Made by a program: the position numbers and the translations under genes
NCBI RefSeq assembly: GCF_014697545.1
Contig: NZ_JACJSA010000010.1
Span: 124,001 to 188,000, forward strand
DNA: 64,000 nucleotides
Source of the DNA: Oscillatoria sp. FACHB-1407
Lineage (GTDB): Bacteria > Cyanobacteriota > Cyanobacteriia > Elainellales > Elainellaceae
Direction: 5' to 3'
Notes under the pieces: model-generated
Told to the model about the DNA's origin: nothing
The model's database searches: none
What the model saw: only the letters and a program-made list of their open reading frames with translations
Part shown: piece after piece, positions 1 to 64,000 of the stretch
Layout of the letters: each line of letters opens with the position of its first letter
Numbering within the stretch: position 1 is the stretch's first letter

Positions 1-1163
1 AAGCCCAGCTTCACCATCAATTCCGCCATATTGCCTGCGACGGTTTTTGCCTGCTCCAGCGAGAAAGGCTGCTGGTAAATCGCGCCCAGATCCATCACGA
101 GTTGGGTATTGATAGCAGCGGTTGCTAATAAATCTAAACTAGGAACCGGGTTGGCAAAGGCAGTAGCGGCGGCGATCCACTGGGATTGCTCGATCAATGG
201 CAGGGCGCGATCGCGACGAATCTGGTTCAGTTCGGTTTGGATAGTGGCTTTCAACGCTTTGGCTTGCCGCATCACGGTTGCCAACACGAGGCGTTGTCCC
301 TCCTGTTGAAGAATTGTGGCGACTCGCTCAGTTAAGCCAGTGAGGTCAGGAGTCGATTGCTCTACCGATTCCTGGAGGCTGCCGTCGGCGGCATAGCGGC
401 GCACTTTGATAGGAGCAGGTTGTGCGGCGATCGCGATGATGTCCTCTGTCGCCATCTGGTTTTGCAGGCGATCGCGCAGGGATTGCAACACTTGCACCCG
501 CTCATCCGGCAGGTATTGGTCTTGCTTGTTAAACACCATCAACACGCGCTGTTGACGGTTAAGCAACTGACTCACCGCTTGAAACTCAGGGTCAGTCAGG
601 TCACCCGCCGTGACAAACAACACTAGATCCACTTTGGAAACTTCGGCAATATCGGTTGCGCCCAAACCCACACTCGATTCTGCTGGAGAAGGGGTAGCGT
701 CCGATGCGGGAGCCTGAGCCATCAGGCGAGCGGCTAATTGATGCGTCAGAGTAGTTTTGCCAACTCCTCTGCCTCCCATAATTGCCAGTCGAGCCTGTTT
801 GCGGTCGAGATTAGCGGTGAGATGGGCAAGTTGTTGGCGCAACCCTGCGATCAGGGCTGTACTATCCGTTCTAGAGTCAGGCAGTTCGGTTTGCAACAGT
901 TGAATTCGCTGTTCAACGCTGGCTAGCTCTTTTTCAACCGAGGGGCGATCGACGGGCAGTGGAGCTACATCCGGCTTAGAAGGTAGCAGTTGTTGCTTAA
1001 ACCACCAAAAGCCAGAACCCAGGGCGATCGCTGCCCACACAATGCTACCTCCCAGATGGGTTGTACTGGGATGCAAGCTCTCTAAAAGCCACAAACTAAA
1101 GGTCAAACCTAAACCGCCAACGAGGATTGGTCGCCGTGTTGCAAACGCCATGAATCGAGCCAT
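1..1163 (-). CDS. P-loop GTPase, membrane-anchored, C-terminus cut by window edge
   Basis: Reading the minus strand from an ATG at 1163 gives an open frame that runs off the left edge without a stop, so about 387 N-terminal residues are seen. An in-frame TGA lies eight codons upstream, which fixes the start region. Two hydrophobic segments lie near residues 10-28 and 36-55. A charged, probably coiled stretch follows, then a Walker A loop GGRGVGKTT near residue 128 and a G4-type FNKQD near residue 207. This is the arrangement of cyanobacterial GTPases that often carry a C-terminal DUF697/YcjF-like domain; that part lies outside the window. Role unknown; a membrane-associated GTPase is the safe reading. 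Confidence 0.8.
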   Translation of the reverse strand, partial: MARFMAFATRRPILVGGLGLTFSLWLLESLHPSTTHLGGSIVWAAIALGSGFWWFKQQLLPSKPDVAPLPVDRPSVEKELASVEQRIQLLQTELPDSRTDSTALIAGLRQQLAHLTANLDRKQARLAIMGGRGVGKTTLTHQLAARLMAQAPASDATPSPAESSVGLGATDIAEVSKVDLVLFVTAGDLTDPEFQAVSQLLNRQQRVLMVFNKQDQYLPDERVQVLQSLRDRLQNQMATEDIIAIAAQPAPIKVRRYAADGSLQESVEQSTPDLTGLTERVATILQQEGQRLVLATVMRQAKALKATIQTELNQIRRDRALPLIEQSQWIAAATAFANPVPSLDLLATAAINTQLVMDLGAIYQQPFSLEQAKTVAGNMAELMVKLG

Positions 1164-1249
1164 CAAAGAACGATACTTCAATTCTCAACTGTAAAGTGGC
1201 GATCTGACCCGGTAAGATGTCAATTTTTGAGAAATTTATAGTACAAGGC

Positions 1250-1287
1250 AGTGAAAGGATAAAGGAGCAGTGAAAGGATAAAGGAGC
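1250..1287. repeat. 19-bp tandem duplication
   Basis: Two perfect head-to-tail copies of a 19-bp unit (AGTGAAAGGATAAAGGAGC) at 1250-1268 and 1269-1287, just left of the 109-bp element. Related GGATAAAGG/ATCCTTTATCC words recur at 1530-1556 and 37125-37145. Confidence 0.9.
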
Positions 1288-1291
1288 GGTG

Positions 1292-1400
1292 GGTGGTGTT
1301 CCAAACCTGTTGATAACCTCTGTAAGACCCCCTGTAGTCCCCCTTACCAAGGGGGACGGCGACAGCCGGGGGTTAGTAGCAACAGATCTGAAACACTACC
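1292..1400 (+). mobile_element. 109-bp MITE-like element, copy 1
   Basis: The 109 bases are identical to 44772-44880. The two ends are imperfect inverted repeats: the first 21 bases match the reverse complement of the last 21 at 17 positions and all four differences are transitions. A CCCCTT/AAGGGG hairpin sits in the middle. No reading frame of note. Short length, terminal inverted repeats and exact duplication fit a non-autonomous miniature element; no clear target-site duplication is visible. Confidence 0.75.
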
Positions 1401-1439
1401 TTCATTTTTTATTTCTTCCTATTCATAGCCCTACACATA

Positions 1440-1528
1440 GGCATTAGGACATAAGGGGGTGTGGGGCTGCGCCCCCAGCCAGGGGTTCCACCCCTGACCC
1501 CGTCCTAACCTTAGTGAGTACTGCTATA
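1440..1528 (-). repeat. GC-rich dispersed hairpin repeat (AGGGGTTCCACCCCT family)
   Basis: On the minus strand it starts TATAGCAGTAC, continues with GTTAGGACGGGG and has a core in which AGGGGTGGAACCCCT and GGGGGCGCAGCCCC can each fold on themselves. Related cores occur at 2773-2830, 5644-5770, 12459-12561, 42137-42201 and 44711-44766. No coding potential. Confidence 0.7.
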
Positions 1529-1577
1529 TCCTTCATCCTTCATCCTTTATCCTTTCCCCCTACTCCCTAAAACAAAA

Positions 1578-1603
1578 GCTCCAAGTTCAAATGAACTTGG
1601 AGC
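1578..1603 (-). terminator. Rho-independent terminator downstream of tRNA-fMet
   Basis: Perfect 12-bp inverted repeat (GCTCCAAGTTCA, two-base loop, complement) ten bases past the tRNA 3' end. On the minus strand it is followed by TTTTGTTTT, so it is a classic intrinsic terminator for the tRNA transcript. Confidence 0.85.
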
Positions 1604-1612
1604 CTTTTAACT

Positions 1613-1689
<77 letters not shown>

Positions 1690-1767
1690 TCGCCTCATCT
1701 AGTATAGCGAGAGATGTCTAGAAACGACAATCTTTTTTAGAAATCTCTCAAGATTTGGTTGAAATGC

Positions 1768-2721
1768 TTACAGCAGCGAGAGTTCACCCACGACATCCAG
1801 GCGTTTGAACTTACCCAGGGTCATGTAAGTCTCTGCCAAGGTTTCTGCGATCGCCGGAGTAATCCAACCCATCTGCTTCAGCAAGTGAATCGCCACCGCA
1901 TGTTTTGCTCGTTTTGCGCCATCGGTAACTTTGATAGCTAAGCCTAACCCCTCCCCGACACGGGCAACACACTGTACCCCCTCGGCTCCGGACTTACTAA
2001 CCAACTCACCCTCCGTCAGTCGCATCAACTCGGTGTCAAATTCGCCGTTACCCGCCACCATTGAGGGATGATGGGTCATGGCGCGAACAATCCGTTCCAT
2101 ATCGAGGTTATCGCCCGATGCGAGTTGAGCGTATAAGGTCGCCATCTGCCCCAACTGCATAAAGTAGGTTGGCGCACCACAATCATCGTGGGCACAGATA
2201 AACTCTTCAGCGGGCATTTTGAGCAGGTCAGCCACCTTACTAAGAATTAGCTTTTGAACGGGATGGTTACGTTGCAAGTAGCTATTGAGCGGAAAGTTGC
2301 GCTGTTGGCACACCGCCAGCATTCCTGCATGTTTGCCAGAGCAATTGTATTGCAGGGGGCTACTTTTACCTTCAGGGATAGGGCACTGAAGGGCAGACGG
2401 ATCCACATCGCATCGCCAAAGAATATTAAAGACCTGACGCACCTGTTCAATAGAAGCGTGGTGAGAGCTACAAATCACGGCTAAGTCGCGATCGTTCAGT
2501 CCAAAGCGTTCCAGGGTGCCTGTTGTAGTGACGGCTAGTGCCTGAAAGGGTTTTAGTGCGGAGCGAACAAAAGTGGCAGTTTCAGCGTTTCCAGCAACTG
2601 ATAAAACCCGTCCTCGGTTATCGGAAACCGTTGCCTGAACGTAGTGCTTCGACTCGATAATGCCTTCCCGTAGCAACCGGACTTCCAGCTCTGCGGCTTG
2701 CGTGCGTTTTCCCCGTGTCAT
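1768..2721 (-). CDS. L-asparaginase, AnsA/asparaginase II family (PF06089-like)
   Basis: 317 residues, complete. Predicted to hydrolyse asparagine to aspartate and ammonia in the cytoplasm. The sequence begins MTRGKRTQAAELEVRLLREG and carries the family's conserved blocks: ALKPFQAL near residue 56, CSSHHA near 84, a NCSGKH box near 128, HDDCGAP near 176 and HPSMVAG near 216. Length is usual for the family, which is unrelated to the periplasmic E. coli AnsB fold. It is the last gene of a minus-strand run yqeK-rsfS-CGLD27-asparaginase with gaps of 130-190 bases; co-transcription is possible but not shown. A link to arginine/asparagine nitrogen storage is inference. Confidence 0.88.
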   Translation of the reverse strand: MTRGKRTQAAELEVRLLREGIIESKHYVQATVSDNRGRVLSVAGNAETATFVRSALKPFQALAVTTTGTLERFGLNDRDLAVICSSHHASIEQVRQVFNILWRCDVDPSALQCPIPEGKSSPLQYNCSGKHAGMLAVCQQRNFPLNSYLQRNHPVQKLILSKVADLLKMPAEEFICAHDDCGAPTYFMQLGQMATLYAQLASGDNLDMERIVRAMTHHPSMVAGNGEFDTELMRLTEGELVSKSGAEGVQCVARVGEGLGLAIKVTDGAKRAKHAVAIHLLKQMGWITPAIAETLAETYMTLGKFKRLDVVGELSLL

Positions 2722-2772
2722 GTTTTGAAACTTACTAGTGTGCTCCGTGTTCCCATGTGATGCTCCAATTAT

Positions 2773-2830
2773 GACCGGGTGCAGGAGTGGAACCCCTAGC
2801 TGAGGGCATAACCCCCCTTTCCCCTTGCCC
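2773..2830 (+). repeat. GC-rich dispersed repeat, diverged copy
   Basis: Between asparaginase and CGLD27. The string GTGCAGGAGTGGAACCCCTA followed by a C-rich run is a degenerate form of the 1440-1528 repeat core. Confidence 0.5.
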
Positions 2831-2909
2831 CAACCGTCTTAACGGTTGCTGTTCGGAGTGAGACAACGGTGGTGACAAAACCCTACTCTATCCCACTTTG
2901 TCCTGTTTC

Positions 2910-3407
2910 CTAAAGAAAATTCCAGACGATCGCCCCAACGCCAAACAATCCCAGAATGATGAGAAAGGTATATTGCAAGCGTTTGAGAATCGGGCGAATT
3001 TCGTAGGTGACAATCAGGCGATCGCGTTGGAGCACCTCATCGGGCTTCGTCCAGGTTTGCCCGTCATACCACCCCGACTCTTCATAAAAAATGGTTGCTT
3101 CAAACAGACGGTTTCGCACATAAACCCAACCCAAATAGAGTTGCAACAATGCCAATATTGGCAGCACGCAAGCTCCACCCGCCCCACTCAAAACAAAGTG
3201 CAGTGGATCTTTTTCCCACGGGAAGCTGATTAACGCCACCGGAGCAGCGACCAACCAGCTGACCAACCAGAGGATCACGATGGGCTTGAGATAACCGCCC
3301 CAATCCTGCGTTGCCCAGACATAGAACCAGGATTCCCGCAGGCTTTGATATTCATTTAAAGGTTGCTGTTCAGTCGGAACCGGACAAACAGGGGCAGAAG
3401 ATTTCAT
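2910..3407 (-). CDS. CGLD27 / DUF1230 family membrane protein
   Basis: 165 residues from the preferred ATG at 3407 (an upstream in-frame ATG at 3428 would add seven residues with no better ribosome site). CGLD27 proteins are conserved in cyanobacteria, green algae, plants and diatoms; their biochemical role is not settled, with links to photosynthetic or iron homeostasis proposed. The N-terminus has the family's CPVP...QQPLNEYQ block. Three hydrophobic stretches follow: residues about 38-60, 75-95 and, at the C-terminus, 142-163. FYEESGWYDGQTW and LQRDRL are typical conserved strings. It lies between rsfS and asparaginase on the same strand. Confidence 0.88.
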   Translation of the reverse strand: MKSSAPVCPVPTEQQPLNEYQSLRESWFYVWATQDWGGYLKPIVILWLVSWLVAAPVALISFPWEKDPLHFVLSGAGGACVLPILALLQLYLGWVYVRNRLFEATIFYEESGWYDGQTWTKPDEVLQRDRLIVTYEIRPILKRLQYTFLIILGLFGVGAIVWNFL

Positions 3408-3540
3408 GGCAACGACCAATAAGCACACATGCTAGCTCGACAACATCGTAAACTAACACTTTGCCTGTGGAAAAGGGTGAAACAGGGAGAGGGTGGAGGA
3501 GTGGGAGGGGTTGTGCCCACGATCCATCCACCTGACACGT

Positions 3541-3999
3541 CTATCCTTGCCCACTGGTGAGATTAATTGCGGCAAAAGATGTGCGCTTGGCATGACCCCA
3601 AAACGCTTCTAAGTTGTAAAACTCCCGCTCTTCGGGCAAGAAGATGTGGGCAATGACGTCGCCGTAATCGAGCAACACCCAGCTTCCCTCAGTCTGCCCT
3701 TCCAGTTGGACAGGTAAACGGTGCAAATTTTCTTCAACGTGGTCTTCAATCGAACGAGCGATCGCCCGCACTTGCACACTCGAAAATCCAGTGGCGATCA
3801 CAAAATAATCTGCCAAATAAGACACGTCTGAGACATCCAACACCACAATGTCTGCCCCTTTGCGGTCATCCATTGCCTGGGCGATCGCCAGTGCCAGTTG
3901 ATAGCTGCTCTCTGTAGCGGTTGGCGCGGAAGCCGATTGATTTTGTTTCGCAGCCACAAGGGTTGAAGATGTTGTCTCGATGTTAGAGAAATGGGTCAT
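3541..3999 (-). CDS. rsfS: ribosome silencing factor RsfS
   Basis: 152 residues from ATG 3999, chosen because AAGGA stands 12 bases upstream; the frame also opens at 4035. RsfS binds ribosomal protein uL14 on the 50S subunit and blocks subunit joining when nutrients are scarce. The DUF143/Iojap domain covers about residues 30-140 with DVSYLADYFVIATG, the helix VRAIARSIEDHVEE, GSWVLLDYGDVIAHIF and the terminal YNLEAFWG. The first 30 residues are a low-complexity extension. It sits 141 bases downstream of yqeK, the classic bacterial neighbourhood, and upstream of CGLD27. Confidence 0.92.
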   Translation of the reverse strand: MTHFSNIETTSSTLVAAKQNQSASAPTATESSYQLALAIAQAMDDRKGADIVVLDVSDVSYLADYFVIATGFSSVQVRAIARSIEDHVEENLHRLPVQLEGQTEGSWVLLDYGDVIAHIFLPEEREFYNLEAFWGHAKRTSFAAINLTSGQG

Positions 4000-4140
4000 T
4001 AAAGAGAATTTTCCTTGAATAGTGAAACGACACAAAAATTGAACTTAACAATCAACCAACAAAGAATGGGTTCTGATTAAAACGGTGAAACGGTGACATA
4101 AACAAACCAATTTCAAAAGCCAATCTAGACATCAACAGCA

Positions 4141-4779
4141 TTAAGCCGAGAGGGAAGAGGGTGGAATGAAATCGGTTTTAGACAGAGTAGAACGGGTGGA
4201 TTGGTGTAAAAACCAGTTGCGGGTTAAAACGGTGCGTGGATGAATGAGCCGACGAGTCTCCAGGAGATAGCGGAATGAGTAGTCACATGTCATCCAGACG
4301 GCTTGTCCTAAGTCCTCGCGGCTGACCTGACGCAACTGCTCTAGCTCGGGGGTGTCTCCCCTGCCAAGTTCGAGAGAGTCTGCCACAAACACGATACAGC
4401 TGAGGGCACTCATTCCAGGCTTACCCAGCGTGTGATTGGCGATCGCCTCCAGAATATCGGGATCTGTGATGCCAAACTCTTCTCGCGCCACGATCGCGCT
4501 GATATCAGCATGAAGTAAATGAGGGTTGATCTCATCCACCGGATCGAGGGACAAGCCCTCTGATTTTGCCATCTCTAGCAATCGACGCGGCTTAAAATAC
4601 TTTGCAAGATCATGCATTAAGCCCGCTTGGGCAGCTTTTTCAACATTTTCTTGGTGGAGTTGGGCGAGGGCGATCGCCATCTCTTCCACACCTAAAATGT
4701 GTTTGATACGGGATTCGGGAACATTGTCAGCCAACCAATCCAACACGCGCTGACGCAGTGATCCAGATACTTTTCCCAT
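4141..4779 (-). CDS. yqeK: YqeK-type HD hydrolase (symmetrical Ap4A hydrolase)
   Basis: 212 residues. YqeK proteins hydrolyse diadenosine tetraphosphate to two ADP using an iron-bound HD centre. Metal-binding elements are visible: H in RIKHILGVEEMA near residue 27, the HD pair in GLMHDLAKYF near 54, H in PHLLHADISA near 90 and NHTLG near 115. The C-terminal 40 residues are polar and probably unstructured. In many bacteria nadD-yqeK-rsfS form an operon; here yqeK precedes rsfS and nadD is absent from the window. TetR lies 97 bases upstream on the same strand. Confidence 0.9.
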   Translation of the reverse strand: MGKVSGSLRQRVLDWLADNVPESRIKHILGVEEMAIALAQLHQENVEKAAQAGLMHDLAKYFKPRRLLEMAKSEGLSLDPVDEINPHLLHADISAIVAREEFGITDPDILEAIANHTLGKPGMSALSCIVFVADSLELGRGDTPELEQLRQVSREDLGQAVWMTCDYSFRYLLETRRLIHPRTVLTRNWFLHQSTRSTLSKTDFIPPSSLSA

Positions 4780-4876
4780 GCAGTTAGCAGCTAAGACTCA
4801 TAACGATAACGAGTGGGAAGTCCACGAATGCAACATGACTCATTGGTGAGCAGTGGGCTGCTCTAATCTCCTCATT

Positions 4877-5557
4877 TTAACGTAGGGACTCATTTGCACA
4901 AGGGGGTGTAACCGCACCACCCAATAAGGTTGCGATCAGCCCATCAATCATGCGATCGCGGCTGATGGCAAAAAACTCTTTCCCGTGCAACACTTCCTGG
5001 CTCAAGATGAAGGCAATCAGGCTCCCAGAGAAGATGCGGGCAGCGATGTCGGGGTCAGGCAGATGAATAGCAGGGTGAGATTTGAAATAGTGACTTAATA
5101 CAATGTCACCTTTTTGCACGACTTCCCGCATATACAACTGCGCCAACTCCGGAAACCGCCCGGACTCAGCAAAGAGCAGGCGAACGAAGGCGATGTATTC
5201 GGGGTCGTCCATGCGTGCCAGAAAAATTTGAGCAATCCGTCGCAGCGTGATGTCTGGCGGTTCTGTAATGGGTAGCTCGCACTCACAGGAGTCATCGTGA
5301 ACAGAGTCGGGGGTCGATTCTTCAAACTCCATCTGAAAGTGACGCAGCACTAATCGTTCAAACAGAGCAATAAACAAGCCCTCTTTATTTTGGAAGTGGC
5401 TATAGATCGTGTGCTTGGAAACGCCCGCTTCGATAGCGATGCGATCCATGCTGGTTTCGGCGTAGCCATGGTGTAAAAAGACCTGCATTGCCCCTTTCAG
5501 GATCTGCTCTGGCTTGTCTCTGTCAATCAGTGTTTTTTCAGATGAATTACTTAACAT
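4877..5557 (-). CDS. TetR/AcrR family transcriptional regulator
   Basis: 226 residues. A canonical TetR helix-turn-helix occupies residues about 17-63: ILKGAMQVFLHHGYAETSMD, then AGVSKHTIYSHFQNKEGLF. The C-terminal part resembles the ligand-binding domain of AcrR-type repressors, with helical segments and YIAFVRLLFAESGRFPELA. It is divergent from devBCA (start at 6040) across 482 bases that contain two palindromic boxes, so it is the obvious candidate repressor of that exporter. TetR regulators next to devBCA-like operons are known in cyanobacteria; the regulatory link here is inference. A Ser/Cys-rich insert (residues about 80-95) has no obvious role. Confidence 0.88.
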   Translation of the reverse strand: MLSNSSEKTLIDRDKPEQILKGAMQVFLHHGYAETSMDRIAIEAGVSKHTIYSHFQNKEGLFIALFERLVLRHFQMEFEESTPDSVHDDSCECELPITEPPDITLRRIAQIFLARMDDPEYIAFVRLLFAESGRFPELAQLYMREVVQKGDIVLSHYFKSHPAIHLPDPDIAARIFSGSLIAFILSQEVLHGKEFFAISRDRMIDGLIATLLGGAVTPPCANESLR

Positions 5558-5643
5558 GATGGCGATCGCTAACTGAGGTAGCAGATAGAGGGTTTGTCAT
5601 TCAAAATGCAGGATGGACTGAGCTGTTATCGATGCGTTAGCAG

Positions 5644-5770
5644 ATATAAAGCAACCAGGGGGTTGGTTAGGTCGGGGTGCAGGGATTCTACCCCTGACTG
5701 GAGGCTGCGCCCCCACACTCCCTTGTATTAATTGTCTCGACTGTATTAATTGTCTCGACAGTTGTGATAG
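5644..5770 (+). repeat. GC-rich dispersed repeat with internal 18-bp tandem duplication
   Basis: Begins TATAAAGCAACC, includes GTTAGGTCGGGGTGCAGG and ends GACAGTTGTGATAG, matching the layout of 12459-12561. Inside, TGTATTAATTGTCTCGAC is present twice in tandem (5724-5741, 5742-5759). It sits between tetR and devB, upstream of the palindromes. Confidence 0.75.
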
Positions 5771-5926
5771 ACACTCTACAGAGAATATAGAGCCGATCCA
5801 CACGAAGATATCAAAGTATTGCGCGGCTAATTTGGCACGTTGGCAGGATGCTGTTCTCATCCGGTTGCAGGAGGGAGGTTCAGTAGCAGACATCCTACAA
5901 TCTCAACTATGAATTTTTGTAGACAC

Positions 5927-5990
5927 AACTGCACTGCACAGTGTAGTTTAAATTTTATAAGAGAAACTGCACTGCACGGTACAGTGCAGT
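5927..5990 (+). promoter_or_regulatory. paired palindromic operator-like boxes upstream of devBCA
   Basis: AACTGCACTGCAC occurs twice, at 5927 and 5965, each followed by an inverted partner. Box 1 is AACTGCACTGC/ACAGTGTAGTT (9 of 11 symmetric positions); box 2 is ACTGCACTG-N7-CAGTGCAGT, perfect over 9 bp per arm. A TTTTATAAG sequence that could serve as a -10 lies between the boxes (5953-5961). The position, about 50-110 bases before the devB start and next to tetR, fits a repressor site covering the promoter. Confidence 0.75.
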
Positions 5991-6039
5991 CCCGCAACAT
6001 TCTACTTTAACGCCACTAATGCCCTGGGAGGGCAATGTT

Positions 6040-7200
6040 ATGAGTATGGGCAAAACGTTGCGCTCCTGGAGGGTTCCAGGAGTCTGGGTCTGGTTAATTC
6101 CCTTACTGTTACTGGGTGCAGGGTTTATCGCATTTCGGTCAATCATGTCGGCTCCACAAGAGGCAGAAACGGAAACCGTACAACTGCCACAGCAAGTCAC
6201 TGTCGCCGCATTGGGACGGTTGGAGCCGGAAGGGGAAGTGATTACGGTGGGAGGTCCGACAAGCGATCGCATCGCTCAGCTTGAGGTAGCCGAGGGAGAT
6301 TTTGTCGAGCAGGGTGCCATTCTGGCGTATTTAGAAAGTTATGAAGAGCGCAAAGCCGAACGAGACTATGCCGCGAGTCAGTTAGCGGAGGCGCAAACTC
6401 GATTGAGAACAGAAACGCAATTCGGTCGAGCCCAGATCCAGGAGGCACAAACCCGCCTACAGCAAGTCGATCGCCCAGAGTTATTTGAGATTGAATCTCA
6501 GCAGGCGACGGTGCGGCAATTGGAAGCCGAATTATCCCTGGCTCAAACCGATCTGGGGCGATCGCAGTCCCTCTACGAAGAAGGGGCGATTTCTCGGCAA
6601 GAGTTGGACGAGCAGATCACTGAAAATCGTCGGGTCGAGGAGCAACTTAATAGTGCCAAAGCCGAGTTAGTTCGCCTGGAGGCACGCCGCAGCACTAATT
6701 TGAGTAATGCTCGTGCTCAGGTGCAGTCCCAACAAGCCAGTTTGCAGCGATCGCAAGCCCAAATTGAGGTCGAGTCTGCGGCTCGCAACCTGCAACTGGC
6801 AGAAGCACGCCTCGATCGCACGATTATTCGTGCCCCTCAAGATGGAGAGGTGCTCCGCATTTTGGCTCGTTCTGGCGAGGCAATCAGCGAAGATGGCATT
6901 TTGGAACTGGGCAACACCCGCCAAATGTTTGTGGTAGCAGAAGTTTATGAAACCGATGTGCAACGAGTGCGGGTCGGGCAACAAGCAACGATTACCAGTC
7001 GCAATGGGGCGTTTGATCAAACGCTGACTGGGCGGGTCGAGCGGATTGGCAGTCAGATCTTCAAGAACAACGTGCTGGATGATGACCCCGCCGCCAACGC
7101 CGATGCCCGTATCGTCGAAGTCAAGATTCGGCTGGACAACAGCGACGTAGTAGCGCAACTGACCAACTTACAGGTTGATGTTCGGATTGATGTGGAGTGA
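6040..7200 (+). CDS. devB: DevB-type periplasmic adaptor (HlyD family) of ABC exporter
   Basis: 386 residues from ATG 6040, chosen because GGGAGGG lies eight bases upstream; the frame also has an ATG at 6019 without a ribosome site. Membrane fusion proteins of this family bridge an inner-membrane ABC exporter and a TolC-like outer-membrane channel. A single N-terminal membrane anchor (VWVWLIPLLLLGAGFIAF) is followed by a biotinyl-lipoyl half (RLEPEGEVITV), a long coiled-coil hairpin rich in Q/E/R (residues about 105-250) and the second lipoyl/beta-barrel half (TIIRAPQDGEVLRI, GQQATITSR). First gene of devBCCA. The heterocyst glycolipid exporter is the best-known homologue; the substrate here is unknown. 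Confidence 0.92.
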   Translation: MSMGKTLRSWRVPGVWVWLIPLLLLGAGFIAFRSIMSAPQEAETETVQLPQQVTVAALGRLEPEGEVITVGGPTSDRIAQLEVAEGDFVEQGAILAYLESYEERKAERDYAASQLAEAQTRLRTETQFGRAQIQEAQTRLQQVDRPELFEIESQQATVRQLEAELSLAQTDLGRSQSLYEEGAISRQELDEQITENRRVEEQLNSAKAELVRLEARRSTNLSNARAQVQSQQASLQRSQAQIEVESAARNLQLAEARLDRTIIRAPQDGEVLRILARSGEAISEDGILELGNTRQMFVVAEVYETDVQRVRVGQQATITSRNGAFDQTLTGRVERIGSQIFKNNVLDDDPAANADARIVEVKIRLDNSDVVAQLTNLQVDVRIDVE

Positions 7201-7203
7201 GGT

Positions 7204-8385
7204 ATGAGAACTCCACTTGCCCTACTCAATCTGTTGCACGAAAAAACACGCCTGATCGTCGCGATCGCAGGGGTGGCGTTTGCGGTGCTCCTGATCTTTA
7301 TGAATCTGGGGTTTTTGGGTGCGCTGACCCAGACCACCAGTGAGATCTATAGCAAGATCAACGCTGACATTGTGATGATCTCGCCGCAAACCTTGGAGAT
7401 TAGCACCAGCAAGACTTTTCCACGCGATCGCCTGTATCAAGTTGCCGGGATAGATGGAGTCGAACAGGTGATGCCCCTGTATGTGGGCTACATGCAATGG
7501 CGCAACCCAGAAACTCGCCTCAGTCGTGCTCTGTTTGCCTTTGCGATTAATCCTCGCGACCCCGTGTTTAGCCTGCCTGAGTTGGCTGATCCAGCCACGA
7601 TTCAGGCGTTGGAACAGCGAGATGCGGTGTTGTTTGATCGGCGATCGCGCCCAGAGTTTGGTCCTCAAACGGTCGGTACAACGACCGAAGTCGAACGTAG
7701 ACAGGTCAAAATTGTCGGCACCTACACATTGGGTGGCGGTTTTGCCGCTGATGGCACTCTGATTATGAGTGACCAAAACTTTCTCCGCTTTTTTGAACCT
7801 CGACAACTCGACCGAATTGATCTGGGGCTGATTCGGCTGCAACCAGGGGTCGATCCAGACAAGATGGTGCAAATGATTCGCGATCGCCTGGGTAACCCAG
7901 AAGATGATTCACTGCGCAATCAACGCCCCAATGACGTGTTAGTTCTCACGAAAGAGCAAGTTATTCAACGCGAGCAAACCTATTGGGTAGCGGCTACCTC
8001 GATTGGGTTCATCTTTGGTCTAGGGGTGATCGTCTCCTTCATTGTTGGCACTGTAATTGTCTATCAAATTCTCTACACTGATATTGCCGACCACCTGCCT
8101 GAATACGCCACCCTCAAGGCAATGGGCTATCGCAGTCGTTACTTGTTTGGAGTCGTTATTCAAGAAGCCGTACTGTTGGCAGTGATGGGCTACATTCCCG
8201 GTTTCCTCTTTTCAACGGGGCTATATGAATTAACGACACGCGCAACCAGCGGCAGTCTTCCCATGGCAATGAACTTTGGACGCACTGTGTTTGTGTTGCT
8301 GCTGACCATTGCCATGTGCATTGTGTCGGGTTTAATCTCGGTTCGCAAAGTCGTGACGGCTGATCCGGCGGAGGTGTTCTCATGA
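7204..8385 (+). CDS. devC: DevC-type ABC exporter permease, first copy
   Basis: 393 residues, starting three bases after devB stops. MacB/FtsX-like topology: an N-terminal membrane helix (residues about 18-40), a large periplasmic domain (about 45-270), then three helices (about 275-300, 320-350, 358-380). The ending KVVTADPAEVFS is the usual DevC C-terminus. The next gene, a homologue of the same length, overlaps its stop by four bases. DevC normally acts as a dimer; two tandem permease genes suggest a heterodimer. Both keep the STSKTFPRDRLYQ/PESFARRRLYQ and MSDQNFLRFF/MSDQNFLRYF blocks. Confidence 0.92.
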   Translation: MRTPLALLNLLHEKTRLIVAIAGVAFAVLLIFMNLGFLGALTQTTSEIYSKINADIVMISPQTLEISTSKTFPRDRLYQVAGIDGVEQVMPLYVGYMQWRNPETRLSRALFAFAINPRDPVFSLPELADPATIQALEQRDAVLFDRRSRPEFGPQTVGTTTEVERRQVKIVGTYTLGGGFAADGTLIMSDQNFLRFFEPRQLDRIDLGLIRLQPGVDPDKMVQMIRDRLGNPEDDSLRNQRPNDVLVLTKEQVIQREQTYWVAATSIGFIFGLGVIVSFIVGTVIVYQILYTDIADHLPEYATLKAMGYRSRYLFGVVIQEAVLLAVMGYIPGFLFSTGLYELTTRATSGSLPMAMNFGRTVFVLLLTIAMCIVSGLISVRKVVTADPAEVFS

Positions 8386-9551
8386 GACGATTTCGCCGGA
8401 TTCCCCTCGCCTGGTTAAACCTGACCCACAATCGCCGCAAGTTGGTGACATCGTTGGGGGGCGTTGCCTTTGCTGTACTGTTGATGTTCCTCTTTAGTGG
8501 CTTTCAAAACGCCCTGTACGACAGTCAGGTACAACTCTTGACCAGGCTTAATGCCGACATCGTGTTGGTGAGCAAACTGAAATACACCATGTTTGTTCCA
8601 GAGTCCTTTGCACGCCGACGGCTCTATCAGGCACAGGCATTTGACGGGGTAGTGGATGCTTACCCGTTGTACACCGCTGATGCCGATTGGAAGAATGCTG
8701 AAACGCGCAAAACTCGTGGTGTGCGGGTGTTGGCGTTTAATCCTACTGATCCGGTGTTTTTGTTGCCAGAAGTGCAGGAACAGGTGGATAAATTGCTCAT
8801 GCCCGACACGGTTATGGTGGATTTGAAAGCTCGTGCTGAGTTGGGTCCAACCACACCCGGAGTCCAGACAGAACTGGCAGAACGACGGGTAACGGTAGTG
8901 GGCAACTACACGATGGGCACCGATTTTGCCTCCCAAAATGGCAACGTGATCATGAGTGACCAAAACTTTTTGCGCTACTTTGCCGATCGCGGTCCTGAGG
9001 AAGACCCCCGTAGTCTGGGTACAGTAGACATCGGGCTGATCAAAATTTCACCCGATGCTGATGCCAATGCGATCGCCCAGGCTATGAGGCAACGATTGCC
9101 CAAGGATGTGGTGATCTACACCAAGCAGGAATTTGTCAATCAGGAGTTGACCTATTGGCGCGAGAATACCCAAATCGGGTTTGTGTTTACCCTGCTGACC
9201 AGCACCAGCTTTATCGTGGGCATCATTCTGGTCTACCAAATTCTCTATACGGACGTTGCCGATCACTGGGCAGAGTATGCCACCCTCAAAGCAATGGGCT
9301 ATAAAAACATTTTTCTCCTGGGGGTGGTGTTGCAAGAAGCCATCATTCTGTCGGTATTGGGCTTCATTCCAGGGTTTTGCATTAGCTCGTTGCTTTACAG
9401 TGCCGCGACTAACGTAACCGGGTTATTGATGCAGATGACGGTCAATCGGGTGCTCACGATGTTTTTGTTGACGTTTGGCATGTGCCTGGTTTCGGGCATG
9501 ATTGCCGTGCGGAAGGTGCAAGCCACTGACCCAGCGGAGGTGTTTGGATGA
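8382..9551 (+). CDS. devC: DevC-type ABC exporter permease, second copy
   Basis: 389 residues; starts inside the preceding stop (ATGA overlap) and itself overlaps devA by ATGA, so translation is probably coupled. Same plan as the first permease: helix at about 20-42, periplasmic domain, three C-terminal helices, ending KVQATDPAEVFG. The two permeases share long blocks, for example IVYQILYTDIADHLPEYATL against LVYQILYTDVADHWAEYATL, so they are clearly duplicates that have diverged most in the periplasmic domain. This points to a heterodimeric exporter rather than a recent duplication. Confidence 0.92.
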   Translation: MRRFRRIPLAWLNLTHNRRKLVTSLGGVAFAVLLMFLFSGFQNALYDSQVQLLTRLNADIVLVSKLKYTMFVPESFARRRLYQAQAFDGVVDAYPLYTADADWKNAETRKTRGVRVLAFNPTDPVFLLPEVQEQVDKLLMPDTVMVDLKARAELGPTTPGVQTELAERRVTVVGNYTMGTDFASQNGNVIMSDQNFLRYFADRGPEEDPRSLGTVDIGLIKISPDADANAIAQAMRQRLPKDVVIYTKQEFVNQELTYWRENTQIGFVFTLLTSTSFIVGIILVYQILYTDVADHWAEYATLKAMGYKNIFLLGVVLQEAIILSVLGFIPGFCISSLLYSAATNVTGLLMQMTVNRVLTMFLLTFGMCLVSGMIAVRKVQATDPAEVFG

Positions 9552-10327
9552 TAGAAAGCTCTAAGACTGGTGCGATCGCCTCAGCTGATACCGAGTTTGC
9601 CGTTCGGGTAAAAAACCTCAACTACTACTATGGGCAGGGCGATCTGCGAAAACAGGCACTCTTTGACCTGACGGTGGATTTCCCCAAAGGACAGATTTGT
9701 ATCGTTACTGGACCATCCGGTTCCGGTAAAACAACCTTCCTTAGCCTGATTGGGGCACTGCGTACCCTGCACGACGGTAGCCTCAAAGTTATGGGGCACG
9801 AACTGGTGGGTATGGGCAATGCTGAACTGGTGCAGGTACGCCGCAACATTGGCTTTATTTTCCAGGCGCACAACCTGTTTGAATCGTTAACCGCCGCTCA
9901 AAACGTTGAGATGGCAGTGGAATTGTTGGGAGGCTTCAACAATAAGCGGGAACAGGCGATCGCCATCCTTGAAAAATTGGGCTTAGGACACCGGGTCGAT
10001 TACAAACCCAACTCGCTGTCAGGTGGACAAAAACAGCGGGTGGCGATCGCCCGTGCTCTGGTCAACCAGCCCAAACTCATCCTGGCAGACGAACCAACCG
10101 CCGCGTTAGACAAACAATCCGGGCGTGACGTGGTGACGCTGATGCAAACACTGGCAAAGGAGCAGGGCTGCACCATTTTGATGGTGACGCACGATAACCG
10201 AATCCTGGACGTTGCCGATCGCATTCTCAATCTCGTGGATGGCTACATCGAATCCGATACGGATACCAGTGACTACATTAGTAGCCACGACCCCAAGTCG
10301 CTCGATCCCCATATGTTTATGATGTAG
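9548..10327 (+). CDS. devA: DevA-type ABC exporter ATP-binding subunit
   Basis: 259 residues; cytoplasmic ATPase that powers the DevBC pump. All motifs are intact: Walker A GPSGSGKTT near residue 56, Q-loop FIFQAHNLFE, signature LSGGQKQRVAIARAL near 157, Walker B LILADEPTAALD and the switch histidine in MVTHDNRI. The N-terminus has an extra 20 residues before the core, and the C-terminal tail (YISSHDPKSLDPHMFMM) is short and His/Met-containing. Last gene of devBCCA; no clear terminator is seen in the 165 bases that follow. Confidence 0.93.
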   Translation: MIESSKTGAIASADTEFAVRVKNLNYYYGQGDLRKQALFDLTVDFPKGQICIVTGPSGSGKTTFLSLIGALRTLHDGSLKVMGHELVGMGNAELVQVRRNIGFIFQAHNLFESLTAAQNVEMAVELLGGFNNKREQAIAILEKLGLGHRVDYKPNSLSGGQKQRVAIARALVNQPKLILADEPTAALDKQSGRDVVTLMQTLAKEQGCTILMVTHDNRILDVADRILNLVDGYIESDTDTSDYISSHDPKSLDPHMFMM

Positions 10328-10492
10328 CGCAAGCCAAAATCCTTGAATCCCAAGGGTGTATCACTCGGAATCCAAAATCTAAAATCCAAAATTGGGCTAG
10401 CCCAGTGGCAGGATTCATCCCATCTTTTCCCTGAGGCATAATCAAACTAGTCGGTCTAGTCTTCGCAAACCTTAACATTAGCGAGTCTTCCT

Positions 10493-10966
10493 ATGGCTAT
10501 TTCCTTCTCCAACCCGGCACAAGAATTGACCTATCAAAAGGTTGCAGAGTACCTCGCCTCCAGTATGTTCAAAAACTCGATGCGAGCACGAACCGATATG
10601 CCCCGATTTGACCTACTCTATCAGGGCACAACCTTGATTGAAGTTGACGTGTTGCCGTGGGAAGTACATCCGTGGGAAAACTCAGAACTGGCAACCGTTC
10701 GAGCCTCAAGTCACATCACGGTTGGTGATACGAGCGTGGCAGCTGTGACGCATTTTTTGCTAGCTGAAAATCGGAAGATGCGCTTCGGTGCTTTTCAGCT
10801 AGACGAATCGGGACAGGTCGTTTTTGCAGACAGCATCCTGGGTGGCGAAAATATGGACTTGCTGGAGCTACAAACCTGTATTTTGTCCGTAGCAGCGATC
10901 GCCAATAGCTACAGCGATATCATTGCTCAGAAATTTGCGGGGACAGACCTGGCGATCGCCTCTTAA
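10493..10966 (+). CDS. YbjN / type III chaperone-like cyanobacterial protein
   Basis: 157 residues, no signal peptide or membrane segment. The alternation of an N-terminal helix (YQKVAEYLASSMFKNS), a central beta sheet with bulky strands (RFDLLYQGTTLIEVDVLPW, MRFGAFQLDESGQVVFADSI) and a C-terminal helix (LLELQTCILSVAAIANSYSD) resembles the YbjN/type III secretion chaperone-like fold common in cyanobacteria. Function unknown; I recognise no catalytic motif. It stands alone between devA and a convergent glycosyltransferase. Confidence 0.7.
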   Translation: MAISFSNPAQELTYQKVAEYLASSMFKNSMRARTDMPRFDLLYQGTTLIEVDVLPWEVHPWENSELATVRASSHITVGDTSVAAVTHFLLAENRKMRFGAFQLDESGQVVFADSILGGENMDLLELQTCILSVAAIANSYSDIIAQKFAGTDLAIAS

Positions 10967-10975
10967 TCTCCCTTT

Positions 10976-11004
10976 GAAGTCGGAGCCTACAAAGCTCCGG
11001 CTTC
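10976..11004. terminator. hairpin between convergent genes
   Basis: GAAGTCGGAGC, a seven-base loop and GCTCCGGCTTC form an 11-bp stem with one G.U pair ten bases after the plus-strand stop. There is no strong T tract, so it may terminate or simply protect 3' ends. Confidence 0.5.
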
Positions 11005-11016
11005 TTCCGACTTCGA

Positions 11017-11048
11017 TAGATTAAACATCGACTAGATTAAACATCGAC
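11017..11048. repeat. 16-bp tandem duplication across a stop codon
   Basis: TAGATTAAACATCGAC is present twice in perfect tandem (11017-11032 and 11033-11048). The second copy contains the minus-strand stop codon of the glycosyltransferase gene, so the first copy is a duplicate of that gene's 3' end. Confidence 0.9.
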
Positions 11049-12323
11049 GACCGATGGTTCAGACCCCATTGCTTTAGATGCAGTCGTTCCTTTGGGTTTG
11101 CCCGTAATCGACGAGAATAAAGCTTCATACCGATTCAAAGCTTGCTCAAAGGCGTAGTGCTCCATAGCGTATTGCCGTCCCTGTTGCCCCAACGTCTCAG
11201 CCTTATCAGGATTCTGATACAGGTCAAGCACGGCGTCTGCCAGAGCTTTGGGTTCTTCCGGCGGCACCACTACCCCACCCCTGCTTTGGGTTACGGCTCT
11301 GGCTGCCGTCCCCGTCAGTGGAACAGATGCCACGATCGCCCGACCACTCGCCAGAATTACCTGCGTCTTTGAGGGCATGTTGAAGCCGATTACATTCTTT
11401 TTCTGCACAATCAGCCCCACATCTGCTGCCGCTAGCATCTCAGGCAGCTTTTCGCGGGGTTGAAAGGGCAGCAGCTTAACATTCGTGGCATTACAGGTTT
11501 GGCAATATTCCTCTAATTGCTTGAGAGCTTTTTCTTCTCCAACGATGACAAAGACAATTTCAGGAATGTGACGCAGGTGAGTAGCCGCCTCGATGACCGT
11601 TTCTAACCCCTGAGTCAGAGCAATGTTGCCAGAATACAGCGCAATGAATTTGCCCTCTAGCTGATTCGCCCGTCTAAAAGCGTTGTCTGTTTTGGAGAGG
11701 GGGCGAATAAAGTTGACATCCACCCAGTTTGGAATGCAAGTTATTTTGTCGGCAGCAATTCCCTTGCCTATCAGGTTTTCGGTAAAGCCATCCGCAATCA
11801 CACTAATCGTATGAGCCGTACGATAGGCAAATTTCTCTAACGCCTCAAAAACCTTGATAGCTTTTTTGTTGGTAATCAGCCCTACGTGAACTGCCGCTTC
11901 GGGGATGATGTCCTGTAAGTTGAGCACCAGAGGGCAGGAGTAAATTGCTCCCAGCAACGCTGCTGGCACACAGACCGGCAATGGAGGAATCGTCAACAGA
12001 ATCACATCGGGTCGCCACCCTCGTAATGCCTGAACTAAACTGCTGACCACAAAGCTGCCATCCAGCAACATCCGGGCAATTAACCCTGGCTTGGGACGAA
12101 TCCATACGTAACTGCGTTGCACAATCACACCGTTGCGCTCTTCAGTGATGTACCATTTGCCACGATAGTCATCATAGATCCGTCTTTGTGGGTAGTTGGG
12201 CATCCCCGTGATGACTCGAACCTCGTGACCTCGTGCTACCAACCCTTCAGCCAACTCAGTCATGAGCGGGGCAATACCAATTGGCTCTGGGTGATAGTTG
12301 TAGGAATAAATTAGGATACGCAT
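11037..12323 (-). CDS. WcaI-like GT4 glycosyltransferase
   Basis: 428 residues. GT-B fold family 4 transferase similar to WcaI of colanic acid synthesis. N-terminal domain: MRILIYSYNYHPEPIGIAPL, the pattern GHEVRVITGMPNYPQ and a hydrophobic stretch VILLTIPPLPVCVPAALLGA, which could associate with the membrane. C-terminal domain: FIALYSGNIALTQGLETVIEA and VGEEK..., with the donor-site region NMPSKTQVILASGRAIVA where an E-x7-E motif is usually found. It probably adds a sugar to an exopolysaccharide or lipid-linked intermediate. No other polysaccharide genes are adjacent, so the pathway is unknown. Confidence 0.85.
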   Translation of the reverse strand: MRILIYSYNYHPEPIGIAPLMTELAEGLVARGHEVRVITGMPNYPQRRIYDDYRGKWYITEERNGVIVQRSYVWIRPKPGLIARMLLDGSFVVSSLVQALRGWRPDVILLTIPPLPVCVPAALLGAIYSCPLVLNLQDIIPEAAVHVGLITNKKAIKVFEALEKFAYRTAHTISVIADGFTENLIGKGIAADKITCIPNWVDVNFIRPLSKTDNAFRRANQLEGKFIALYSGNIALTQGLETVIEAATHLRHIPEIVFVIVGEEKALKQLEEYCQTCNATNVKLLPFQPREKLPEMLAAADVGLIVQKKNVIGFNMPSKTQVILASGRAIVASVPLTGTAARAVTQSRGGVVVPPEEPKALADAVLDLYQNPDKAETLGQQGRQYAMEHYAFEQALNRYEALFSSITGKPKGTTASKAMGSEPSVVDV

Positions 12324-12458
12324 AAACTGACAGGGATCAACGTACTAAATAGTGGCAGTTTCAATTAAAGCAATCCCCACTTAACCCACCTTAAAGAGTG
12401 AAGTGTCTGCTTTACCATGCATAAAAGGGGCGATCGCACCACGCTCTTGAACCAGTTA

Positions 12459-12561
12459 TATAGCAACCGAAGGGTCGGTTAGGACGGGGTGTAGAGGTTC
12501 TAAGCCTGGCTGGGGCTATGCCCTACACTCCCTGGTTTTAACCGTCTCGACAGTTGCTATA
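12459..12561 (+). mobile_element. TATAGC-ended GC-rich element (103 bp)
   Basis: Starts TATAGCAACCG and ends with GTTGCTATA, so the terminal nine bases are a perfect inverted repeat (TATAGCAAC/GTTGCTATA). Interior GGTTAGGACGGGGTGTAGAGG relates it to 1440-1528 and 5644-5770. It overlaps the next element by four bases (TATA, 12558-12561). Confidence 0.75.
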
Positions 12562-12662
12562 GCCGCAGCCACATGCGACGAGGCGGAGGCGAGTCAGGAA
12601 GCTTTTCCAGCATCCGGGTTTGCGCCATTGCCTTTGCCTTAAGCGTTCTGATCAAAGCTATA
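12558..12662 (+). mobile_element. TATAGC-ended 105-bp element, copy A
   Basis: TATAGCCGCAGCCACA ... CAAAGCTATA. The same element is found at 41195-41298 and 50111-50215, and 5' truncated-end-intact at 30069-30150. The shared core is GGAGGCGAGTCAGGAAGCTT and GCCATTGCCTTTG. An internal inverted repeat (GTCAGGAAGC near the left, GTTCTGATC near the right) makes a stem possible. Non-coding. Confidence 0.8.
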
Positions 12663-12887
12663 TCTAACCATCGCCAGCTAAGTTAGGGCAGACGTTCCAC
12701 TCAGCATAACAGGAGAATCCCTGTGCGCTGTAAAAGGTGGGTCAAGGATAAAGAACTCTGCTAGGAACGATAACGGGATTTAACCCACCAAAACAGGATT
12801 TTCAGAAGTTTTCAGGGAATCTTTAGGGAGGCGTAGCAGTCCATAAAGATTCCACAAACCCTATTTCTAATTTCAGCAATTGACAGG

Positions 12888-13190
12888 CTATCGAGTGACT
12901 TGAAAGCCTCGTAACCCCTCTGGTGATTCAAATTCGACCAGGACAGTATCAACCGATGCCGTGGGGGGTCCCTTGTGGCACCACTGAATCATCTCCTCCA
13001 CCACATCGGCAGGTCCCTCAAACACGGCTTCAACCCGTCCGTCCCTCAAATTACGCACCCACCCGTTCAGCTTGAGCAAGGTTGCAGTATCCCAGGTTGA
13101 AGCTCGATAACCCACTCCTTGAACTTTTCCTGAAATCCAGGCGTGAGCACGTACTCGGTTTTGGGTATGTTCTACCTTAATGTTTGTCAT
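12888..13190 (-). CDS. acyP: acylphosphatase
   Basis: 100 residues from ATG 13190; the frame opens earlier, at 13229, but the upstream 13 residues are not family-like. Acylphosphatases hydrolyse carboxyl-phosphate bonds in a small cytoplasmic alpha/beta fold. The active-site loop GKVQGVGYR, whose final Arg binds phosphate, and the catalytic Asn in [17 protein letters not shown] are both present. Length is usual for the family (about 90-100). No operon partner; a pentapeptide-repeat gene diverges 187 bases away. Confidence 0.92.
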
Positions 13191-13377
13191 AGCAAAACTG
13201 AGTCCTCCAGCAGTTGCTATAGAGTGCAATCAGAACATAAAAAGAACATAAAGGATTTGGGATTTGGGGACTGAATTTTTGTAAACTCCTGTAAAGAGAT
13301 AAGTATAAATACTCAATTAAAAGGCTCTCACTGTTTAGCCATGGGGGGCTGGTAATTTTGTCCGAATACCGTTTGAT

Positions 13378-13908
13378 ATGCACAAAATCAGCGTTCAAGA
13401 ATTATTAGCTGAATATACACAAGGTCAGCGTGACTTTTGCGAGGTTGATTTAAGTGAAGCCAATTTATTTGAATGCAACCTACAAGATATTAATTTACAG
13501 GGAAGCGATCTGCGGCAAGCCTATCTACCTTATGCCAATTTCAGCCGAGCCAATCTGCAACAGGCAACCCTCCAGGGAGCACAGTTAGGAAACATTCGAC
13601 TCATATCGGCAAATCTAGTAGAGGCAGATCTCGTCAACGCTAATTTATCACGGGCTGACCTTTGTGGCTGCAATTTAGCAGGAGCCAACTTATCAGGAGC
13701 CGATCTACAAGGGGCTGATTTGCGATATTCCAACCTGAGTGAGGCCAACTTAACAGGGGCTAATTTGGGAGGGGCTAATTTGGAGCGGGCAACTTTTACC
13801 CGTGCTAATTTAAGCCAGTGCAATTTGTTTCGGGCGCAATCGGTCAATGTGGATGACGCCATTTGGGATGACACAACGATTTTTCCCGATGGTTATCGCC
13901 GCACCTGA
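13378..13908 (+). CDS. pentapeptide-repeat protein
   Basis: 176 residues, almost entirely A(D/N)LXX repeats from about residue 20 to 160, forming a predicted right-handed quadrilateral beta-helix. The N-terminal cap (HKISVQELLAEYTQGQRDFCEVDLSEA) is the type common in cyanobacteria. Five to six Cys residues occur at repeat positions. No signal peptide, so cytoplasmic. Function unknown; some relatives mimic DNA and inhibit gyrase, but nothing here singles that out. A second protein with the same cap logic follows at 16109. Confidence 0.92.
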   Translation: MHKISVQELLAEYTQGQRDFCEVDLSEANLFECNLQDINLQGSDLRQAYLPYANFSRANLQQATLQGAQLGNIRLISANLVEADLVNANLSRADLCGCNLAGANLSGADLQGADLRYSNLSEANLTGANLGGANLERATFTRANLSQCNLFRAQSVNVDDAIWDDTTIFPDGYRRT

Positions 13909-13919
13909 GGGACAACCTC

Positions 13920-13951
13920 AGGAAGGGATGCGCTTCGTCACGTCCCTTCCT
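13920..13951. terminator. hairpin between convergent pentapeptide gene and ilvD
   Basis: AGGAAGGGA, a 14-base loop and TCCCTTCCT form a perfect 9-bp stem lying within the 58-base gap between two converging genes. No T run; a bidirectional 3'-end signal is plausible. Confidence 0.6.
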
Positions 13952-13966
13952 TGACCTCATGCGAAA

Positions 13967-15652
13967 TTAGAACAGATTTAAATCGGTCACGGCTCCAACA
14001 CTGCTAGAGGAAACCAACTTGGCATATTTGGCTAAGATGCCTTTGGTGTAACGGGGTTGGGGAGGTTGCCACTGGGCACGACGTTGTGCCAACTCTTCAT
14101 CAGAGATGTTGACCTGTAACAAGCGAGCATCCGCATCGATCGTGATACTGTCGCCTTCTTGAACGAGAGCGATCGCCCCACCCACAAATGCCTCTGGCGC
14201 AACATGACCGACGACCATGCCATAGGTGCCCCCGGAAAAGCGTCCATCGGTGATCAACCCAACAGAGTCACCCAGTCCTGCACCAATGATGGCTGAGGTT
14301 GGAGCTAACATCTCCCGCATTCCGGGACCCCCTTTGGGTCCCTCGTAGCGAATCACAATCACATCACCGGGGTTAATTTGCTTTGCCAGGATTGCTACCA
14401 GACAATCTTCTTCTGACTCAAACACCCTGGCAGGCCCAGTGATGCTGCGGTTTTTAATCCCGGTGAGTTTGGCAACCGACCCCTCAGTGGCAAGATTGCC
14501 GCGCAAAATACCCAGGTGACCTTGAGGATACATAGGCTTGTTAAAAGGACGAATCACATCCTGATCGGGGCGAGGCTCCGAAGGGATATCGGCTAATAGC
14601 TCAGCAATCGTCTCTCCCGTAATCGTGATGCAATCGCCATGCAACAGACCATTGACCAGCAACATCTTCATCACCTGGGGAATGCCGCCTGCCTGATGCA
14701 GATCGGTCGCGACATAGCGTCCAGAAGGCTTGAGATCGCACAAAACTGGCACACGAGCACGAATGGTTTCAAAGTCATCCAGCGTCAACTCAACCCCTGC
14801 GGCATGGGCGATCGCCAAAAAGTGGAGGACAGCATTTGTCGATCCCCCGACTGCCATGATCACGGCGATCGCGTTTTCAATGGACTTGCGCGTAATGATT
14901 TGTCGGGGCAGCAGTTGCTTTTTGATCGCTTCTAACAGCACATATCCAGACTTTTCAGCACTCTCGGCTTTTTCCGTATCCTCTGCTGCCATCGTGGAGG
15001 AATACATTAAGCTCATGCCCATTGCCTCAAATGCGGAAGACATGGTGTTGGCGGTATACATTCCACCACACGAACCTGCCCCCGGACAGGAATGTCGCTC
15101 GACTTCAATCAACGTTTTGTCATCAATTTTGCCTGCGCTGTATTGCCCTACCGCTTCAAAGGCACTAACAACCGTTAAGTCTTGACCATTGTAATGTCCG
15201 GGCTTGATCGTGCCGCCATACACAAAGATGGCAGGAATGTTCATCCGGGCGATCGCGATCATGGCTCCGGGCATGTTCTTGTCACAACCGCCAATCGCCA
15301 ACACACCGTCCATGCTCTGGGCATTGCACGCCGTTTCGATCGAATCAGCAATCACCTCCCGCGACACCAGCGAATATTTCATTCCCTCGGTGCCCATGGA
15401 GATGCCATCGCTGACGGTAATCGTGCCAAATAGCTGGGGCATTCCGCCCGATGTGCGAACTCCTACCTCAGCCACACTTGCCAGACGGTTGATCCCCATG
15501 TTGCAAGGGGTAATCGTGCTATAACCGCTGGCGATTCCCACAATCGGCTTGGTAAAGTCTTCGTCTTTAAACCCAACTGCTCTTAACATGGCTCGGTTGG
15601 GAGTACGTTGCACACCTTGGGTTACAGCTTGACTTCTAAGGTTCTCAGGCAT
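13967..15652 (-). CDS. ilvD: dihydroxy-acid dehydratase
   Basis: 561 residues, complete. Dehydrates 2,3-dihydroxy-isovalerate and -methylvalerate in valine/isoleucine synthesis and needs an iron-sulfur cluster and Mg2+. Cluster-ligand cysteines are visible in the conserved contexts ITPCNMG near residue 50, [10 protein letters not shown] near 122 and [18 protein letters not shown] near 190-207. The substrate/metal regions GGSTNAVLH and [11 protein letters not shown] are intact. The 561-residue form is the shorter [2Fe-2S]-type enzyme of cyanobacteria and plants. Single gene, no other ilv genes in the window. Confidence 0.96.
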
Positions 15653-16108
15653 CCTTTCTTCCTTCTATGTTCTGATCTGTTACAGTTATTAGCCATCAGG
15701 TGTCAAATATCACTCGCTGGGTAAGATGACCCTTACGACTGGAGTCTGAAATTCAGTGAGTCACGTCCCGGTTCTACCCAATTCACCCATCAACTGCCAT
15801 TTGCCAACATCATGGGGCGATCGCAAAAGCAATTTTAACGGGTGAATTTGATTCACCGTCCTAACTAGTTCACTAGCCACTACAATAAATAACTTCACTG
15901 CTAATCATGATTCTCTCAGAATGCATGACTATTTCACTATTTCCTAAACGCCTCTGATAGGAGTCGTAACATTGCCAATAAAACCTCCTGACCAAGACAA
16001 TTTACAACTGTAAATCCCAGAGTTAGAAGCTGATTTGCTGATAAATAAACACCTGGGGAACTTTAAGTGCAAAACGGATTATTAAAACTAACTGAGAGAA
16101 CATTAATC
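15653..16108. other. 456-base intergenic region upstream of ilvD
   Basis: No gene seen. One hairpin, GGTGAAT-TTG-ATTCACC (15841-15857). The region contains the divergent promoters of ilvD and the pentapeptide gene, but no convincing motif was found. Confidence 0.5.
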
Positions 16109-16948
16109 ATGGATGCTGACGAGCTGCTAAGGCAATATGCAGCGGGGGTAAGAGACTTCCGAGAAGCCAATTTGGTTGGCATTGACCTGAGTGGCAAAAC
16201 TCTGAGAGAGGTGAACTTTAGAGGTGCAAATCTGAGTAAAGCGAATCTAATCGGCACAGATCTAACCGCTGCTAATTTTCGAGAGGCGCGTTTGATCGGG
16301 GCTGATCTGAATCAAGCGACCCTGATCGAAACGAATTTTATTGGGGCTGATTTAAGTCAGGCTCTGTTGTGTGAAGCTGACCTGACAGAGGCAGGATTAC
16401 GAGGTACCAAATTAATTGCAACTGATTTGCGAGGAGCCACACTCATTGAAGCCAACCTGGCAGAATCTAGCCTCAACCGGGCACGGCTCATAGAGGCAAA
16501 CCTGAATGAAGCCAGCCTGAATCGTGCAAAATTAATTGCCGCCGATCTAACACGGGCAATCTTAGATGGGTCAAATATGACAAACGCGATCTTTAGCGAA
16601 GCCATCTTAGAAGGAGCAACCCTCGTTAATGCCATCATGCATGGGGTTAGTTTTGAAGAAGCCGATCTGCGAGATGCCGATCTGAGCCGCGCCAAGATCG
16701 TGGGTGGTAATTTGATTAATGCTAATCTCAACCGAGCTAACGTCAGAGGCGCAAACCTCAGTTGGACATCGCTACGAGGAGCTAATTTGCGAAAAGCAAA
16801 CCTTTATCGCACCAAATTTAGCTGGGCAAATTTGAGTGAAGCGGATTTAACAGAAGCCGTCATGATTAACGCCAATCTCAATCAAGCCAATCTTCACAAC
16901 AGCAACTTAACGGGAGCCATCATGCCTGACGGCTCAACCCATGAGTAA
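16109..16948 (+). CDS. pentapeptide-repeat protein, long
   Basis: 279 residues from ATG 16109 (family N-terminus MDADELLRQYAAGVRDFREA); an upstream in-frame ATG at 16067 adds a non-conserved 14 residues. Pentapeptide A(D/N)LXX units run from about residue 18 to 270, giving roughly ten or more coils of beta-helix, with a slight break around MTNAIFSEAILEGATLVNAIMHG. Cytoplasmic, function unknown. Its start follows the same 'LL-x-Y-x-x-G-x-R-DF' cap as the 13378 gene, so the two flank ilvD as related but not recent copies. Confidence 0.93.
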   Translation: MDADELLRQYAAGVRDFREANLVGIDLSGKTLREVNFRGANLSKANLIGTDLTAANFREARLIGADLNQATLIETNFIGADLSQALLCEADLTEAGLRGTKLIATDLRGATLIEANLAESSLNRARLIEANLNEASLNRAKLIAADLTRAILDGSNMTNAIFSEAILEGATLVNAIMHGVSFEEADLRDADLSRAKIVGGNLINANLNRANVRGANLSWTSLRGANLRKANLYRTKFSWANLSEADLTEAVMINANLNQANLHNSNLTGAIMPDGSTHE

Positions 16949-17152
16949 TTTTGTCAGGCACTTAGGGGCAGAGTTTAGCAAGGTAATGCGTGGACTTTGG
17001 CGCAGGTTCAGTCGCTAACATCCTTAAAATCCTCTTGTGAATTTGCAGAATCTTTACATTCCCAAAAATGATCCATGCGGGATGTTTAAGCAGGAGTTGG
17101 GTTTTTCTAAATATCTTCGGCTATTCTGGTGCTGAGAGATTCTGGTGTCGTC

Positions 17153-17665
17153 ATGCTAAAAACTGCTCGTTCCATTGCAATGTTGAGTCCTCTGCTGTTC
17201 CTGACAGCCCCCTTCTCCCAGGCTGCACAGGCTCAAGAACCACCACAAAGTATTCCTGTGGTGGTTGACCCTACGGTCGTGACTCCTGGTATTTGTGGTC
17301 AGATCCATGGCTTGTCGGGGCGATCGGTCATTTTGCCGAGTGGTGAGTTCGTTCGCTTGGTCGATTACTGCACCACTGTAGGAACCTCCATTACAGCTGT
17401 CAGTTTTGAAGGGGAAGAATTTTGGCAGGCGTTCCTCATCGCAGCCAGTCCTGAAGCCCTGCGATATGCAGAATCCGTTGGGCGGGATGAGGTTGTCTCC
17501 TACGGCGCAACTATTTGTCCTGTTTTGAACAGTGGCACGAGTATGCAGGAATTGCGAGAGGTTCAAGCCGAAGGGGATTTGCCTGTTGCCTTCGATGCAG
17601 CGGTAAACGTCGCAGCGGTGAATACGTATTGTCCTCAATACCAATCTCAACTGGGACGAAACTAA
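17153..17665 (+). CDS. small exported protein with DUF732-like C-terminal half
   Basis: 170 residues from ATG 17153. A signal peptide is visible: positive LKTAR, a hydrophobic core SIAMLSPLLFLTAPF and an AQA cleavage site near residue 26. The mature protein has six Cys. The C-terminal part, FWQAFLIAASPEA...GATICPVLNSGTSMQEL...AAVNTYCPQY, follows the pattern of DUF732 domains (a helical, disulfide-linked secreted fold best known in actinobacteria); this match is by pattern only. Converges with the kinase gene 65 bases away. Confidence 0.75.
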   Translation: MLKTARSIAMLSPLLFLTAPFSQAAQAQEPPQSIPVVVDPTVVTPGICGQIHGLSGRSVILPSGEFVRLVDYCTTVGTSITAVSFEGEEFWQAFLIAASPEALRYAESVGRDEVVSYGATICPVLNSGTSMQELREVQAEGDLPVAFDAAVNVAAVNTYCPQYQSQLGRN

Positions 17666-17730
17666 TTGAGGGGTTCGGCATGTCGCTGTCCCAATTGGAT
17701 TAAGGAGAAAAGGTTTTACCCTCTCTCCAG

Positions 17731-19707
17731 CTAACGCCGTCTGACAAAGCGGGCGAGTTGTTGTAGGGCAGGAATGCCAAGGTAATAGCTGCATCCCAGC
17801 CAGAAGCTAAACACAATACCCAGCAACCCAAAGAAGGCGATCGCTGACCAACACATTGCCTCCGTAGGAATAAAGCTTCTTGCAGTTTGCAGTAGGTAAA
17901 TCAGGTCACCCGGTTTCCAGATCTGAGCCTGCATCAACGCCGAGAAGGTCATGGAGGTTCCCAGCGTGGCGATCGCAGCTTGAATCAGCAGATTACCCCG
18001 TGCTCCCAATGCCATCACCATCCCGATCGCAATCGCCGCTGTACACCGCGTGATCCCAATGGAGCCATCGCTGCCAACCACTCCCCACTGCCAGGTCAAC
18101 CAGGCGATCGCATACACTAGCCCACCCAGAGCCCGTTGTCGCCACAACAGTTGTTGGGTTTCCAAGTTTTGGGTTTGAGTCAATCCCCAGGCAGTGCCCA
18201 CGCCTGCAAAGGTGAAGACAATCATGGCAGGCTTCACCACAAGTGGCATATCCGGGGATGTCAGTTGTTGGGCAAAGAAGACTGTTAAATAGGGGGATAG
18301 GGGTGACCAATACACCACCCAAAATCCCACTGCACCCGCAAGACCACCCCCAATGCAGGCATAGACCATCGCCCGAAACAAGATCACGACTACCTGCACT
18401 ACCCATTCCCAGGCTTGGTCAGTTGCAGCGATCGCCCCTGACATACGGGTTCTTAAGGTTTCAGGCTCAGGACGATAGCTCATCAGGTTTTGAGGATGCG
18501 GGTCCTCCCGATATCGTCCGCCGGTTGTCGGAGTGGATGAGGGTTTGACTCGCGCCCCACCCGATGAATTGCCACTGCGGTTATAGACTCCACCACTGGA
18601 ATTGGAATTGTAAGACCTGGATTTTGACTTGGTTGCAGTCCGAGCAACCGCAACCAACCTGCCGCTCCCACCCGTTGACGCTATCCCCCTGGAGTGCCCC
18701 GACGAGTGACCACTCGACGGATTTCCTCTGGGGCGTGATCCGGCTGATAAACCCGAACTGGGGGGAGGTGGCGAGGGAGGAGTCGAAATTGGTGGCGGAG
18801 TCGCAGAAGCTTTTGTGGGGATGCGATTTAACTCATCCAAAATGTCAGTCGCTGTGTGCAGACGCAAACGCATGTCTTTTTGCACGAGGCGATCGAGCAA
18901 ATTAGCAAAGGCAGGTTGCACTTGAGTTCGTTGTCGCCATTGCAATACCCCAGTTTCATCCTCCAGCGTGATGGGATGCCGCCCTGTGAGCAAATGAATG
19001 CAAATTCGCCCCAACGCATAAAAGTCAGCACTAGGTCCGATTGACTGTCCTCGCACCTGCTCTGGAGGGTTGTAGCCACCCGACAGAGGTTGAGTAGAGT
19101 CCTGAGAAAAGATGGGCTTGGGAAACCCCATATCCGCGATCGCAATTTGTTGGTTTCCCTGCCGCAGCACCAAACTAGAAGGCTTTAAATCACGATGCAA
19201 CAATCGGCGACTGTGGAGTTTTTGCAAAATCAGCACCGTTTGCCGCAACCAATTCACGACCCACGCTTCTGGACAGCCTTGAGGATATTTGGCAATAACA
19301 TCCTGCAAACTCGGTCCCTCAACCTTTTCCATCACCAGACAAGGGAGAGCCGAGGGGGGCTGCTGAATCGGAATTTGAAAATAGGCAGGAGCTTCGATCT
19401 TTGGCAATCCCCGATGATGCAGACTGCTAAGAGCAGTAGCCTCTCGTTCAAAAATCTCTTGGGCTTTAGGAGCGATCGCCACTAACAAGCGCATGATTTT
19501 CTCGGTGCCCGTCTCCGAATCGTAAACCAGATAAAGATGAACGCTGTGACCCTTTTCTAACCGCTGCATTGGAATGTAACGATTGTGCAGGCGCAACGTC
19601 GTGTCACACTGGCGACAATGTAAATCGCTCCATTGCTGAGGATACGGGCGAGGGCAATGGGGGTTGATACAATGTGCCACATCGGAGGGGGCAGGAGGCA
19701 CGGGCAT
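17731..19707 (-). CDS. Ser/Thr protein kinase-like protein with zinc ribbon and membrane domain
   Basis: 658 residues from ATG 19707, chosen for AGGAG eight bases upstream; the frame opens at 19818. N-terminus: a four-Cys zinc ribbon (CINPHCPRP then HCRQC) as in several cyanobacterial kinases. The kinase domain covers about residues 40-310, with HRDLKPSSLVL in the catalytic loop. Two key positions deviate: the ATP-binding Lys context reads EKIMRLL, so Arg appears to replace Lys, and DFG is DMG. A Ser/Gly/Pro-rich linker (about 310-430) leads to about six hydrophobic helices (about 435-655). It may signal weakly or be a pseudokinase. Alone on its strand, facing an exported-protein gene. Confidence 0.85.
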   Translation of the reverse strand: MPVPPAPSDVAHCINPHCPRPYPQQWSDLHCRQCDTTLRLHNRYIPMQRLEKGHSVHLYLVYDSETGTEKIMRLLVAIAPKAQEIFEREATALSSLHHRGLPKIEAPAYFQIPIQQPPSALPCLVMEKVEGPSLQDVIAKYPQGCPEAWVVNWLRQTVLILQKLHSRRLLHRDLKPSSLVLRQGNQQIAIADMGFPKPIFSQDSTQPLSGGYNPPEQVRGQSIGPSADFYALGRICIHLLTGRHPITLEDETGVLQWRQRTQVQPAFANLLDRLVQKDMRLRLHTATDILDELNRIPTKASATPPPISTPPSPPPPSSGLSAGSRPRGNPSSGHSSGHSRGIASTGGSGRLVAVARTATKSKSRSYNSNSSGGVYNRSGNSSGGARVKPSSTPTTGGRYREDPHPQNLMSYRPEPETLRTRMSGAIAATDQAWEWVVQVVVILFRAMVYACIGGGLAGAVGFWVVYWSPLSPYLTVFFAQQLTSPDMPLVVKPAMIVFTFAGVGTAWGLTQTQNLETQQLLWRQRALGGLVYAIAWLTWQWGVVGSDGSIGITRCTAAIAIGMVMALGARGNLLIQAAIATLGTSMTFSALMQAQIWKPGDLIYLLQTARSFIPTEAMCWSAIAFFGLLGIVFSFWLGCSYYLGIPALQQLARFVRRR

Positions 19708-20082
19708 CACACAAGCTCCTAAGCAGAAGATGAGTTTAGTGTTGAGCCACATAGCAGCACGAAGACGGGCGAGAGTGAACCCCCACCTGGGGGTTAAAAC
19801 CTCTGCACCCTGTCTCAACAGTCATCTACCGCTGTAGAATGTCCCAACACAATTTAGACTTGATTGATACTTCAAGCTCAAATTGCCCAATTCGGAAACT
19901 ACGGTATCAAAATTTTTGCAAACAGATTGGAGGCGTTTTTTCAAACGCCCCAATTTTACACATGCTTATTGATCTCAAGTCGGCGGAACCCATCCGCCGA
20001 GGGTAGCTCACCCCCCTGTTAGAGAAACCTATCTCTCCCAGACTGGGGGCTATGCAGCATGAACCGAGGCAATTCACAGCAA
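19708..20082. other. 375-base gap between potD-like and kinase genes
   Basis: No gene. Two hairpins: GGCGTTTT-TTC-AAACGCC near 19934-19951 and CGGCGG-AACCCAT-CCGCCG near 19980-19998. Either may mark the 3' end of the potD-like transcript, though neither has a clear T tract. Confidence 0.5.
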
Positions 20083-21222
20083 TCAAATGCTGGTGAGTTG
20101 CGTCCAGTAGCGATCGTACAGGTCAGTCGCATCACCCACAGGAGCAATTCCCTCGCACTTACTCAAAATTGCCTCATCAGGAAACAGGTTCTTGTCGGCT
20201 TTGAGTTCAGCAGGCAGGAGATCGATCGCGGCTTTGCTAGCTGTTGCAAATTTCAACCGTTCTACAGTCCGTGCGGCGTTGCTCGGCTCCAGCATAAAGT
20301 TAATCCAGGCGTAGGCAGCATCGGGGTTAGGTGCTGTCTTTGGAATTGCCATCGTATCTGTCCAGATCGAGGAACCACTCGCAGGGATCACATAATTCAG
20401 CCTGGGATCCTCTTCCATCGTGGTGATTGCATCCACCGAATATCCCATCGCAACGACCAAATCACCCGTCAACAACTGGTCACGCCAGCCATCGGTGGTG
20501 AAGTTTGTAATCGCTGGTTTTAACTCCAGAAGCTTGTTATACGCTGCCTCAATTTCTTGAGGATTTGTGGAGTTATAGGAGTAGCCGAGCGATCGCAAGG
20601 TAGCCCCCATCACCTCACGTACATCGTTAAACAACGTGATCCGGCGAGACAGTTGGTCGCGGTTGTCCCAAAGATAATTCCAATCCGTTGGAGGTGGGTT
20701 TACCTGCTCAGTGTTGTAGACCAGACCCGTCGTTCCCCAACTGGCAGGAACGCTATGGGCATTGTTGGGGTCATACACCGGATTTTTGAACTTATCCAGC
20801 AGGACATCCAACCCTTGTAGACGAGACTGGTCTAATTCAACCAGCATGTCCAACTCCACCATCTGCTGCACCATGTAATCTGACGGGTAGATGATGCTGT
20901 AATTATTGCCACCCCCCGCTTGCAGCTTTGCCAGCATGGTCTCGTTAGAGTCAAAAATGTCAACAATGACTTTGATCCCCGTTGCTTCAGCAAAATTGCT
21001 TAATAATTCGTCATCCGAATATCCTGCCCAAGAGTAGACGTACAGCGTGTCTGAAGGGGTGCCTCCTCCATTCGTGCCCGCTTGCACATCTGTGATTCCA
21101 CGCCGACAACTCGAAAGGGCAATGCCAGCCAGTGCTGCCCCTGAAACCTGCAAAAAGCGTCGTCTGGTTTTTGAGCTGAAGTGCCATGGCTGAGAAGACG
21201 ACCCAGACCTCAGAGCGTTCAT
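20083..21222 (-). CDS. PotD-like polyamine-binding protein, Tat-exported, orphan
   Basis: 379 residues. Extracellular solute-binding protein of the spermidine/putrescine type. A twin-arginine signal is visible (TRRRFLQVSGAALAGIALSSC), ending in a possible lipobox Cys. The mature part starts YVYSWAGYSDDELLSNFAEATG, the usual PotD opening, and shows PSDYMVQQMVE and WGTTGLVYN. The ligand pocket includes W and D residues typical of polyamine binders (for example WAGY, TDGWRDQL, YSVDAI). The ATPase and permease partners are not in this window, so it acts with a transporter encoded elsewhere or has another role. AAGGAG stands 12 bases upstream of the ATG. Confidence 0.9.
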   Translation of the reverse strand: MNALRSGSSSQPWHFSSKTRRRFLQVSGAALAGIALSSCRRGITDVQAGTNGGGTPSDTLYVYSWAGYSDDELLSNFAEATGIKVIVDIFDSNETMLAKLQAGGGNNYSIIYPSDYMVQQMVELDMLVELDQSRLQGLDVLLDKFKNPVYDPNNAHSVPASWGTTGLVYNTEQVNPPPTDWNYLWDNRDQLSRRITLFNDVREVMGATLRSLGYSYNSTNPQEIEAAYNKLLELKPAITNFTTDGWRDQLLTGDLVVAMGYSVDAITTMEEDPRLNYVIPASGSSIWTDTMAIPKTAPNPDAAYAWINFMLEPSNAARTVERLKFATASKAAIDLLPAELKADKNLFPDEAILSKCEGIAPVGDATDLYDRYWTQLTSI

Positions 21223-21892
21223 AGTAAGTTTTGACTCCTTGACTGTGACCCCACACTAATTATCCATGGGTTGATACTCAAATGGGGCACTTGGAAGCTG
21301 AAAATGTTGTTAAAAGCACGGTTTGCTTAACTACTCTATGCAACGGCTGGATTCCTGATTAAATCAGTGATCCCCGCATTTAATCGTTCAAGAACTAAAT
21401 TTAGACTCTATGCAATCAGGCCGTACAAATCTTTGAAGCTTTGCTGATCTAATCTTATAAACTTCGTACAGGCGGTTCACGAACCGCCTCTGCCACCGGA
21501 ACTGCTGTACAGAAATCATATTCAGCTTTGATCCGCTGTGATCTCCCCCATGTCATATTCGCTAATCCCTGTCCGATACGGATTTTCTCAGATCATCCGG
21601 ATGACGGCTTTAAACATCAGAGCTTTAAAGATGTCTGAGCCAATTGAAGATATTGTGCAGCTTTTTAGATAAGGAATAGTCACTGGGTAGCGTGTAGGAG
21701 TATAGTGGATGGGTTCTATGTACTACCCTATCCTGGACTCTCCATCTAAAGGCTCTACAGTCACCTTGTAAGGTGACCCAAACGTAGGAGGTTTTTACCT
21801 GCGAAGTGGGGAATCCTAGAAATTAAGAGCACCACAATTTGATTCGTTTACCTTCGCTACATTCATCAACACCTTTCACTTAGGAAAGACCA
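21223..21892. other. 670-base intergenic region with candidate structured RNA at 21690-21815
   Basis: Left part: only an inverted repeat AGGCGGTTC-AC-GAACCGCCT (21470-21489). Right part: three successive hairpins, GGATGGGT.../ACCCTATCC near 21708-21734, GTCACCTT-GT-AAGGTGAC at 21760-21777 and CGTAGG.../CCTGCG near 21782-21803. They stand about 90 bases upstream of the small gene at 21893. I do not recognise the class; a cis-acting leader or a short ncRNA is possible. Confidence 0.45.
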
Positions 21893-22141
21893 ATGAGAGA
21901 TTTCGTTCTAGATGCCCCAAACAGCGATCGCTACACTTACTTTGTGGCGTATTTTGGGAAAAACTATCAATGTCAAACCGGGTTGCTCTACGTTCAGCAC
22001 AATTTCAACGACTCCATTCAGGATTTGCATGTCTCGATTAGAGAGCGAATTAACGATGTGCTAGGCGAAGAGACATCCTCCTGTTATCACATTCTGGCAT
22101 TAGCTTCGCCTGAGCCCATGCCTTGCGGAGCCACTAACTAG
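21893..22141 (+). CDS. small conserved-looking cyanobacterial protein, unknown
   Basis: 82 residues, acidic, no signal or membrane segment. AGGAAAG precedes the ATG by a few bases. The sequence (DRYTYFVAYFGKNYQCQTGLLYVQHNF, NDSIQDLHVSIRERINDVLG) looks like a compact alpha/beta domain with three Cys. I do not recognise the family. It follows the candidate structured leader and converges on another small gene at 22466. Confidence 0.7.
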   Translation: MRDFVLDAPNSDRYTYFVAYFGKNYQCQTGLLYVQHNFNDSIQDLHVSIRERINDVLGEETSSCYHILALASPEPMPCGATN

Positions 22142-22285
22142 TCCTAATCCATCCCATAAATCCGTTCCAGCAGGTTACATCAATGACTCAAAGGCTGTCT
22201 AACCTGCTGGCAACTATCATCCATATCTAAAAAATTCGGCATTGCTGAATGCAGGTGTGATTTTTGAAAAAGCACTACTGCTATA

Positions 22286-22357
22286 GGGCGTTTTGCGGAA
22301 CGCCCCTACGAAATTAATACATTTACGTTTTAAGGCAAGTAGACTTAACTTGCCTTA
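22286..22357. terminator. two hairpins between convergent small genes
   Basis: GGGCGTT-TTGCGG-AACGCCC (22286-22305) and the perfect ten-base-arm hairpin TAAGGCAAGT-N7-ACTTGCCTTA (22331-22357) fill the 324-base gap between two converging genes. The first is a copy of a motif also seen at 30609-30629. Confidence 0.6.
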
Positions 22358-22465
22358 GACAAACCTTAAATTTCAGATAACACAAATACTCAACTCGATA
22401 TGATTCCCTATTTTAGGGATGCTAAGTGTTGAAGAGGTCATGACGAAGTTATCAGTGCTAAACAT

Positions 22466-22747
22466 TTACTGATTATTCAACTGATTGTGGTCGTGATTAT
22501 CTCCTAGCTTTTTAGAAATATCCTGTCCCTGGATCAAGCTAATTTTTAGACAACGCTCTAAAAACTCCCGGTATTGTGTGCATTCGATGTAATCGAGTGC
22601 CAGAGATTGTTCTAGCATTTTAATGTTATGAAAAGTCCGGAAAAGGTTGGGATTCCACAGAACCAACTCCAATGGAGAAAAGAAGAGTTGACAGATGTAT
22701 TGACGCAAGGGAAATCGCAGCTTGGGGGATACTGATTCTGTGGACAT
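22466..22747 (-). CDS. small protein, unknown
   Basis: 93 residues. TAGGAGAG lies eight bases before the ATG, a good ribosome site, which supports a real gene. The middle (QYICQLFFSPLELVLWNPNLFRTFHNIKMLEQSLALDYIECTQYREFLERCLKI) looks alpha-helical and hydrophobic; the tail (DNHDHNQLNNQ) is polar. No family recognised. Could be a lineage-specific protein or a regulatory partner of an unknown system. Confidence 0.6.
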   Translation of the reverse strand: MSTESVSPKLRFPLRQYICQLFFSPLELVLWNPNLFRTFHNIKMLEQSLALDYIECTQYREFLERCLKISLIQGQDISKKLGDNHDHNQLNNQ

Positions 22748-23330
22748 TGTGAGGCTCTCCTAGAGTAGGCGTTACTTGAATTTTAAGAAATAGATTGAGA
22801 GGAAAATGTGAGGGAAAAAAGAAAAAGTAAAGCTAAATGATGTTATAGATGTGAAGTGTTTTTGAAGTTATTCCTATCCTGACTGTTCAAAGGAATGAGA
22901 GTTTCCGAATTCACGGATGACAGTTCATTGTTTTCAGTCAGTTGAGGTATTTCCAACCATTCAAAGCTGATTGATGTGCCTATTTATAAAATGCCCAGTT
23001 CAGGGACAGAGAAATTCAAAAAGCCGCGATTTCATCTTTAAATAAACTTTAAGCCTGGTATCTCAGCTGCTTCAGTAGTTCTTCGGTGGAGTCGGCGATT
23101 TCAACGTGAAAACATGGGTTTAGAACTTCAGTTCCTTATGTTTCTAGTCAGATCTGCTGAGACATTCCACGGAAAATCTCACACGTTTCATTGAAACTGC
23201 AACAGAACCGACGCAGGCTTGGTTGGGGCAAGTCCCTTTTGAGCTTTGTGATGCCCACAGGATGTAGTGGTCATCGGTTTAGCTGGCGATCAACTTAGCT
23301 GGCGATCAACAAATGAGGTAGAAAAATATC
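22748..23330. other. 583-base gap with 16-bp tandem duplication at 23279-23310
   Basis: No gene recognised. TTAGCTGGCGATCAAC is repeated in perfect tandem (23279-23294, 23295-23310), 20 bases before the GNAT start, so it is in or near that gene's leader. Confidence 0.6.
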
Positions 23331-23849
23331 ATGGTGCACATACAACCCTACTCACACGAATTTCAGAATCAACTGATTGCGTTGATTTTGGATATTCAAC
23401 AAAAGGAATTTTCGATTCCTATTACACTGACCGACCAACCAGACCTACTTAATATTCCTCAGGTCTATCAGCAGGGTCAGGGCAATTTTTGGATTGCGTT
23501 AGACGCAGATCAAGTCATTGGGACGATCGCCCTACTGGATATTGGAGGCAATCAAGGGGCGTTACGCAAAATGTTTGTCCACAAGGACTATCGCGGCAAA
23601 CACATCGGTTGTGGGCAACAACTGCTCAACAGGCTATTGCGGGAAGCCTCGTTGCAGGGGATCACAACCATTTATTTGGGTACCACTGAGTTTTTTAAGG
23701 CAGCCCACCGCTTTTATGAGAAGAATGGGTTTGTCGAAATTGCGCAATCCCAATTACCCGCCCACTTTCCGCTAGTTGGGGTAGATACCAAGTTTTATCA
23801 ATATCAGGTCACTGCCCCAATCGTTGGCGCATCTGTTGCCGTAGTTTGA
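23331..23849 (+). CDS. GNAT family N-acetyltransferase
   Basis: 172 residues. Acetyl-CoA dependent transferase; substrate unknown. Motif A is clear: LRKMFVHKDYRGKHIGCGQQLLNRLL, containing the R/Q-x-x-G-x-G/A pyrophosphate loop near residues 88-94. Motif B follows with the Tyr in AHRFYEKNGFVEI near residue 128. The C-terminal end (about the last 14 codons) overlaps the converging kinase gene by 41 bases, so the two mRNAs are complementary at their 3' ends. GAGG sits upstream of the ATG within a repeat-bearing leader. Confidence 0.88.
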   Translation: MVHIQPYSHEFQNQLIALILDIQQKEFSIPITLTDQPDLLNIPQVYQQGQGNFWIALDADQVIGTIALLDIGGNQGALRKMFVHKDYRGKHIGCGQQLLNRLLREASLQGITTIYLGTTEFFKAAHRFYEKNGFVEIAQSQLPAHFPLVGVDTKFYQYQVTAPIVGASVAVV

Positions 23850-25677
23850 GGGCATCTTGATAGTCTGGCTGAAGCTGAATAGCGCGTTCAACCGAAGCGA
23901 TCGCCTCATCAAATTGGCGTAGATTCCACAAGACGGCTCCCCGGTTGTTCCAGGCTTCTGCCAGATTGGGATTGTGGCGTGTTGCCTGTTCAAAAGCTTC
24001 TGCGGCTTCTGGCAATCGCTTTAACTGATAAAGGGTTGTTCCTTTATTGCTCCAAGCTTCCGCAAAATCAGGTCGTAAGTCAGTCGCCTTGTTATACAGT
24101 GCCAGTGCATTTTCATATTGCCGCTGTTGTTCCAGGGCATATCCCTTACTCCAAAAGGCTTCTGGGTAATCGGGCTGAAGTTTGAGAGCCATATCACACG
24201 CGGCGATCGCCTCTGCAAATTTCGCCAGAGCGTTGAGACTATAACACTTCCCCCAGTGTGCTTTTGCCTGGTTAGCATCAATCGTAAGGGCTTGATCATA
24301 GAGGGCGATCGCCCCTGAAAAATCCTTGTCTTGTCGCTGTTGATCTGCTCTGGCTATCAGTTGAGTAGCTTCAGTCGAGGACTGCAACAGGGGTGAAATC
24401 CCAGAACTGGCGATCGGTATCGTGGTCACAGGTGGGGCGTCGCTCTGCAAAAAAATCCCTGGTCTGACAAAAAACGCAGCGATCGCCAGCACAGCTAATC
24501 CCGTCAGCGATAGAGGTAAGGGCTTAAGCACAGACGCTTGCGATAGGCTCTGTCCCGGACTTCTAGAGAATGACCGCCGGGGCTGACTCAGACCGGGTAA
24601 CGCAGGGGGACGGGAAAGCTTCTGAGTGCGAGTATGACGCAGAGGAACCGTAACCCGACGACTGAGGGTAGGAGGCAGAGCCGAAGGAGTCAACGTTGGC
24701 TCCCACGAGACTGTGCTGGCTTGAGGCAAAGTTGAGACGATGGTGGGAGGAGTAGGTTCAGGAGCAGGAGCAATATCAGCTTGAGTCGGAACAGTCGGAG
24801 GTGACTCAATGGCAATTTGAATAGTTGAGATCTGAGAAAGGGACTCTAACGCTTCAATGGCAGAAGAGTACCGCGTGCGGAAGTCATAGCGCACCATTTT
24901 CTCTAGCACATCTGCCAAGTCTGGGTTGAGATTTGGCAGGAGATGCCGCCATTGAATCTCCCCAGTTTTGGGATCTTCTGCCAGTAATTTCGGGGTTGTG
25001 CCGATCAGAGCTTGAATCCCAATCATGCCAACAGCATAAATGTCACTGCTAAATCGAGGATTGCCAGCAATCTGCTCGTTGGGCATGTAACCATGTGTAC
25101 CAATGGAAATCGTTTGGGTTGGTTTGGAGTTGGGATCAACCAGTTGAGTGCGAGCAAGTTTCACTGCACCAAAATCAATCAACACGACCTTATGGTCATG
25201 GTGCCGTCGGATCAAATTTGCGGGTTTGATATCGCGATGAATCACCCCTTTTTGATGCACGAAGGATAAAACGCTCAGAATATCTTTGAGTAGAGCAATC
25301 ACCCGTGCCTCTGACCAGGGTTTGCCTGCGGCTAACTCATGATTTAGAGGCTGCCCAACAATGAGTTCTTGAGCCAGGTAGAAGTCATCTGCTTCTTCAA
25401 AGTGCGCTAACAATCGCGGAATTTGGTCGTGATCCCCCAGTTGGTAGAGCACCTTTGCTTCACTCTCGAAGAGGCGACGAGCGATTTGCAAATTGTGAGC
25501 ATCAGTAGACTGGGGTTGAAGGCGTTTAATGACGCAACGAGGATGCCCTGGCAGATGGAGATCTTCTGCCAGAAATGTCTGCCCGAAGCCACCTGCTCCA
25601 AGCTGTCCAATAATTTTGTAGCGTCCTCCCAAAAGGGTTTTGGGGGTAGCTGATCGAAATAAACTTAAGAAGTTCAC
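23809..25677 (-). CDS. Ser/Thr protein kinase with C-terminal TPR repeats
   Basis: 622 residues. Hanks-type kinase domain, residues about 12-290, with all key elements: glycine loop LGAGGFGQ, VIK lysine, HRDIKPANLI and DFGAVK. A Pro/Ser/Thr-rich linker (290-385) is followed by one membrane helix near 390-410 (LTGLAVLAIAAFFV). About five TPR units then run from about 440 to 620 (for example AIALYDQALTIDANQAKAHW), probably outside or in the periplasm, for protein binding. Kinase-TM-TPR layout is common in filamentous cyanobacteria. The gene stands alone and ends against the GNAT gene. Confidence 0.93.
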   Translation of the reverse strand: MNFLSLFRSATPKTLLGGRYKIIGQLGAGGFGQTFLAEDLHLPGHPRCVIKRLQPQSTDAHNLQIARRLFESEAKVLYQLGDHDQIPRLLAHFEEADDFYLAQELIVGQPLNHELAAGKPWSEARVIALLKDILSVLSFVHQKGVIHRDIKPANLIRRHHDHKVVLIDFGAVKLARTQLVDPNSKPTQTISIGTHGYMPNEQIAGNPRFSSDIYAVGMIGIQALIGTTPKLLAEDPKTGEIQWRHLLPNLNPDLADVLEKMVRYDFRTRYSSAIEALESLSQISTIQIAIESPPTVPTQADIAPAPEPTPPTIVSTLPQASTVSWEPTLTPSALPPTLSRRVTVPLRHTRTQKLSRPPALPGLSQPRRSFSRSPGQSLSQASVLKPLPLSLTGLAVLAIAAFFVRPGIFLQSDAPPVTTIPIASSGISPLLQSSTEATQLIARADQQRQDKDFSGAIALYDQALTIDANQAKAHWGKCYSLNALAKFAEAIAACDMALKLQPDYPEAFWSKGYALEQQRQYENALALYNKATDLRPDFAEAWSNKGTTLYQLKRLPEAAEAFEQATRHNPNLAEAWNNRGAVLWNLRQFDEAIASVERAIQLQPDYQDALKLRQQMRQRLGQ

Positions 25678-26268
25678 AGACCTACTCCCCGATGCCTCTG
25701 ATATGTTTAATAAGTTATTGTTCCGTGCTCGATAGTTTTAACAGGTGAACTACGTTCGTAAATTGCACTTGCGGAGTCATAACAGGTGCTATTCAGCAGA
25801 CTAGCTTGAATCATTCGTTATGCATCTATAGCGAGGGGAATATTTTGAGGTAAATTAGGTCGTTTTTTATAGTTCATTAGCCAGATCGAATTTTATAAAA
25901 ACCATCTCTCCTAAGAGACGTTCAGTTGCTCGATTCTGTGCCAGTGACTTCTAACTCCAAAGAGTCATTTGCTTTCTTATAATGCTCCTCCTGTAGATAG
26001 GCTTTGAGTTTTTTATTAACCTGAATTCGAGATCAAGATGGCGGTGATGAACACTGTAGCTATACGAACACAACTGATCGATATCGGTTCAACAAACCTT
26101 TGATTTCCAGTAGTCCGCGAAGGCAAACTTCGTCGTGATAGCCGCAGATTCAGTCGCTGCGTACTCTACTGGATTCCAAGTATGGGCAGATTAGAGTTGA
26201 AGCAGGAGCAGAGCTATGTCCCAGTCTAGTTCGCTTCCTGAAATCTGTCCTAACCACCCTTTGAATTG
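25678..26268. other. 591-base gap, nothing recognised
   Basis: Only short hairpins (CGAAGG-CAAA-CTTCG near 26124) and the repeated phrase AACAGGTG(A/C)... near 25740 and 25782. The TTGCTATAGC sequence at 26261 is like the ends of the TATAGC elements, but no partner end is seen. Confidence 0.5.
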
Positions 26269-27747
26269 CTATAGCAGAGCTTTAGCAAGACGCTGCACCC
26301 CTTCGTCAATCTCAGGTTCACTGAGTTGAGCGTAGCCAAAAATCAGCTCTCGCTGACGTTTATCCATGAGATAGCAAGGTTGGGCGGAGATGATTCCCAC
26401 TCCTATCTGAGTTGCTCGTTGCAAAATTTCAGCATCGCTAAGCGGAATATGCAACCGTACCATCAGATGAATTCCGGCGTTTTCACCCACAATCGTTAGT
26501 TTGTCTCCAAAATGGGTGGTGAGTGCCTGGACAAGGGTCTGTCGCCGCTGGTCATATAGCGTCCTCATGCGGCGAATATGCCGCTCTAGATGACCTTCGT
26601 TAATGAAGTCGGTGAGGATGGCTTGTTCAAGGAGGGGAGATTGGCGATCGCTCAACCACTTTGCCTGAATCACCAGATCAACCAGACTGGGAGGAACCAC
26701 GAGATACCCAATTCTCAGAGCGGGAAATAACACTTTTGAAAAGGTGCCGACGTAGAGAACTGAATGGCTCTGGTCTAGCCCCTGGAGTGCGGGAATCGGA
26801 CGATTATCTTGAGAACCCTGCAATCGCCCACCATAGCGGTATTCGCTGTCATAATCATCTTCGAGGATCAGGGCACCTGTTTTTTGTGCCCAGGTTAACA
26901 ACTCCAACCGCCGAGTCAGTGACAACACGGCACCCGTCGGAAATTGGTGGGATGGAGTGACATAGACCAGCTTGGCATCGGTGACTGATTCTAATGCTTT
27001 GACAATCAATCCCTGTTCATCAACAGGAGCAGGATGTAGCGTCGCCCCATACCCTAAAAAGACGCGCCGTGCTCCCAGATAACCGGGGTTCTCCAGAATA
27101 ACGCGATCGCCCCTGTCCACCAATAAACGAGTGACTAAATCCAATGCCTGTTGGGAGCCATTGACGATCACCACCTGTCGGGGATCGCATTGCACCGCCC
27201 GAATACGTGCCAGATAGTGGGCGATCGCCTCCCTCAACGGCATATACCCCCCAGAATCACTGGCATAGTCCAATAACTCAAATTGATAACGACAATGGCG
27301 GGAAACCAGCCTGCGCCACAACTCCATCGGAAACTGCTCTAACGCTGGACGACCATAGCCAAAGTCGATGGAAGCCATCCGACTGGGCGGACGGCTCAGA
27401 TCTGGTGAAGACAAACTCTTGCCATAGGTCGAGAGAGCGATCGCCGGAGTAGGTTTATCGTCGGTTGGCTCTACGGGGCGTGATTGCAACAAGTCATCGG
27501 GCAACTCTGCGCAAACAAATGTGCCAGAGCCAACGATTGTCTCTAAATAGCCCTCACTGAGTAACTGGTCGTAACTCAGCGTAACGGTGGCACGTGAAAT
27601 TCCCAGGGACTTTGCCAGCGCACGAGTCGAAGGAATCTGCTGTTTAGGCAACAGTCGCCCGGTGAGAATCGCTCGCCTCAACTCCTCGTAGAGTTGACGA
27701 TGCAGGGGGAGAACCGCATGGGGATCAAGGGCGATCGCAAAATCCAT
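26269..27747 (-). CDS. MocR/PdxR-type transcriptional regulator
   Basis: 492 residues. Fusion of a GntR winged helix (residues about 10-80: LHRQLYEELRRAILTGRLLP, STRALAKSLGISRATVTLSYDQL) with a fold-type I aminotransferase domain (about 120-490). The PLP-binding lysine is visible in GTFSKVLFPALRIGY near residue 337, and the Asp in LEDDYDSEYR near 300. Such regulators sense PLP or a related amine and control adjacent PLP or flavin genes. It is divergent from the PNPOx-like gene at 27930, so that gene is the probable target. Confidence 0.92.
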   Translation of the reverse strand: MDFAIALDPHAVLPLHRQLYEELRRAILTGRLLPKQQIPSTRALAKSLGISRATVTLSYDQLLSEGYLETIVGSGTFVCAELPDDLLQSRPVEPTDDKPTPAIALSTYGKSLSSPDLSRPPSRMASIDFGYGRPALEQFPMELWRRLVSRHCRYQFELLDYASDSGGYMPLREAIAHYLARIRAVQCDPRQVVIVNGSQQALDLVTRLLVDRGDRVILENPGYLGARRVFLGYGATLHPAPVDEQGLIVKALESVTDAKLVYVTPSHQFPTGAVLSLTRRLELLTWAQKTGALILEDDYDSEYRYGGRLQGSQDNRPIPALQGLDQSHSVLYVGTFSKVLFPALRIGYLVVPPSLVDLVIQAKWLSDRQSPLLEQAILTDFINEGHLERHIRRMRTLYDQRRQTLVQALTTHFGDKLTIVGENAGIHLMVRLHIPLSDAEILQRATQIGVGIISAQPCYLMDKRQRELIFGYAQLSEPEIDEGVQRLAKALL

Positions 27748-27816
27748 TAGGAGTGGGAATGGGGAGTGGAGGGGTGGAGGAGTGGGGAACTATCCCAGAG
27801 AACAGGATGAAGGATG

Positions 27817-27865
27817 AAGTGGACTGGTACTTAATGACAAAAGTGGCACTTGTACAAGACCACTT
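27817..27865. promoter_or_regulatory. candidate MocR operator in divergent promoter
   Basis: AAGTGGACTGGTACTT and AAGTGGCACTTGTACAAG are near-direct repeats 24 bases apart (AGTGG at 27818 and 27842), and CCACTT at 27860-27865 is the inverse. MocR regulators commonly bind a pair of direct or mixed repeats in such divergent regions. Binding is inferred. Confidence 0.55.
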
Positions 27866-27929
27866 CTCATTATTACGCTAACAGTGTAATTTGCAATGCT
27901 CAACCGCCCAGTTAAATAACCAAGACGCT

Positions 27930-28595
27930 ATGAGTTCTTCAGATTCCCAAGTTTTGACGCCGACTAACCGCACAACAGTGAAACGCTTGCCGATGCGGGG
28001 TAACTACGATCGCACCGAGATTGAACAAATCCTGGATGAAGGGCTAATTTGCCAGGTGGGTTTTGTGGTGAATGGGCAGCCCTTTGTCATTCCTACCGCT
28101 TATGGGCGCGTTGGAGATAAGCTCTACATCCACGGTTCACCTGCCAGTCGAATGCTACGAACCCTGCAACAGGGTGTAGAGGTCTGTGTCACCGTAACTT
28201 TATTGGATGGTCTGGTGCTGGCTCGCTCCGCTTTTCATCACTCGATGAACTACCGCTCAGTAGTGTTGTTTGGGACTGCCACCCTGGTCAACAACCCAGA
28301 TGAAAAGTTAGAGGCACTCAAGGCATTTACCGACCATATCATTCCGGGACGTTGGGAAGACGTGCGATCGCCCAACCGTCAGGAGCTAGCCGGAACCCTG
28401 GTGCTGTCCCTGCCCATCACCGAAGCCTCCGCTAAAGTTCGCACGGGTGGTCCCTCTGACGACGAGGGAGACTACGCTCTCCCAACCTGGGCTGGAGTGA
28501 TTCCATTGCGGGTTGTGGCTGATGCGCCAATTGCAGATGAGCAACTCACCTTAGCGATTGAGCCTCCCGATTATGTGACTCACTATCAGCGGTGA
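27930..28595 (+). CDS. pyridoxamine 5'-phosphate oxidase-like flavin protein
   Basis: 221 residues from ATG 27930 (MSSSDSQVL...); the frame opens 13 codons earlier. PNPOx-like split beta-barrel family that binds FMN or heme-like cofactors. Visible family features: RLPMRGNYDRTEIEQILDEGLICQVGFVVNGQPFVIPTAYGRV and YIHGSPASRMLRTL, then SAFHHSMNYRSVVLFGTA. These are nitroimidazole-resistance-like/FMN-binding proteins, often of unknown substrate. It is divergent from the MocR regulator and probably controlled by it. Confidence 0.88.
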   Translation: MSSSDSQVLTPTNRTTVKRLPMRGNYDRTEIEQILDEGLICQVGFVVNGQPFVIPTAYGRVGDKLYIHGSPASRMLRTLQQGVEVCVTVTLLDGLVLARSAFHHSMNYRSVVLFGTATLVNNPDEKLEALKAFTDHIIPGRWEDVRSPNRQELAGTLVLSLPITEASAKVRTGGPSDDEGDYALPTWAGVIPLRVVADAPIADEQLTLAIEPPDYVTHYQR

Positions 28596-28605
28596 TGGTT
28601 ATTGG

Positions 28606-28738
28606 TTAGGGGTCAATGGTCAGGGGTCAATAGTCAATGGTCAATGGTCAATGGTCAGGGGTCAGTAGTCAATGGTCAATGATTAGTGGTCAATGGTCAA
28701 TAGTCAATGATTAGTGGTCAATGGTCAATGATTAGTGG
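28606..28738. repeat. heptamer-type minisatellite (TCAATGG units)
   Basis: A run built from variants of the heptamer GGTCAAT (GGTCAAT/GGTCAGG/AGTCAAT/GATTAGT) without a fixed longer period. The same heptamer block recurs near 32050-32096. Such short tandemly repeated heptamers are known in cyanobacterial genomes. Not coding. Confidence 0.85.
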
Positions 28739-28774
28739 CATTAACTCTATTCCTCACTCCATCACCCTTACACC

Positions 28775-28838
28775 CCCTCACTCCCCAACTCCCTCACTCC
28801 CCAACTCCCTCACTCCCCAACTCCCTCACTCCCCACTC
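28775..28838. repeat. 16-bp tandem repeat (three copies and a partial)
   Basis: CCCTCACTCCCCAACT occurs three times in perfect tandem (28775-28822) plus a partial fourth, ending 18 bases before the MFS start. The extreme pyrimidine bias means the leader of that gene has no obvious ribosome site. Confidence 0.9.
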
Positions 28839-28855
28839 CCCACTCCCCCCAATTT

Positions 28856-30022
28856 ATGTCCTGGCAAGCGATCGCAGTCTCCATCTCTCTCCTCCTCGTC
28901 ACAGCGGCTGTCAATCTAGAAGTACCGCTCTATCGCACCTACGCTGAAGTTGCGGGCTTTGGCAATGGTCTGACTGCCGTCGTGTTTGCGGCGTATGTAG
29001 CTGGGTTACTACCTGTGTTGTTGCTGTTGGGAGGCATCTCTGACCGAGTAGGACGCAAACCCACGCTGTTAGCTGGGTTAACCTTCGCCGCTCTGGCAAC
29101 GACGCTGGTAATTCTCCATCCCACAATGTCGATGCTACTGATTGCCCGACTCTGCCAGGGCATTGGGGTAGGCTTGAGCGTAGGTGCGGGGACTGCCTAT
29201 CTGACAGAGTTGATGCATGAGGCAGGCACACGCGCCGCAGGATATGTCACGGTGATGACCTCCCTCGGCTTTGGGGGTGGGGCACTGTTTACAAGTGCAG
29301 TGCTGTTGCACCATCAGACACTCGTGCCATTGAGTTATTGGATTGTCCTGGGGCTAACGCTGGCGTGTCTGGTCTGGATGACCCGGTTGTCACCCCAACC
29401 TGCTATTGGTGGGCGTTTGTTGCGATCGCCCTATTTTCCAAAAGGCTCGGTCATCCCCGGACTGGCGATCGCCCTTGCCTGGGCAGTGACAGGTCTGGTG
29501 ATCACCGTCATTCCGGCGCAACTGGCACACTATCAACTCACGGTTTGGACGGGTCTGGCTCTGTTTCTGGTGAATGGCACCGGAGCATTGATGCAACCAA
29601 TCGCCCGTCAACTCAGCCCACAGCGATCGCTGTTTGTGGGTTTTGGATTGTTGCCATTGGGCTACGGTTTGCTGGTTCTGGGTGCAGCATTGGGTGTTCT
29701 GCCATTGGTGTTGGGGGGAGCGGCGATCGCCGGATCAGCCTGCTATGGCTTCACCTACCTGGGTGGATTGGCAAAGGTATCTGCATTGGCAGGCAATCAA
29801 CGCGCACGAGCCGTTTCGGGTTATTTTCTCTGTGCTTACCTGGGGTTTGGGATTCCCAGTATCATCATCGGATTTCTGAGCGATCGCATCGGCACTCTAA
29901 ATGCCCTGATCGTCTTCGGAGTTCTGATTGTGATGCTGATTCTGGGATTGACACTGGCGTTGCATCGAGAACAGCGAGGGCTAAAACATGCTGAATGCCT
30001 GAAGCTTGAAGGGCAAAAGTAA
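28856..30022 (+). CDS. MFS transporter
   Basis: 388 residues, mostly hydrophobic, with about 11-12 predicted membrane helices. The signature loop between helices 2 and 3 is visible: GGISDRVGRKPTLLAG near residue 60, and a second similar one, GFLSDRIGTLNALIVFG near 342. Helix 4 has LCQGIGVGLSVGAGTAYLTEL. Probably a drug or metabolite exporter; substrate unknown. ATG 28856 lies just after a C-rich repeat and lacks a Shine-Dalgarno sequence. The gene follows the PNPOx-like gene by 260 bases of repeats, so co-transcription is uncertain. Confidence 0.9.
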   Translation: MSWQAIAVSISLLLVTAAVNLEVPLYRTYAEVAGFGNGLTAVVFAAYVAGLLPVLLLLGGISDRVGRKPTLLAGLTFAALATTLVILHPTMSMLLIARLCQGIGVGLSVGAGTAYLTELMHEAGTRAAGYVTVMTSLGFGGGALFTSAVLLHHQTLVPLSYWIVLGLTLACLVWMTRLSPQPAIGGRLLRSPYFPKGSVIPGLAIALAWAVTGLVITVIPAQLAHYQLTVWTGLALFLVNGTGALMQPIARQLSPQRSLFVGFGLLPLGYGLLVLGAALGVLPLVLGGAAIAGSACYGFTYLGGLAKVSALAGNQRARAVSGYFLCAYLGFGIPSIIIGFLSDRIGTLNALIVFGVLIVMLILGLTLALHREQRGLKHAECLKLEGQK

Positions 30023-30777
30023 AACAGGACTTACGCAGTTAGAGGGTCTTCCCGAAGTTCCCCTCGTTTATAGCCGTAGTCACATTTGATGGGGCGGAGG
30101 CGAGTCAGGAAGCTTTCCCAGCATCAGGGTTTGAGCCACAACCTTTACCCTCTTTCCCTTGGTAACTACCGTGTACACACAAGTTTTCATAGCCCCCTAC
30201 ATCCCCCAATTTTGGGGGACTTTGAGGCTGTATCAAGGGTCTTGCCCCCACCAGGAGCACCCGTACTTGGAACCGATGCGAAGCGCGTCTTTGGATTAAC
30301 CAAAACACCTTCTAATAGGGGGTTTGGGGGAGACTCCCCCAATGCCTGGTTCTCGAACTCATTGCGGTAACCGAGTGTCTTATTGACAAAGCAAAGATGT
30401 CTGTACATCGTAGCCCTTGGCAAGGGGAGGTTGGGAAGGGTCAGATGCGTAGCTCTAAAAATTTGAACTCTCATTCAAGATTTGTGTGCACGGTAGCTTG
30501 CTCAGGGGGACCACAGGGGATCGTGATTTCGCGTAGCTTCACACTGAATTGCTATAAGTCCTATGTCATACCAATTTGAATTGGCTTCGCTGCACATGAT
30601 TCCGTAAGGGCGTTTCGCGAAACGCCCCTACCCAGTGATCGGCCACAATCAAACATTAAATCGGTATAAAGAGAGATCAACGAAAAGGCTTACGTCTCAA
30701 TTCTCAACCCTATTCTCTTTTCTTTTTTCTCTCTTCCTTTTTCTTTTTTTCCTTTCTTTTTTCCTTCTTCCCTGTTC
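30023..30777. other. 755-base intergenic region made of dispersed repeats
   Basis: No convincing gene. Contains a TATAGC element fragment (30069-30150), a CCCCCAATTTTGGGGG palindrome near 30204, a GGGGGAGACTCCCCC palindrome near 30326, the GGGCGTTTC-GCGAAACGCCC hairpin at 30609-30629 and a long pyrimidine-rich tract (30710-30775) up to the stop of the next minus-strand gene. Reading frames across it have no family features. Confidence 0.7.
30069..30150 (+). mobile_element. TATAGC-ended element, copy B (3' end lost)
   Basis: TATAGCCGTAGTCACA, then GGAGGCGAGTCAGGAAGCTT and a TTTGAGCCA region match the 105-bp element at 12558-12662. The right end (GCTATA) is missing, replaced by other sequence after about 30150. 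Confidence 0.7.
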
Positions 30778-32046
30778 TCACTGGCTCGCTCGAATCTGCT
30801 CATTGGCTTCAGTTTGCGCCTTTAGCATGGCTTGATCGAGGGGTTGTTCCCCCAACATCGCACTGATGAACTGGTTATCGAAGTTGTTCATGATGCTGGC
30901 GGGATACAGCCCGGCTTGCCAGGGAATAGCGTAGGGAACTCCAGCGACGAGTGCGGCTCTGAGGCGATCGCGATCGTACTGCAACACTTGAGCGACCGAC
31001 TTGCGAGACGGCAGGGCAAATCCAGTCCCCGTCCATTTCTCCATGCCTTGTTTGCCCGTCAGGTAAGAGATCAGTTCCCATGCCTCGGCTTTGTGTTGGG
31101 TCTGCTGACTCATGACATAGGCAACGGTGAAAACCATGGTTCCTGATTTGCCATTCATCGTGGGTAACTCAGCCGTAGCAAACTTCAGATCAGGGAAAGT
31201 GTCTGTCAGATAAGGGATTGCCCAATTGCCCTCAAACACCATTGCCACTTTTTGTTGCCCAAACATTTCACTGCCCGACTGGGTGCCCACGTCTGTCTTT
31301 TGCGCCGAGGTGCGATCGCCCCGATACTGATCCACCACCAACTGCAATCCAGCAAGAGCTTCAGGAGAGGCGAAGGTAGCGTACCCTCGCTCATCCACCA
31401 ATTGCCCCCCAAAAGCCTGAATTGCAAAGACTTGACGCGGTAATTCTGGGATCACACCAAAGCCGTATTGGTCGGGTCTACCGTCCTGGTTGCGATCAAC
31501 CGTCAACGGCTTGGAGTAGGCTTGCAGTTCCTCCCAGGTTTGAGGAGGGCGAGTCAACCCAGCCTCAGCAAAAGCTTCCGTGTTATAAAACAGTGCCAGG
31601 GTGGAATAGTCCTTGGGCAACCCATAGATGCGTCCCTCGTAGGTAAAGGGTTCCAGCAAGGTTTCCTCAAAGTCCGCCAGGTCAAAGTCGGGCGTGATGT
31701 GAGGATCGAGCGGTTCCAACACACCCTGACTCATAAGAAATGGAGCCTCTAACGCATCCAGATAAAACACATCTGGAGCCGCATCGCCAATCAGCCGAGT
31801 CTTGAGTACATCCATGTATTGGTCGGCAATTTGTTCAAACCGTACCCGAATGTGAGGATGTTCTGCCTCAAAGTCGCGCAAGACCTGATTGAGCAACGTT
31901 TGCTCTGCTGGACTGGCTCCCCAACCACTCATCTTGAGGACGACTGGGTTGGTAGCAGTCCCTGTGGGAATCGGTTGTTGGCAAGCCACAATGGCGATCG
32001 CCACTGCCACCATCAACACTACCCAGCGTCGCCACTGCCGTTTCAT
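30778..32046 (-). CDS. family 1 extracellular solute-binding lipoprotein (sugar-type)
   Basis: 422 residues. N-terminal lipoprotein signal: MKRQWRRWVVLMVAVAIAIV followed by the lipobox cysteine. The mature part begins KMSGWGASPAEQTLLNQVLRDFEAEHPHIRV, a standard family 1 binding-protein opening, and contains DVFYLDALEAPFL and GLPKDYSTLALFYNTEAF, the ligand-cleft blocks, plus MVFEGNWAIPYL. Carbohydrate ABC importers usually have two permease genes next to this one; none is here, so it is an orphan subunit. It could pair with permeases encoded elsewhere. Confidence 0.9.
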   Translation of the reverse strand: MKRQWRRWVVLMVAVAIAIVACQQPIPTGTATNPVVLKMSGWGASPAEQTLLNQVLRDFEAEHPHIRVRFEQIADQYMDVLKTRLIGDAAPDVFYLDALEAPFLMSQGVLEPLDPHITPDFDLADFEETLLEPFTYEGRIYGLPKDYSTLALFYNTEAFAEAGLTRPPQTWEELQAYSKPLTVDRNQDGRPDQYGFGVIPELPRQVFAIQAFGGQLVDERGYATFASPEALAGLQLVVDQYRGDRTSAQKTDVGTQSGSEMFGQQKVAMVFEGNWAIPYLTDTFPDLKFATAELPTMNGKSGTMVFTVAYVMSQQTQHKAEAWELISYLTGKQGMEKWTGTGFALPSRKSVAQVLQYDRDRLRAALVAGVPYAIPWQAGLYPASIMNNFDNQFISAMLGEQPLDQAMLKAQTEANEQIRASQ

Positions 32047-32241
32047 CGTTAATCGTCAATATGTTAATGGTCAATGGTTGATGGTCAATGGTCAATTGTG
32101 GAGAGTAGAGGGTGGAGGAGTGGAGGGAGTAAGGGCGTGGGCGAGTAAATTACCATCACCCTGTCACTCCATCACCCATTTGCTGCTCATTGTAGCAAGT
32201 GCAGGATCGGCTCCTCTGCAACGCCTAGTTAAGCATTGCGA

Positions 32242-32722
32242 TTATTTTCGAGGGTTCTTGAGTAACAGCACGACATCGACTAGCCCAACGTTGCTTCGGA
32301 AAACACCAATGGAGGTTGTGGCTTTGGTAGCGATGGCAGACAAATAAGACACGAAGTCTTCGCTTGGGACAGAAATGACACCAACCTGCAAATAGTCGAT
32401 GCCCAACTGTTCGCCAAGTTCCCGAACATGTTGACTGTCTTTCGCTAGCTTGTACGCAACATTGGGATTGTTCCACCCCCACTCCCACATGCCATCGTTT
32501 GGACCATAACTGCCGGGGATTTGCCCGTCAGCGCAGAACTGAGAGCCATCGGCAAAAGATAGCCGAAGGACTCCACTGAACTGGTCATAATCCTAACGCT
32601 CGTCAGTAGCAAAAGACCAATCACATTTAAGCGTTTCTTGCTTAGCCTTGAACTCGGAAATTGCATCTGCAAGAAATTTGTCTGCTTCCAGAGAGAGTGT
32701 CGTTAAACCAGGGGTAATTCAT
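32242..32722 (-). pseudogene. DUF6882-like protein, broken by amber codon and frameshift
   Basis: Minus-strand translation gives a DUF6882-like protein: LADAISEFKAKQETLKCDW...DGSQFCADGQIPGSYGPNDGMWEWGWNNPNVAYKLA, ending at 32242. An in-frame TAG sits at 32595-32593, between DER and DYDQFSGVLRL. Upstream the frame has no start; an ATG at 32722 (MNYPWFNDTLS) is in another frame, which meets the main one at a CTCTCTCT run near 32690-32697, a likely slippage site. The intact half could give an 82-residue product from ATG 32490, but the conserved N-terminal half is lost. Function of the family unknown. Confidence 0.8.
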
Positions 32723-32898
32723 AGTTAGCTGGCTTCGCAGAAAGCTCTTACACCTACAGATGATAGCGGTTGGCTTTCCTAATCAATCCCAACAGTGATT
32801 GGTTGAGGCGGTGAGTGAAGTGATTGAGTGGAGTCGAGAAGCTTATAAAAATACTAGTCAGTTACACACCTCAGTGGTATTTATAGATATCAATATAT

Positions 32899-32991
32899 AT
32901 AGCAATCCCAAATGGGTTGTGAGAGGCGCACCCCTCCGGGGTGCGCCTCTCACAACCTGCTAAGCTCACAAATGATTTAGGACTGCTATAG
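32899..32991 (+). mobile_element. TATAGC-ended hairpin element (93 bp)
   Basis: TATAGCAATCCCAAAT at the left and ATTTAGGACTGCTATA at the right are inverted repeats (13 of 16 symmetric positions). The centre is a perfect 20-bp inverted repeat, GGTTGTGAGAGGCGCACCCC with a TCC loop. It lies upstream of the hybrid kinase (start 33057), within an AT-rich region that is itself weakly palindromic. Confidence 0.8.
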
Positions 32992-33056
32992 ATATTTATA
33001 TATTGATATTATTCGTTTTAGAGGCTGCTCCGTAGCAGTTGATAAAGGATTGGAGT

Positions 33057-36000
33057 ATGGCAACTCAGCGAACTGTCCTGGTCATTGCTAGTTCAGAAAA
33101 GGACGATACTGCCTACCAGCAGCAGTTGCAGCAGGATAGAGGAATGGACTACAACGTTCTGTTGGGTCATGGCAGCACTCTCCTCCCAGCCTTATCTCAA
33201 TCCTTCCCAAAGCTTGATGGCATTCTTCTAGAACTTGCATCTCCCTATAACCAAAGTTTTCAGCTTTTACGTCGATTACAGGAACACTGGTCTGCTCCTG
33301 TAATCGTTATTGATGGTGGCGATACAGAAGTTGCTGTGCAGGCGTTTAAGCAAGGGGCGGTTGACTATCTGGTCAAAGACAGGGCAACCCCGGATGATTT
33401 GCGTCTGGCGATGCGAAACGCTATTGAGAATGCAGAGCTGAAACGGGAGTTACAGCGCAGCCAGGAAACCTTTCACACATCGGTGGAAAATATGCTGGAC
33501 TGCTTCGGCATTTTTTCATCTATGCGGAACGACCTGGGGCAGATTGTGGATTTTCGCATTGACTACCTGAATGCAGCGGCCTGCGAAAACAACCAGATGC
33601 CCAAAGCCATGCAGATTGGTCGGGGATTGTGCGAAATTTTACCCGCCCATCGGGAATCGGGATTGTTTGACGAGTACTGTCAAGTGGTGGAGACGGGAGA
33701 GCCGTTAATTAAAGACTCGTTGATCTATGACGATAGCTATGGCGATCGCCGCCTGATTCGGGCATTTGATATTCGAGCCACTAAGCTGAATGATGGTTTT
33801 GTCGCTTCCTGGCGAGATGTGACCGATCGCCGGCAACTGGAACTGGAGCAGCAGCAAACCGCCCGTGCCCTGCAACAAAGCCAGGAGCGGCTGAATCTAG
33901 CCATGAGAGCCGCCAGCATGGGCAGTTGGGACTGGAACATCCAAACGGGGGAGGTTCACTGGTCTACTAACCTGGAGCATCTGTTTGGCATGGCTCCCGG
34001 TAGTTTTGATGGGCGTTACGAAACCGTCCGGGCGATGATTCACCCAGAGGACTTACCCAGAGTGGAAGCGGCGATTCAGCGTGCCCTCTACGATCACGAG
34101 GAATACAATCTTGAGTTTCGTTTTATCAAACCCGATGGCAGCGTGCGGTGGGCGTTAGGGCTGGGGCGCGTTTTCTATGATGATGACGGTCATCCCGTGA
34201 TGATGACGGGTGTGGATATGGATATTTCCCACCGGAAACAGGTAGAGGCGGCGTTGAGAGCCAGTGAAGCCAACCTGCGCGGCATGACTGATAACGCCCC
34301 CGTCATGATTTGGGTCACTGATCCAACTGGGTACTGTACTTACCTCAACCGGGTCTGGTATGACTTTACCGGACAAGCGGAAGCTACGGCGATTGGGTTT
34401 GGCTGGCTGGATGCGGTTCATCCGGAAGACAGCGAATCAGCCAGAGCGATCTTCTTGAGGGCCAATGAGCTTCAAGAATCATTTCGGTTAGAGTATCGGT
34501 TGCGCCACCACAGCGGCATCTACCACTGGGCGATTGATGCTGCCCATCCCTGGTTTGGAGAGGATGGTGAGTTTAAGGGATACATCGGTGCGGTCATTGA
34601 CATTAGCGATCGCAAGCAAGCCGAAGAAGCGTTGCGCCGTTCTGAGGAACGCTATCGCGCCTTGTTTAAGTCAATGAGTGAGGGCTTTTGCATTGTTGAA
34701 ATGCTGTTTGACGATCGCAACCAGCCCCGCGATTACCGCTTTTTAGAAACCAATCCGGCGTTTGAGCTACAAACGGGACTAAACCAGGCAATTGGTAAGA
34801 CCGCACGGCAACTCCTACCCAACCTGGAACCCCACTGGTTTGAGATCTATGGCAATGTCGCCCTCACTGGAGAGCCCATCCGGTTTGAACATGGGTCTGA
34901 CGCGATGGCGCGCTGGTTCGACGTTTCGGCATTCCGAATTGGCTCACCCGCAGAGCGAAAAGTGGCGATCCTGTTTCAGGAAATCAGTGAGCGCAAGCAG
35001 GCAGAACGCGAGCTGCAAGAAAATGAGCTACGCTTTCGGACGTTGGCAGACAACATTTCTCAACTGGCCTGGATGGCCGACGAGAAAGGCTGGATTTTTT
35101 GGTACAACCAACGCTGGTTTGACTTTACCGGCACCACCCTGGAAGCTATGCAGGGCTGGGGTTGGCAAACCGTGCATCATCCAGACCATGTCGAGCGCGT
35201 CGTCGAAAAAATTAGCCAGTGTTTTGCAACGGGTGAAATCTGGGAAGATACGTTTCCCTTGCGGCGTAAAAATGGGGAGTATCGGTGGTTTCTTTCCCGG
35301 GCGGTGCCGATTCGTGACGAACAGGGGAGAGTGTTGCGGTGGTTTGGCACCAATACAGACATTACTGAACTCCGAGAAATCGGAAATGCCCTGCGCCAGA
35401 GCGAGGAGCGATATCGGTGTTTAGCCGATTCAATCCCCCAGTTGGTCTGGATGGCTAATGGCGAAGGGGGGTTGCTGGATGTCAATCAACGCTGGAAAGC
35501 CTTTACAGGTCTAAGCCTGGAACGGGCGCAGACGGAAGGATGGGAAGCCGTGGTGCATCCAGAGGATGTCCCCATCCTCACTCGACACTGGACTGAAGCT
35601 GCCCAGCGAGGTACTCATTATCAGGCTGAAGGGCGGATGCGGCAAGCAGACGGCACCTATCGCTGGTTTCTGCACCAGGCGATTCCGCAACGGAATGAGC
35701 AGGGTCAAATTATTAAATGGTTTGGCACTGCAACAGATATTGACATCCAAAAACAACTGGAGCTTGATCGCGATCGCCTCCTACAGCAAGAACAGGCAGC
35801 GCGGGAAGCTGCTGAACGGGCCAACCGCATCAAGGATGAATTTCTGGCGGTGCTTTCCCATGAATTGCGATCGCCCCTCAACCCGATTCTGGGCTGGACG
35901 AAACTCCTCCAATCTCGTCAGTTTGATGCGGCGAGAACAGCCGATGCTTTAGCTACGATCGAGCGCAACGCTAAACTGCAAACCCAACTGATTGATGATC

Positions 36001-36932
36001 TGTTGGATGTGGCTAAGATTCTACGCGGCAAACTAGTAATGGAGATGGCGACCGTTGATTTAGCGGTTGTGATTGAATCGGCGATTGAGACGGTGAGGAC
36101 TGCCGCTGCGGCCAAGTCAATCCAACTGCATTCCGTCCTCCCGCAGATCGGACGTATAACGGGTGACTCAGCTCGGCTCCAGCAAATCATCTGGAACTTG
36201 TTGTCCAATGCCATTAAGTTCACCCCCAACAATGGACAAGTTAATGTTTTCCTGGATCGGGTTGACAATCAGGCACAGATTACAGTTCGTGATACCGGAA
36301 AAGGGATTAACCCCAATTTTCTCCCGTATCTGTTTGAATCGTTTCGCCAGGAAGATGCATCCACCACGCGGAAATATGGCGGTTTGGGGTTGGGACTGGC
36401 AATCGTTCATTCCCTTGTCGAAGCACACGGGGGAACAATTGCTGCCGAAAGCTCTGGTGAAGGACAGGGGGCAACCTTCATCGTGCGCTTTCCATTGAGT
36501 GATATAGAGCCGCAGGTGCAGCCATCAGAGCAGCACCCTTTGCCAGATCTCGATTTAACAGGCGTTCGAGTCCTGGCTGTGGATGATGACCCTGATGCCC
36601 GGGAGCTATTAGCGATGGTGTTGACTTTGTATGGAGCCGAGGTCTTGACAGTCACTTCGGCAACTGAGGTGTTAACCGCCCTGGAGTCGTTTCAACCCGA
36701 TGTATTGGTCAGCGACGTTGGGATGCCAGACGTGGATGGCTATGGTTTGATCCACCGAATCCGCGCCTTGCCCCCTGAACAGGGTGGGCGCATTCCCGCG
36801 ATCGCATTGACCGCCTATGCTAGAGAAGAAGATCACCAGCGAGCGATCGCCAGTGGCTTTCAACAACAGGTGACCAAACCCCTGGAACCGGAACAACTGG
36901 TACAAGCGGTGGTTGTCTTAGTTCGTGGTTGA
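33057..36932 (+). CDS. hybrid sensor histidine kinase with pseudo-receiver, six PAS domains and C-terminal receiver
   Basis: 1291 residues from ATG 33057 (AAGG nine bases upstream). Domains by sequence: an N-terminal receiver-like fold (residues about 5-125) whose phosphate-acceptor Asp is replaced by Glu (DGILLELASP) and which lacks the usual acidic N-terminal triad; six PAS/PAC units (about 145-265, 275-400, 405-525, 535-650, 655-775, 780-900); a HisKA domain with the phospho-His in FLAVLSHELRSPLNPILGW near 935; HATPase with NAIKFTPNNG, DTGKGI and GLGLGLAIV; and a C-terminal receiver with Asp in VLVSDVGMPDVDG near 1220 and Lys in QVTKPLEP. No membrane segment is seen, so it is a soluble sensor. 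Alone on this strand; signal and partner unknown. Confidence 0.93.
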   Translation: MATQRTVLVIASSEKDDTAYQQQLQQDRGMDYNVLLGHGSTLLPALSQSFPKLDGILLELASPYNQSFQLLRRLQEHWSAPVIVIDGGDTEVAVQAFKQGAVDYLVKDRATPDDLRLAMRNAIENAELKRELQRSQETFHTSVENMLDCFGIFSSMRNDLGQIVDFRIDYLNAAACENNQMPKAMQIGRGLCEILPAHRESGLFDEYCQVVETGEPLIKDSLIYDDSYGDRRLIRAFDIRATKLNDGFVASWRDVTDRRQLELEQQQTARALQQSQERLNLAMRAASMGSWDWNIQTGEVHWSTNLEHLFGMAPGSFDGRYETVRAMIHPEDLPRVEAAIQRALYDHEEYNLEFRFIKPDGSVRWALGLGRVFYDDDGHPVMMTGVDMDISHRKQVEAALRASEANLRGMTDNAPVMIWVTDPTGYCTYLNRVWYDFTGQAEATAIGFGWLDAVHPEDSESARAIFLRANELQESFRLEYRLRHHSGIYHWAIDAAHPWFGEDGEFKGYIGAVIDISDRKQAEEALRRSEERYRALFKSMSEGFCIVEMLFDDRNQPRDYRFLETNPAFELQTGLNQAIGKTARQLLPNLEPHWFEIYGNVALTGEPIRFEHGSDAMARWFDVSAFRIGSPAERKVAILFQEISERKQAERELQENELRFRTLADNISQLAWMADEKGWIFWYNQRWFDFTGTTLEAMQGWGWQTVHHPDHVERVVEKISQCFATGEIWEDTFPLRRKNGEYRWFLSRAVPIRDEQGRVLRWFGTNTDITELREIGNALRQSEERYRCLADSIPQLVWMANGEGGLLDVNQRWKAFTGLSLERAQTEGWEAVVHPEDVPILTRHWTEAAQRGTHYQAEGRMRQADGTYRWFLHQAIPQRNEQGQIIKWFGTATDIDIQKQLELDRDRLLQQEQAAREAAERANRIKDEFLAVLSHELRSPLNPILGWTKLLQSRQFDAARTADALATIERNAKLQTQLIDDLLDVAKILRGKLVMEMATVDLAVVIESAIETVRTAAAAKSIQLHSVLPQIGRITGDSARLQQIIWNLLSNAIKFTPNNGQVNVFLDRVDNQAQITVRDTGKGINPNFLPYLFESFRQEDASTTRKYGGLGLGLAIVHSLVEAHGGTIAAESSGEGQGATFIVRFPLSDIEPQVQPSEQHPLPDLDLTGVRVLAVDDDPDARELLAMVLTLYGAEVLTVTSATEVLTALESFQPDVLVSDVGMPDVDGYGLIHRIRALPPEQGGRIPAIALTAYAREEDHQRAIASGFQQQVTKPLEPEQLVQAVVVLVRG

Positions 36933-36935
36933 GTT

Positions 36936-37001
36936 GGTGCACGATTGGTAATTGGCTTCGTTCTCTTTTGGGGTCAACGCCAGCTGACCCTCGCGTGCAC
37001 C
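36936..37001 (+). terminator. nested hairpin after the hybrid kinase
   Basis: GGTGCACG (36936-36943) pairs with CGTGCACC (36994-37001) around an inner GGTCA/TGACC stem (36972-36989), four bases after the stop. There is no T tract directly behind it, so it may be a structured 3' end rather than an intrinsic terminator. Confidence 0.5.
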
Positions 37002-37124
37002 GAACGGATTTGAACATTCTAGCTTCGTTTCAATACTATCTGCCGCCAGTGACGCTCGCCGTTATCGTTCATAGGGCATATACAGGCAGAGACTAACTGC
37101 CCATCCATCATCTACCATCACCCC

Positions 37125-37201
37125 TTTCATCCTTTATCCTTTCCTTCTTCTCTCTTCTTTCTTCTTTTTTCCTTCTTCTTTACTTCTTTCTTCTTTTTTC
37201 C
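37125..37201. repeat. pyrimidine-rich tract (TTC/TTTTTTCC)
   Basis: A run of about 75 nearly pure pyrimidines directly before the stop of the minus-strand malic enzyme gene. A similar tract stands at the 3' end of the 30778 gene; its complement-like purine tract is at 39241-39275. Non-coding, low complexity. Confidence 0.7.
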
Positions 37202-38593
37202 CTAATGTCCTGCTACGCCATCTTGACGGGCAGCGCGTTGAACGGCAGCGGCGACTGCGGTTGCAACCCGATCGTCAAAGGCGGAAGGGATAATGTGCTC
37301 TGGGTCGAGATCAGAGGGTTTGATGAGAGAGGCGATCGCCCCAGCCGCTTCCAGATACATCGAGGTGGTCATCGTTTGGGCACGACAGTCGAGGGCACCC
37401 CGGAAGATCCCCGGAAACGCGAGCACGTTGTTGATCTGGTTGGGATAGTCGCTGCGTCCCGTTGCCATGACCGCGACATCCTCGGCAACCAGTTCCGGTT
37501 GAATTTCAGGGATCGGATTTGCCATCGCAAAAACAATCGGGTCTTTGGCCATCGATCGCACCATCTCTGGTGTCAACACACCGGGGGCACTCACTCCCAT
37601 AAACACATCGGCACCTACCATCGCAACCGCTAACGACCCACTCTCGTTGACCGCAAACTCTCGCTTCTGCGGATTCAAATCGGTGCGATCGTGGCTGAGA
37701 ATACCTTTTGAATCACACATATAAATCGTCTTAGCACCTGCCTTTTGCAGGAGACGGGCGATCGCCACACCTGCTGCACCTGCCCCGTTAATCACGATCT
37801 TCACCTGATCCATCGACTTGCGAACCAGCTTCAAAGCGTTGAACAGAGCCGCCAGACTGACGATCGCCGTGCCGTGCTGATCATCATGAAAGATTGGAAT
37901 ATTTAGCTCACGCTGCAACCGAGCCTCAATTTCAAAGCAACGGGGGGCACTGATGTCTTCAAGATTGACACCACCAAACACAGGAGCAATGTTTTTGACC
38001 GTTTCCACGATCGCGTCCGTGTCTTGGGTCGCTAGACAGATGGGGAAGGCGTCGATTCCGGCAAATTCCTTAAACAACATGGCTTTGCCCTCCATCACAG
38101 GCAAGGCTCCCTCTGGACCCAAATTGCCCAAGCCGAGCACTGCACTGCCATCGGTGACGATCGCCACCGTGTTGCTCTTGATCGTCAGAGAATAGACCTG
38201 CGCAGGATCTTCCGCGATCGCCGTACAAATGCGTCCCACACCCGGCGTGTATGCCATCGCCAGATCGCCCTGGTTGCGGAGGGGAATCTTGCTCTGTACT
38301 TTGATCTTGCCGCCCCGATGCAGGTTGAAGGTGCGATCGTACACACTCAAGACCTTGATGTCTTCCAACGCCTTAACCGTCGAGACGATCATCTCGGCGT
38401 GCTCTGCACTGAAGGCATCCACCGTAATATCGCGCACTAAGACCTTTAACTCTCGCTCAATCAGGTCGATCTGCCCAATGTTGCCCCCAGCCGCTGCGAT
38501 CGCCTGCGTCACATACGCCAGCATGCCTGCCTGGTTGGGAAGTTTGACACGAATTGTAAGGCTAAAACTGGGGTTGGGTGTCAGTTTGACCAT
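37202..38593 (-). CDS. NAD(P)-dependent malic enzyme with N-terminal ACT domain
   Basis: 463 residues. Converts malate to pyruvate and CO2. An ACT regulatory domain (residues about 10-85: FSLTIRVKLPNQAGMLAYVTQAIAAAGGNIGQIDLIE) precedes the malic enzyme core: the catalytic Tyr region AMAYTPGVGRIC near 112, Lys in VMEGKAML near 167, metal residues in EDISAPRCFEIE and DDQHGTAIV, and the nucleotide fold IVINGAGAAGVAIARLL. The short bacterial form, not the 550-residue eukaryotic type. ACT fusions suggest allosteric control by an amino acid. No operon partner. Confidence 0.93.
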   Translation of the reverse strand: MVKLTPNPSFSLTIRVKLPNQAGMLAYVTQAIAAAGGNIGQIDLIERELKVLVRDITVDAFSAEHAEMIVSTVKALEDIKVLSVYDRTFNLHRGGKIKVQSKIPLRNQGDLAMAYTPGVGRICTAIAEDPAQVYSLTIKSNTVAIVTDGSAVLGLGNLGPEGALPVMEGKAMLFKEFAGIDAFPICLATQDTDAIVETVKNIAPVFGGVNLEDISAPRCFEIEARLQRELNIPIFHDDQHGTAIVSLAALFNALKLVRKSMDQVKIVINGAGAAGVAIARLLQKAGAKTIYMCDSKGILSHDRTDLNPQKREFAVNESGSLAVAMVGADVFMGVSAPGVLTPEMVRSMAKDPIVFAMANPIPEIQPELVAEDVAVMATGRSDYPNQINNVLAFPGIFRGALDCRAQTMTTSMYLEAAGAIASLIKPSDLDPEHIIPSAFDDRVATAVAAAVQRAARQDGVAGH

Positions 38594-38751
38594 TGCTCTG
38601 CTGTTCTCCTTCAGTGGATGAGGAACTCAATTAATGTGCGCCGCGATACAAGCAAATTAAGATCTTACCGCGTAGACACACGCTGATATCGCTCCCATAG
38701 CTTAGGCGAGCCGTAGTTTCATAATTGTACTCAGTCACACCATGCTATTAC

Positions 38752-39240
38752 CTACCATCCCCACGTACCTGCACCCCCCTTAAAGGGACCTACGATATCC
38801 TTCGTGATCCATCCACCGTAGAAATCACCCGCCTGCGCTTGTACTAGTTCGCCATCGACGTAACATCCATCCATCAAGTGAGCGTAAAACGACACGTGAT
38901 CTTGAATCGATGCAAATCCAGGGGTGGGATGGGTATAAAACCAAGCCGCGTTTTGCACCTGGCGATCGCCCACTTGAATGGTGTAGTAACTCGCCTGCCC
39001 CTTCCATTCACAGAAGGTCGAGCGGGGCGTTTGAATCAGATATTCCATCCGAATGTCTTTCGGCGGAATGTAGTAGGTCGGGGGATGGCTCGTTTCCAGC
39101 ACTCGCTTGGCGTGATGAGTATCCGCAATTGTGACGCCGTTAAAAATGACTTGAAGGTGCTTACTGGTTTCCTCAAGCCGAGGCGGACGGGGATAATCCC
39201 AAACAGATTCTTGACCGGGACCTGGGGGAATGCGCTTCAT
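38752..39240 (-). CDS. DUF427 family protein
   Basis: 162 residues. DUF427 is a small beta-rich domain widespread in bacteria with no assigned reaction. Visible: the twin motifs FNGVTIADTHHAKRVLETSHPPTYYIPPKDIRMEYL and FCEWKGQASYYTIQVGDRQVQNAAWFYTHP, with AQAGDFYGGWITKDIVGPFKG at the end, as in the family. No signal peptide. It is on the minus strand 158 bases upstream of malic enzyme (same strand), possibly co-transcribed. Confidence 0.88.
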   Translation of the reverse strand: MKRIPPGPGQESVWDYPRPPRLEETSKHLQVIFNGVTIADTHHAKRVLETSHPPTYYIPPKDIRMEYLIQTPRSTFCEWKGQASYYTIQVGDRQVQNAAWFYTHPTPGFASIQDHVSFYAHLMDGCYVDGELVQAQAGDFYGGWITKDIVGPFKGGAGTWGW

Positions 39241-39502
39241 AAAAAAAGAAAAGAGAAAAAAGAAAAAGAAGGATAGAGGCTAAAAGGGTGAATGAGTATA
39301 AAGCTTACTGGGGGTATGTCCAACATTTTGGACTGGTGTAGGCAAGATGCCTACATATGCTTTGGAGTGGAACGCGATCGAGGCGGTTGCCCTAAAAAAA
39401 TTACAATTCCTATTGGCTCACTCCTCATCTACGCTCCCCACTCCCCATTCCCTACTCCCTATTCCCTTCTTCATCAAACTATACCGCTACTCCTCAGTCC
39501 CT

Positions 39503-40333
39503 ATGTTTTCTCGCGATCGCCTCGCTAAATCTCCCGCTTTCATACGGGTAGGCATTTTTTTAGTCACCCTGCTACTCGGTTGGTTGCCATTTGCGGCAGT
39601 TCTCCGGGTGATGGTGCAAGATGCCAACCTGTTGAACATTCTGGCGATGTCATTGCTGTTTGTCGAATTTTTGGTGTTGCTGCGGTTCTGGGGTCGGCGC
39701 ATCTACCGCCAAAGCGCAGTATTTTCTAGCTATGGTTTGGGCATGAGTCGGCAACAGCAATTAGACCTGATGCAGGGACTGGCAATCGGGTTGATCAGCT
39801 TATTTATTCTATTTTGGGTACAGGCTGGGCTGGGTTGGGTTGCGTGGCGATCGCCTTCCCCCCACTTGCCCCGATTTTTTCTGGAAGGCGCGTTGACTGG
39901 ATTTGGGGTTGGTTTTGCTGAAGAACTGATATTTCGCGGTTGGCTGTTGCAGGAGTTAGAGCAAGACTACACTGCCAAAACAGCGTTGTGGATCAACAGT
40001 TTTGCCTTTGCCATACTGCATTTTCTGAAACCGTTGGATGAAGTGTGGCAACTGCTCCCGCAAATTGGAGGGTTGTGGTTACTGGGCTTGATTCTGGTAT
40101 GGGCAAAATGGGCAACTCAGGGGCGATTGGGCTTACCGATTGGACTTCACGCTGGGCTGGTTTGGGGATTTTATCTGATTAATGTTGGTGAATGGGTAGA
40201 TTACACCCAACAAGTACCAGAGTGGGTCACAGGGATCGATCGCAATCCCCTCGCTGGGATTATGGGCTTACTCGTTTTAAGCGGTTTAGCGATCGCCTTT
40301 AGAGGGCGAGCACAGCAGCAGAAGATGTGGTAG
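39503..40333 (+). CDS. CPBP family intramembrane glutamic protease
   Basis: 276 residues from ATG 39503 (MFSRDRLAKSP...); the frame opens 52 codons earlier but those residues read like intergenic repeat. Eight predicted membrane helices. Active-site motifs: the Glu pair in FAEELIFRGWLL near residue 148, then AFAILHFLKPLDE near 178 and the final conserved His in GLPIGLHAGLVWG near 220. CPBP (CAAX/bacteriocin self-immunity) proteases cleave within membranes; the substrate is unknown. In cyanobacteria many copies exist. Start choice removes an unlikely 52-residue extension. Confidence 0.88.
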   Translation: MFSRDRLAKSPAFIRVGIFLVTLLLGWLPFAAVLRVMVQDANLLNILAMSLLFVEFLVLLRFWGRRIYRQSAVFSSYGLGMSRQQQLDLMQGLAIGLISLFILFWVQAGLGWVAWRSPSPHLPRFFLEGALTGFGVGFAEELIFRGWLLQELEQDYTAKTALWINSFAFAILHFLKPLDEVWQLLPQIGGLWLLGLILVWAKWATQGRLGLPIGLHAGLVWGFYLINVGEWVDYTQQVPEWVTGIDRNPLAGIMGLLVLSGLAIAFRGRAQQQKMW

Positions 40334-40441
40334 GAAGGTTCGCATCTCTGCTATCTTACGTTCATACGATCAATTGTCAGACACTCGTGAGCCGTGGTGC
40401 TGTGGCACCTGCTTTCACCTGACACTCCGCTAAACAAGGCT

Positions 40442-41056
40442 ATGGCAAACAGGTCAGAATCATTTTCGCTACCACCCGCTGTGCGACGAGCCGCAGGAGC
40501 TTTTCGCATTATCGGATGGATCAGCTTTTGGGCGCAGATTGTGTTGGCAGTTGTCTCTGCCGGAGTTCTATCGTTTGCCAGTCTAAACCTCAACGCCAAT
40601 GCGCCTCGTCCTAGCATTCCTACTGCCCCAGGGGTGACCCCCGTTGCCACCGACAATTCGATTACAGGCTTCGGATTTTTCTTTGCTGTGTGCGGCTTAG
40701 TGGTGCTGTTCATTGGCGCATACTGGGCATTTCGGTATACGCGCTTGTCCCGCCGCTTGGCCACGTCCAATACTCAAATTCGCCCCAAACGCGGAGATGC
40801 GGTTCAGGCATTGCGAATTGGATTGTTGATCAATCTGGTCGGGATGTTGCTGACCATCTTGGGAGCACAGGCGATCGTCGGTGCACTTGTTGCCAAATCG
40901 ATGTCTCAAGGGTTTGCAGTCTTCGCAGGCAGCATTCCCCCTTACATCAGTCCACTACAAATCTTTTTGGTGCAAGCCAACATCAACACCATCATGGCGC
41001 ACTTCGTGGGAGTCGGGTCTACGTTGTGGCTGATTCAAACCATGAATCGTCAGTAG
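40442..41056 (+). CDS. DUF3611 family membrane protein
   Basis: 204 residues from ATG 40442. Four predicted membrane helices (about 22-46, 77-101, 133-159, 179-199) with the cyanobacterial DUF3611 opening SLPPAVRRAAGAFRIIGWISFWAQIVLAVVSAGVLSFA. FRYTRLSRRLATSN and RGDAVQALRIGLLINLVGMLLTILGAQA are conserved in this cyanobacterial/plastid family, thought to sit in the chloroplast envelope or thylakoid-related membranes. Function unknown. Follows the CPBP gene by 108 bases on the same strand. Confidence 0.88.
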   Translation: MANRSESFSLPPAVRRAAGAFRIIGWISFWAQIVLAVVSAGVLSFASLNLNANAPRPSIPTAPGVTPVATDNSITGFGFFFAVCGLVVLFIGAYWAFRYTRLSRRLATSNTQIRPKRGDAVQALRIGLLINLVGMLLTILGAQAIVGALVAKSMSQGFAVFAGSIPPYISPLQIFLVQANINTIMAHFVGVGSTLWLIQTMNRQ

Positions 41057-41194
41057 TTTTTACCTTCCGTCAACGCAGAAATGCAGAAATTTTTCCAGGG
41101 CAGTATCCACAACCCATGTGGGATCGTGGATTAAATCAGATAAATCGTTCGCCCTTACACAGTTGCTCGCCCTTACAAAAAAGTGTTGAGTTTA

Positions 41195-41298
41195 TATAGC
41201 CGTAGCCACATCGATAGGGCAGAGGCGAGTCAGAAAGCTCCTCCAGAACCAGTGGTTGAGCCATTGCCTTTGTCCTCAACTTTCTGGCCAAAGCTATA
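41195..41298 (+). mobile_element. TATAGC-ended 104-bp element, copy C
   Basis: TATAGCCGTAGCCACA ... CAAAGCTATA, with GAGGCGAGTCAGAAAGCTCC and GCCATTGCCTTTG in the same order as 12558-12662. The rest of the 587-base gap 41057-41643 has no recognisable gene. Confidence 0.8.
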
Positions 41299-41643
41299 AT
41301 TCCCATTCCTTCAGGCGGCCAGATCTTACAAAACTGTTTAAAGCAACACTTCTACTCGGAGTGGGTGGAGTAGAATAACGACGATAAATTGAAGTGCATC
41401 CCTTTGTGATGTATCACAGTTTGACTTCACCTTTTAGAGTGAGGGGTGATGACCTGCACGACTGCCCTAAACCATCCAAGCATTCGTTTTTCAGGATTCA
41501 GGTAACCTGTGTTAAATCATTTGTGCTCAGTTGCACTCAAGGGATCGCAATTCTTCTAGAGCGTCACGCCAAGCCTGTCATCCGTGATGTCAGTCCTAGT
41601 ATCAATCTTTTGCCACTCATTCATAATTTCGTGAGGTTGAACC

Positions 41644-42129
41644 ATGCCGACGATCGCCGATCGCTATGCTCGTTTATCTCGTGCCTATGTCCAGCTTTCC
41701 GAGCGGTTTCACAAGTTGGATGTAGAGCACATGACCCTCAAAAGCAAACTGTTACCGTTACTCAAGACGGTCAAATCCTGGAAACAAACGATCGCCACTT
41801 TAAAGCAAGACAAAACCGATTTAGAAGCGCAATTGCAAACCCTATCCGCAAAATATGAAGAACTTCGGGTCTTTGAATTGTTACTAGAGGCAGCCGCACA
41901 AGCCGATTTGATCGAAGCTGAAGAGCAGGTGAAATTAGTTGAACAAACCATCCAAGAGTTTGAGGCAGATGCGGATCCCGACTTGAGCGAAACTGAGAAG
42001 CAATTGCTTTTGGAATATGAAACCGAGTCTGCTTCTTTCCTCTCGGTCGAGAGCAACGGTTATCATGCCGTGGCACCTACCCTGAGTGACATAGGAGATT
42101 TGAGTGCTGAACCTGCTTCATTAACTTAA
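41644..42129 (+). CDS. coiled-coil protein, unknown
   Basis: 161 residues. GAGG seven bases upstream supports the ATG. Nearly the whole protein is heptad-like: residues about 5-110 (SRAYVQLSERFHKLDVEHMTLKSKLLPLLKTVKSW..., QTIATLKQDKTDLEAQLQTLSAKYEELRVFELLLE). An acidic tail with no helix pattern follows (VKLVEQTIQEFEADADPDLSETEKQ...). No membrane segment or motif. Similar small coiled-coil proteins are common in filamentous cyanobacteria; a structural or scaffold role is guesswork. Alone on its strand. Confidence 0.75.
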   Translation: MPTIADRYARLSRAYVQLSERFHKLDVEHMTLKSKLLPLLKTVKSWKQTIATLKQDKTDLEAQLQTLSAKYEELRVFELLLEAAAQADLIEAEEQVKLVEQTIQEFEADADPDLSETEKQLLLEYETESASFLSVESNGYHAVAPTLSDIGDLSAEPASLT

Positions 42130-42136
42130 CCGGCGT

Positions 42137-42201
42137 TCGGGATCAAGTTGCAGGGGTGGAACCCTTGGCTGGAGGAGCAGCCCTCACACCCCTTTGTCCT
42201 G
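42137..42201 (+). repeat. GC-rich dispersed repeat
   Basis: Core GCAGGGGTGGAACCCTTGG followed by GCAGCCCTCACACCCCTTTG, close to the 1440-1528 and 44711-44766 copies. Confidence 0.6.
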
Positions 42202-42379
42202 AATAAGTGGCGGTAGCTACACATACAGTCAACCGCGATCGCACTGGTACTGCACAGTGAATTTGACAGGGGAGGTGTAAAGGATTCAGGGGGTCGAGGA
42301 ATGGCTAGGGGATAATTCGGTCACTCCTCCACTCCTCTACCCCTCTACGATCGGCTGTCATAATTCCTATGGTCAACTA

Positions 42380-43054
42380 CTAGAGACGATCGCGGTTGAA
42401 AGCCCGGATAAACTCCTGCTTGCAGACAATCCACATGTAGATCATCAGATTCAGGGTGGCTAACAATGTACTCCCGTCTTCTAACATTGCAGGAGTCCCC
42501 TCACCAGGGATAGGGGTCATATCCACAACGGCACCGAAGACCAACAATCCACCAGTGCCCAACAACAAGACATACGGCGTCTTCAAAACCCTTCGCCAAA
42601 AGACTCGTCCGTATATGAGAGAAATCCCACCATAAAACAAAAACATCACGATCTTTCGGATGTCTTCAAAGACATAGAGAATAATCGTAATTCGGAAAAC
42701 CCGATCTAACAAAATCAGCCCAATCACTCCGGCTGAGCAGACTAAGAACCAATCTACTTTATGCCTGGGATGCAACTGGCTCAAGAGAACACTGCTGAAC
42801 CCACAGATTGCAACGGTTGTACAGAGCAATAGATTAGATAGAGTCGTCAGCGCACCAAAGTAGGGGTGATCTGCATAAAATGGTGCTCCAAAGAGCCGCT
42901 CTACAACTTGACCACTGCTCCACAATCGAACATAAACCGTTAATGCTAAAAATGCCAGCAACGTGATTCCATTTAGCCAAACAATTGCTCGCTCTGTTTG
43001 CAGTTGATTGAGCAATTGGCTCAGAAATGGACGAACGCTAGAAATTGCTGACAT
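42380..43054 (-). CDS. polytopic membrane protein, unknown
   Basis: 224 residues, about six predicted membrane helices (near 27-45, 62-85, 100-118, 125-150, 155-175 and 200-216). An aqueous loop VDMTPIPGEGTPAMLEDGST is the most distinctive part. No known transporter signature. Recurrent in filamentous cyanobacteria as an unknown protein, as far as I can tell. RecQ follows it upstream (start 44608, stop 43160), same strand, 105 bases away. Confidence 0.75.
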   Translation of the reverse strand: MSAISSVRPFLSQLLNQLQTERAIVWLNGITLLAFLALTVYVRLWSSGQVVERLFGAPFYADHPYFGALTTLSNLLLCTTVAICGFSSVLLSQLHPRHKVDWFLVCSAGVIGLILLDRVFRITIILYVFEDIRKIVMFLFYGGISLIYGRVFWRRVLKTPYVLLLGTGGLLVFGAVVDMTPIPGEGTPAMLEDGSTLLATLNLMIYMWIVCKQEFIRAFNRDRL

Positions 43055-43159
43055 AGCTCACCGTATTAATCCACTCAAACTGATCCTAGCAATGTCACTG
43101 AGAACCAGAATCAAGGTGTGATTAAGTTACTGTGAGATTATAGTGAAGAGCACGGCTAA

Positions 43160-44608
43160 TCATCGGGATAAGCAGCGATCGCAATGCCCACATCGCATCG
43201 ATTTTGCATCATCCCCAAAACCAAAGGCCTGTAGCAAAAACTTCCAACGACACTCCGAGGTTGTGAGGAATTGCAGCATTTGCTGAACTCCCTGCTCCTG
43301 TTTTGGAAATTGGGGTAGTTGAGTCGAGGTGAGGACGTAGTGAAATGGGTCTTGCCAGTTCAACTGTCCGCTGCTGTGGAGGAGAGACAGGGCGATCGCC
43401 CCCTGCTTAAATTGAGTCGTGATCGTATTCACATCTCCTTCGGTCGGAAGCTGTTGTACTAATTCTTGGGCAAGGCGTTGTTGCGATCGCACTCGCTCTT
43501 GAAAGAAGTGCAACCGTTGCTTATCCTCTGGGTCAAGCCAACCCGTCGGTTCACTCACCAGAGTCAGTGCGTCAGCCGCTTTTCCATCCCGTCCGGCTCT
43601 ACCGACTTCCTGCACATATTCGGATAGCAACATTGGGGCATGAAAGTGAATCACCCAACGGACATCAGGTTTATTGATCCCCATGCCAAAAGCGGAGGTG
43701 CAAACCACAAACTGAAGATCACCTTTCAGCCAGGCAGTTTCCATGTAGCGGCGTTCATCCGGACTTAGACCCGCATGATAGGCAGCGGTTTTATATCCCT
43801 TCTCAGAAAGCCAGGTAGCCAAGCTTTCACTATCTCGACGAGTGCGAACATAGACTAAGCCCGCTTGCTCCGGGTGTTGCCGAATAAATTTGAGTAGTTG
43901 CTGCCGTCGTCCACGTGGGGTCCAGGTTGTTTGAACTGCCAGATGCAGGTTAGATCGATAGGGGTTAAGCCGAAAAATATCTGGGTTCTTGAGTCCCAAC
44001 ACGTCTTGAATAACCCCCTGCGCATGAGGATCAGCGGTCGCCGTGAAGGCAGCAATCCCAATTCGAGTATTGGGTGGTTTGCGTTTTACCAATTCCAATC
44101 GGGCTGCCCCCAGTCGTCGATAGGTAGGACGAAAGGTATCTCCCCACTGCACCAAACAATGTGCCTCATCTAAAATCAGCCCATTGATTTTGAGGTGGGG
44201 CTGACACAAGACCTCCCACACTGGTGGGCTGAGGAGTGTCTCTGGCGATAAATACAAAAGCCGTAAGTGTTGTCGTTGCACATCTAAGAGGGTCTGTCGC
44301 CGCTGATAGCTAGGCAACTCACCATGGAGCAGAGCAGCGGGAAGGCTGCGCTGATGCAGTTCCTGGACTTGATTTTCCATGAGAGCCACTAACGGGGAAA
44401 CGACAAGCGTCAGCCCTGTCCGCAGTAAAGCTGGCAATTGAAAGCAAATGGATTTCCCGCCGCCAGTGGGCATTACCACTAACGCATCTTGGTGTGCCAA
44501 AAGGCTGTGAATAATTTCTCCTTGAGGTGGGCGAAAGTCGTCATAACCCCAAATTCGTTGGAATGCTGCACGAACATAATCCCACCCAGTCTGTTCTGAA
44601 AGGTGCAT
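43160..44608 (-). CDS. recQ: RecQ-type DNA helicase, short form
   Basis: 482 residues. ATP-dependent 3'-5' DNA helicase of recombination and replication-fork repair. Visible: motif 0/I in FRPPQGEIIHSL and MPTGGGKSICFQLP, DEAH box LDEAHCLVQWG, TAFTATA-like IAAFTATADP, and SAFGMGINKPDVRWVIHF with the arginine-rich QEVGRAGRDG. A zinc-binding cluster ends the protein: RCGHCDRCLSR plus the Cys in TTSECRW. It stops there, with no winged-helix or HRDC domain, so it is shorter than the E. coli enzyme (about 610) by those two domains. Similar short RecQs occur in cyanobacteria. Confidence 0.9.
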   Translation of the reverse strand: MHLSEQTGWDYVRAAFQRIWGYDDFRPPQGEIIHSLLAHQDALVVMPTGGGKSICFQLPALLRTGLTLVVSPLVALMENQVQELHQRSLPAALLHGELPSYQRRQTLLDVQRQHLRLLYLSPETLLSPPVWEVLCQPHLKINGLILDEAHCLVQWGDTFRPTYRRLGAARLELVKRKPPNTRIGIAAFTATADPHAQGVIQDVLGLKNPDIFRLNPYRSNLHLAVQTTWTPRGRRQQLLKFIRQHPEQAGLVYVRTRRDSESLATWLSEKGYKTAAYHAGLSPDERRYMETAWLKGDLQFVVCTSAFGMGINKPDVRWVIHFHAPMLLSEYVQEVGRAGRDGKAADALTLVSEPTGWLDPEDKQRLHFFQERVRSQQRLAQELVQQLPTEGDVNTITTQFKQGAIALSLLHSSGQLNWQDPFHYVLTSTQLPQFPKQEQGVQQMLQFLTTSECRWKFLLQAFGFGDDAKSMRCGHCDRCLSR

Positions 44609-44710
44609 CCCTAAATCTCAACGCTCCCTTCTAAGAATTCCCACAGAGCTATTATTTTGCTCATAACAACAAAGTATTACAGCCATGTGCAAGTTGGTTC
44701 AGTCCACGGA

Positions 44711-44766
44711 TGGCAGGGGTGAAACCCCGGGTTGGGGCGCAGCCCCCCACACCCCTTTGTATAGCT
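44711..44766 (+). repeat. GC-rich dispersed repeat
   Basis: GGCAGGGGTGAAACCCCGG and GGGGCGCAGCCCCCCACACC repeat the core of the 1440-1528 family. It stands immediately left of the second 109-bp element, and the first 109-bp element also has a copy of this family next to it. Confidence 0.65.
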
Positions 44767-44771
44767 GTAGC

Positions 44772-44880
44772 GGTGGTGTTCCAAACCTGTTGATAACCTC
44801 TGTAAGACCCCCTGTAGTCCCCCTTACCAAGGGGGACGGCGACAGCCGGGGGTTAGTAGCAACAGATCTGAAACACTACC
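44772..44880 (+). mobile_element. 109-bp MITE-like element, copy 2
   Basis: Identical over 109 bases to 1292-1400, with GGT(G/A)GTGTT terminal inverted repeats. Same orientation. It lies in the 359-base gap between RecQ and MsrA, downstream of both coding regions. Confidence 0.75.
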
Positions 44881-44967
44881 CAAAATCCCTCGCTTACAAA
44901 ATCGCCAAAAAATAGCAAGAGCGAGGAATTTTGCCGCTTAATAAGAGCTGAACTTTGTGGCTACAGA

Positions 44968-45621
44968 TTAAACCGCAGCAGAGGCAGGATAGCAAACCTT
45001 GGTACCACCTAGACCACAGTAGCCGTTGGGATTTTTAGCCAGATATTGCTGGTGATATGCTTCAGCGTAATAAAACTCTGGAGCATCCAGGATTTCAGTG
45101 GTGATCTTCCCGTATCCCTGAGCACTCAATGCTGACTGATAAGCATCCCGTGAGGCGATCGCCTGTTGCTTTTGCGCTTCAGAATAGGTGTAGATTCCAG
45201 ACCGATACTGTGTGCCAACGTCATTGCCCTGGCGCATTCCCTGAGTGGGATCATGGCTTTCCCAAAAGACCTTCAGCAGTTGCTCATAGCTGACTACTTT
45301 AGGGTCAAACGCCACGAGAACCACTTCATTGTGTCCTGTCATGCCAGTACACACTTCTTGATAGGTGGGGTTTGGAGTCACACCTGCCGCATAGCCTACC
45401 GCTGTGGTAAACACTCCCTCTTGCTGCCAAAACTTGCGCTCAGCACCCCAAAAACAGCCCAAACCAAACATCGCAACTTCTAAACCATCGGGAAAGGGTG
45501 GCTTTAGGGGATGACCATTGACAAAGTGAGCCGGGGGTACTGGCATTACCGTTGACCGCCCAGGAAGTGCCTCCTGGGGGGTGGGAAGAGATAACTTTTT
45601 GCCAAATCCAAAGATTGCCAT
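44968..45621 (-). CDS. msrA: peptide methionine sulfoxide reductase A
   Basis: 217 residues. Reduces methionine-S-sulfoxide in proteins. The catalytic motif [10 protein letters not shown] is near residue 54; [19 protein letters not shown] and GHNEVV follow, as does the C-terminal resolving region with [13 protein letters not shown], where the resolving Cys is expected. The 50 N-terminal residues before the motif ([23 protein letters not shown]...) are an extension common in cyanobacteria. Transcribed toward recQ on the minus strand; the cyclase gene starts upstream (stop 45736). Confidence 0.94.
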
Positions 45622-45735
45622 GAGTTCCTATTGCGACTTTACTTCCCTCATCATAAAACGAAGTTTTAGATGGTGCAGGGTGGATACTACGGCAGACCAG
45701 TGTGGAAGCTACGCTGAGCTGCGATCGCCCCAGAG

Positions 45736-48528
45736 TTATTTCTCCGTCAGTGTCCAAACGCCATCATTCCACGTCTCGTCATCGGGTGGATGGGTGAGGT
45801 AATAGGTACACCGCTCCATGTGAAGTTTAGCCGCTTTGTCATCATTGTTTAGCTCATCCACAATGGTGGCAAACTCATTCAGGGCAAGTCTGAATTTGCG
45901 ATCGAGATAGTATGACCGACCTTTTTGATAGAGGTCAATGGTTCTCAGTTGGCGGTCATTCAGGGGGTCATCGGTCAGACCGATCAATTCGTAAATGCTA
46001 ACGGGTTTGTTCTTGCCTTTAACCCGAATGCAATCGAGTTCTCGTGCCCAGATGCGATCGGCGCAGGGTTGATAGGTAGTTTCGCTAATCACAATATCAG
46101 TGCCATAGAGTTTACTGGCTCCCTCTAAGCGAGAACCCAGGTTAACCCCATCACCAATCGATGTAAATTCGACCCGTTGCTTAGAACCAATATTGCCCGT
46201 GACCACGACATCAGAGTTAATTCCAATTCCAATTCTGATAATTGGCTGATCGCTCTCAATGCGTTTCTCGTTAAACTCCTCAAGCCGATGCCGCATGTCA
46301 ATCGCCGTTTTAACCGCTTGATAGGCGTGATCCTCAATCGGTAGAGGAGAACCAAAGACTGCCATGATGGCGTCTCCAATGTACTTATCGAGGGTGCCTT
46401 TGTTTTCAAAGACAGCTCCTACCATCGCCTCAAAGTATTCGTTGAGCATCTCCACGACTTCTTCGGCTTCCATCGTCTCGGTCAAGGTTGTGTAGCCCCG
46501 AATATCAGAGAACAGCACGGAGACTTCTCGGCGATCGCCTCCCAGCTTGACTTCACCGCCTTTGAGCACCTGTTCTGCAATTTCCTGGCTCATATAGCGA
46601 TACATAGTGCTCTTGAGCCGTTTTTCGTCACTGATGTCATCCATCACAACGAGTGCGCCCGAAACATTGTTGCTATCGGTTGCATCCGCAATGGTGTTAA
46701 TCGACAGGTTAATGCTGTGTTGTTCTTTTTTATTAGCGGTTTGCAGGGTTTGATCAGGGTAATATTCCTGTCGGTCTTTGTGGTCTTCGGCATTGATGAC
46801 CGAGTAGAAGTACTCGGAAAACTTACCTTTTTCAAGTTGGACCAGTTCTGTGACCAGTTGCCCTTCCAGGGGTTTGCTTTCATCTAAACCCAGCAGTTTT
46901 TTCGCACTTTCATTAGCGGCAATAATCTTGCCGTCTTTGTCGGTTGAGATGACCCCGTTGGAGAGCGATCGCAAAATGTCGCGTTGGGTCTGTTCCTGCT
47001 GTTTAACCGTTGCAAAGAGCTTGGCATTTTGCAGAGCAACCCCTGCTTGAATGTTGAATGCCTGCATGAACTCCAGGTCATTGCGGTTAAAACTAGCTCG
47101 CCAGCATTCGGGGGCTTCGGGATAATTCGCTGGATCGTAGGGCGGATGATCGCCTTGCTTGCGCTTGTTAATCAGTTGAGTCACTGCAATCAACTCATTA
47201 TCAGCGTTAAACACCGGCATACATAAGATGCTGCACGTCCGATACCCCGTTTTTTGATCCGTCTCTTTCGAGATCGCAGAGTTGGGATGATCGTACAAGT
47301 CAAAGGGAATTAGTAATGGCTCACCTGTCGTTGCCACCTGACCCGCAAAGCCAGCCGACATGGGAATGCGGTATTCCTTTAACTCATTATTAATGGGAAT
47401 CTTCGTCCATAACTCATGACTATCCCGATCCAGGAGCCACAAAGTACTGCGATCAGCTTGCATCAATTCCTTGGCTTCCTCCATCACCCTGCCCAGGGTT
47501 TCCTCTAGATCCAGGCTGCTCTGGCTCAGGGATTTAGTCGCCTTCATTAAAGCGGATGCGGCGCGTTGCTTTTGAGTTGCTTTATAGAATGAGCGAGAGG
47601 ATTCTAAAATCAGGCGGATAGAGGGAGCAAACTCTTCAAACAGTTGCTCATCATGGCTAGAAAATCCATCCATGTCGATCTTATCTTCCAAGGTCGCATG
47701 GGGATCATAGTTCAGCTTCAGCTTATTCAGCAGTTGCACCACTGCCACCAAGTCACCCTGCTCACCCAGCAGCGGCATAGCCAACATGGTGTAAGTGCGA
47801 TAGTGATTCTTTTTATCCGATTCTTGTGCGGTTTTAGAACGGGGATCGTTATAAAAATCGTAGGGAATGTTAACCACAGCTTTGGTGGTTGCAACTTCCC
47901 CCGCAATTCCAGCTGTTTTCGGGAACCGCAGCTCTAGATTGTTACCGTTTTCGTCTTTAGCAACAATCGACCACAGCTCATCCTTCTCTTCATCTAAAAG
48001 GAAAATAGTAGTGCGATCGGCGTTTAACAGTTCACCTGTTTTCAACGTAATCGATCGCAGCATTTCATCCAAAATGGCATCAAACCCTTGTGAACTCAAC
48101 ATGTCATCCAACATGGAGAGGGTCTGATTGACCACCTGAAGTTTCTGCTCAACATCCGTGACGACCTGTTTAAAGGTGTCTTGCGTGAGGGGGGCTAAAA
48201 AGCTTGAGAATGACCCGCGAGTAGTTGCCAGAGCACCTGTAGGAGGTGCATTCAGGTCAGCATCAGAAAGGGCGATCGCCCCTTCAGCTGGAGTCATCGG
48301 TTCTGCAAGCGAGTTGTATTCTTCTACCTTCTCAACCTGGGCAATAACATCAATGACATCAGCCATGCCAGAGGAGTCCGTATCCATGCGACGGGGATGC
48401 ATATCTACTACCGTTGAATCTGGAGGGGCTACCTCAACTGGGTTAACACTAGCTGCTGGATTGGATTCAGCAGTGGAAATACGATCATCGGAGGAGGGCG
48501 AATTGGGTAGATGCGGCGAAGCTGTCAT
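45736..48528 (-). CDS. adenylate cyclase with two GAF domains and a PAS domain
   Basis: 930 residues. Class III cyclase; cytoplasmic. The N-terminal 110 residues are Pro/Ser/Asp rich. Two GAF domains (about 165-320 and 345-510, with ADRTTIFLLDEEKDELW and ADRSTLWLLDRDSHELW), then a PAS (about 530-640), then the cyclase domain (about 665-850). Metal aspartates are in FSDIRGYTTL and YIGDAIMAVFG; the adenine Lys in LDKYIGD; transition-state Asn/Arg in GDGVNLGSRLEG. The tail contains a short TPR-like helix pair. The residue pattern favours adenylate over guanylate. GAF domains of related cyanobacterial cyclases bind cAMP/cGMP. Confidence 0.93.
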   Translation of the reverse strand: MTASPHLPNSPSSDDRISTAESNPAASVNPVEVAPPDSTVVDMHPRRMDTDSSGMADVIDVIAQVEKVEEYNSLAEPMTPAEGAIALSDADLNAPPTGALATTRGSFSSFLAPLTQDTFKQVVTDVEQKLQVVNQTLSMLDDMLSSQGFDAILDEMLRSITLKTGELLNADRTTIFLLDEEKDELWSIVAKDENGNNLELRFPKTAGIAGEVATTKAVVNIPYDFYNDPRSKTAQESDKKNHYRTYTMLAMPLLGEQGDLVAVVQLLNKLKLNYDPHATLEDKIDMDGFSSHDEQLFEEFAPSIRLILESSRSFYKATQKQRAASALMKATKSLSQSSLDLEETLGRVMEEAKELMQADRSTLWLLDRDSHELWTKIPINNELKEYRIPMSAGFAGQVATTGEPLLIPFDLYDHPNSAISKETDQKTGYRTCSILCMPVFNADNELIAVTQLINKRKQGDHPPYDPANYPEAPECWRASFNRNDLEFMQAFNIQAGVALQNAKLFATVKQQEQTQRDILRSLSNGVISTDKDGKIIAANESAKKLLGLDESKPLEGQLVTELVQLEKGKFSEYFYSVINAEDHKDRQEYYPDQTLQTANKKEQHSINLSINTIADATDSNNVSGALVVMDDISDEKRLKSTMYRYMSQEIAEQVLKGGEVKLGGDRREVSVLFSDIRGYTTLTETMEAEEVVEMLNEYFEAMVGAVFENKGTLDKYIGDAIMAVFGSPLPIEDHAYQAVKTAIDMRHRLEEFNEKRIESDQPIIRIGIGINSDVVVTGNIGSKQRVEFTSIGDGVNLGSRLEGASKLYGTDIVISETTYQPCADRIWARELDCIRVKGKNKPVSIYELIGLTDDPLNDRQLRTIDLYQKGRSYYLDRKFRLALNEFATIVDELNNDDKAAKLHMERCTYYLTHPPDDETWNDGVWTLTEK

Positions 48529-48795
48529 AGGTATTGCTAACGCTTATCAACGAGAAGCTTCAGATAACTTAACTCAAACTCAGCCTCACTCCACAGAAAT
48601 ACTAACGAATTATCGGAACCATTTATGCTTCGAGATTACCCAAAGTGCTCACAAAATAGCGCGTTTATTGTGTATTTCCAGTACCACTGCTGAGAGCAAA
48701 ATCTGAAAAGCCAATACCCCTTGTGATAGAGGCATTGCTACCTACGACTGTATCTGTTTGCTCTCGATTCAACAAGCGGTAACCGATACAAAAAT

Positions 48796-48862
48796 GGGGG
48801 TGATGGAGTAGAGGGGTGATGGGGTAGAGGAGTGATAGAGACTCCCCTACTCCATCACCCCC
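48796..48862. terminator. 15-bp inverted repeat downstream of sqdX
   Basis: GGGGGTGATGGAGTA and its complement TACTCCATCACCCCC, 37 bases apart, lie 38 bases past the sqdX stop. It is embedded in a simple G/A-rich then C/T-rich region, so it may be a terminator or a by-product of low complexity. Confidence 0.45.
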
Positions 48863-48900
48863 TTACTCCCCTACTTCCCCACTCCCTTACTCCACTACTT

Positions 48901-50034
48901 CTAAGCCGCAGTTGGCATCACTTGAGAGGACAGAACGTCCTGATAGAAATGTTGTAACTGTCGCGTGGCGGCTGCCCATCCCCAGCGTTCTGCTTCTTGA
49001 CGAGCATTTTGGCGGAGACTGTCTCGCACTTGAGTATTGGCTAAAAGACGTTGGGTAGCGGCGATCGCCCCTTCTTCATCCTCTGGGTCAAACAAATAGC
49101 CGTTCACACCATCCGTCACAATATCAGGAATACCCCCCGCATTAGCCGCAATCACGGGGCATCCTGCCGCCATTGCCTCTAACAACACCAGACCCAGGGT
49201 TTCGGTGCGCGAGGGGAAAATGAAGGCATCAGCGGATGCGAAGGCAGATGCTAAGTCTTGACCCGTCAGATAGCCCACAAAATAGGTCGAGGTGCCAGCG
49301 AAGTGCGCCTCCAATTCTTGTCGGTAGGGACCATCACCCACCAGTGCCAATCGAGCATCTGGAACAGCTTGCAACACAGGCTTGATGCGATCGATTTCTT
49401 TCTCGGCAGAGAGCCGCCCCACATACAACAACAGAGGGCTTTCAGGATTACCCTGAGAGAGGCGCGATCGCATCTCCTGGCTTGCTAAGCTGGGATGAAA
49501 TAACTCTGTATCAACCCCTTTCTGCCACACTTCAACCCGCTCAATGCCATGTTCCGTCAAAGCATCTTGCATCGCAGTTGAGGTACAGAGGTTGAGCTGT
49601 GCCTGGTTATGCATGGCTTTGAGCAGTTCCCACAGAACCCCCTCTAACATGCCCAAGCCATAGTGCTCCAGATATTTAGGCAAGTGCGTATGATAGGAGG
49701 CAACGAGCGGAACTCCCAGAGATTTGGCATAGTATAGCCCGCCTACCCCCAGCACTGCCGGATTCACAATATGAATCAGATCGGGTTGGAAATCAGTCAG
49801 GGTTTGACGAATGGAAGGGCGAGGCAGAGCCAGCTTTAACTCTGGATAGAGCGGTAAAGGAAATCCAGGCACCCCAAGAATTTTTGCGCCTTTGTACTCG
49901 CGCAAGCCCCCATCTGGAGAAACAACTAAAACCTGATTTCCCATCCGTTGTAAATGGTCAACGGTGTGACTTAGCCGTGTCACAATGCCGTCAACCTTGG
50001 GCAAGAAGGTTTCGGTAAATAGGGCAATTCTCAT
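48901..50034 (-). CDS. sqdX: sulfoquinovosyltransferase (SqdX-like, GT4)
   Basis: 377 residues. Transfers sulfoquinovose from UDP-sulfoquinovose to diacylglycerol, the last step of sulfolipid (SQDG) synthesis at the thylakoid membrane. N-terminal motif MRIALFTETFLPKVDGIVTRLSHTV, then HIVNPAVLGVGGLYYAKSLGVPLVASYHTHLPKYLEHYG; donor domain with YVGRLSAEKEID and the E-x7-E in SRTETLGLVLLEAMAAGCPVIA. SqdX identity is supported by the adjacent sqdB, 316 bases upstream with a TATAGC element between. Confidence 0.93.
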   Translation of the reverse strand: MRIALFTETFLPKVDGIVTRLSHTVDHLQRMGNQVLVVSPDGGLREYKGAKILGVPGFPLPLYPELKLALPRPSIRQTLTDFQPDLIHIVNPAVLGVGGLYYAKSLGVPLVASYHTHLPKYLEHYGLGMLEGVLWELLKAMHNQAQLNLCTSTAMQDALTEHGIERVEVWQKGVDTELFHPSLASQEMRSRLSQGNPESPLLLYVGRLSAEKEIDRIKPVLQAVPDARLALVGDGPYRQELEAHFAGTSTYFVGYLTGQDLASAFASADAFIFPSRTETLGLVLLEAMAAGCPVIAANAGGIPDIVTDGVNGYLFDPEDEEGAIAATQRLLANTQVRDSLRQNARQEAERWGWAAATRQLQHFYQDVLSSQVMPTAA

Positions 50035-50110
50035 AAGGGGGACATCAGAAGAAGTGGAATAAGCGATTAAGGTAAACGAACGCGAACGCCAGACCTGAAA
50101 TCGAGGATTT

Positions 50111-50215
50111 TATAACCGTAACCACAGTCGATAGGGTGGAGGCGAGTCAGGAAGCTTTCCTAGCATCCGGGTTTGAGCCATTGCCTTTGCCTCAGGCTTT
50201 CTGACCAAAGCTATA
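50111..50215 (+). mobile_element. TATAGC-ended 105-bp element, copy D
   Basis: TATAACCGTAACCACA ... CAAAGCTATA, otherwise like 12558-12662 (GGAGGCGAGTCAGGAAGCTT). It lies between sqdB and sqdX, so if the two genes share an mRNA the element would be in the transcript. Confidence 0.8.
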
Positions 50216-50350
50216 TCAAGAAACATTAATAGCAGTGTCAGCAGAGTACTGGCTTGGCTGCAAATTATCAGCAAAGCTTCAGTTGGTCAGACAAGGGGCT
50301 AAAGCCCCTTGTTCCGAGGAAAGTGACCTTGAACAGGTGAAGCCCCTGGC

Positions 50351-51532
<1,182 letters not shown>

Positions 51533-51713
51533 CTAAATCTACCAGGTTTGGTGACTCCCTAGCGCATTCGGGATAAATTCTTCTGGGAAAAACAGGAGCA
51601 ATGGTTGTGGCTGGTAGATCTTGCGTGTGTTTTCTACAGCCTAATGCTTAAAAGCAGGTTAAGGAATAAGCCGATAGATAGTGATTTTGATTTCACCTTT
51701 GATCCCTGATTGC

Positions 51714-54188
51714 TCATCCTCTTCCTTCAAACCCCGTTAACACACCGTAGATTGCCCAGATTGCCATCGCTCGCAGGTAATGACTGGCGCGAAAGGTGCC
51801 AAAGGCGGTGATGGCTTCAGGCGTACGAAACTGCAACCCATTCTGATAAATTTGGTGAACCACAGCCTCGGTGAGTTGAAAGGCTTCATCGCGCATCCCG
51901 ACCTGGAGCAGGAAGGCAGCGATACCGAAGTTAATGCCCGTCCAGATCTCCAACGGATGGGTGTCATTCGGATTTAAGGGAGAGCCATCCAACCGGACTC
52001 CATTTGCCGCGCCCAACCAAACATGGGCGGTTGGGGAGGTTGTCGCCTTTTGGCGGGCGATGAACTGGTTAAAGTTGACGAAACAGGAGTCGTACACCGT
52101 TTTTAGGGCAATGCGATCGCACCCTTCTGGCACCACATCCGGCAGCTTCAGCAAGCGGGCATAGAACTGACCGCAGAGTTGGTCTGCCATCACCACATCC
52201 GAACCACTGCCGCTATCGAGTTGGTAGTATTGCCCGTTCCACAAGGTCTTGTGATAGACAGAACGCGATTGGATGAGCCACTGCTCAAAGGTCGTTATGG
52301 TTGCAGTCAGGGAGGGTTCCAGGTCAACCGTTGCCTGGGTTTCCAGATGACGAGCAATGGCGATCGCTGCCTCTAGAGCCGCAATCCACAAGCCGCCACA
52401 ATAGGCACTGATGCCCTGGAGTCGCCAGTCATCAAAGGTCTGATCCGGTGCGCCAGAGTTTTCGGGGATGCCATCGCCATCCAGGTCAAACGTCTTGAGG
52501 TAATGCAAGGTAGCAGCGATCGCTGACCAACACTCCTGCAAAAATGAAGTATCGGTGCTACCCGTTAAGACAAAATCGCGATAGACCTGCAACACAAAAT
52601 CAGAGCCTAAGTCTTTCCAGAGGTTGCAGTCCTGATAACTGGTGTAGTTGGTCTTTTCCCAGACGTGCTCATTGGGTGCACCGAGGTCGTGGGGGGTCGC
52701 GTCGAGGGCTTTGCGGAGAGCCAGGGGGCTTTCGACTCCCTGTGTGAAGTAGTAACCAATCAGACGAGTGCGAGTGTCTGCGGTGGGAATGGCTCTGGCA
52801 AAGGCGCGGAGCACCGCCTTATCCAATTCAGGAAACAGCATCAACAGCCCAAACGAGCCATAGAGCCGCACATCCAGGCTTTCGTACCAGCGATAGTCAA
52901 TACACTCCAACACGGCGAACTGACCAACCGGATCGAGTTCTGTCGCAGCAGACCAGAGCGTACCGCCATCCGTCAGGTCATACAACTCATTGAACAGTGC
53001 CATCTTGAACCAGTCTGGCAAATCCTCTCGACTCAGAATCGGAGCTTGCCAGGTCTGGATCTGCTGTTGCCACGCTTGATAGTTTTCCAGAGCCGTGCGA
53101 GCGATCGCCCAGGCGTTGCGTCCCGTCCGTCCAAAAAAATCGGTGTAGCGGCGAAAATAGTTGATGCCCTCAGCGAACTCGGTTACAGGCAGATCCCAAC
53201 TCAGAACCACGGGAATCTGGCGGGTTTCCCCCGGAGCCAGGGTAAAGCGAATGGCAATCGCCGCTCCAACCTGATCACTGTCTGCCGCAGTTGGATCGTT
53301 ACAGTTCGGCAGGGAACCGTCTGCGGCGAAGGTTTCCCAGATTTCTGCTCCATCCCCAAGCGGATTCCAGCGAGTGTGATAAAACACCGCGTCAGCAGAA
53401 GAGTGTGCCAGAGCGATCGCCCACTGTCCTTCTCCTTCCATCGGCGTTTCAGACTGTCCCACCCGATCTAAAACACAGCCTGCAATGCCTGCTTCCGTGA
53501 CCCACTGGTTAAAGTTGCCCTGACTCTCTCCCAACCGGGGTTGATACTCATAGACGGGGCTACCATCATCGCGCACCTTGACCTCTGGCGATTTCAGCGC
53601 ATTGGTGAACCAACCCACCATATTCTGCCAGGTCAGCAAAATGCTTAGAGTGATAGGGCGATCGCTGGGGTTATGTGCCGTCCAGACAAACACCGCTACG
53701 GGGTAGCTCGTTTCCTGATAGTTATGCGCCCAGATCGGTGAAAACTGCTCACAGGTCAGCGATGCCTCAAAGGCGTTGCGGTAGGCAAACCAACTGCGGG
53801 GATACAAAGCGTAATAGGTTCCCGTCTCAGAGCCATTTACCTCTGCGGGGTACCACTGCCACGAGTTTAAGCTGCCATCTTCAGGGGCTTCTGTGCACAG
53901 GGCATAGGCACGAGCAGACTGCCCCTCCGCCTGTTCAAACACACTGAACTGACACGCTGGCATAGATTGAAACAGGTGCTCTCCTCCGTCGATGTGCCAG
54001 AGGTTAAAGTCACCCCGGTGCGATCGCCCCAGGCAACCTGCACCAAAACCACCCAGCGGCGCACCATGCCAGGGACCATCATCTAAATTGCTGGCATACC
54101 GAACCGTATAGGGATGGCTCCAACCTAGACCAATAGAGCGTTTCCAGGCACAAGAGGGAATGTTGGGAAGAGAGGGTTGTTTTGTCAT
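51714..54188 (-). CDS. GH116 family glycosidase (GBA2-like)
   Basis: 824 residues. Glycoside hydrolase family 116 (bacterial beta-glucosidase/beta-xylosidase, related to human non-lysosomal glucosylceramidase). N-terminal domain: APLGGFGAGCLGRSHRGDFNLWHIDGG. Catalytic (alpha/alpha)6 barrel: nucleophile Glu expected in DYRWYESLDVRLYGSFGL near residue 428 and acid/base Asp in GAPDQTFDDWRLQGISAYCGG near 580. No signal peptide is evident, so it is probably cytoplasmic. It lies 212 bases from sqdB on the same strand. The likely substrate is a beta-glucoside or steryl/ceramide-type glycolipid; a glycolipid connection to sqdB is only suggestive. Confidence 0.92.
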   Translation of the reverse strand: MTKQPSLPNIPSCAWKRSIGLGWSHPYTVRYASNLDDGPWHGAPLGGFGAGCLGRSHRGDFNLWHIDGGEHLFQSMPACQFSVFEQAEGQSARAYALCTEAPEDGSLNSWQWYPAEVNGSETGTYYALYPRSWFAYRNAFEASLTCEQFSPIWAHNYQETSYPVAVFVWTAHNPSDRPITLSILLTWQNMVGWFTNALKSPEVKVRDDGSPVYEYQPRLGESQGNFNQWVTEAGIAGCVLDRVGQSETPMEGEGQWAIALAHSSADAVFYHTRWNPLGDGAEIWETFAADGSLPNCNDPTAADSDQVGAAIAIRFTLAPGETRQIPVVLSWDLPVTEFAEGINYFRRYTDFFGRTGRNAWAIARTALENYQAWQQQIQTWQAPILSREDLPDWFKMALFNELYDLTDGGTLWSAATELDPVGQFAVLECIDYRWYESLDVRLYGSFGLLMLFPELDKAVLRAFARAIPTADTRTRLIGYYFTQGVESPLALRKALDATPHDLGAPNEHVWEKTNYTSYQDCNLWKDLGSDFVLQVYRDFVLTGSTDTSFLQECWSAIAATLHYLKTFDLDGDGIPENSGAPDQTFDDWRLQGISAYCGGLWIAALEAAIAIARHLETQATVDLEPSLTATITTFEQWLIQSRSVYHKTLWNGQYYQLDSGSGSDVVMADQLCGQFYARLLKLPDVVPEGCDRIALKTVYDSCFVNFNQFIARQKATTSPTAHVWLGAANGVRLDGSPLNPNDTHPLEIWTGINFGIAAFLLQVGMRDEAFQLTEAVVHQIYQNGLQFRTPEAITAFGTFRASHYLRAMAIWAIYGVLTGFEGRG

Positions 54189-54414
54189 CCCCCGATTTTA
54201 CAGGTTAACTTTTGCAAATCTTGAGCGAATCGGAATATTGTAGTGTGAAGTTTAAGACCTCAGCACTCAGCACTTTACTACTGCGGTTTCAACTGCAAAA
54301 TCCTTATCCCGAATTCACACTAATCTACGGTATGCCCATCGGGTTTTGTGACATTTTTGGGCGACTCTGTTAAAATCCTCTTAGTTGTAGTTCTCTGTAT
54401 CCCCCACTCCAACC

Positions 54415-54957
54415 ATGAGCGTTCGTTCTTCTTCCCATCCAGTTGAGTTAGATGAAATTCGCTTAGAGCCTGAAACAGAGCCAATGTTCTACTACTTTGC
54501 TTATGGCTCCTGTATGTGTCCAGTGGATTTGAAGCGATCGCTGGGGGAACACACGCATTCTTATGTCATTGGTGCCGCAACTCTCAAGGGCTATCGCTTG
54601 GGATTCTTTCGTCGCTCTCAACGGCGCAACTGTGGGGTGCTCGATATTGTGAAAGACCCAACTGCCACTGTAGAAGGGGTGCTCTATCGGTTGCCGCTGC
54701 GGTTGAGCGATCGCCTGGATGAACGTGAAGAAGGCTATTGCCATGAAACGATTACCGTTCACCATCAGGGACAGGTTTTTCGCAATGTGCAGACTTACAC
54801 AGTGATTGAGAAATTGACCCAGGAACATGCCCCCAACGATTGGTACTCCGGTGTTGTCTTGCGAGGGGCTATCACCTGCGGCTTACCCGAACAATATTGC
54901 TGGAAGCTGTTTCACCACATGCAACAACTGCAACAGGGGACCCTGAATGCCGCTTAA
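54415..54957 (+). CDS. gamma-glutamylcyclotransferase-like (GGCT/AIG2 fold) protein
   Basis: 180 residues; the family core starts near residue 24 (MFYYFAYGSCMCP), and another start at 54484 is possible. GGCT-fold proteins have a YGS(N/C) loop that binds the substrate, as here, and a catalytic Glu, here likely in LDEREEGYCHE near residue 105. VYD-like strings GVLDIVKDPTATVEGVLYRLP fit the family. The exact substrate (gamma-glutamyl peptides or other) is unknown. Divergent from GH116 by 226 bases; the following gene converges. Confidence 0.85.
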   Translation: MSVRSSSHPVELDEIRLEPETEPMFYYFAYGSCMCPVDLKRSLGEHTHSYVIGAATLKGYRLGFFRRSQRRNCGVLDIVKDPTATVEGVLYRLPLRLSDRLDEREEGYCHETITVHHQGQVFRNVQTYTVIEKLTQEHAPNDWYSGVVLRGAITCGLPEQYCWKLFHHMQQLQQGTLNAA

Positions 54958-55075
54958 GCCGATTGAATCATGCCACAAATGTTTATAGGGAGCTGGCAGT
55001 GCCAACTCCCTTATTTAATCCTTTTTAATTCTGATTAATTCTGATCGCTGACACAGCTTTTCAAGTCGGTACTGC

Positions 55076-55387
55076 TTATGTAACTGCCGATAGCTCATCC
55101 ACGACTCGCATTCTGCCTCGATAGATTGTCCACAGAATGCGATCGAGGACAGTTCGTTCGTCGTCGCTCAATGATTCTTCCAAAATAGCTGCCATTAACC
55201 CATAGCGATCCGCCAGCGTAATGTCGCCAGACATCGCGACTTGAGCGTAGAGGTCAAACAGAGCAGATGGGAGGAGCCTGAGTTGTAAGCACATATCGAC
55301 CGTTAAACAACAATTGCAAAGTGAACGACTTGGGGAACTCCAATGCTCATAATCATCCCCCTTGCCAGGAATTGCTGAAGTGATCAA
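55076..55387 (-). CDS. small cyanobacterial regulatory-like protein, unknown
   Basis: 103 residues from the ATG at 55387; a shorter start at the internal MCLQLRLLPSALF is equally plausible. Its C-terminal 60 residues LPSALFDLYAQVAMSGDITLADRYGLMAAILEESLSDDERTVLDRILWTIYRGRMRVVDEL form a helical pattern that I recognise as recurring in cyanobacteria, but its role is not known to me. The N-terminal portion has Cys in LCNCCLTVDMC. Divergent from the gene at 55685/55717, with a GTGA-N6-TCAC palindrome between. Confidence 0.75.
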   Translation of the reverse strand: MITSAIPGKGDDYEHWSSPSRSLCNCCLTVDMCLQLRLLPSALFDLYAQVAMSGDITLADRYGLMAAILEESLSDDERTVLDRILWTIYRGRMRVVDELSAVT

Positions 55388-55466
55388 GTGCCCCTGAAAT
55401 AGGTGATTGTGCTCAATAGGTTTAGTGATTGATCTCGCTGTTCATGTGTGACTCAAAACGGGTTTA

Positions 55467-55486
55467 AAAGTGATCCAAATCACTTT
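55467..55486. promoter_or_regulatory. GTGA-N6-TCAC palindrome (CRP-like site) or terminator hairpin
   Basis: AAAGTGATCCAAATCACTTT, perfectly symmetric, followed on the plus strand by T's. The core GTGA-N6-TCAC matches the CRP/SyCRP1 consensus, and the position is about 80 bases upstream of the minus-strand 55387 gene. The T-run after the hairpin also resembles a terminator. The first reading is favoured because no plus-strand gene ends just upstream. Confidence 0.5.
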
Positions 55487-55684
55487 TTTTGAGTCAGAGT
55501 TTTTTAAGATATCACCTCAAAAACATACCTAACAAGGATTTCAGTTCTTTATAAAGTATCTGTGAAGCTTTGAAATTTAAGGCTGACTTTGAGGGGAGTT
55601 CGATAAGCTGTTAGTAGTCGATCATTGCTGTTTGACTTCTCCCTAGATTGCCCTCCACAGGGCTGTTCTTGAGGAGCAATAGTA

Positions 55685-56181
55685 ATGACCACCCCGATTA
55701 CTGCTTAACGCCTTCCATGCTTGAATGCTCAGGTTCAGATGAAATTTTGAAACACCTGCGGAGCGGACGTTTGCTAATGGTTAACAGCAGACGACGCAAC
55801 GGGCTGATTTTATACAAGCAATTTCATGCTGAGTTTGCTGGACCCGGAGCAGCAGTGGGCGGCTTCTTTGATGAGGACTGTCAGCAGGTCATTCCCGTGG
55901 GCAATCTATCGTTGCTCGTGCCTGACTCTCATGAAGAACGACAAAAAGCATATTTGATTAGGCGACAGTGGATTCGTTTAACTCAACAATTCACCGACAA
56001 CTCGGTGCCGCTACAACGAGCACAAATGATTCTCAATCAGTTTGAGAATTACTTCGACGCCAATACGATCGCCAGCTTGCCCGATGAATCCTTTGCGATG
56101 TTGGTCGGCGTGCTGCCCCAGACCATTCGCATGGCGAGACGTCCCCCCTCAGGGCAAATGCATGTCAAGGTCAAAGCCTGA
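55685..56181 (+). CDS. cyanobacterial conserved-type protein, 5' end disturbed
   Basis: The main frame, with ATG 55717, gives 154 residues (MLECSGSDEILKHLRSGRLLMVNS..., AEFAGPGAAVGGFFDEDCQQ...). Upstream GAGGAG precedes an ATG at 55685 by nine bases, but that frame reads MTTPITA then stops. One extra C in the C run at 55692-55695 would join the two as MTTPDYCLTPSMLECSG, so an indel (true mutation, sequencing error or programmed shift) is likely. The function is unknown; the residues show an alpha/beta pattern with an ending DESFAMLVGVLPQTIRMARRP. It stands 176 bases upstream of purD. Confidence 0.7.
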
Positions 56182-56357
56182 TCATAGAAGGGCGATCGCC
56201 CCTCCTATGAGCGTCCTTGGCATCCCTGCTGAAACTCTCTCACCGAAAAATACAAAAAATTGGGAGAAGCTCTGATTTCAGCCCTCCGAATCCTGCTCTC
56301 CATGAGATAATGAGGTGCTTTTTGGAGTCTCAATTTATCTCGAAAGGTGACAGTGGC

Positions 56358-57638
56358 GTGAAGGTTTTGGTGGTTGGTAATGGGGGTCGTGAACATGCCC
56401 TGGCTTGGAAGCTTTTGCAATCGTCGCGAGTACAAGAAGTCGTTTGTGTCCCAGGAAATGGGGGCACGGCAACCCTGCCAGGTTGTCGTAATTTGCCGCT
56501 ATCGGTAACCGACTTTGAGGGCATCGGTCGTTTTGCCTTGGTGAATAACATTGGCTTGATTGTGGTGGGACCAGAGGTGCCTCTGGCAGCAGGCATCACC
56601 GATTATTTGCATGAGCAGGGGTTGACGGTGTTTGGTCCCACCCAGGTAGGGGCTCAGATTGAGTCGAGCAAGACCTGGGCAAAACATCTGATGCAAACGG
56701 CGGGAATTCCCACAGCACAGGCAGCTGCCTTTGATTCGGCCTCGGAGGCGATCGCTTACCTGCACCAGCAAACGGCTCCCATTGTGATCAAGGCAGACGG
56801 TTTGGCTGCCGGGAAAGGAGTCACTGTGGCTGCCACGTTAGAAGAGGCACAAGCGGCGATCGAGTCTGCCTTTGCGGGTGAGTTTGGGGCAGCGGGAAAC
56901 CGAGTCTTGATTGAGGAGTGTCTGACCGGACAGGAAGCCTCGGTCTTAGCCGTTACTGATGGCATCACGATTCGTCCGTTGCTGCCCGCACAAGACCACA
57001 AGCGCATCGGCGACGGAGATACCGGAGCAAACACCGGGGGCATGGGAGCCTACGCACCCGCACCATTAGTCACACCTGCTTTGATGGAGCGCATTCAACG
57101 AGAGGTGTTGGAGCCTGCGATCGCTACATTGCGCCAACAGGGGATCGACTATCGCGGCGTGTTGTATGCCGGGTTAATGATTACCCCTGAGGGCAACCCC
57201 AAAGTGATTGAGTTTAACTGCCGCTTTGGCGACCCAGAGACGCAGGTTGTGTTACCTCTGCTTGAAACGCCTCTTGATCAATTACTCATGGCATGTGCTC
57301 AGCAGAAGTTAGAGCAGTTACCACCGCTCCAGTGGAAGTCGGGGGTCGCTGCCTGTGTTGTGGCTGCCGCAGGAGGATATCCTGGAGCTTATCAAAAGGG
57401 GTTCCCAATTACGGGGATTGAAGCAGCACAAGCAGCAGAAGCTATCGTCTTTCACGCAGGAACAAAAATTAAAGCCGAGACGCTAGTCACCGATGGGGGG
57501 CGAGTGCTGGGGGTAACGGCGATCGCAGATGACTTTAAGGGGGCGATCGCACAGGCTTATGAAGCGATGGGTCTAATTCAATTTGAGTCGATGTACTATC
57601 GGCGAGATATTGGACACCAGGTGCTTCACCAAAGTTAA
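56358..57638 (+). CDS. purD: phosphoribosylamine-glycine ligase
   Basis: 426 residues from GTG 56358 (AAAGGTGA seven bases upstream), which restores the standard opening VKVLVVGNGGREHALAWKL; the frame opens 47 codons earlier without support. Catalyses the second step of purine synthesis with ATP-grasp chemistry. Visible: VGPEVPLAAGITDYL, ESSKTWAKHLMQTAGIPTA, IKADGLAAGKGVTVA (ATP-binding), EASVLAVTDG, QDHKRIGDGDTGANTGGMGAYAP and NCRFGDPETQVVLP. Length and motif order are normal. nblS follows 164 bases downstream on the same strand; purD-nblS linkage is, as I recall, frequent in cyanobacteria. Confidence 0.95.
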   Translation: MKVLVVGNGGREHALAWKLLQSSRVQEVVCVPGNGGTATLPGCRNLPLSVTDFEGIGRFALVNNIGLIVVGPEVPLAAGITDYLHEQGLTVFGPTQVGAQIESSKTWAKHLMQTAGIPTAQAAAFDSASEAIAYLHQQTAPIVIKADGLAAGKGVTVAATLEEAQAAIESAFAGEFGAAGNRVLIEECLTGQEASVLAVTDGITIRPLLPAQDHKRIGDGDTGANTGGMGAYAPAPLVTPALMERIQREVLEPAIATLRQQGIDYRGVLYAGLMITPEGNPKVIEFNCRFGDPETQVVLPLLETPLDQLLMACAQQKLEQLPPLQWKSGVAACVVAAAGGYPGAYQKGFPITGIEAAQAAEAIVFHAGTKIKAETLVTDGGRVLGVTAIADDFKGAIAQAYEAMGLIQFESMYYRRDIGHQVLHQS

Positions 57639-57672
57639 GGATATGTAACAATAGAAACGAATTATGATTAAG

Positions 57673-57689
57673 AGTTACAAGCTGTAACT
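57673..57689. promoter_or_regulatory. GTTACA palindrome upstream of nblS
   Basis: AGTTACA-AGC-TGTAACT is a perfect 7-bp inverted repeat; another TGTAAC stands at 57646. RpaB, the response regulator that acts with NblS, binds HLR1 boxes containing GTTACA-type half-sites, usually direct repeats. The geometry here is inverted, so this is only a candidate. Confidence 0.4.
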
Positions 57690-57802
57690 TAGCCTGAATC
57701 GATCGCTAACCCGTCTGCTGCTCATGGGCAGAGCTAATGAGCAAAGATGATGGGCAAAGTTGTTTCTTAATCCCTCCCTCCTTCGCCCACCCCTGATTTC
57801 CC

Positions 57803-59824
57803 TTGCTAACGTTTTTAGAGCAGATTAGAGCCATTATTCATCGCTGGTGGTCTGAGTTCACACTCCAGACTCGCCTGATGGCAGCTGCAACGCTCGTGGT
57901 TTCTCTCGTGATGAGTAGTCTCACCTTTTGGGCGGTAAATTCAATTCAGCAAGATGCACGCCTCAACGATACCCGGTTCGGGCGTGATTTAGGGTTGTTA
58001 TTGGCAGCAAACGTTGCTCCTCTGGTTGCTGAGGATAATCGAACAGAGCTAGCTCGATTCTCCCATCGCTTCTACAGCAGCACCTCCAGCATCCGCTACA
58101 TGATCTATGCCGATGAAGATGGCAACATCTTTTTTGGCATCCCCTTCTCCGAATCGGAGGTACAGAACTCGCTGACCATCCGCCGTCGGATTCAACTGCC
58201 GGATAACTACGCTGCTAATGTTGACTACCCCATGGTGCGGCAACACCTGACCCCCGATGGCGAAGTCACCGATGTGTTTGTGCCCATTCTGCACGAGGGC
58301 AAATATCTGGGTGTGTTGGCGTTGGGGACGAATCCCAACCCCACAGTCGTGACCTCATCCCACCTGACCCGTGATGTGACAATCGCCGTTTTTGTGTCGA
58401 TCTGGGTCATGGTGATTTTGGGCGCAGTGTTTAATGCTCTGACGATCACTAAACCGATTAAAGAACTGCTGTTTGGAGTCAAAAACATTGCCGCTGGAAA
58501 CTTCAAGCAACGTATTGACCTGCCTCTGGGGGGTGAGTTGGGGGAACTAATCCTCAACTTCAACGAGATGGCGGAGCGGCTAGAAAGCTATGAAGAACAA
58601 AATATTGAAGAACTGACGGCTGAAAAAGCCAAGTTAGAAACGCTGGTCGCCACGATCGCCGATGGAGCGGTGTTGCTGGATGCCAACATGCACGTGATTC
58701 TCGTCAACCCCACCGCGCGTCGGCTATTTGGTTGGGAGAGCAACGACGCAATGATTGGCGAGCATGTCTTAGAACACCTGCCCGCCCCCGTCAAACTTGA
58801 GCTAAAGCGTCCTCTTTCAGAAATCGCCTCTGAGACTGCCTCTCCTGAAACGTTACGAGAGAGGGAGTGGTCAGAGTTTCGGATCACGATTCCAGAACCG
58901 ATTCACCGGACGGTACGAATCCTGTTGACAACCGTTCTCGATCAGTATCGCGAAACCCTCAAAGGGATTGCTATTACCGTCCAGGACATCACTCGTGAAG
59001 TGGAGCTAAACGAAGCCAAAAGCCAGTTCATCAGCAATGTCTCTCACGAACTCCGCACGCCCCTGTTCAACATCAAGTCGTTTATCGAAACGCTGCACGA
59101 ATACGGGGAAGATTTGAGTGATGAAGAGCGACGCGAGTTTTTAGACACCGCGAATCGCGAAACCGATCGCCTGACCCGGTTGGTCAATGACGTGTTGGAT
59201 CTGTCCCGTCTGGAATCGAACAAACGCTATAGCTTCGATGCGGTTTATATCTCTCAGGCGGTTGAGCAAACCCTGCGAACTTATCAACTTAATGCTAAAG
59301 ACAAAGGCATCGAACTGATTCAAGAGATTCAACCCGACCTGCCTCCAGTACTGGGTAACTACGATTTGCTGTTGCAGGTGTTTGCCAATTTGGTGGGCAA
59401 TGGTTTGAAGTTTACCCAGGCTGGAGGACGAGTTGCCATCCGTGCCTATGTGCTGGATGCAGAACTGAGCAACGATTATCTACCGGGGTTGGTACGCATT
59501 GAGGTGTCAGATACAGGGATCGGCATTGATCCTGAAGACCAGGAAGCCATTTTCGATCGCTTCTTCCGAGTTGAAAATCGAGTTCATACCCTGGAGGGAA
59601 CCGGGTTGGGCTTGTCGATCGTGCGAAATATTGTTGAGAAGCACCATAGCTCCGTGCATCTGGTCAGTGAGGTCGGGGTCGGTACAACCTTCTGGTTTGA
59701 CCTCGCTGTGTTTCAAGAGAATCCGCCCGTATTAGAGCCACTGCCGCTGTCTCATACCTCAACAGATGCGATCGCAGAGGCTTCACCGCTTTTGTTCAGC
59801 CCTAGCTCCTCCCAACCTTCGTGA
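57803..59824 (+). CDS. nblS: NblS/Hik33-type sensor histidine kinase
   Basis: 673 residues from TTG 57803 (no ATG nearby fits the family opening MLxFLEQIR). Conserved sensor of light, redox and stress that works with RpaB. Order: transmembrane helix 1 (about 25-45), periplasmic domain, helix 2 (about 190-212), HAMP (about 213-265), a PAS-like domain (about 275-400), HisKA with phospho-His in FISNVSHELRTPLFNIKSFIETLHEYGEDLSDEE near 410, then HATPase with LVGNGLKFTQ, DTGIGID and GTGLGLSIV. The FETLHEYGED string is diagnostic of NblS. The Hsp70-like gene begins 23 bases later, so co-transcription is likely. Confidence 0.93.
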   Translation: MLTFLEQIRAIIHRWWSEFTLQTRLMAAATLVVSLVMSSLTFWAVNSIQQDARLNDTRFGRDLGLLLAANVAPLVAEDNRTELARFSHRFYSSTSSIRYMIYADEDGNIFFGIPFSESEVQNSLTIRRRIQLPDNYAANVDYPMVRQHLTPDGEVTDVFVPILHEGKYLGVLALGTNPNPTVVTSSHLTRDVTIAVFVSIWVMVILGAVFNALTITKPIKELLFGVKNIAAGNFKQRIDLPLGGELGELILNFNEMAERLESYEEQNIEELTAEKAKLETLVATIADGAVLLDANMHVILVNPTARRLFGWESNDAMIGEHVLEHLPAPVKLELKRPLSEIASETASPETLREREWSEFRITIPEPIHRTVRILLTTVLDQYRETLKGIAITVQDITREVELNEAKSQFISNVSHELRTPLFNIKSFIETLHEYGEDLSDEERREFLDTANRETDRLTRLVNDVLDLSRLESNKRYSFDAVYISQAVEQTLRTYQLNAKDKGIELIQEIQPDLPPVLGNYDLLLQVFANLVGNGLKFTQAGGRVAIRAYVLDAELSNDYLPGLVRIEVSDTGIGIDPEDQEAIFDRFFRVENRVHTLEGTGLGLSIVRNIVEKHHSSVHLVSEVGVGTTFWFDLAVFQENPPVLEPLPLSHTSTDAIAEASPLLFSPSSSQPS

Positions 59825-59847
59825 TCGTCCAGAATGACTGAACCAGT

Positions 59848-61443
59848 ATGGTGTACGCGATTGACTTTGGAACCAGCAACACGGTAATTGCTCGCTGGAA
59901 CGCAGCAACCGGAAAACCCGAAACTCTATCCCTGGTTGATTTGTCAGTGCGGTTGGCAAACAATCCACCGTTGATTCCGAGTCTGATCTATATCGAGAAT
60001 GCAACTCAGGAAACCGTGGTACTGGGGCAATCGGTGCGCGATCGCGGCTTAGACCTGACTAGCAACCCTCGCTTCTTTCGCAACTTCAAACGCGGCATTG
60101 GCACCGATATTCAAGGATTTTTGCCAGCATTAGACGGACGCAGCGTCACCTTTGAGCAGGTGGGGCAGTGGTTCCTGACGACCCTGATTCAGCAACTCCA
60201 GGCGATCGATCCTCAGATGAATTCGCTGGTACTAACGGTTCCGGTGGACAGCTTTGAAGCCTATCGCAACTGGCTCTCGCACGTATCTCAATCGGTGCAA
60301 ATTGAGCAAATTCGTCTGCTGGATGAACCCACGGCAGCAGCGTTAGGCTACGGCTTAACCGATGAAAAAACCTTGTTAGTCGTGGACTTTGGGGGTGGCA
60401 CACTTGACCTGTCGCTGGTGCAACTCGAAAAGAGTGTCCAACCGGGCGCAAAACCCCTGGGCTTTATTCTCAAGTGGGGACAAAAAGCGGTGGAATCATC
60501 AGCGCAACGTCCTAAGATTGCCCGCGTACTCGCTAAAGCCGGACAAAACCTCGGTGGGGCAGACATTGACAACTGGCTAGTGGATCACTTTTCTACCACA
60601 CAGGGAATCGCCGCAACCCCTGTCACGCTGCGATTGGCAGAACGCCTCAAAATTCAACTCTCTAGTCAGACCGAGGCAACCGAAGCCTACTTCAACGATG
60701 AGACGTTAGAGAGCTATGAACTGAAGCTCGATCGCGATCGCTTCACTCAGATTCTCCAGGAACACCAGTTCTTTGAGCGGTTGGATGAATTGATGACACA
60801 GGTGTTACGGCAGGCACGGCGACAGGGGTTAGAAGCCGATGATATTGATGCCGTCATGCTGGTTGGGGGAACAGCCCAAATTCCAGCGGTCAAAGACTGG
60901 GTGGAGCAGTACTTCCCCGTTGAGAAGATTCGCTTTGAGCAACCCTTTGAGGCGATCGCCCACGGTGCACTGCAACTGAGCCAGGGGGTTGAGGTCAAGG
61001 ATTTCCTGTATCACAGCTACGGCATCCGCTATTGGGATCGTCGCAAAAACGGGCATAGCTGGCACTCCATCATCAAAGCCGGACAACCCTATCCCATGCC
61101 AGAACCCGTCGAGTTGTATCTGGGAGCTTCCATCGACAACCAACCCAGCATTGAATTGGTGATTGGCGAACTGGGGTCAGAAAATAGCCAGACTGAAGTT
61201 TACTTTGAGGGCGATCGCCTCGTCACCCGCCGCATCAGTGGGGGCAGTAGCCAGGTGCAACCCCTCAACGACACCCCCGAAGCCCGCAGCATCGCCAAGC
61301 TCACCCCTCCCGGTTATCCCGGCAGCGATCGCATTAAAGTGCTGTTTTGGGTAGATGGCGATCGCTTCCTGCGGATCACAGTTGAAGATTTGCTGGCAAA
61401 TGACACATTAATCGACAGCAAACCTGTCGTGAGGTTGAGCTAG
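59848..61443 (+). CDS. Hsp70-like (DnaK family) actin-fold protein
   Basis: 531 residues. Actin-ATPase fold as in DnaK: AIDFGTSNTVIARWN near residue 4, LLDEPTAAALGYGL (connect 1) near 153, VVDFGGGTLDLSLV near 176 and MLVGGTAQIPAVKDW (adenosine) near 345. It differs from canonical DnaK by length, by a poorly matched C-terminal region (about 380-531, beta-rich) and the lack of a C-terminal lid. Similar short Hsp70s occur in cyanobacteria next to kinases. Role unknown; a chaperone or structural partner for the kinase is conjecture. Confidence 0.88.
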   Translation: MVYAIDFGTSNTVIARWNAATGKPETLSLVDLSVRLANNPPLIPSLIYIENATQETVVLGQSVRDRGLDLTSNPRFFRNFKRGIGTDIQGFLPALDGRSVTFEQVGQWFLTTLIQQLQAIDPQMNSLVLTVPVDSFEAYRNWLSHVSQSVQIEQIRLLDEPTAAALGYGLTDEKTLLVVDFGGGTLDLSLVQLEKSVQPGAKPLGFILKWGQKAVESSAQRPKIARVLAKAGQNLGGADIDNWLVDHFSTTQGIAATPVTLRLAERLKIQLSSQTEATEAYFNDETLESYELKLDRDRFTQILQEHQFFERLDELMTQVLRQARRQGLEADDIDAVMLVGGTAQIPAVKDWVEQYFPVEKIRFEQPFEAIAHGALQLSQGVEVKDFLYHSYGIRYWDRRKNGHSWHSIIKAGQPYPMPEPVELYLGASIDNQPSIELVIGELGSENSQTEVYFEGDRLVTRRISGGSSQVQPLNDTPEARSIAKLTPPGYPGSDRIKVLFWVDGDRFLRITVEDLLANDTLIDSKPVVRLS

Positions 61444-61447
61444 AAAT

Positions 61448-61545
61448 GAAAGGCTAAAGGATGAAGGATGAAAAATAAAAGAGATGCCATGTCTGAACTA
61501 AAGTCCTCAGACTTTTATCCTTTAGCCTTCATCCTTTAGCCTTTC
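61448..61545. terminator. 20-bp inverted repeat between Hsp70-like and azlD genes
   Basis: GAAAGGCTAAAGGATGAAGG (61448-61467) is perfectly complementary to 61526-61545, with a 58-base loop, in the 103-base gap of two converging genes. Likely a bidirectional 3'-end structure. The repeat vocabulary (GGCTAAAGGATGAAGG) is also used in low-complexity runs elsewhere. Confidence 0.65.
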
Positions 61546-61546
61546 C

Positions 61547-61837
61547 CTATGCCCCTGCCAACGCCCCAAATACGACACAGCCGATCGCGATCCCTACAAC
61601 AATCGGTAGCTTTTTGAGGCTGGCGAGAATCACCGCAAGGGTAGCGGCGATCGCTCCCAGGCTACTTTGGGGAGTGTCGGTAAAACTGGCAATGCTGCCG
61701 ACGGTGATCACCAGAATCACAGCGAGGGGCAAATGGGCAAGCCAGCGAGTCGGGATGAATTTGGGGGGAACCCACACCCCAGAACTCCGCATTACATAGG
61801 TACCAATGCCAGCTAATGCAATAATCAACCAGATCAT
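61547..61837 (-). CDS. azlD: AzlD-type small subunit of amino-acid exporter
   Basis: 96 residues, three predicted membrane helices. AzlD pairs with AzlC to export branched-chain amino acids or their analogues. Family strings VMRSSGVWVPPKFIPTRWLAHLPLAVILVITVGSIASF are visible. It overlaps azlC by four bases (ATGA), so translation is coupled. Confidence 0.88.
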   Translation of the reverse strand: MIWLIIALAGIGTYVMRSSGVWVPPKFIPTRWLAHLPLAVILVITVGSIASFTDTPQSSLGAIAATLAVILASLKKLPIVVGIAIGCVVFGALAGA

Positions 61838-62532
61838 GAAGAACCTTCCTTAGCATCAGAAATGGAAGCGGATGAGGGTGGGTTAAGCAGGAGGGTTGCG
61901 GCGATCGCAACCCCCAAAATGGCAATCAGGATGCCAGTTGAGCCAAAACTTTGGGTGACCAGTGCAAGGGCAACACCGATGCCGATGACCACTACAACCT
62001 CACGTCCCCACAATCGCCGGACGTTATCGGTCAGCAAATAGAGGAACATCGCAGGCAGGGCAAATTGCAACCACCGTTCTGGGATTTGCAGTCCTACAAC
62101 GGCTCCCAGGCAGGTGCCCAAAACCCAGGCAGACCAGCAACTCACATTCATGCCCAGGTAGTACAGAAACGATCGCGGTTCGTCGAGCATATTCAGGGCA
62201 AAGGTTTCATCGATCAGACCATGCGCCAATAGCCAGCGTTTGCCCCAGGGAAACCGGTTATAAATTTTTTGAGCCGCTGCCAGACTCATGGGAATATGGC
62301 GCAGGTTAATGATCAGCATGGTCAACACAATGCTGAACCAGGGCAACCCCTGACGCACCGCCTCCGCTGCGGCAAACTGGGATGCTCCGGCATAGACTCC
62401 CATTGACATGCCAATCGTGGCGATCGCCGGAATACCTGCCTGCACCGAGACGGCTCCAAAACTAACGGCAATTGGAAAGAAACCAGCCACCACGCCAATG
62501 ACGCGACTGGCACCCTTCAAGAAATCATTCAT
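61834..62532 (-). CDS. azlC: AzlC-type branched-chain amino acid exporter permease
   Basis: 232 residues; large subunit of the AzlCD exporter. Six to eight predicted helices. Family features: GVVAGFFPIAVSFGAVSVQAGIPAIATIGMSMGVYAGASQFAAAEAVRQGLPWFSIVLTMLIINLRHIPMSLA (the conserved 'YAGASQF' and 'NLRH' blocks) and LIDETFAL. Same strand and overlapping azlD. Upstream lies the divergent transaminase, 245 bases away. Exporter plus transaminase might form a small amino-acid module, but no regulatory evidence exists. Confidence 0.9.
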   Translation of the reverse strand: MNDFLKGASRVIGVVAGFFPIAVSFGAVSVQAGIPAIATIGMSMGVYAGASQFAAAEAVRQGLPWFSIVLTMLIINLRHIPMSLAAAQKIYNRFPWGKRWLLAHGLIDETFALNMLDEPRSFLYYLGMNVSCWSAWVLGTCLGAVVGLQIPERWLQFALPAMFLYLLTDNVRRLWGREVVVVIGIGVALALVTQSFGSTGILIAILGVAIAATLLLNPPSSASISDAKEGSS

Positions 62533-62777
62533 GTGAACCCCCGTGAACTCGAACCTTGTATCTCAGGTTACTGAAGGGCGATCGCTTGGGTCTTGAATGT
62601 TATTGCTCTGTTTCAACCAAGAGAATGGGACAAGGGGGAATGGCTCCTTCGCACCTCCTGCCCCACTCTACCGCTGTGTCCATAACGTTCAACCATGAGG
62701 AGAACGGGCTAAAATGTGGGAACTTAGACGCTTCAAACCCATTCACACGTCACTCTGCTCAACAGCGAGTTAAACCT

Positions 62778-64000
62778 ATGGTGCAAGAACTAACCCATCC
62801 CACAACTGATCCAGGACTGCGACCCGAATTAGAAGCCTTTTGGATGCCCTTCACGGCAAATCGACAGTTTAAGTCCAAGCCTCGCATCTTTGTCTCCGCC
62901 AAAGATATGCACTTCACCACGGAGGATGGACGACAGGTCTTAGACGGCACAGCAGGGTTATGGTGCGTGAATGCAGGACATTGCCGTACCCGAATTGTAG
63001 AAGCCGTTCACCAACAGGTTGCTACCTTAGATTTTGGTCCTACTTTCCAAATGGGGCATCCCGGCCCCTTCCAGTTAGCCGATCGCCTTGCCAAGATGTT
63101 ACCGGGCGATCTAGATCATGTTTTCTTTGCTAACTCTGGATCGGAAGCCGTAGACACAGCCCTCAAAATTGCGATCGCCTATCATCGGGCGCGAGGTCAG
63201 GGCACTCGTCAGCGGCTCATCGGACGCGAGCGCGGATATCACGGGGTCGGTTTTGGTGGTATCTCTGTCGGTGGCATTGGCCCCAACCGCAAGTTCTTTG
63301 GCAGTTTGCTCAACGGAGTTGACCATCTGCCCCACACCCACAATCTGGAACACAACGCCTTCAGCAAAGGGCAACCAGAGTGGGGTGCCCATCTGGCAGA
63401 TGAGCTAGAACGGCTTGTGGCACTGCATGATGCCTCCAACATTGCTGCTGTTATTGTGGAACCCGTCGCAGGCTCAACGGGTGTGCTGATACCACCTAAA
63501 GGCTATTTGCAGCGACTCCGCCAAATCTGCGATAAACACGGTATTTTGCTGATTTTTGATGAAGTCATTACCGGGTTTGGGCGACTCGGCAGTTCCTTTG
63601 CAGTCGAGCATTTTGATGTCATGCCTGATATGGTGACCGTCGCAAAAGGCATCACCAATGGCACGATTCCCATGGGAGCCGTGTTTGTCCGGAAGGGCAT
63701 TTATGAGGCGTTTATGGATGCACCTGACAACGCGATCGAACTGTTCCATGGATACACCTATTCGGGTCATCCAGTCGCTTGTGCCGCAGGACTGGCAACC
63801 TTGGACATTTACGAAGAAGAAGGTCTGTTCCAACGAGCACGGGATATATCGAGCTATTGGGAGAATGCCGTTCATTCATTGAAAGGCTTGCCCCATGTTA
63901 TTGATATTCGCAACCTGGGATTAGTTGCAGGGATTGAGCTAGAGTCTATTCCTGGAAAGCCGACGGCTCGTGCTTTTGACATCTTTTTGCGGTGTTACGA
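62778..64000 (+). CDS. omega-amino acid--pyruvate aminotransferase, C-terminus cut by window edge
   Basis: 407 residues seen from ATG 62778; the end lies outside the window. Class III PLP aminotransferase resembling beta-alanine:pyruvate transaminase (opening FWMPFTANRQFKSKPRIFVSAKDMHFT, AGLWCVNAGHCRTRIVEAV, SGSEAVDTALKIAIAYHRARGQ). PLP features: GRERGYHG, FDEVITGFGRLG and the Lys in VTVAKGITNGTIPMGAV near residue 291. Function likely in omega-amine or beta-alanine metabolism; the exact substrate cannot be told from motifs. Confidence 0.92.
   Translation, partial: MVQELTHPTTDPGLRPELEAFWMPFTANRQFKSKPRIFVSAKDMHFTTEDGRQVLDGTAGLWCVNAGHCRTRIVEAVHQQVATLDFGPTFQMGHPGPFQLADRLAKMLPGDLDHVFFANSGSEAVDTALKIAIAYHRARGQGTRQRLIGRERGYHGVGFGGISVGGIGPNRKFFGSLLNGVDHLPHTHNLEHNAFSKGQPEWGAHLADELERLVALHDASNIAAVIVEPVAGSTGVLIPPKGYLQRLRQICDKHGILLIFDEVITGFGRLGSSFAVEHFDVMPDMVTVAKGITNGTIPMGAVFVRKGIYEAFMDAPDNAIELFHGYTYSGHPVACAAGLATLDIYEEEGLFQRARDISSYWENAVHSLKGLPHVIDIRNLGLVAGIELESIPGKPTARAFDIFLRCY

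Follow-up and report, generated by a model that had tools for sequence, protein, structure and literature searches.

Short repeats with TATAGC...GCTATA ends and different interiors in Oscillatoria sp. FACHB-1407 are very probably non-autonomous elements of the IS630/Tc1-mariner family

The window analysed here, a stretch of 64,000 nucleotides (C10:124001-188000) from the draft genome of Oscillatoria sp. FACHB-1407 (8.13 Mb in 66 contigs), contains two short repeats that lie side by side on the forward strand: a copy of family F4 at 12459-12561, with TTAGGAC-type ends and a hairpin core, and a copy of family F1 at 12558-12662. A first-pass annotation had seen a TATA common to both neighbours, and it is indeed there, as their overlap at 12558-12561. 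The same annotation held that all segments of this kind begin TATAGC and end GCTATA. This is true of the pair and of a complete F1 copy at 41195-41298, but not of two other F1 copies (all on the forward strand): the one at 30069-30151 starts TATAGC and has lost its right end, and the one at 50111-50215 still ends GCTATA and has a left end mutated to TATAAC. A 93-bp hairpin element does carry both ends, one base away from where it had been placed (32898-32990, forward strand, rather than 32899-32991), and belongs to family F2b, with a long interior palindrome. The window further holds an F3 copy on the reverse strand, with the shared hairpin core and a left end mutated to CATAGC (1425-1528), and, on the forward strand, a degenerate F4 copy with the same core (5647-5744), a degenerate F4 copy or core remnant (2768-2850), an F6/core remnant (42144-42220), and a core remnant that ends in TATAGCTGTAGC (44706-44771).

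Other repeats share the window with these elements. A perfect 109-bp repeat, GTGGTGTTCC...AACACTAC, is an unrelated MITE-like element present at 1292-1400 and 44772-44880; its second copy stands directly behind TATAGCTGTAGC and appears to interrupt the TATAGC-type element there. Typical short tandem repeats form two adjacent arrays, at 28581-28752 and 28740-28854, one made up of a heptamer of the GTCAATG type and the other of an octamer-type unit (ACTCCCTC/ACTCCCCA), and the HIP1 octamer GCGATCGC occurs 110 times. An Rfam scan of the window returned one tRNA and nothing else, and a plasmid search with the abutting pair or with the core gave no match.

For detailed counts we combined the window with contig C1 (798 kb), and used the whole genome for counts of the paired pattern. 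When 60 ends from C1 and the window were aligned inward from TATAGC, the hexamer by which they had been chosen, similarity extended further in, mostly with T at position 9, G at 11, CA at 13-14 and TTAGGAC at 21-27. The common end is thus a 27-bp inverted repeat, TATAGCnnTnGnCAnnnnnnTTAGGAC, with a second group of the form TATAGCRATCCTAAATSATTTGTGAAA; since both ends of each element bear the motif, they are true terminal inverted repeats. Two related end types can be told apart, TTAGGAC in F1 and F3-F6 and TTGTGAAA in F2. By their interiors, the elements can be sorted into at least six families (F1, F2 with two sub-families, F3, F4, F5 and F6), so that the proposal of families with different interiors and the same ends is confirmed, with one 27-bp motif running across them. 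Full or partial family matches number about 96 on C1, some of which are differently ended elements having only the core in common, and 11 in the window. Like MITEs in general, the elements are short, non-coding and multi-copy with terminal inverted repeats, and two 115-bp F5 copies are identical while their flanks differ.

The first-pass annotation had proposed looking for an insertion sequence with the same ends, and such elements exist, intact and of the IS630 family, in this genome as well as in relatives and on plasmids. Searching the genome for the DDE_3 family yielded three IS630-type transposases. One of them, L018 (contig C44), measures 1120 bp from end to end and has TATAGCAATCCTAAATCATTTGTGAAAA and the inverted copy of this sequence as its boundaries. 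Of the 21 positions that follow TATAGC, F2 ends share 16 to 19 with the ends of L018 (16 and 18 for the element at 32898-32990). L018 is accordingly the probable partner of F2, judging from these ends. The other two matches, L016 and L017, lack TATAGC ends and were set aside as partners. No TTAGGAC-type transposase for F1 and F3-F6 was found in the 66 contigs of the draft, so that their partner here may be absent, lost or situated in an assembly gap.

Elements with TTAGGAC-type ends are found elsewhere. Relatives carry IS630 elements of 951-963 bp with such ends (L019, L020, L021, L024 and L112), and plasmids carry IS of 958-999 bp in Nostoc (two), Leptolyngbya boryana, Acaryochloris and Gloeothece; four of these five are annotated as IS630 family transposases, and the L. 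boryana ends are the most divergent, with TTGCGG in place of TTAGGA. Several relatives rich in TTAGGAC-type MITEs (G003, G007, G021 and G027) likewise yielded no more than transposase remnants, distant homologues or nothing, and both negative results weigh against mobilisation by this family. Beyond TATAGC, individual MITE families resemble individual IS: F3 is similar to L021, the left end of F6 and the right end of F5 to L090, F2 to L018, and the F4 copy of the window to L112 (G039) and L093 (Gloeothece), with 16-17 of 21 positions identical. In shuffles, these resemblances gave p values from <0.0005 to 0.03, and the F1 ends matched IS630 terminal repeats with p=0.001 and 0.01.

Domain content agrees with the family assignment. 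All three transposases that we tested in Pfam (L018, L021 and L024) contain PF13358 (DDE_3), together with PF01710 (HTH_Tnp_IS630) in L021 and L024 and HTH_33/HTH_23 in L018. The C-terminal halves of L021 and L024 score above the cut-off of the NCBIfam IS630 model NF033545, and that of L018 falls just below it (97.3 vs 100). A weak sequence match to SETMAR agrees with an IS630/mariner identity; SETMAR contains a mariner-derived transposase domain. In L018, L020, L021 and L024 the transposase is encoded by two ORFs with a run of A residues at their junction (L018:1430-1445, L021:1415-1425, L024:1412-1422), which suggests translational frameshifting in these cyanobacterial IS630 elements. Being split over two frames, the L018 transposase can be called only putatively active, a point that we count against mobilisation by this family. 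Near-identical IS copies at different sites suggest recent activity.

Because L018 is the sole resident IS630 element found with TATAGC ends, one could attribute every family, F1 and F3-F6 included, to a single resident L018-type transposase. We regard this as unlikely: positions 7-27 of F1 and F3-F6 are closer to other IS lineages, and those lineages exist in relatives. The earlier suggestion of one mobilising machinery therefore stands in a narrower form. A common IS630 transposase family is retained, and the presence of at least two end specificities, the TTAGGAC type and the TTGTGAAA type, speaks for one transposase family rather than one machine.

Empty sites define the target. In Acaryochloris sp. 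'Moss Beach', plasmid pMB02 holds an IS at a site that is empty in pMB03 (CACTTG-TA[TAGC...GCTA]TA-TCACT vs CACTTG-TA-TCACT), from which it follows that the element proper is TAGC...GCTA and that its insertion duplicates a TA. For the MITEs, we joined the flanks of a copy and searched the genome itself for the product. The F3 copy at C1:443324 lies in a repeat whose eight displayed paralogues all have a single TA (GGCGGT-TA-AAAC). At C1:553451, an F5 copy has entered the terminal TA of an F1 element (AAAATA-TA-GCTTTGG), of which C1:506992 preserves a paralogue without the insert. Three further insertions, in which the target copy has TA and its paralogues have CA or GA at that place, are supporting cases. 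F3 and F1 insertions have as one of their targets a repeat of high copy number (...AATTCGGGATCAGGATTTCGGCGGTTAAAACCGCCGCTATC..., 110 bp or longer), present at C1: 713333, 185505, 796663, 603530, 421852 and elsewhere.

The same target explains how two elements can come to abut. With TA as the duplication, the F4 element proper of the window would span 12461-12559, flanked by TA at 12459-12460 and 12560-12561, and the F1 element proper 12560-12660, with its right TA at 12661-12662. If F4 had inserted into the terminal TA of F1, one would expect TA-TA-TAGC...GCTA-TA-GC, with TATATAGC as the left boundary and GCTATAGC where the two elements join. The window has the former at 12457-12464 and the latter at 12556-12563. 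The additional TA at 12457-12458 would then be the outer target duplication of the older F1 element, displaced by the insertion, and the locus would previously have read ...CCAGT-TATAGCCGC.... From this geometry we infer that the pair arose by insertion of F4 (12459-12561) into the terminal TA of F1 (12558-12662), and a 4-bp duplication common to both is not needed. Its arrangement is that of C1:553451, where the empty site exists and where the insertion falls exactly in the terminal TA of another element, and the proposal of insertion into the end of an earlier element is thereby supported.

Across this genome and related ones, nine clear pairs share TATA, and five of them have the extra TA, the expectation per pair being about 0.29 (P ~0.09, calculated by hand). 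By hand count, an outer TA is present in any case at about 16% of the single ends on C1, so the pair count alone is not significant and we relied on the empty sites instead. The four pairs without the extra TA count against nested insertion, unless they result from later loss or from composite transposition. G007 has three places (L098, L104 and L107) at which one and the same element adjoins another, each time at the same end of it, which suggests that terminal TAs are recurrent targets. Composite transposition of this pair was considered and rejected: the extra TA is present at two of the three places and the A part has diverged less than the B part, which fits repeated insertion into the same end better.

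On a different reading, the elements would be GC...GC units that duplicate a 4-bp TATA, with the abutting pair having one such duplication in common. The exact TATA overlap in the window and the pairs without an extra TA are what this would produce. The extra TA at 12457-12458 is not, and the single TA at the empty sites of the Acaryochloris IS and of MITEs F3 and F5 refutes a TATA target duplication, unless a TATA-duplicating subgroup exists. We hold this reading to be very improbable.

Taken together, the shared ends, the IS that match them, the duplicated TA and the empty sites argue for a cut-and-paste model with an IS630 transposase acting in trans. We consider it very likely that the TATAGC...GCTATA segments are non-autonomous MITEs of the IS630/Tc1-mariner family, with 27-bp terminal inverted repeats on which an IS630-type transposase would act in trans, with insertion at TA, and with nesting. 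By analogy with ISY100, the transposase would bind the terminal repeats in trans, excise the element and insert it at a TA. Only the ends, about 27-30 bp, would be needed, so that many unrelated interiors could be carried, which would explain why the same ends enclose different middles. The terminal TA of an element would itself be a possible target, so that elements nest and abut as GCTATAGC. A common structural constraint on the termini, which the first-pass annotation had offered as its other explanation, is not needed.

The strongly palindromic character of many interiors would also be expected of REP/REPIN-like hairpins moved single-stranded by a HuH (RAYT) transposase, or of fixed structural elements such as terminators or mRNA hairpins. 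The position of the elements points the same way, as only 2 of 27 element midpoints on C1 fall inside ORFs of at least 150 aa, yet these make up 79% of the contig. REP/REPIN elements produce no target-site duplication, whereas TA is duplicated here, and the same-ended IS with DDE transposases and the empty sites refute HuH-type transposition as the mode of movement; we give these alternatives hardly any weight. A secondary role of the IS630-type MITEs as RNA hairpins is possible.

That the ends are chance matches or an effect of base composition, as the shortness of the hexamers and an only about twofold excess of single TATAGC and GCTATA in the window (30 vs 12.7 in shuffles) might suggest, is refuted and practically without probability, because TATAGC-N76..106-GCTATA occurs 205 times genome-wide against 11 for the reversed control and 4 times in the window against 0.01 expected, and because the motif reaches 27 bp and IS elements carry it too. 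A comparison with random expectation was one of the two that the first-pass annotation had named as able to refute its claim, and the claim passed it. Among the leading hexamers, TATAGC has the highest observed/expected ratio for inverted pairing at 80-125 bp (28 vs 1.4 on C1), and paired ends on C1 cluster at a spacing of 90-119 bp.

The IS630-type ends are shared well beyond this genome. A stringent end motif, TATAGCNNTNGCCANNNNNNTTAGGAC, was used to scan about 85,000 species of bacteria and archaea, and among the matches listed all 80 loci are cyanobacterial. At least 87 matches were obtained, 48 of them with a partner end; 44 of these delimit segments of 77-234 bp, whose interiors are of many different kinds, and four delimit longer ones. 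The paired pattern exceeds its control in several relatives (198/20 in G021, 181/15 in G027, 138/11 in G007 and 74/14 in G003) and does not rise above it in many others. Outside this genome F1 interiors are almost lacking, with a weak or partial match in only 3 of 40 relatives. In Nostoc, Anabaena and Symploca, some TATAGC MITEs (L159, L185, L186, L193 and L197) have interiors with short tandem repeats, for example CTGTCACC or CCTTCTGCC, beside one end.

Just as one type of end encloses different interiors, one interior is found with different ends. F3, F4 and F6 have in common a core of nested inverted repeats of about 50 bp (GGGGTGCAGGGGTGGAACCCCTGGCTGGGGGCGCAGCCCCCACACCCC), of which C1 and the window hold 48 full or partial copies. 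Its ends there are of the TATAGC type, TTAGTAC...GTACTTAG or CTAGTAC...ACACTAG; in relatives we found it with TACAGC...GCTGTA (G023), with CTAAGTAG...CTACTTA (G039), and with AGGATC...GATCCT and CTAGT...ACTAG (both in G030). A second MITE class on C1, with ends (C)TTAGTACAACTCGTCG / CTAAGTACTGCTATTC, has the core of F3, F4 and F6 (L048-L087; e.g. C1:174145 and C1:295072). A third, with ends CTAGTACAGCAAAAAATAAG / CTAGTGTTGCGAACAC, has a similar core (C1: 200803, 635715, 700281, 782230 and 11304), and its ends are reminiscent of those (CTAGTGTT) found near the L040 IS630 transposase. One apparent chimera, at C1:313078-313168, joins a TATAGC left half to a CTTAG-type right half. Judging from this one case, nested insertion followed by recombination between two cores may give elements new ends. 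We tentatively raise the possibility that these MITEs are two-part modules, in which a core is reused among at least six unrelated end types in several genera and re-ending by core recombination lets the hairpin cargo outlive any one transposase. Covariation in the core is weak, and we therefore make no claim of a selected RNA structure. A model of the core matches 2 of 117 genomes in an even sample of cyanobacteria; the core is thus patchy, and a phylum-wide functional RNA is not supported.

Many small repeats of bacteria are classified by what lies between their ends and remain 'type II' MITEs, with no known mover. Sorting by ends would bring hundreds of unlike cyanobacterial repeats from many genera into one IS630-driven class, and provides a testable mover, a simple annotation pattern and an explanation for abutting repeats. 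The core shared by differently ended MITEs adds the testable idea that small repeats may escape the loss of their transposase by changing ends, and this interchangeable core is the part most worth following.

A literature search with the end hexamers returned only unrelated papers, and the nearest known systems were compared by their published descriptions. ISY100 (ISTcSa) of Synechocystis PCC 6803 is an IS630/Tc1-mariner element that duplicates TA and for which 30 bp of each end suffices (PMC2170065), which is what MITEs require. By its description it resembles the IS found here in being about 950 bp long, in having short imperfect terminal repeats (24 bp) and in encoding an N-terminal helix-turn-helix and a DDE-type domain. 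It differs in having one 282-aa ORF rather than two ORFs that meet at an A-run (PMC2170065).

The MITEs of Anabaena sp. 90, another filamentous cyanobacterium, are likewise small, non-coding, present in many copies, mostly intergenic and bounded by terminal inverted repeats, and were called type II because no resident IS has their ends (PMC3542288). By description, the elements studied here differ in having recognisable partner IS, which occur in relatives and, in the case of F2, within the genome itself. Nezha is cited as a further case of small non-coding repeats with terminal inverted repeats in filamentous cyanobacteria (Zhou et al, 2008). In the available part of the account of the Anabaena variabilis palindromes (PMC3733652), the consensus TATAGGAnTnnnATTTGATTnnTGAAA is close to the F2 end TATAGCAATCCTATTTGATTTGTGAAA and the interior is foreign, as it is here; those interiors are GTAG-15 REP dimers, unlike the ones found here, and that part gives neither an IS630 link nor a TA duplication. 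The elements described here belong to a known kind, and what is unusual about them is their modularity.
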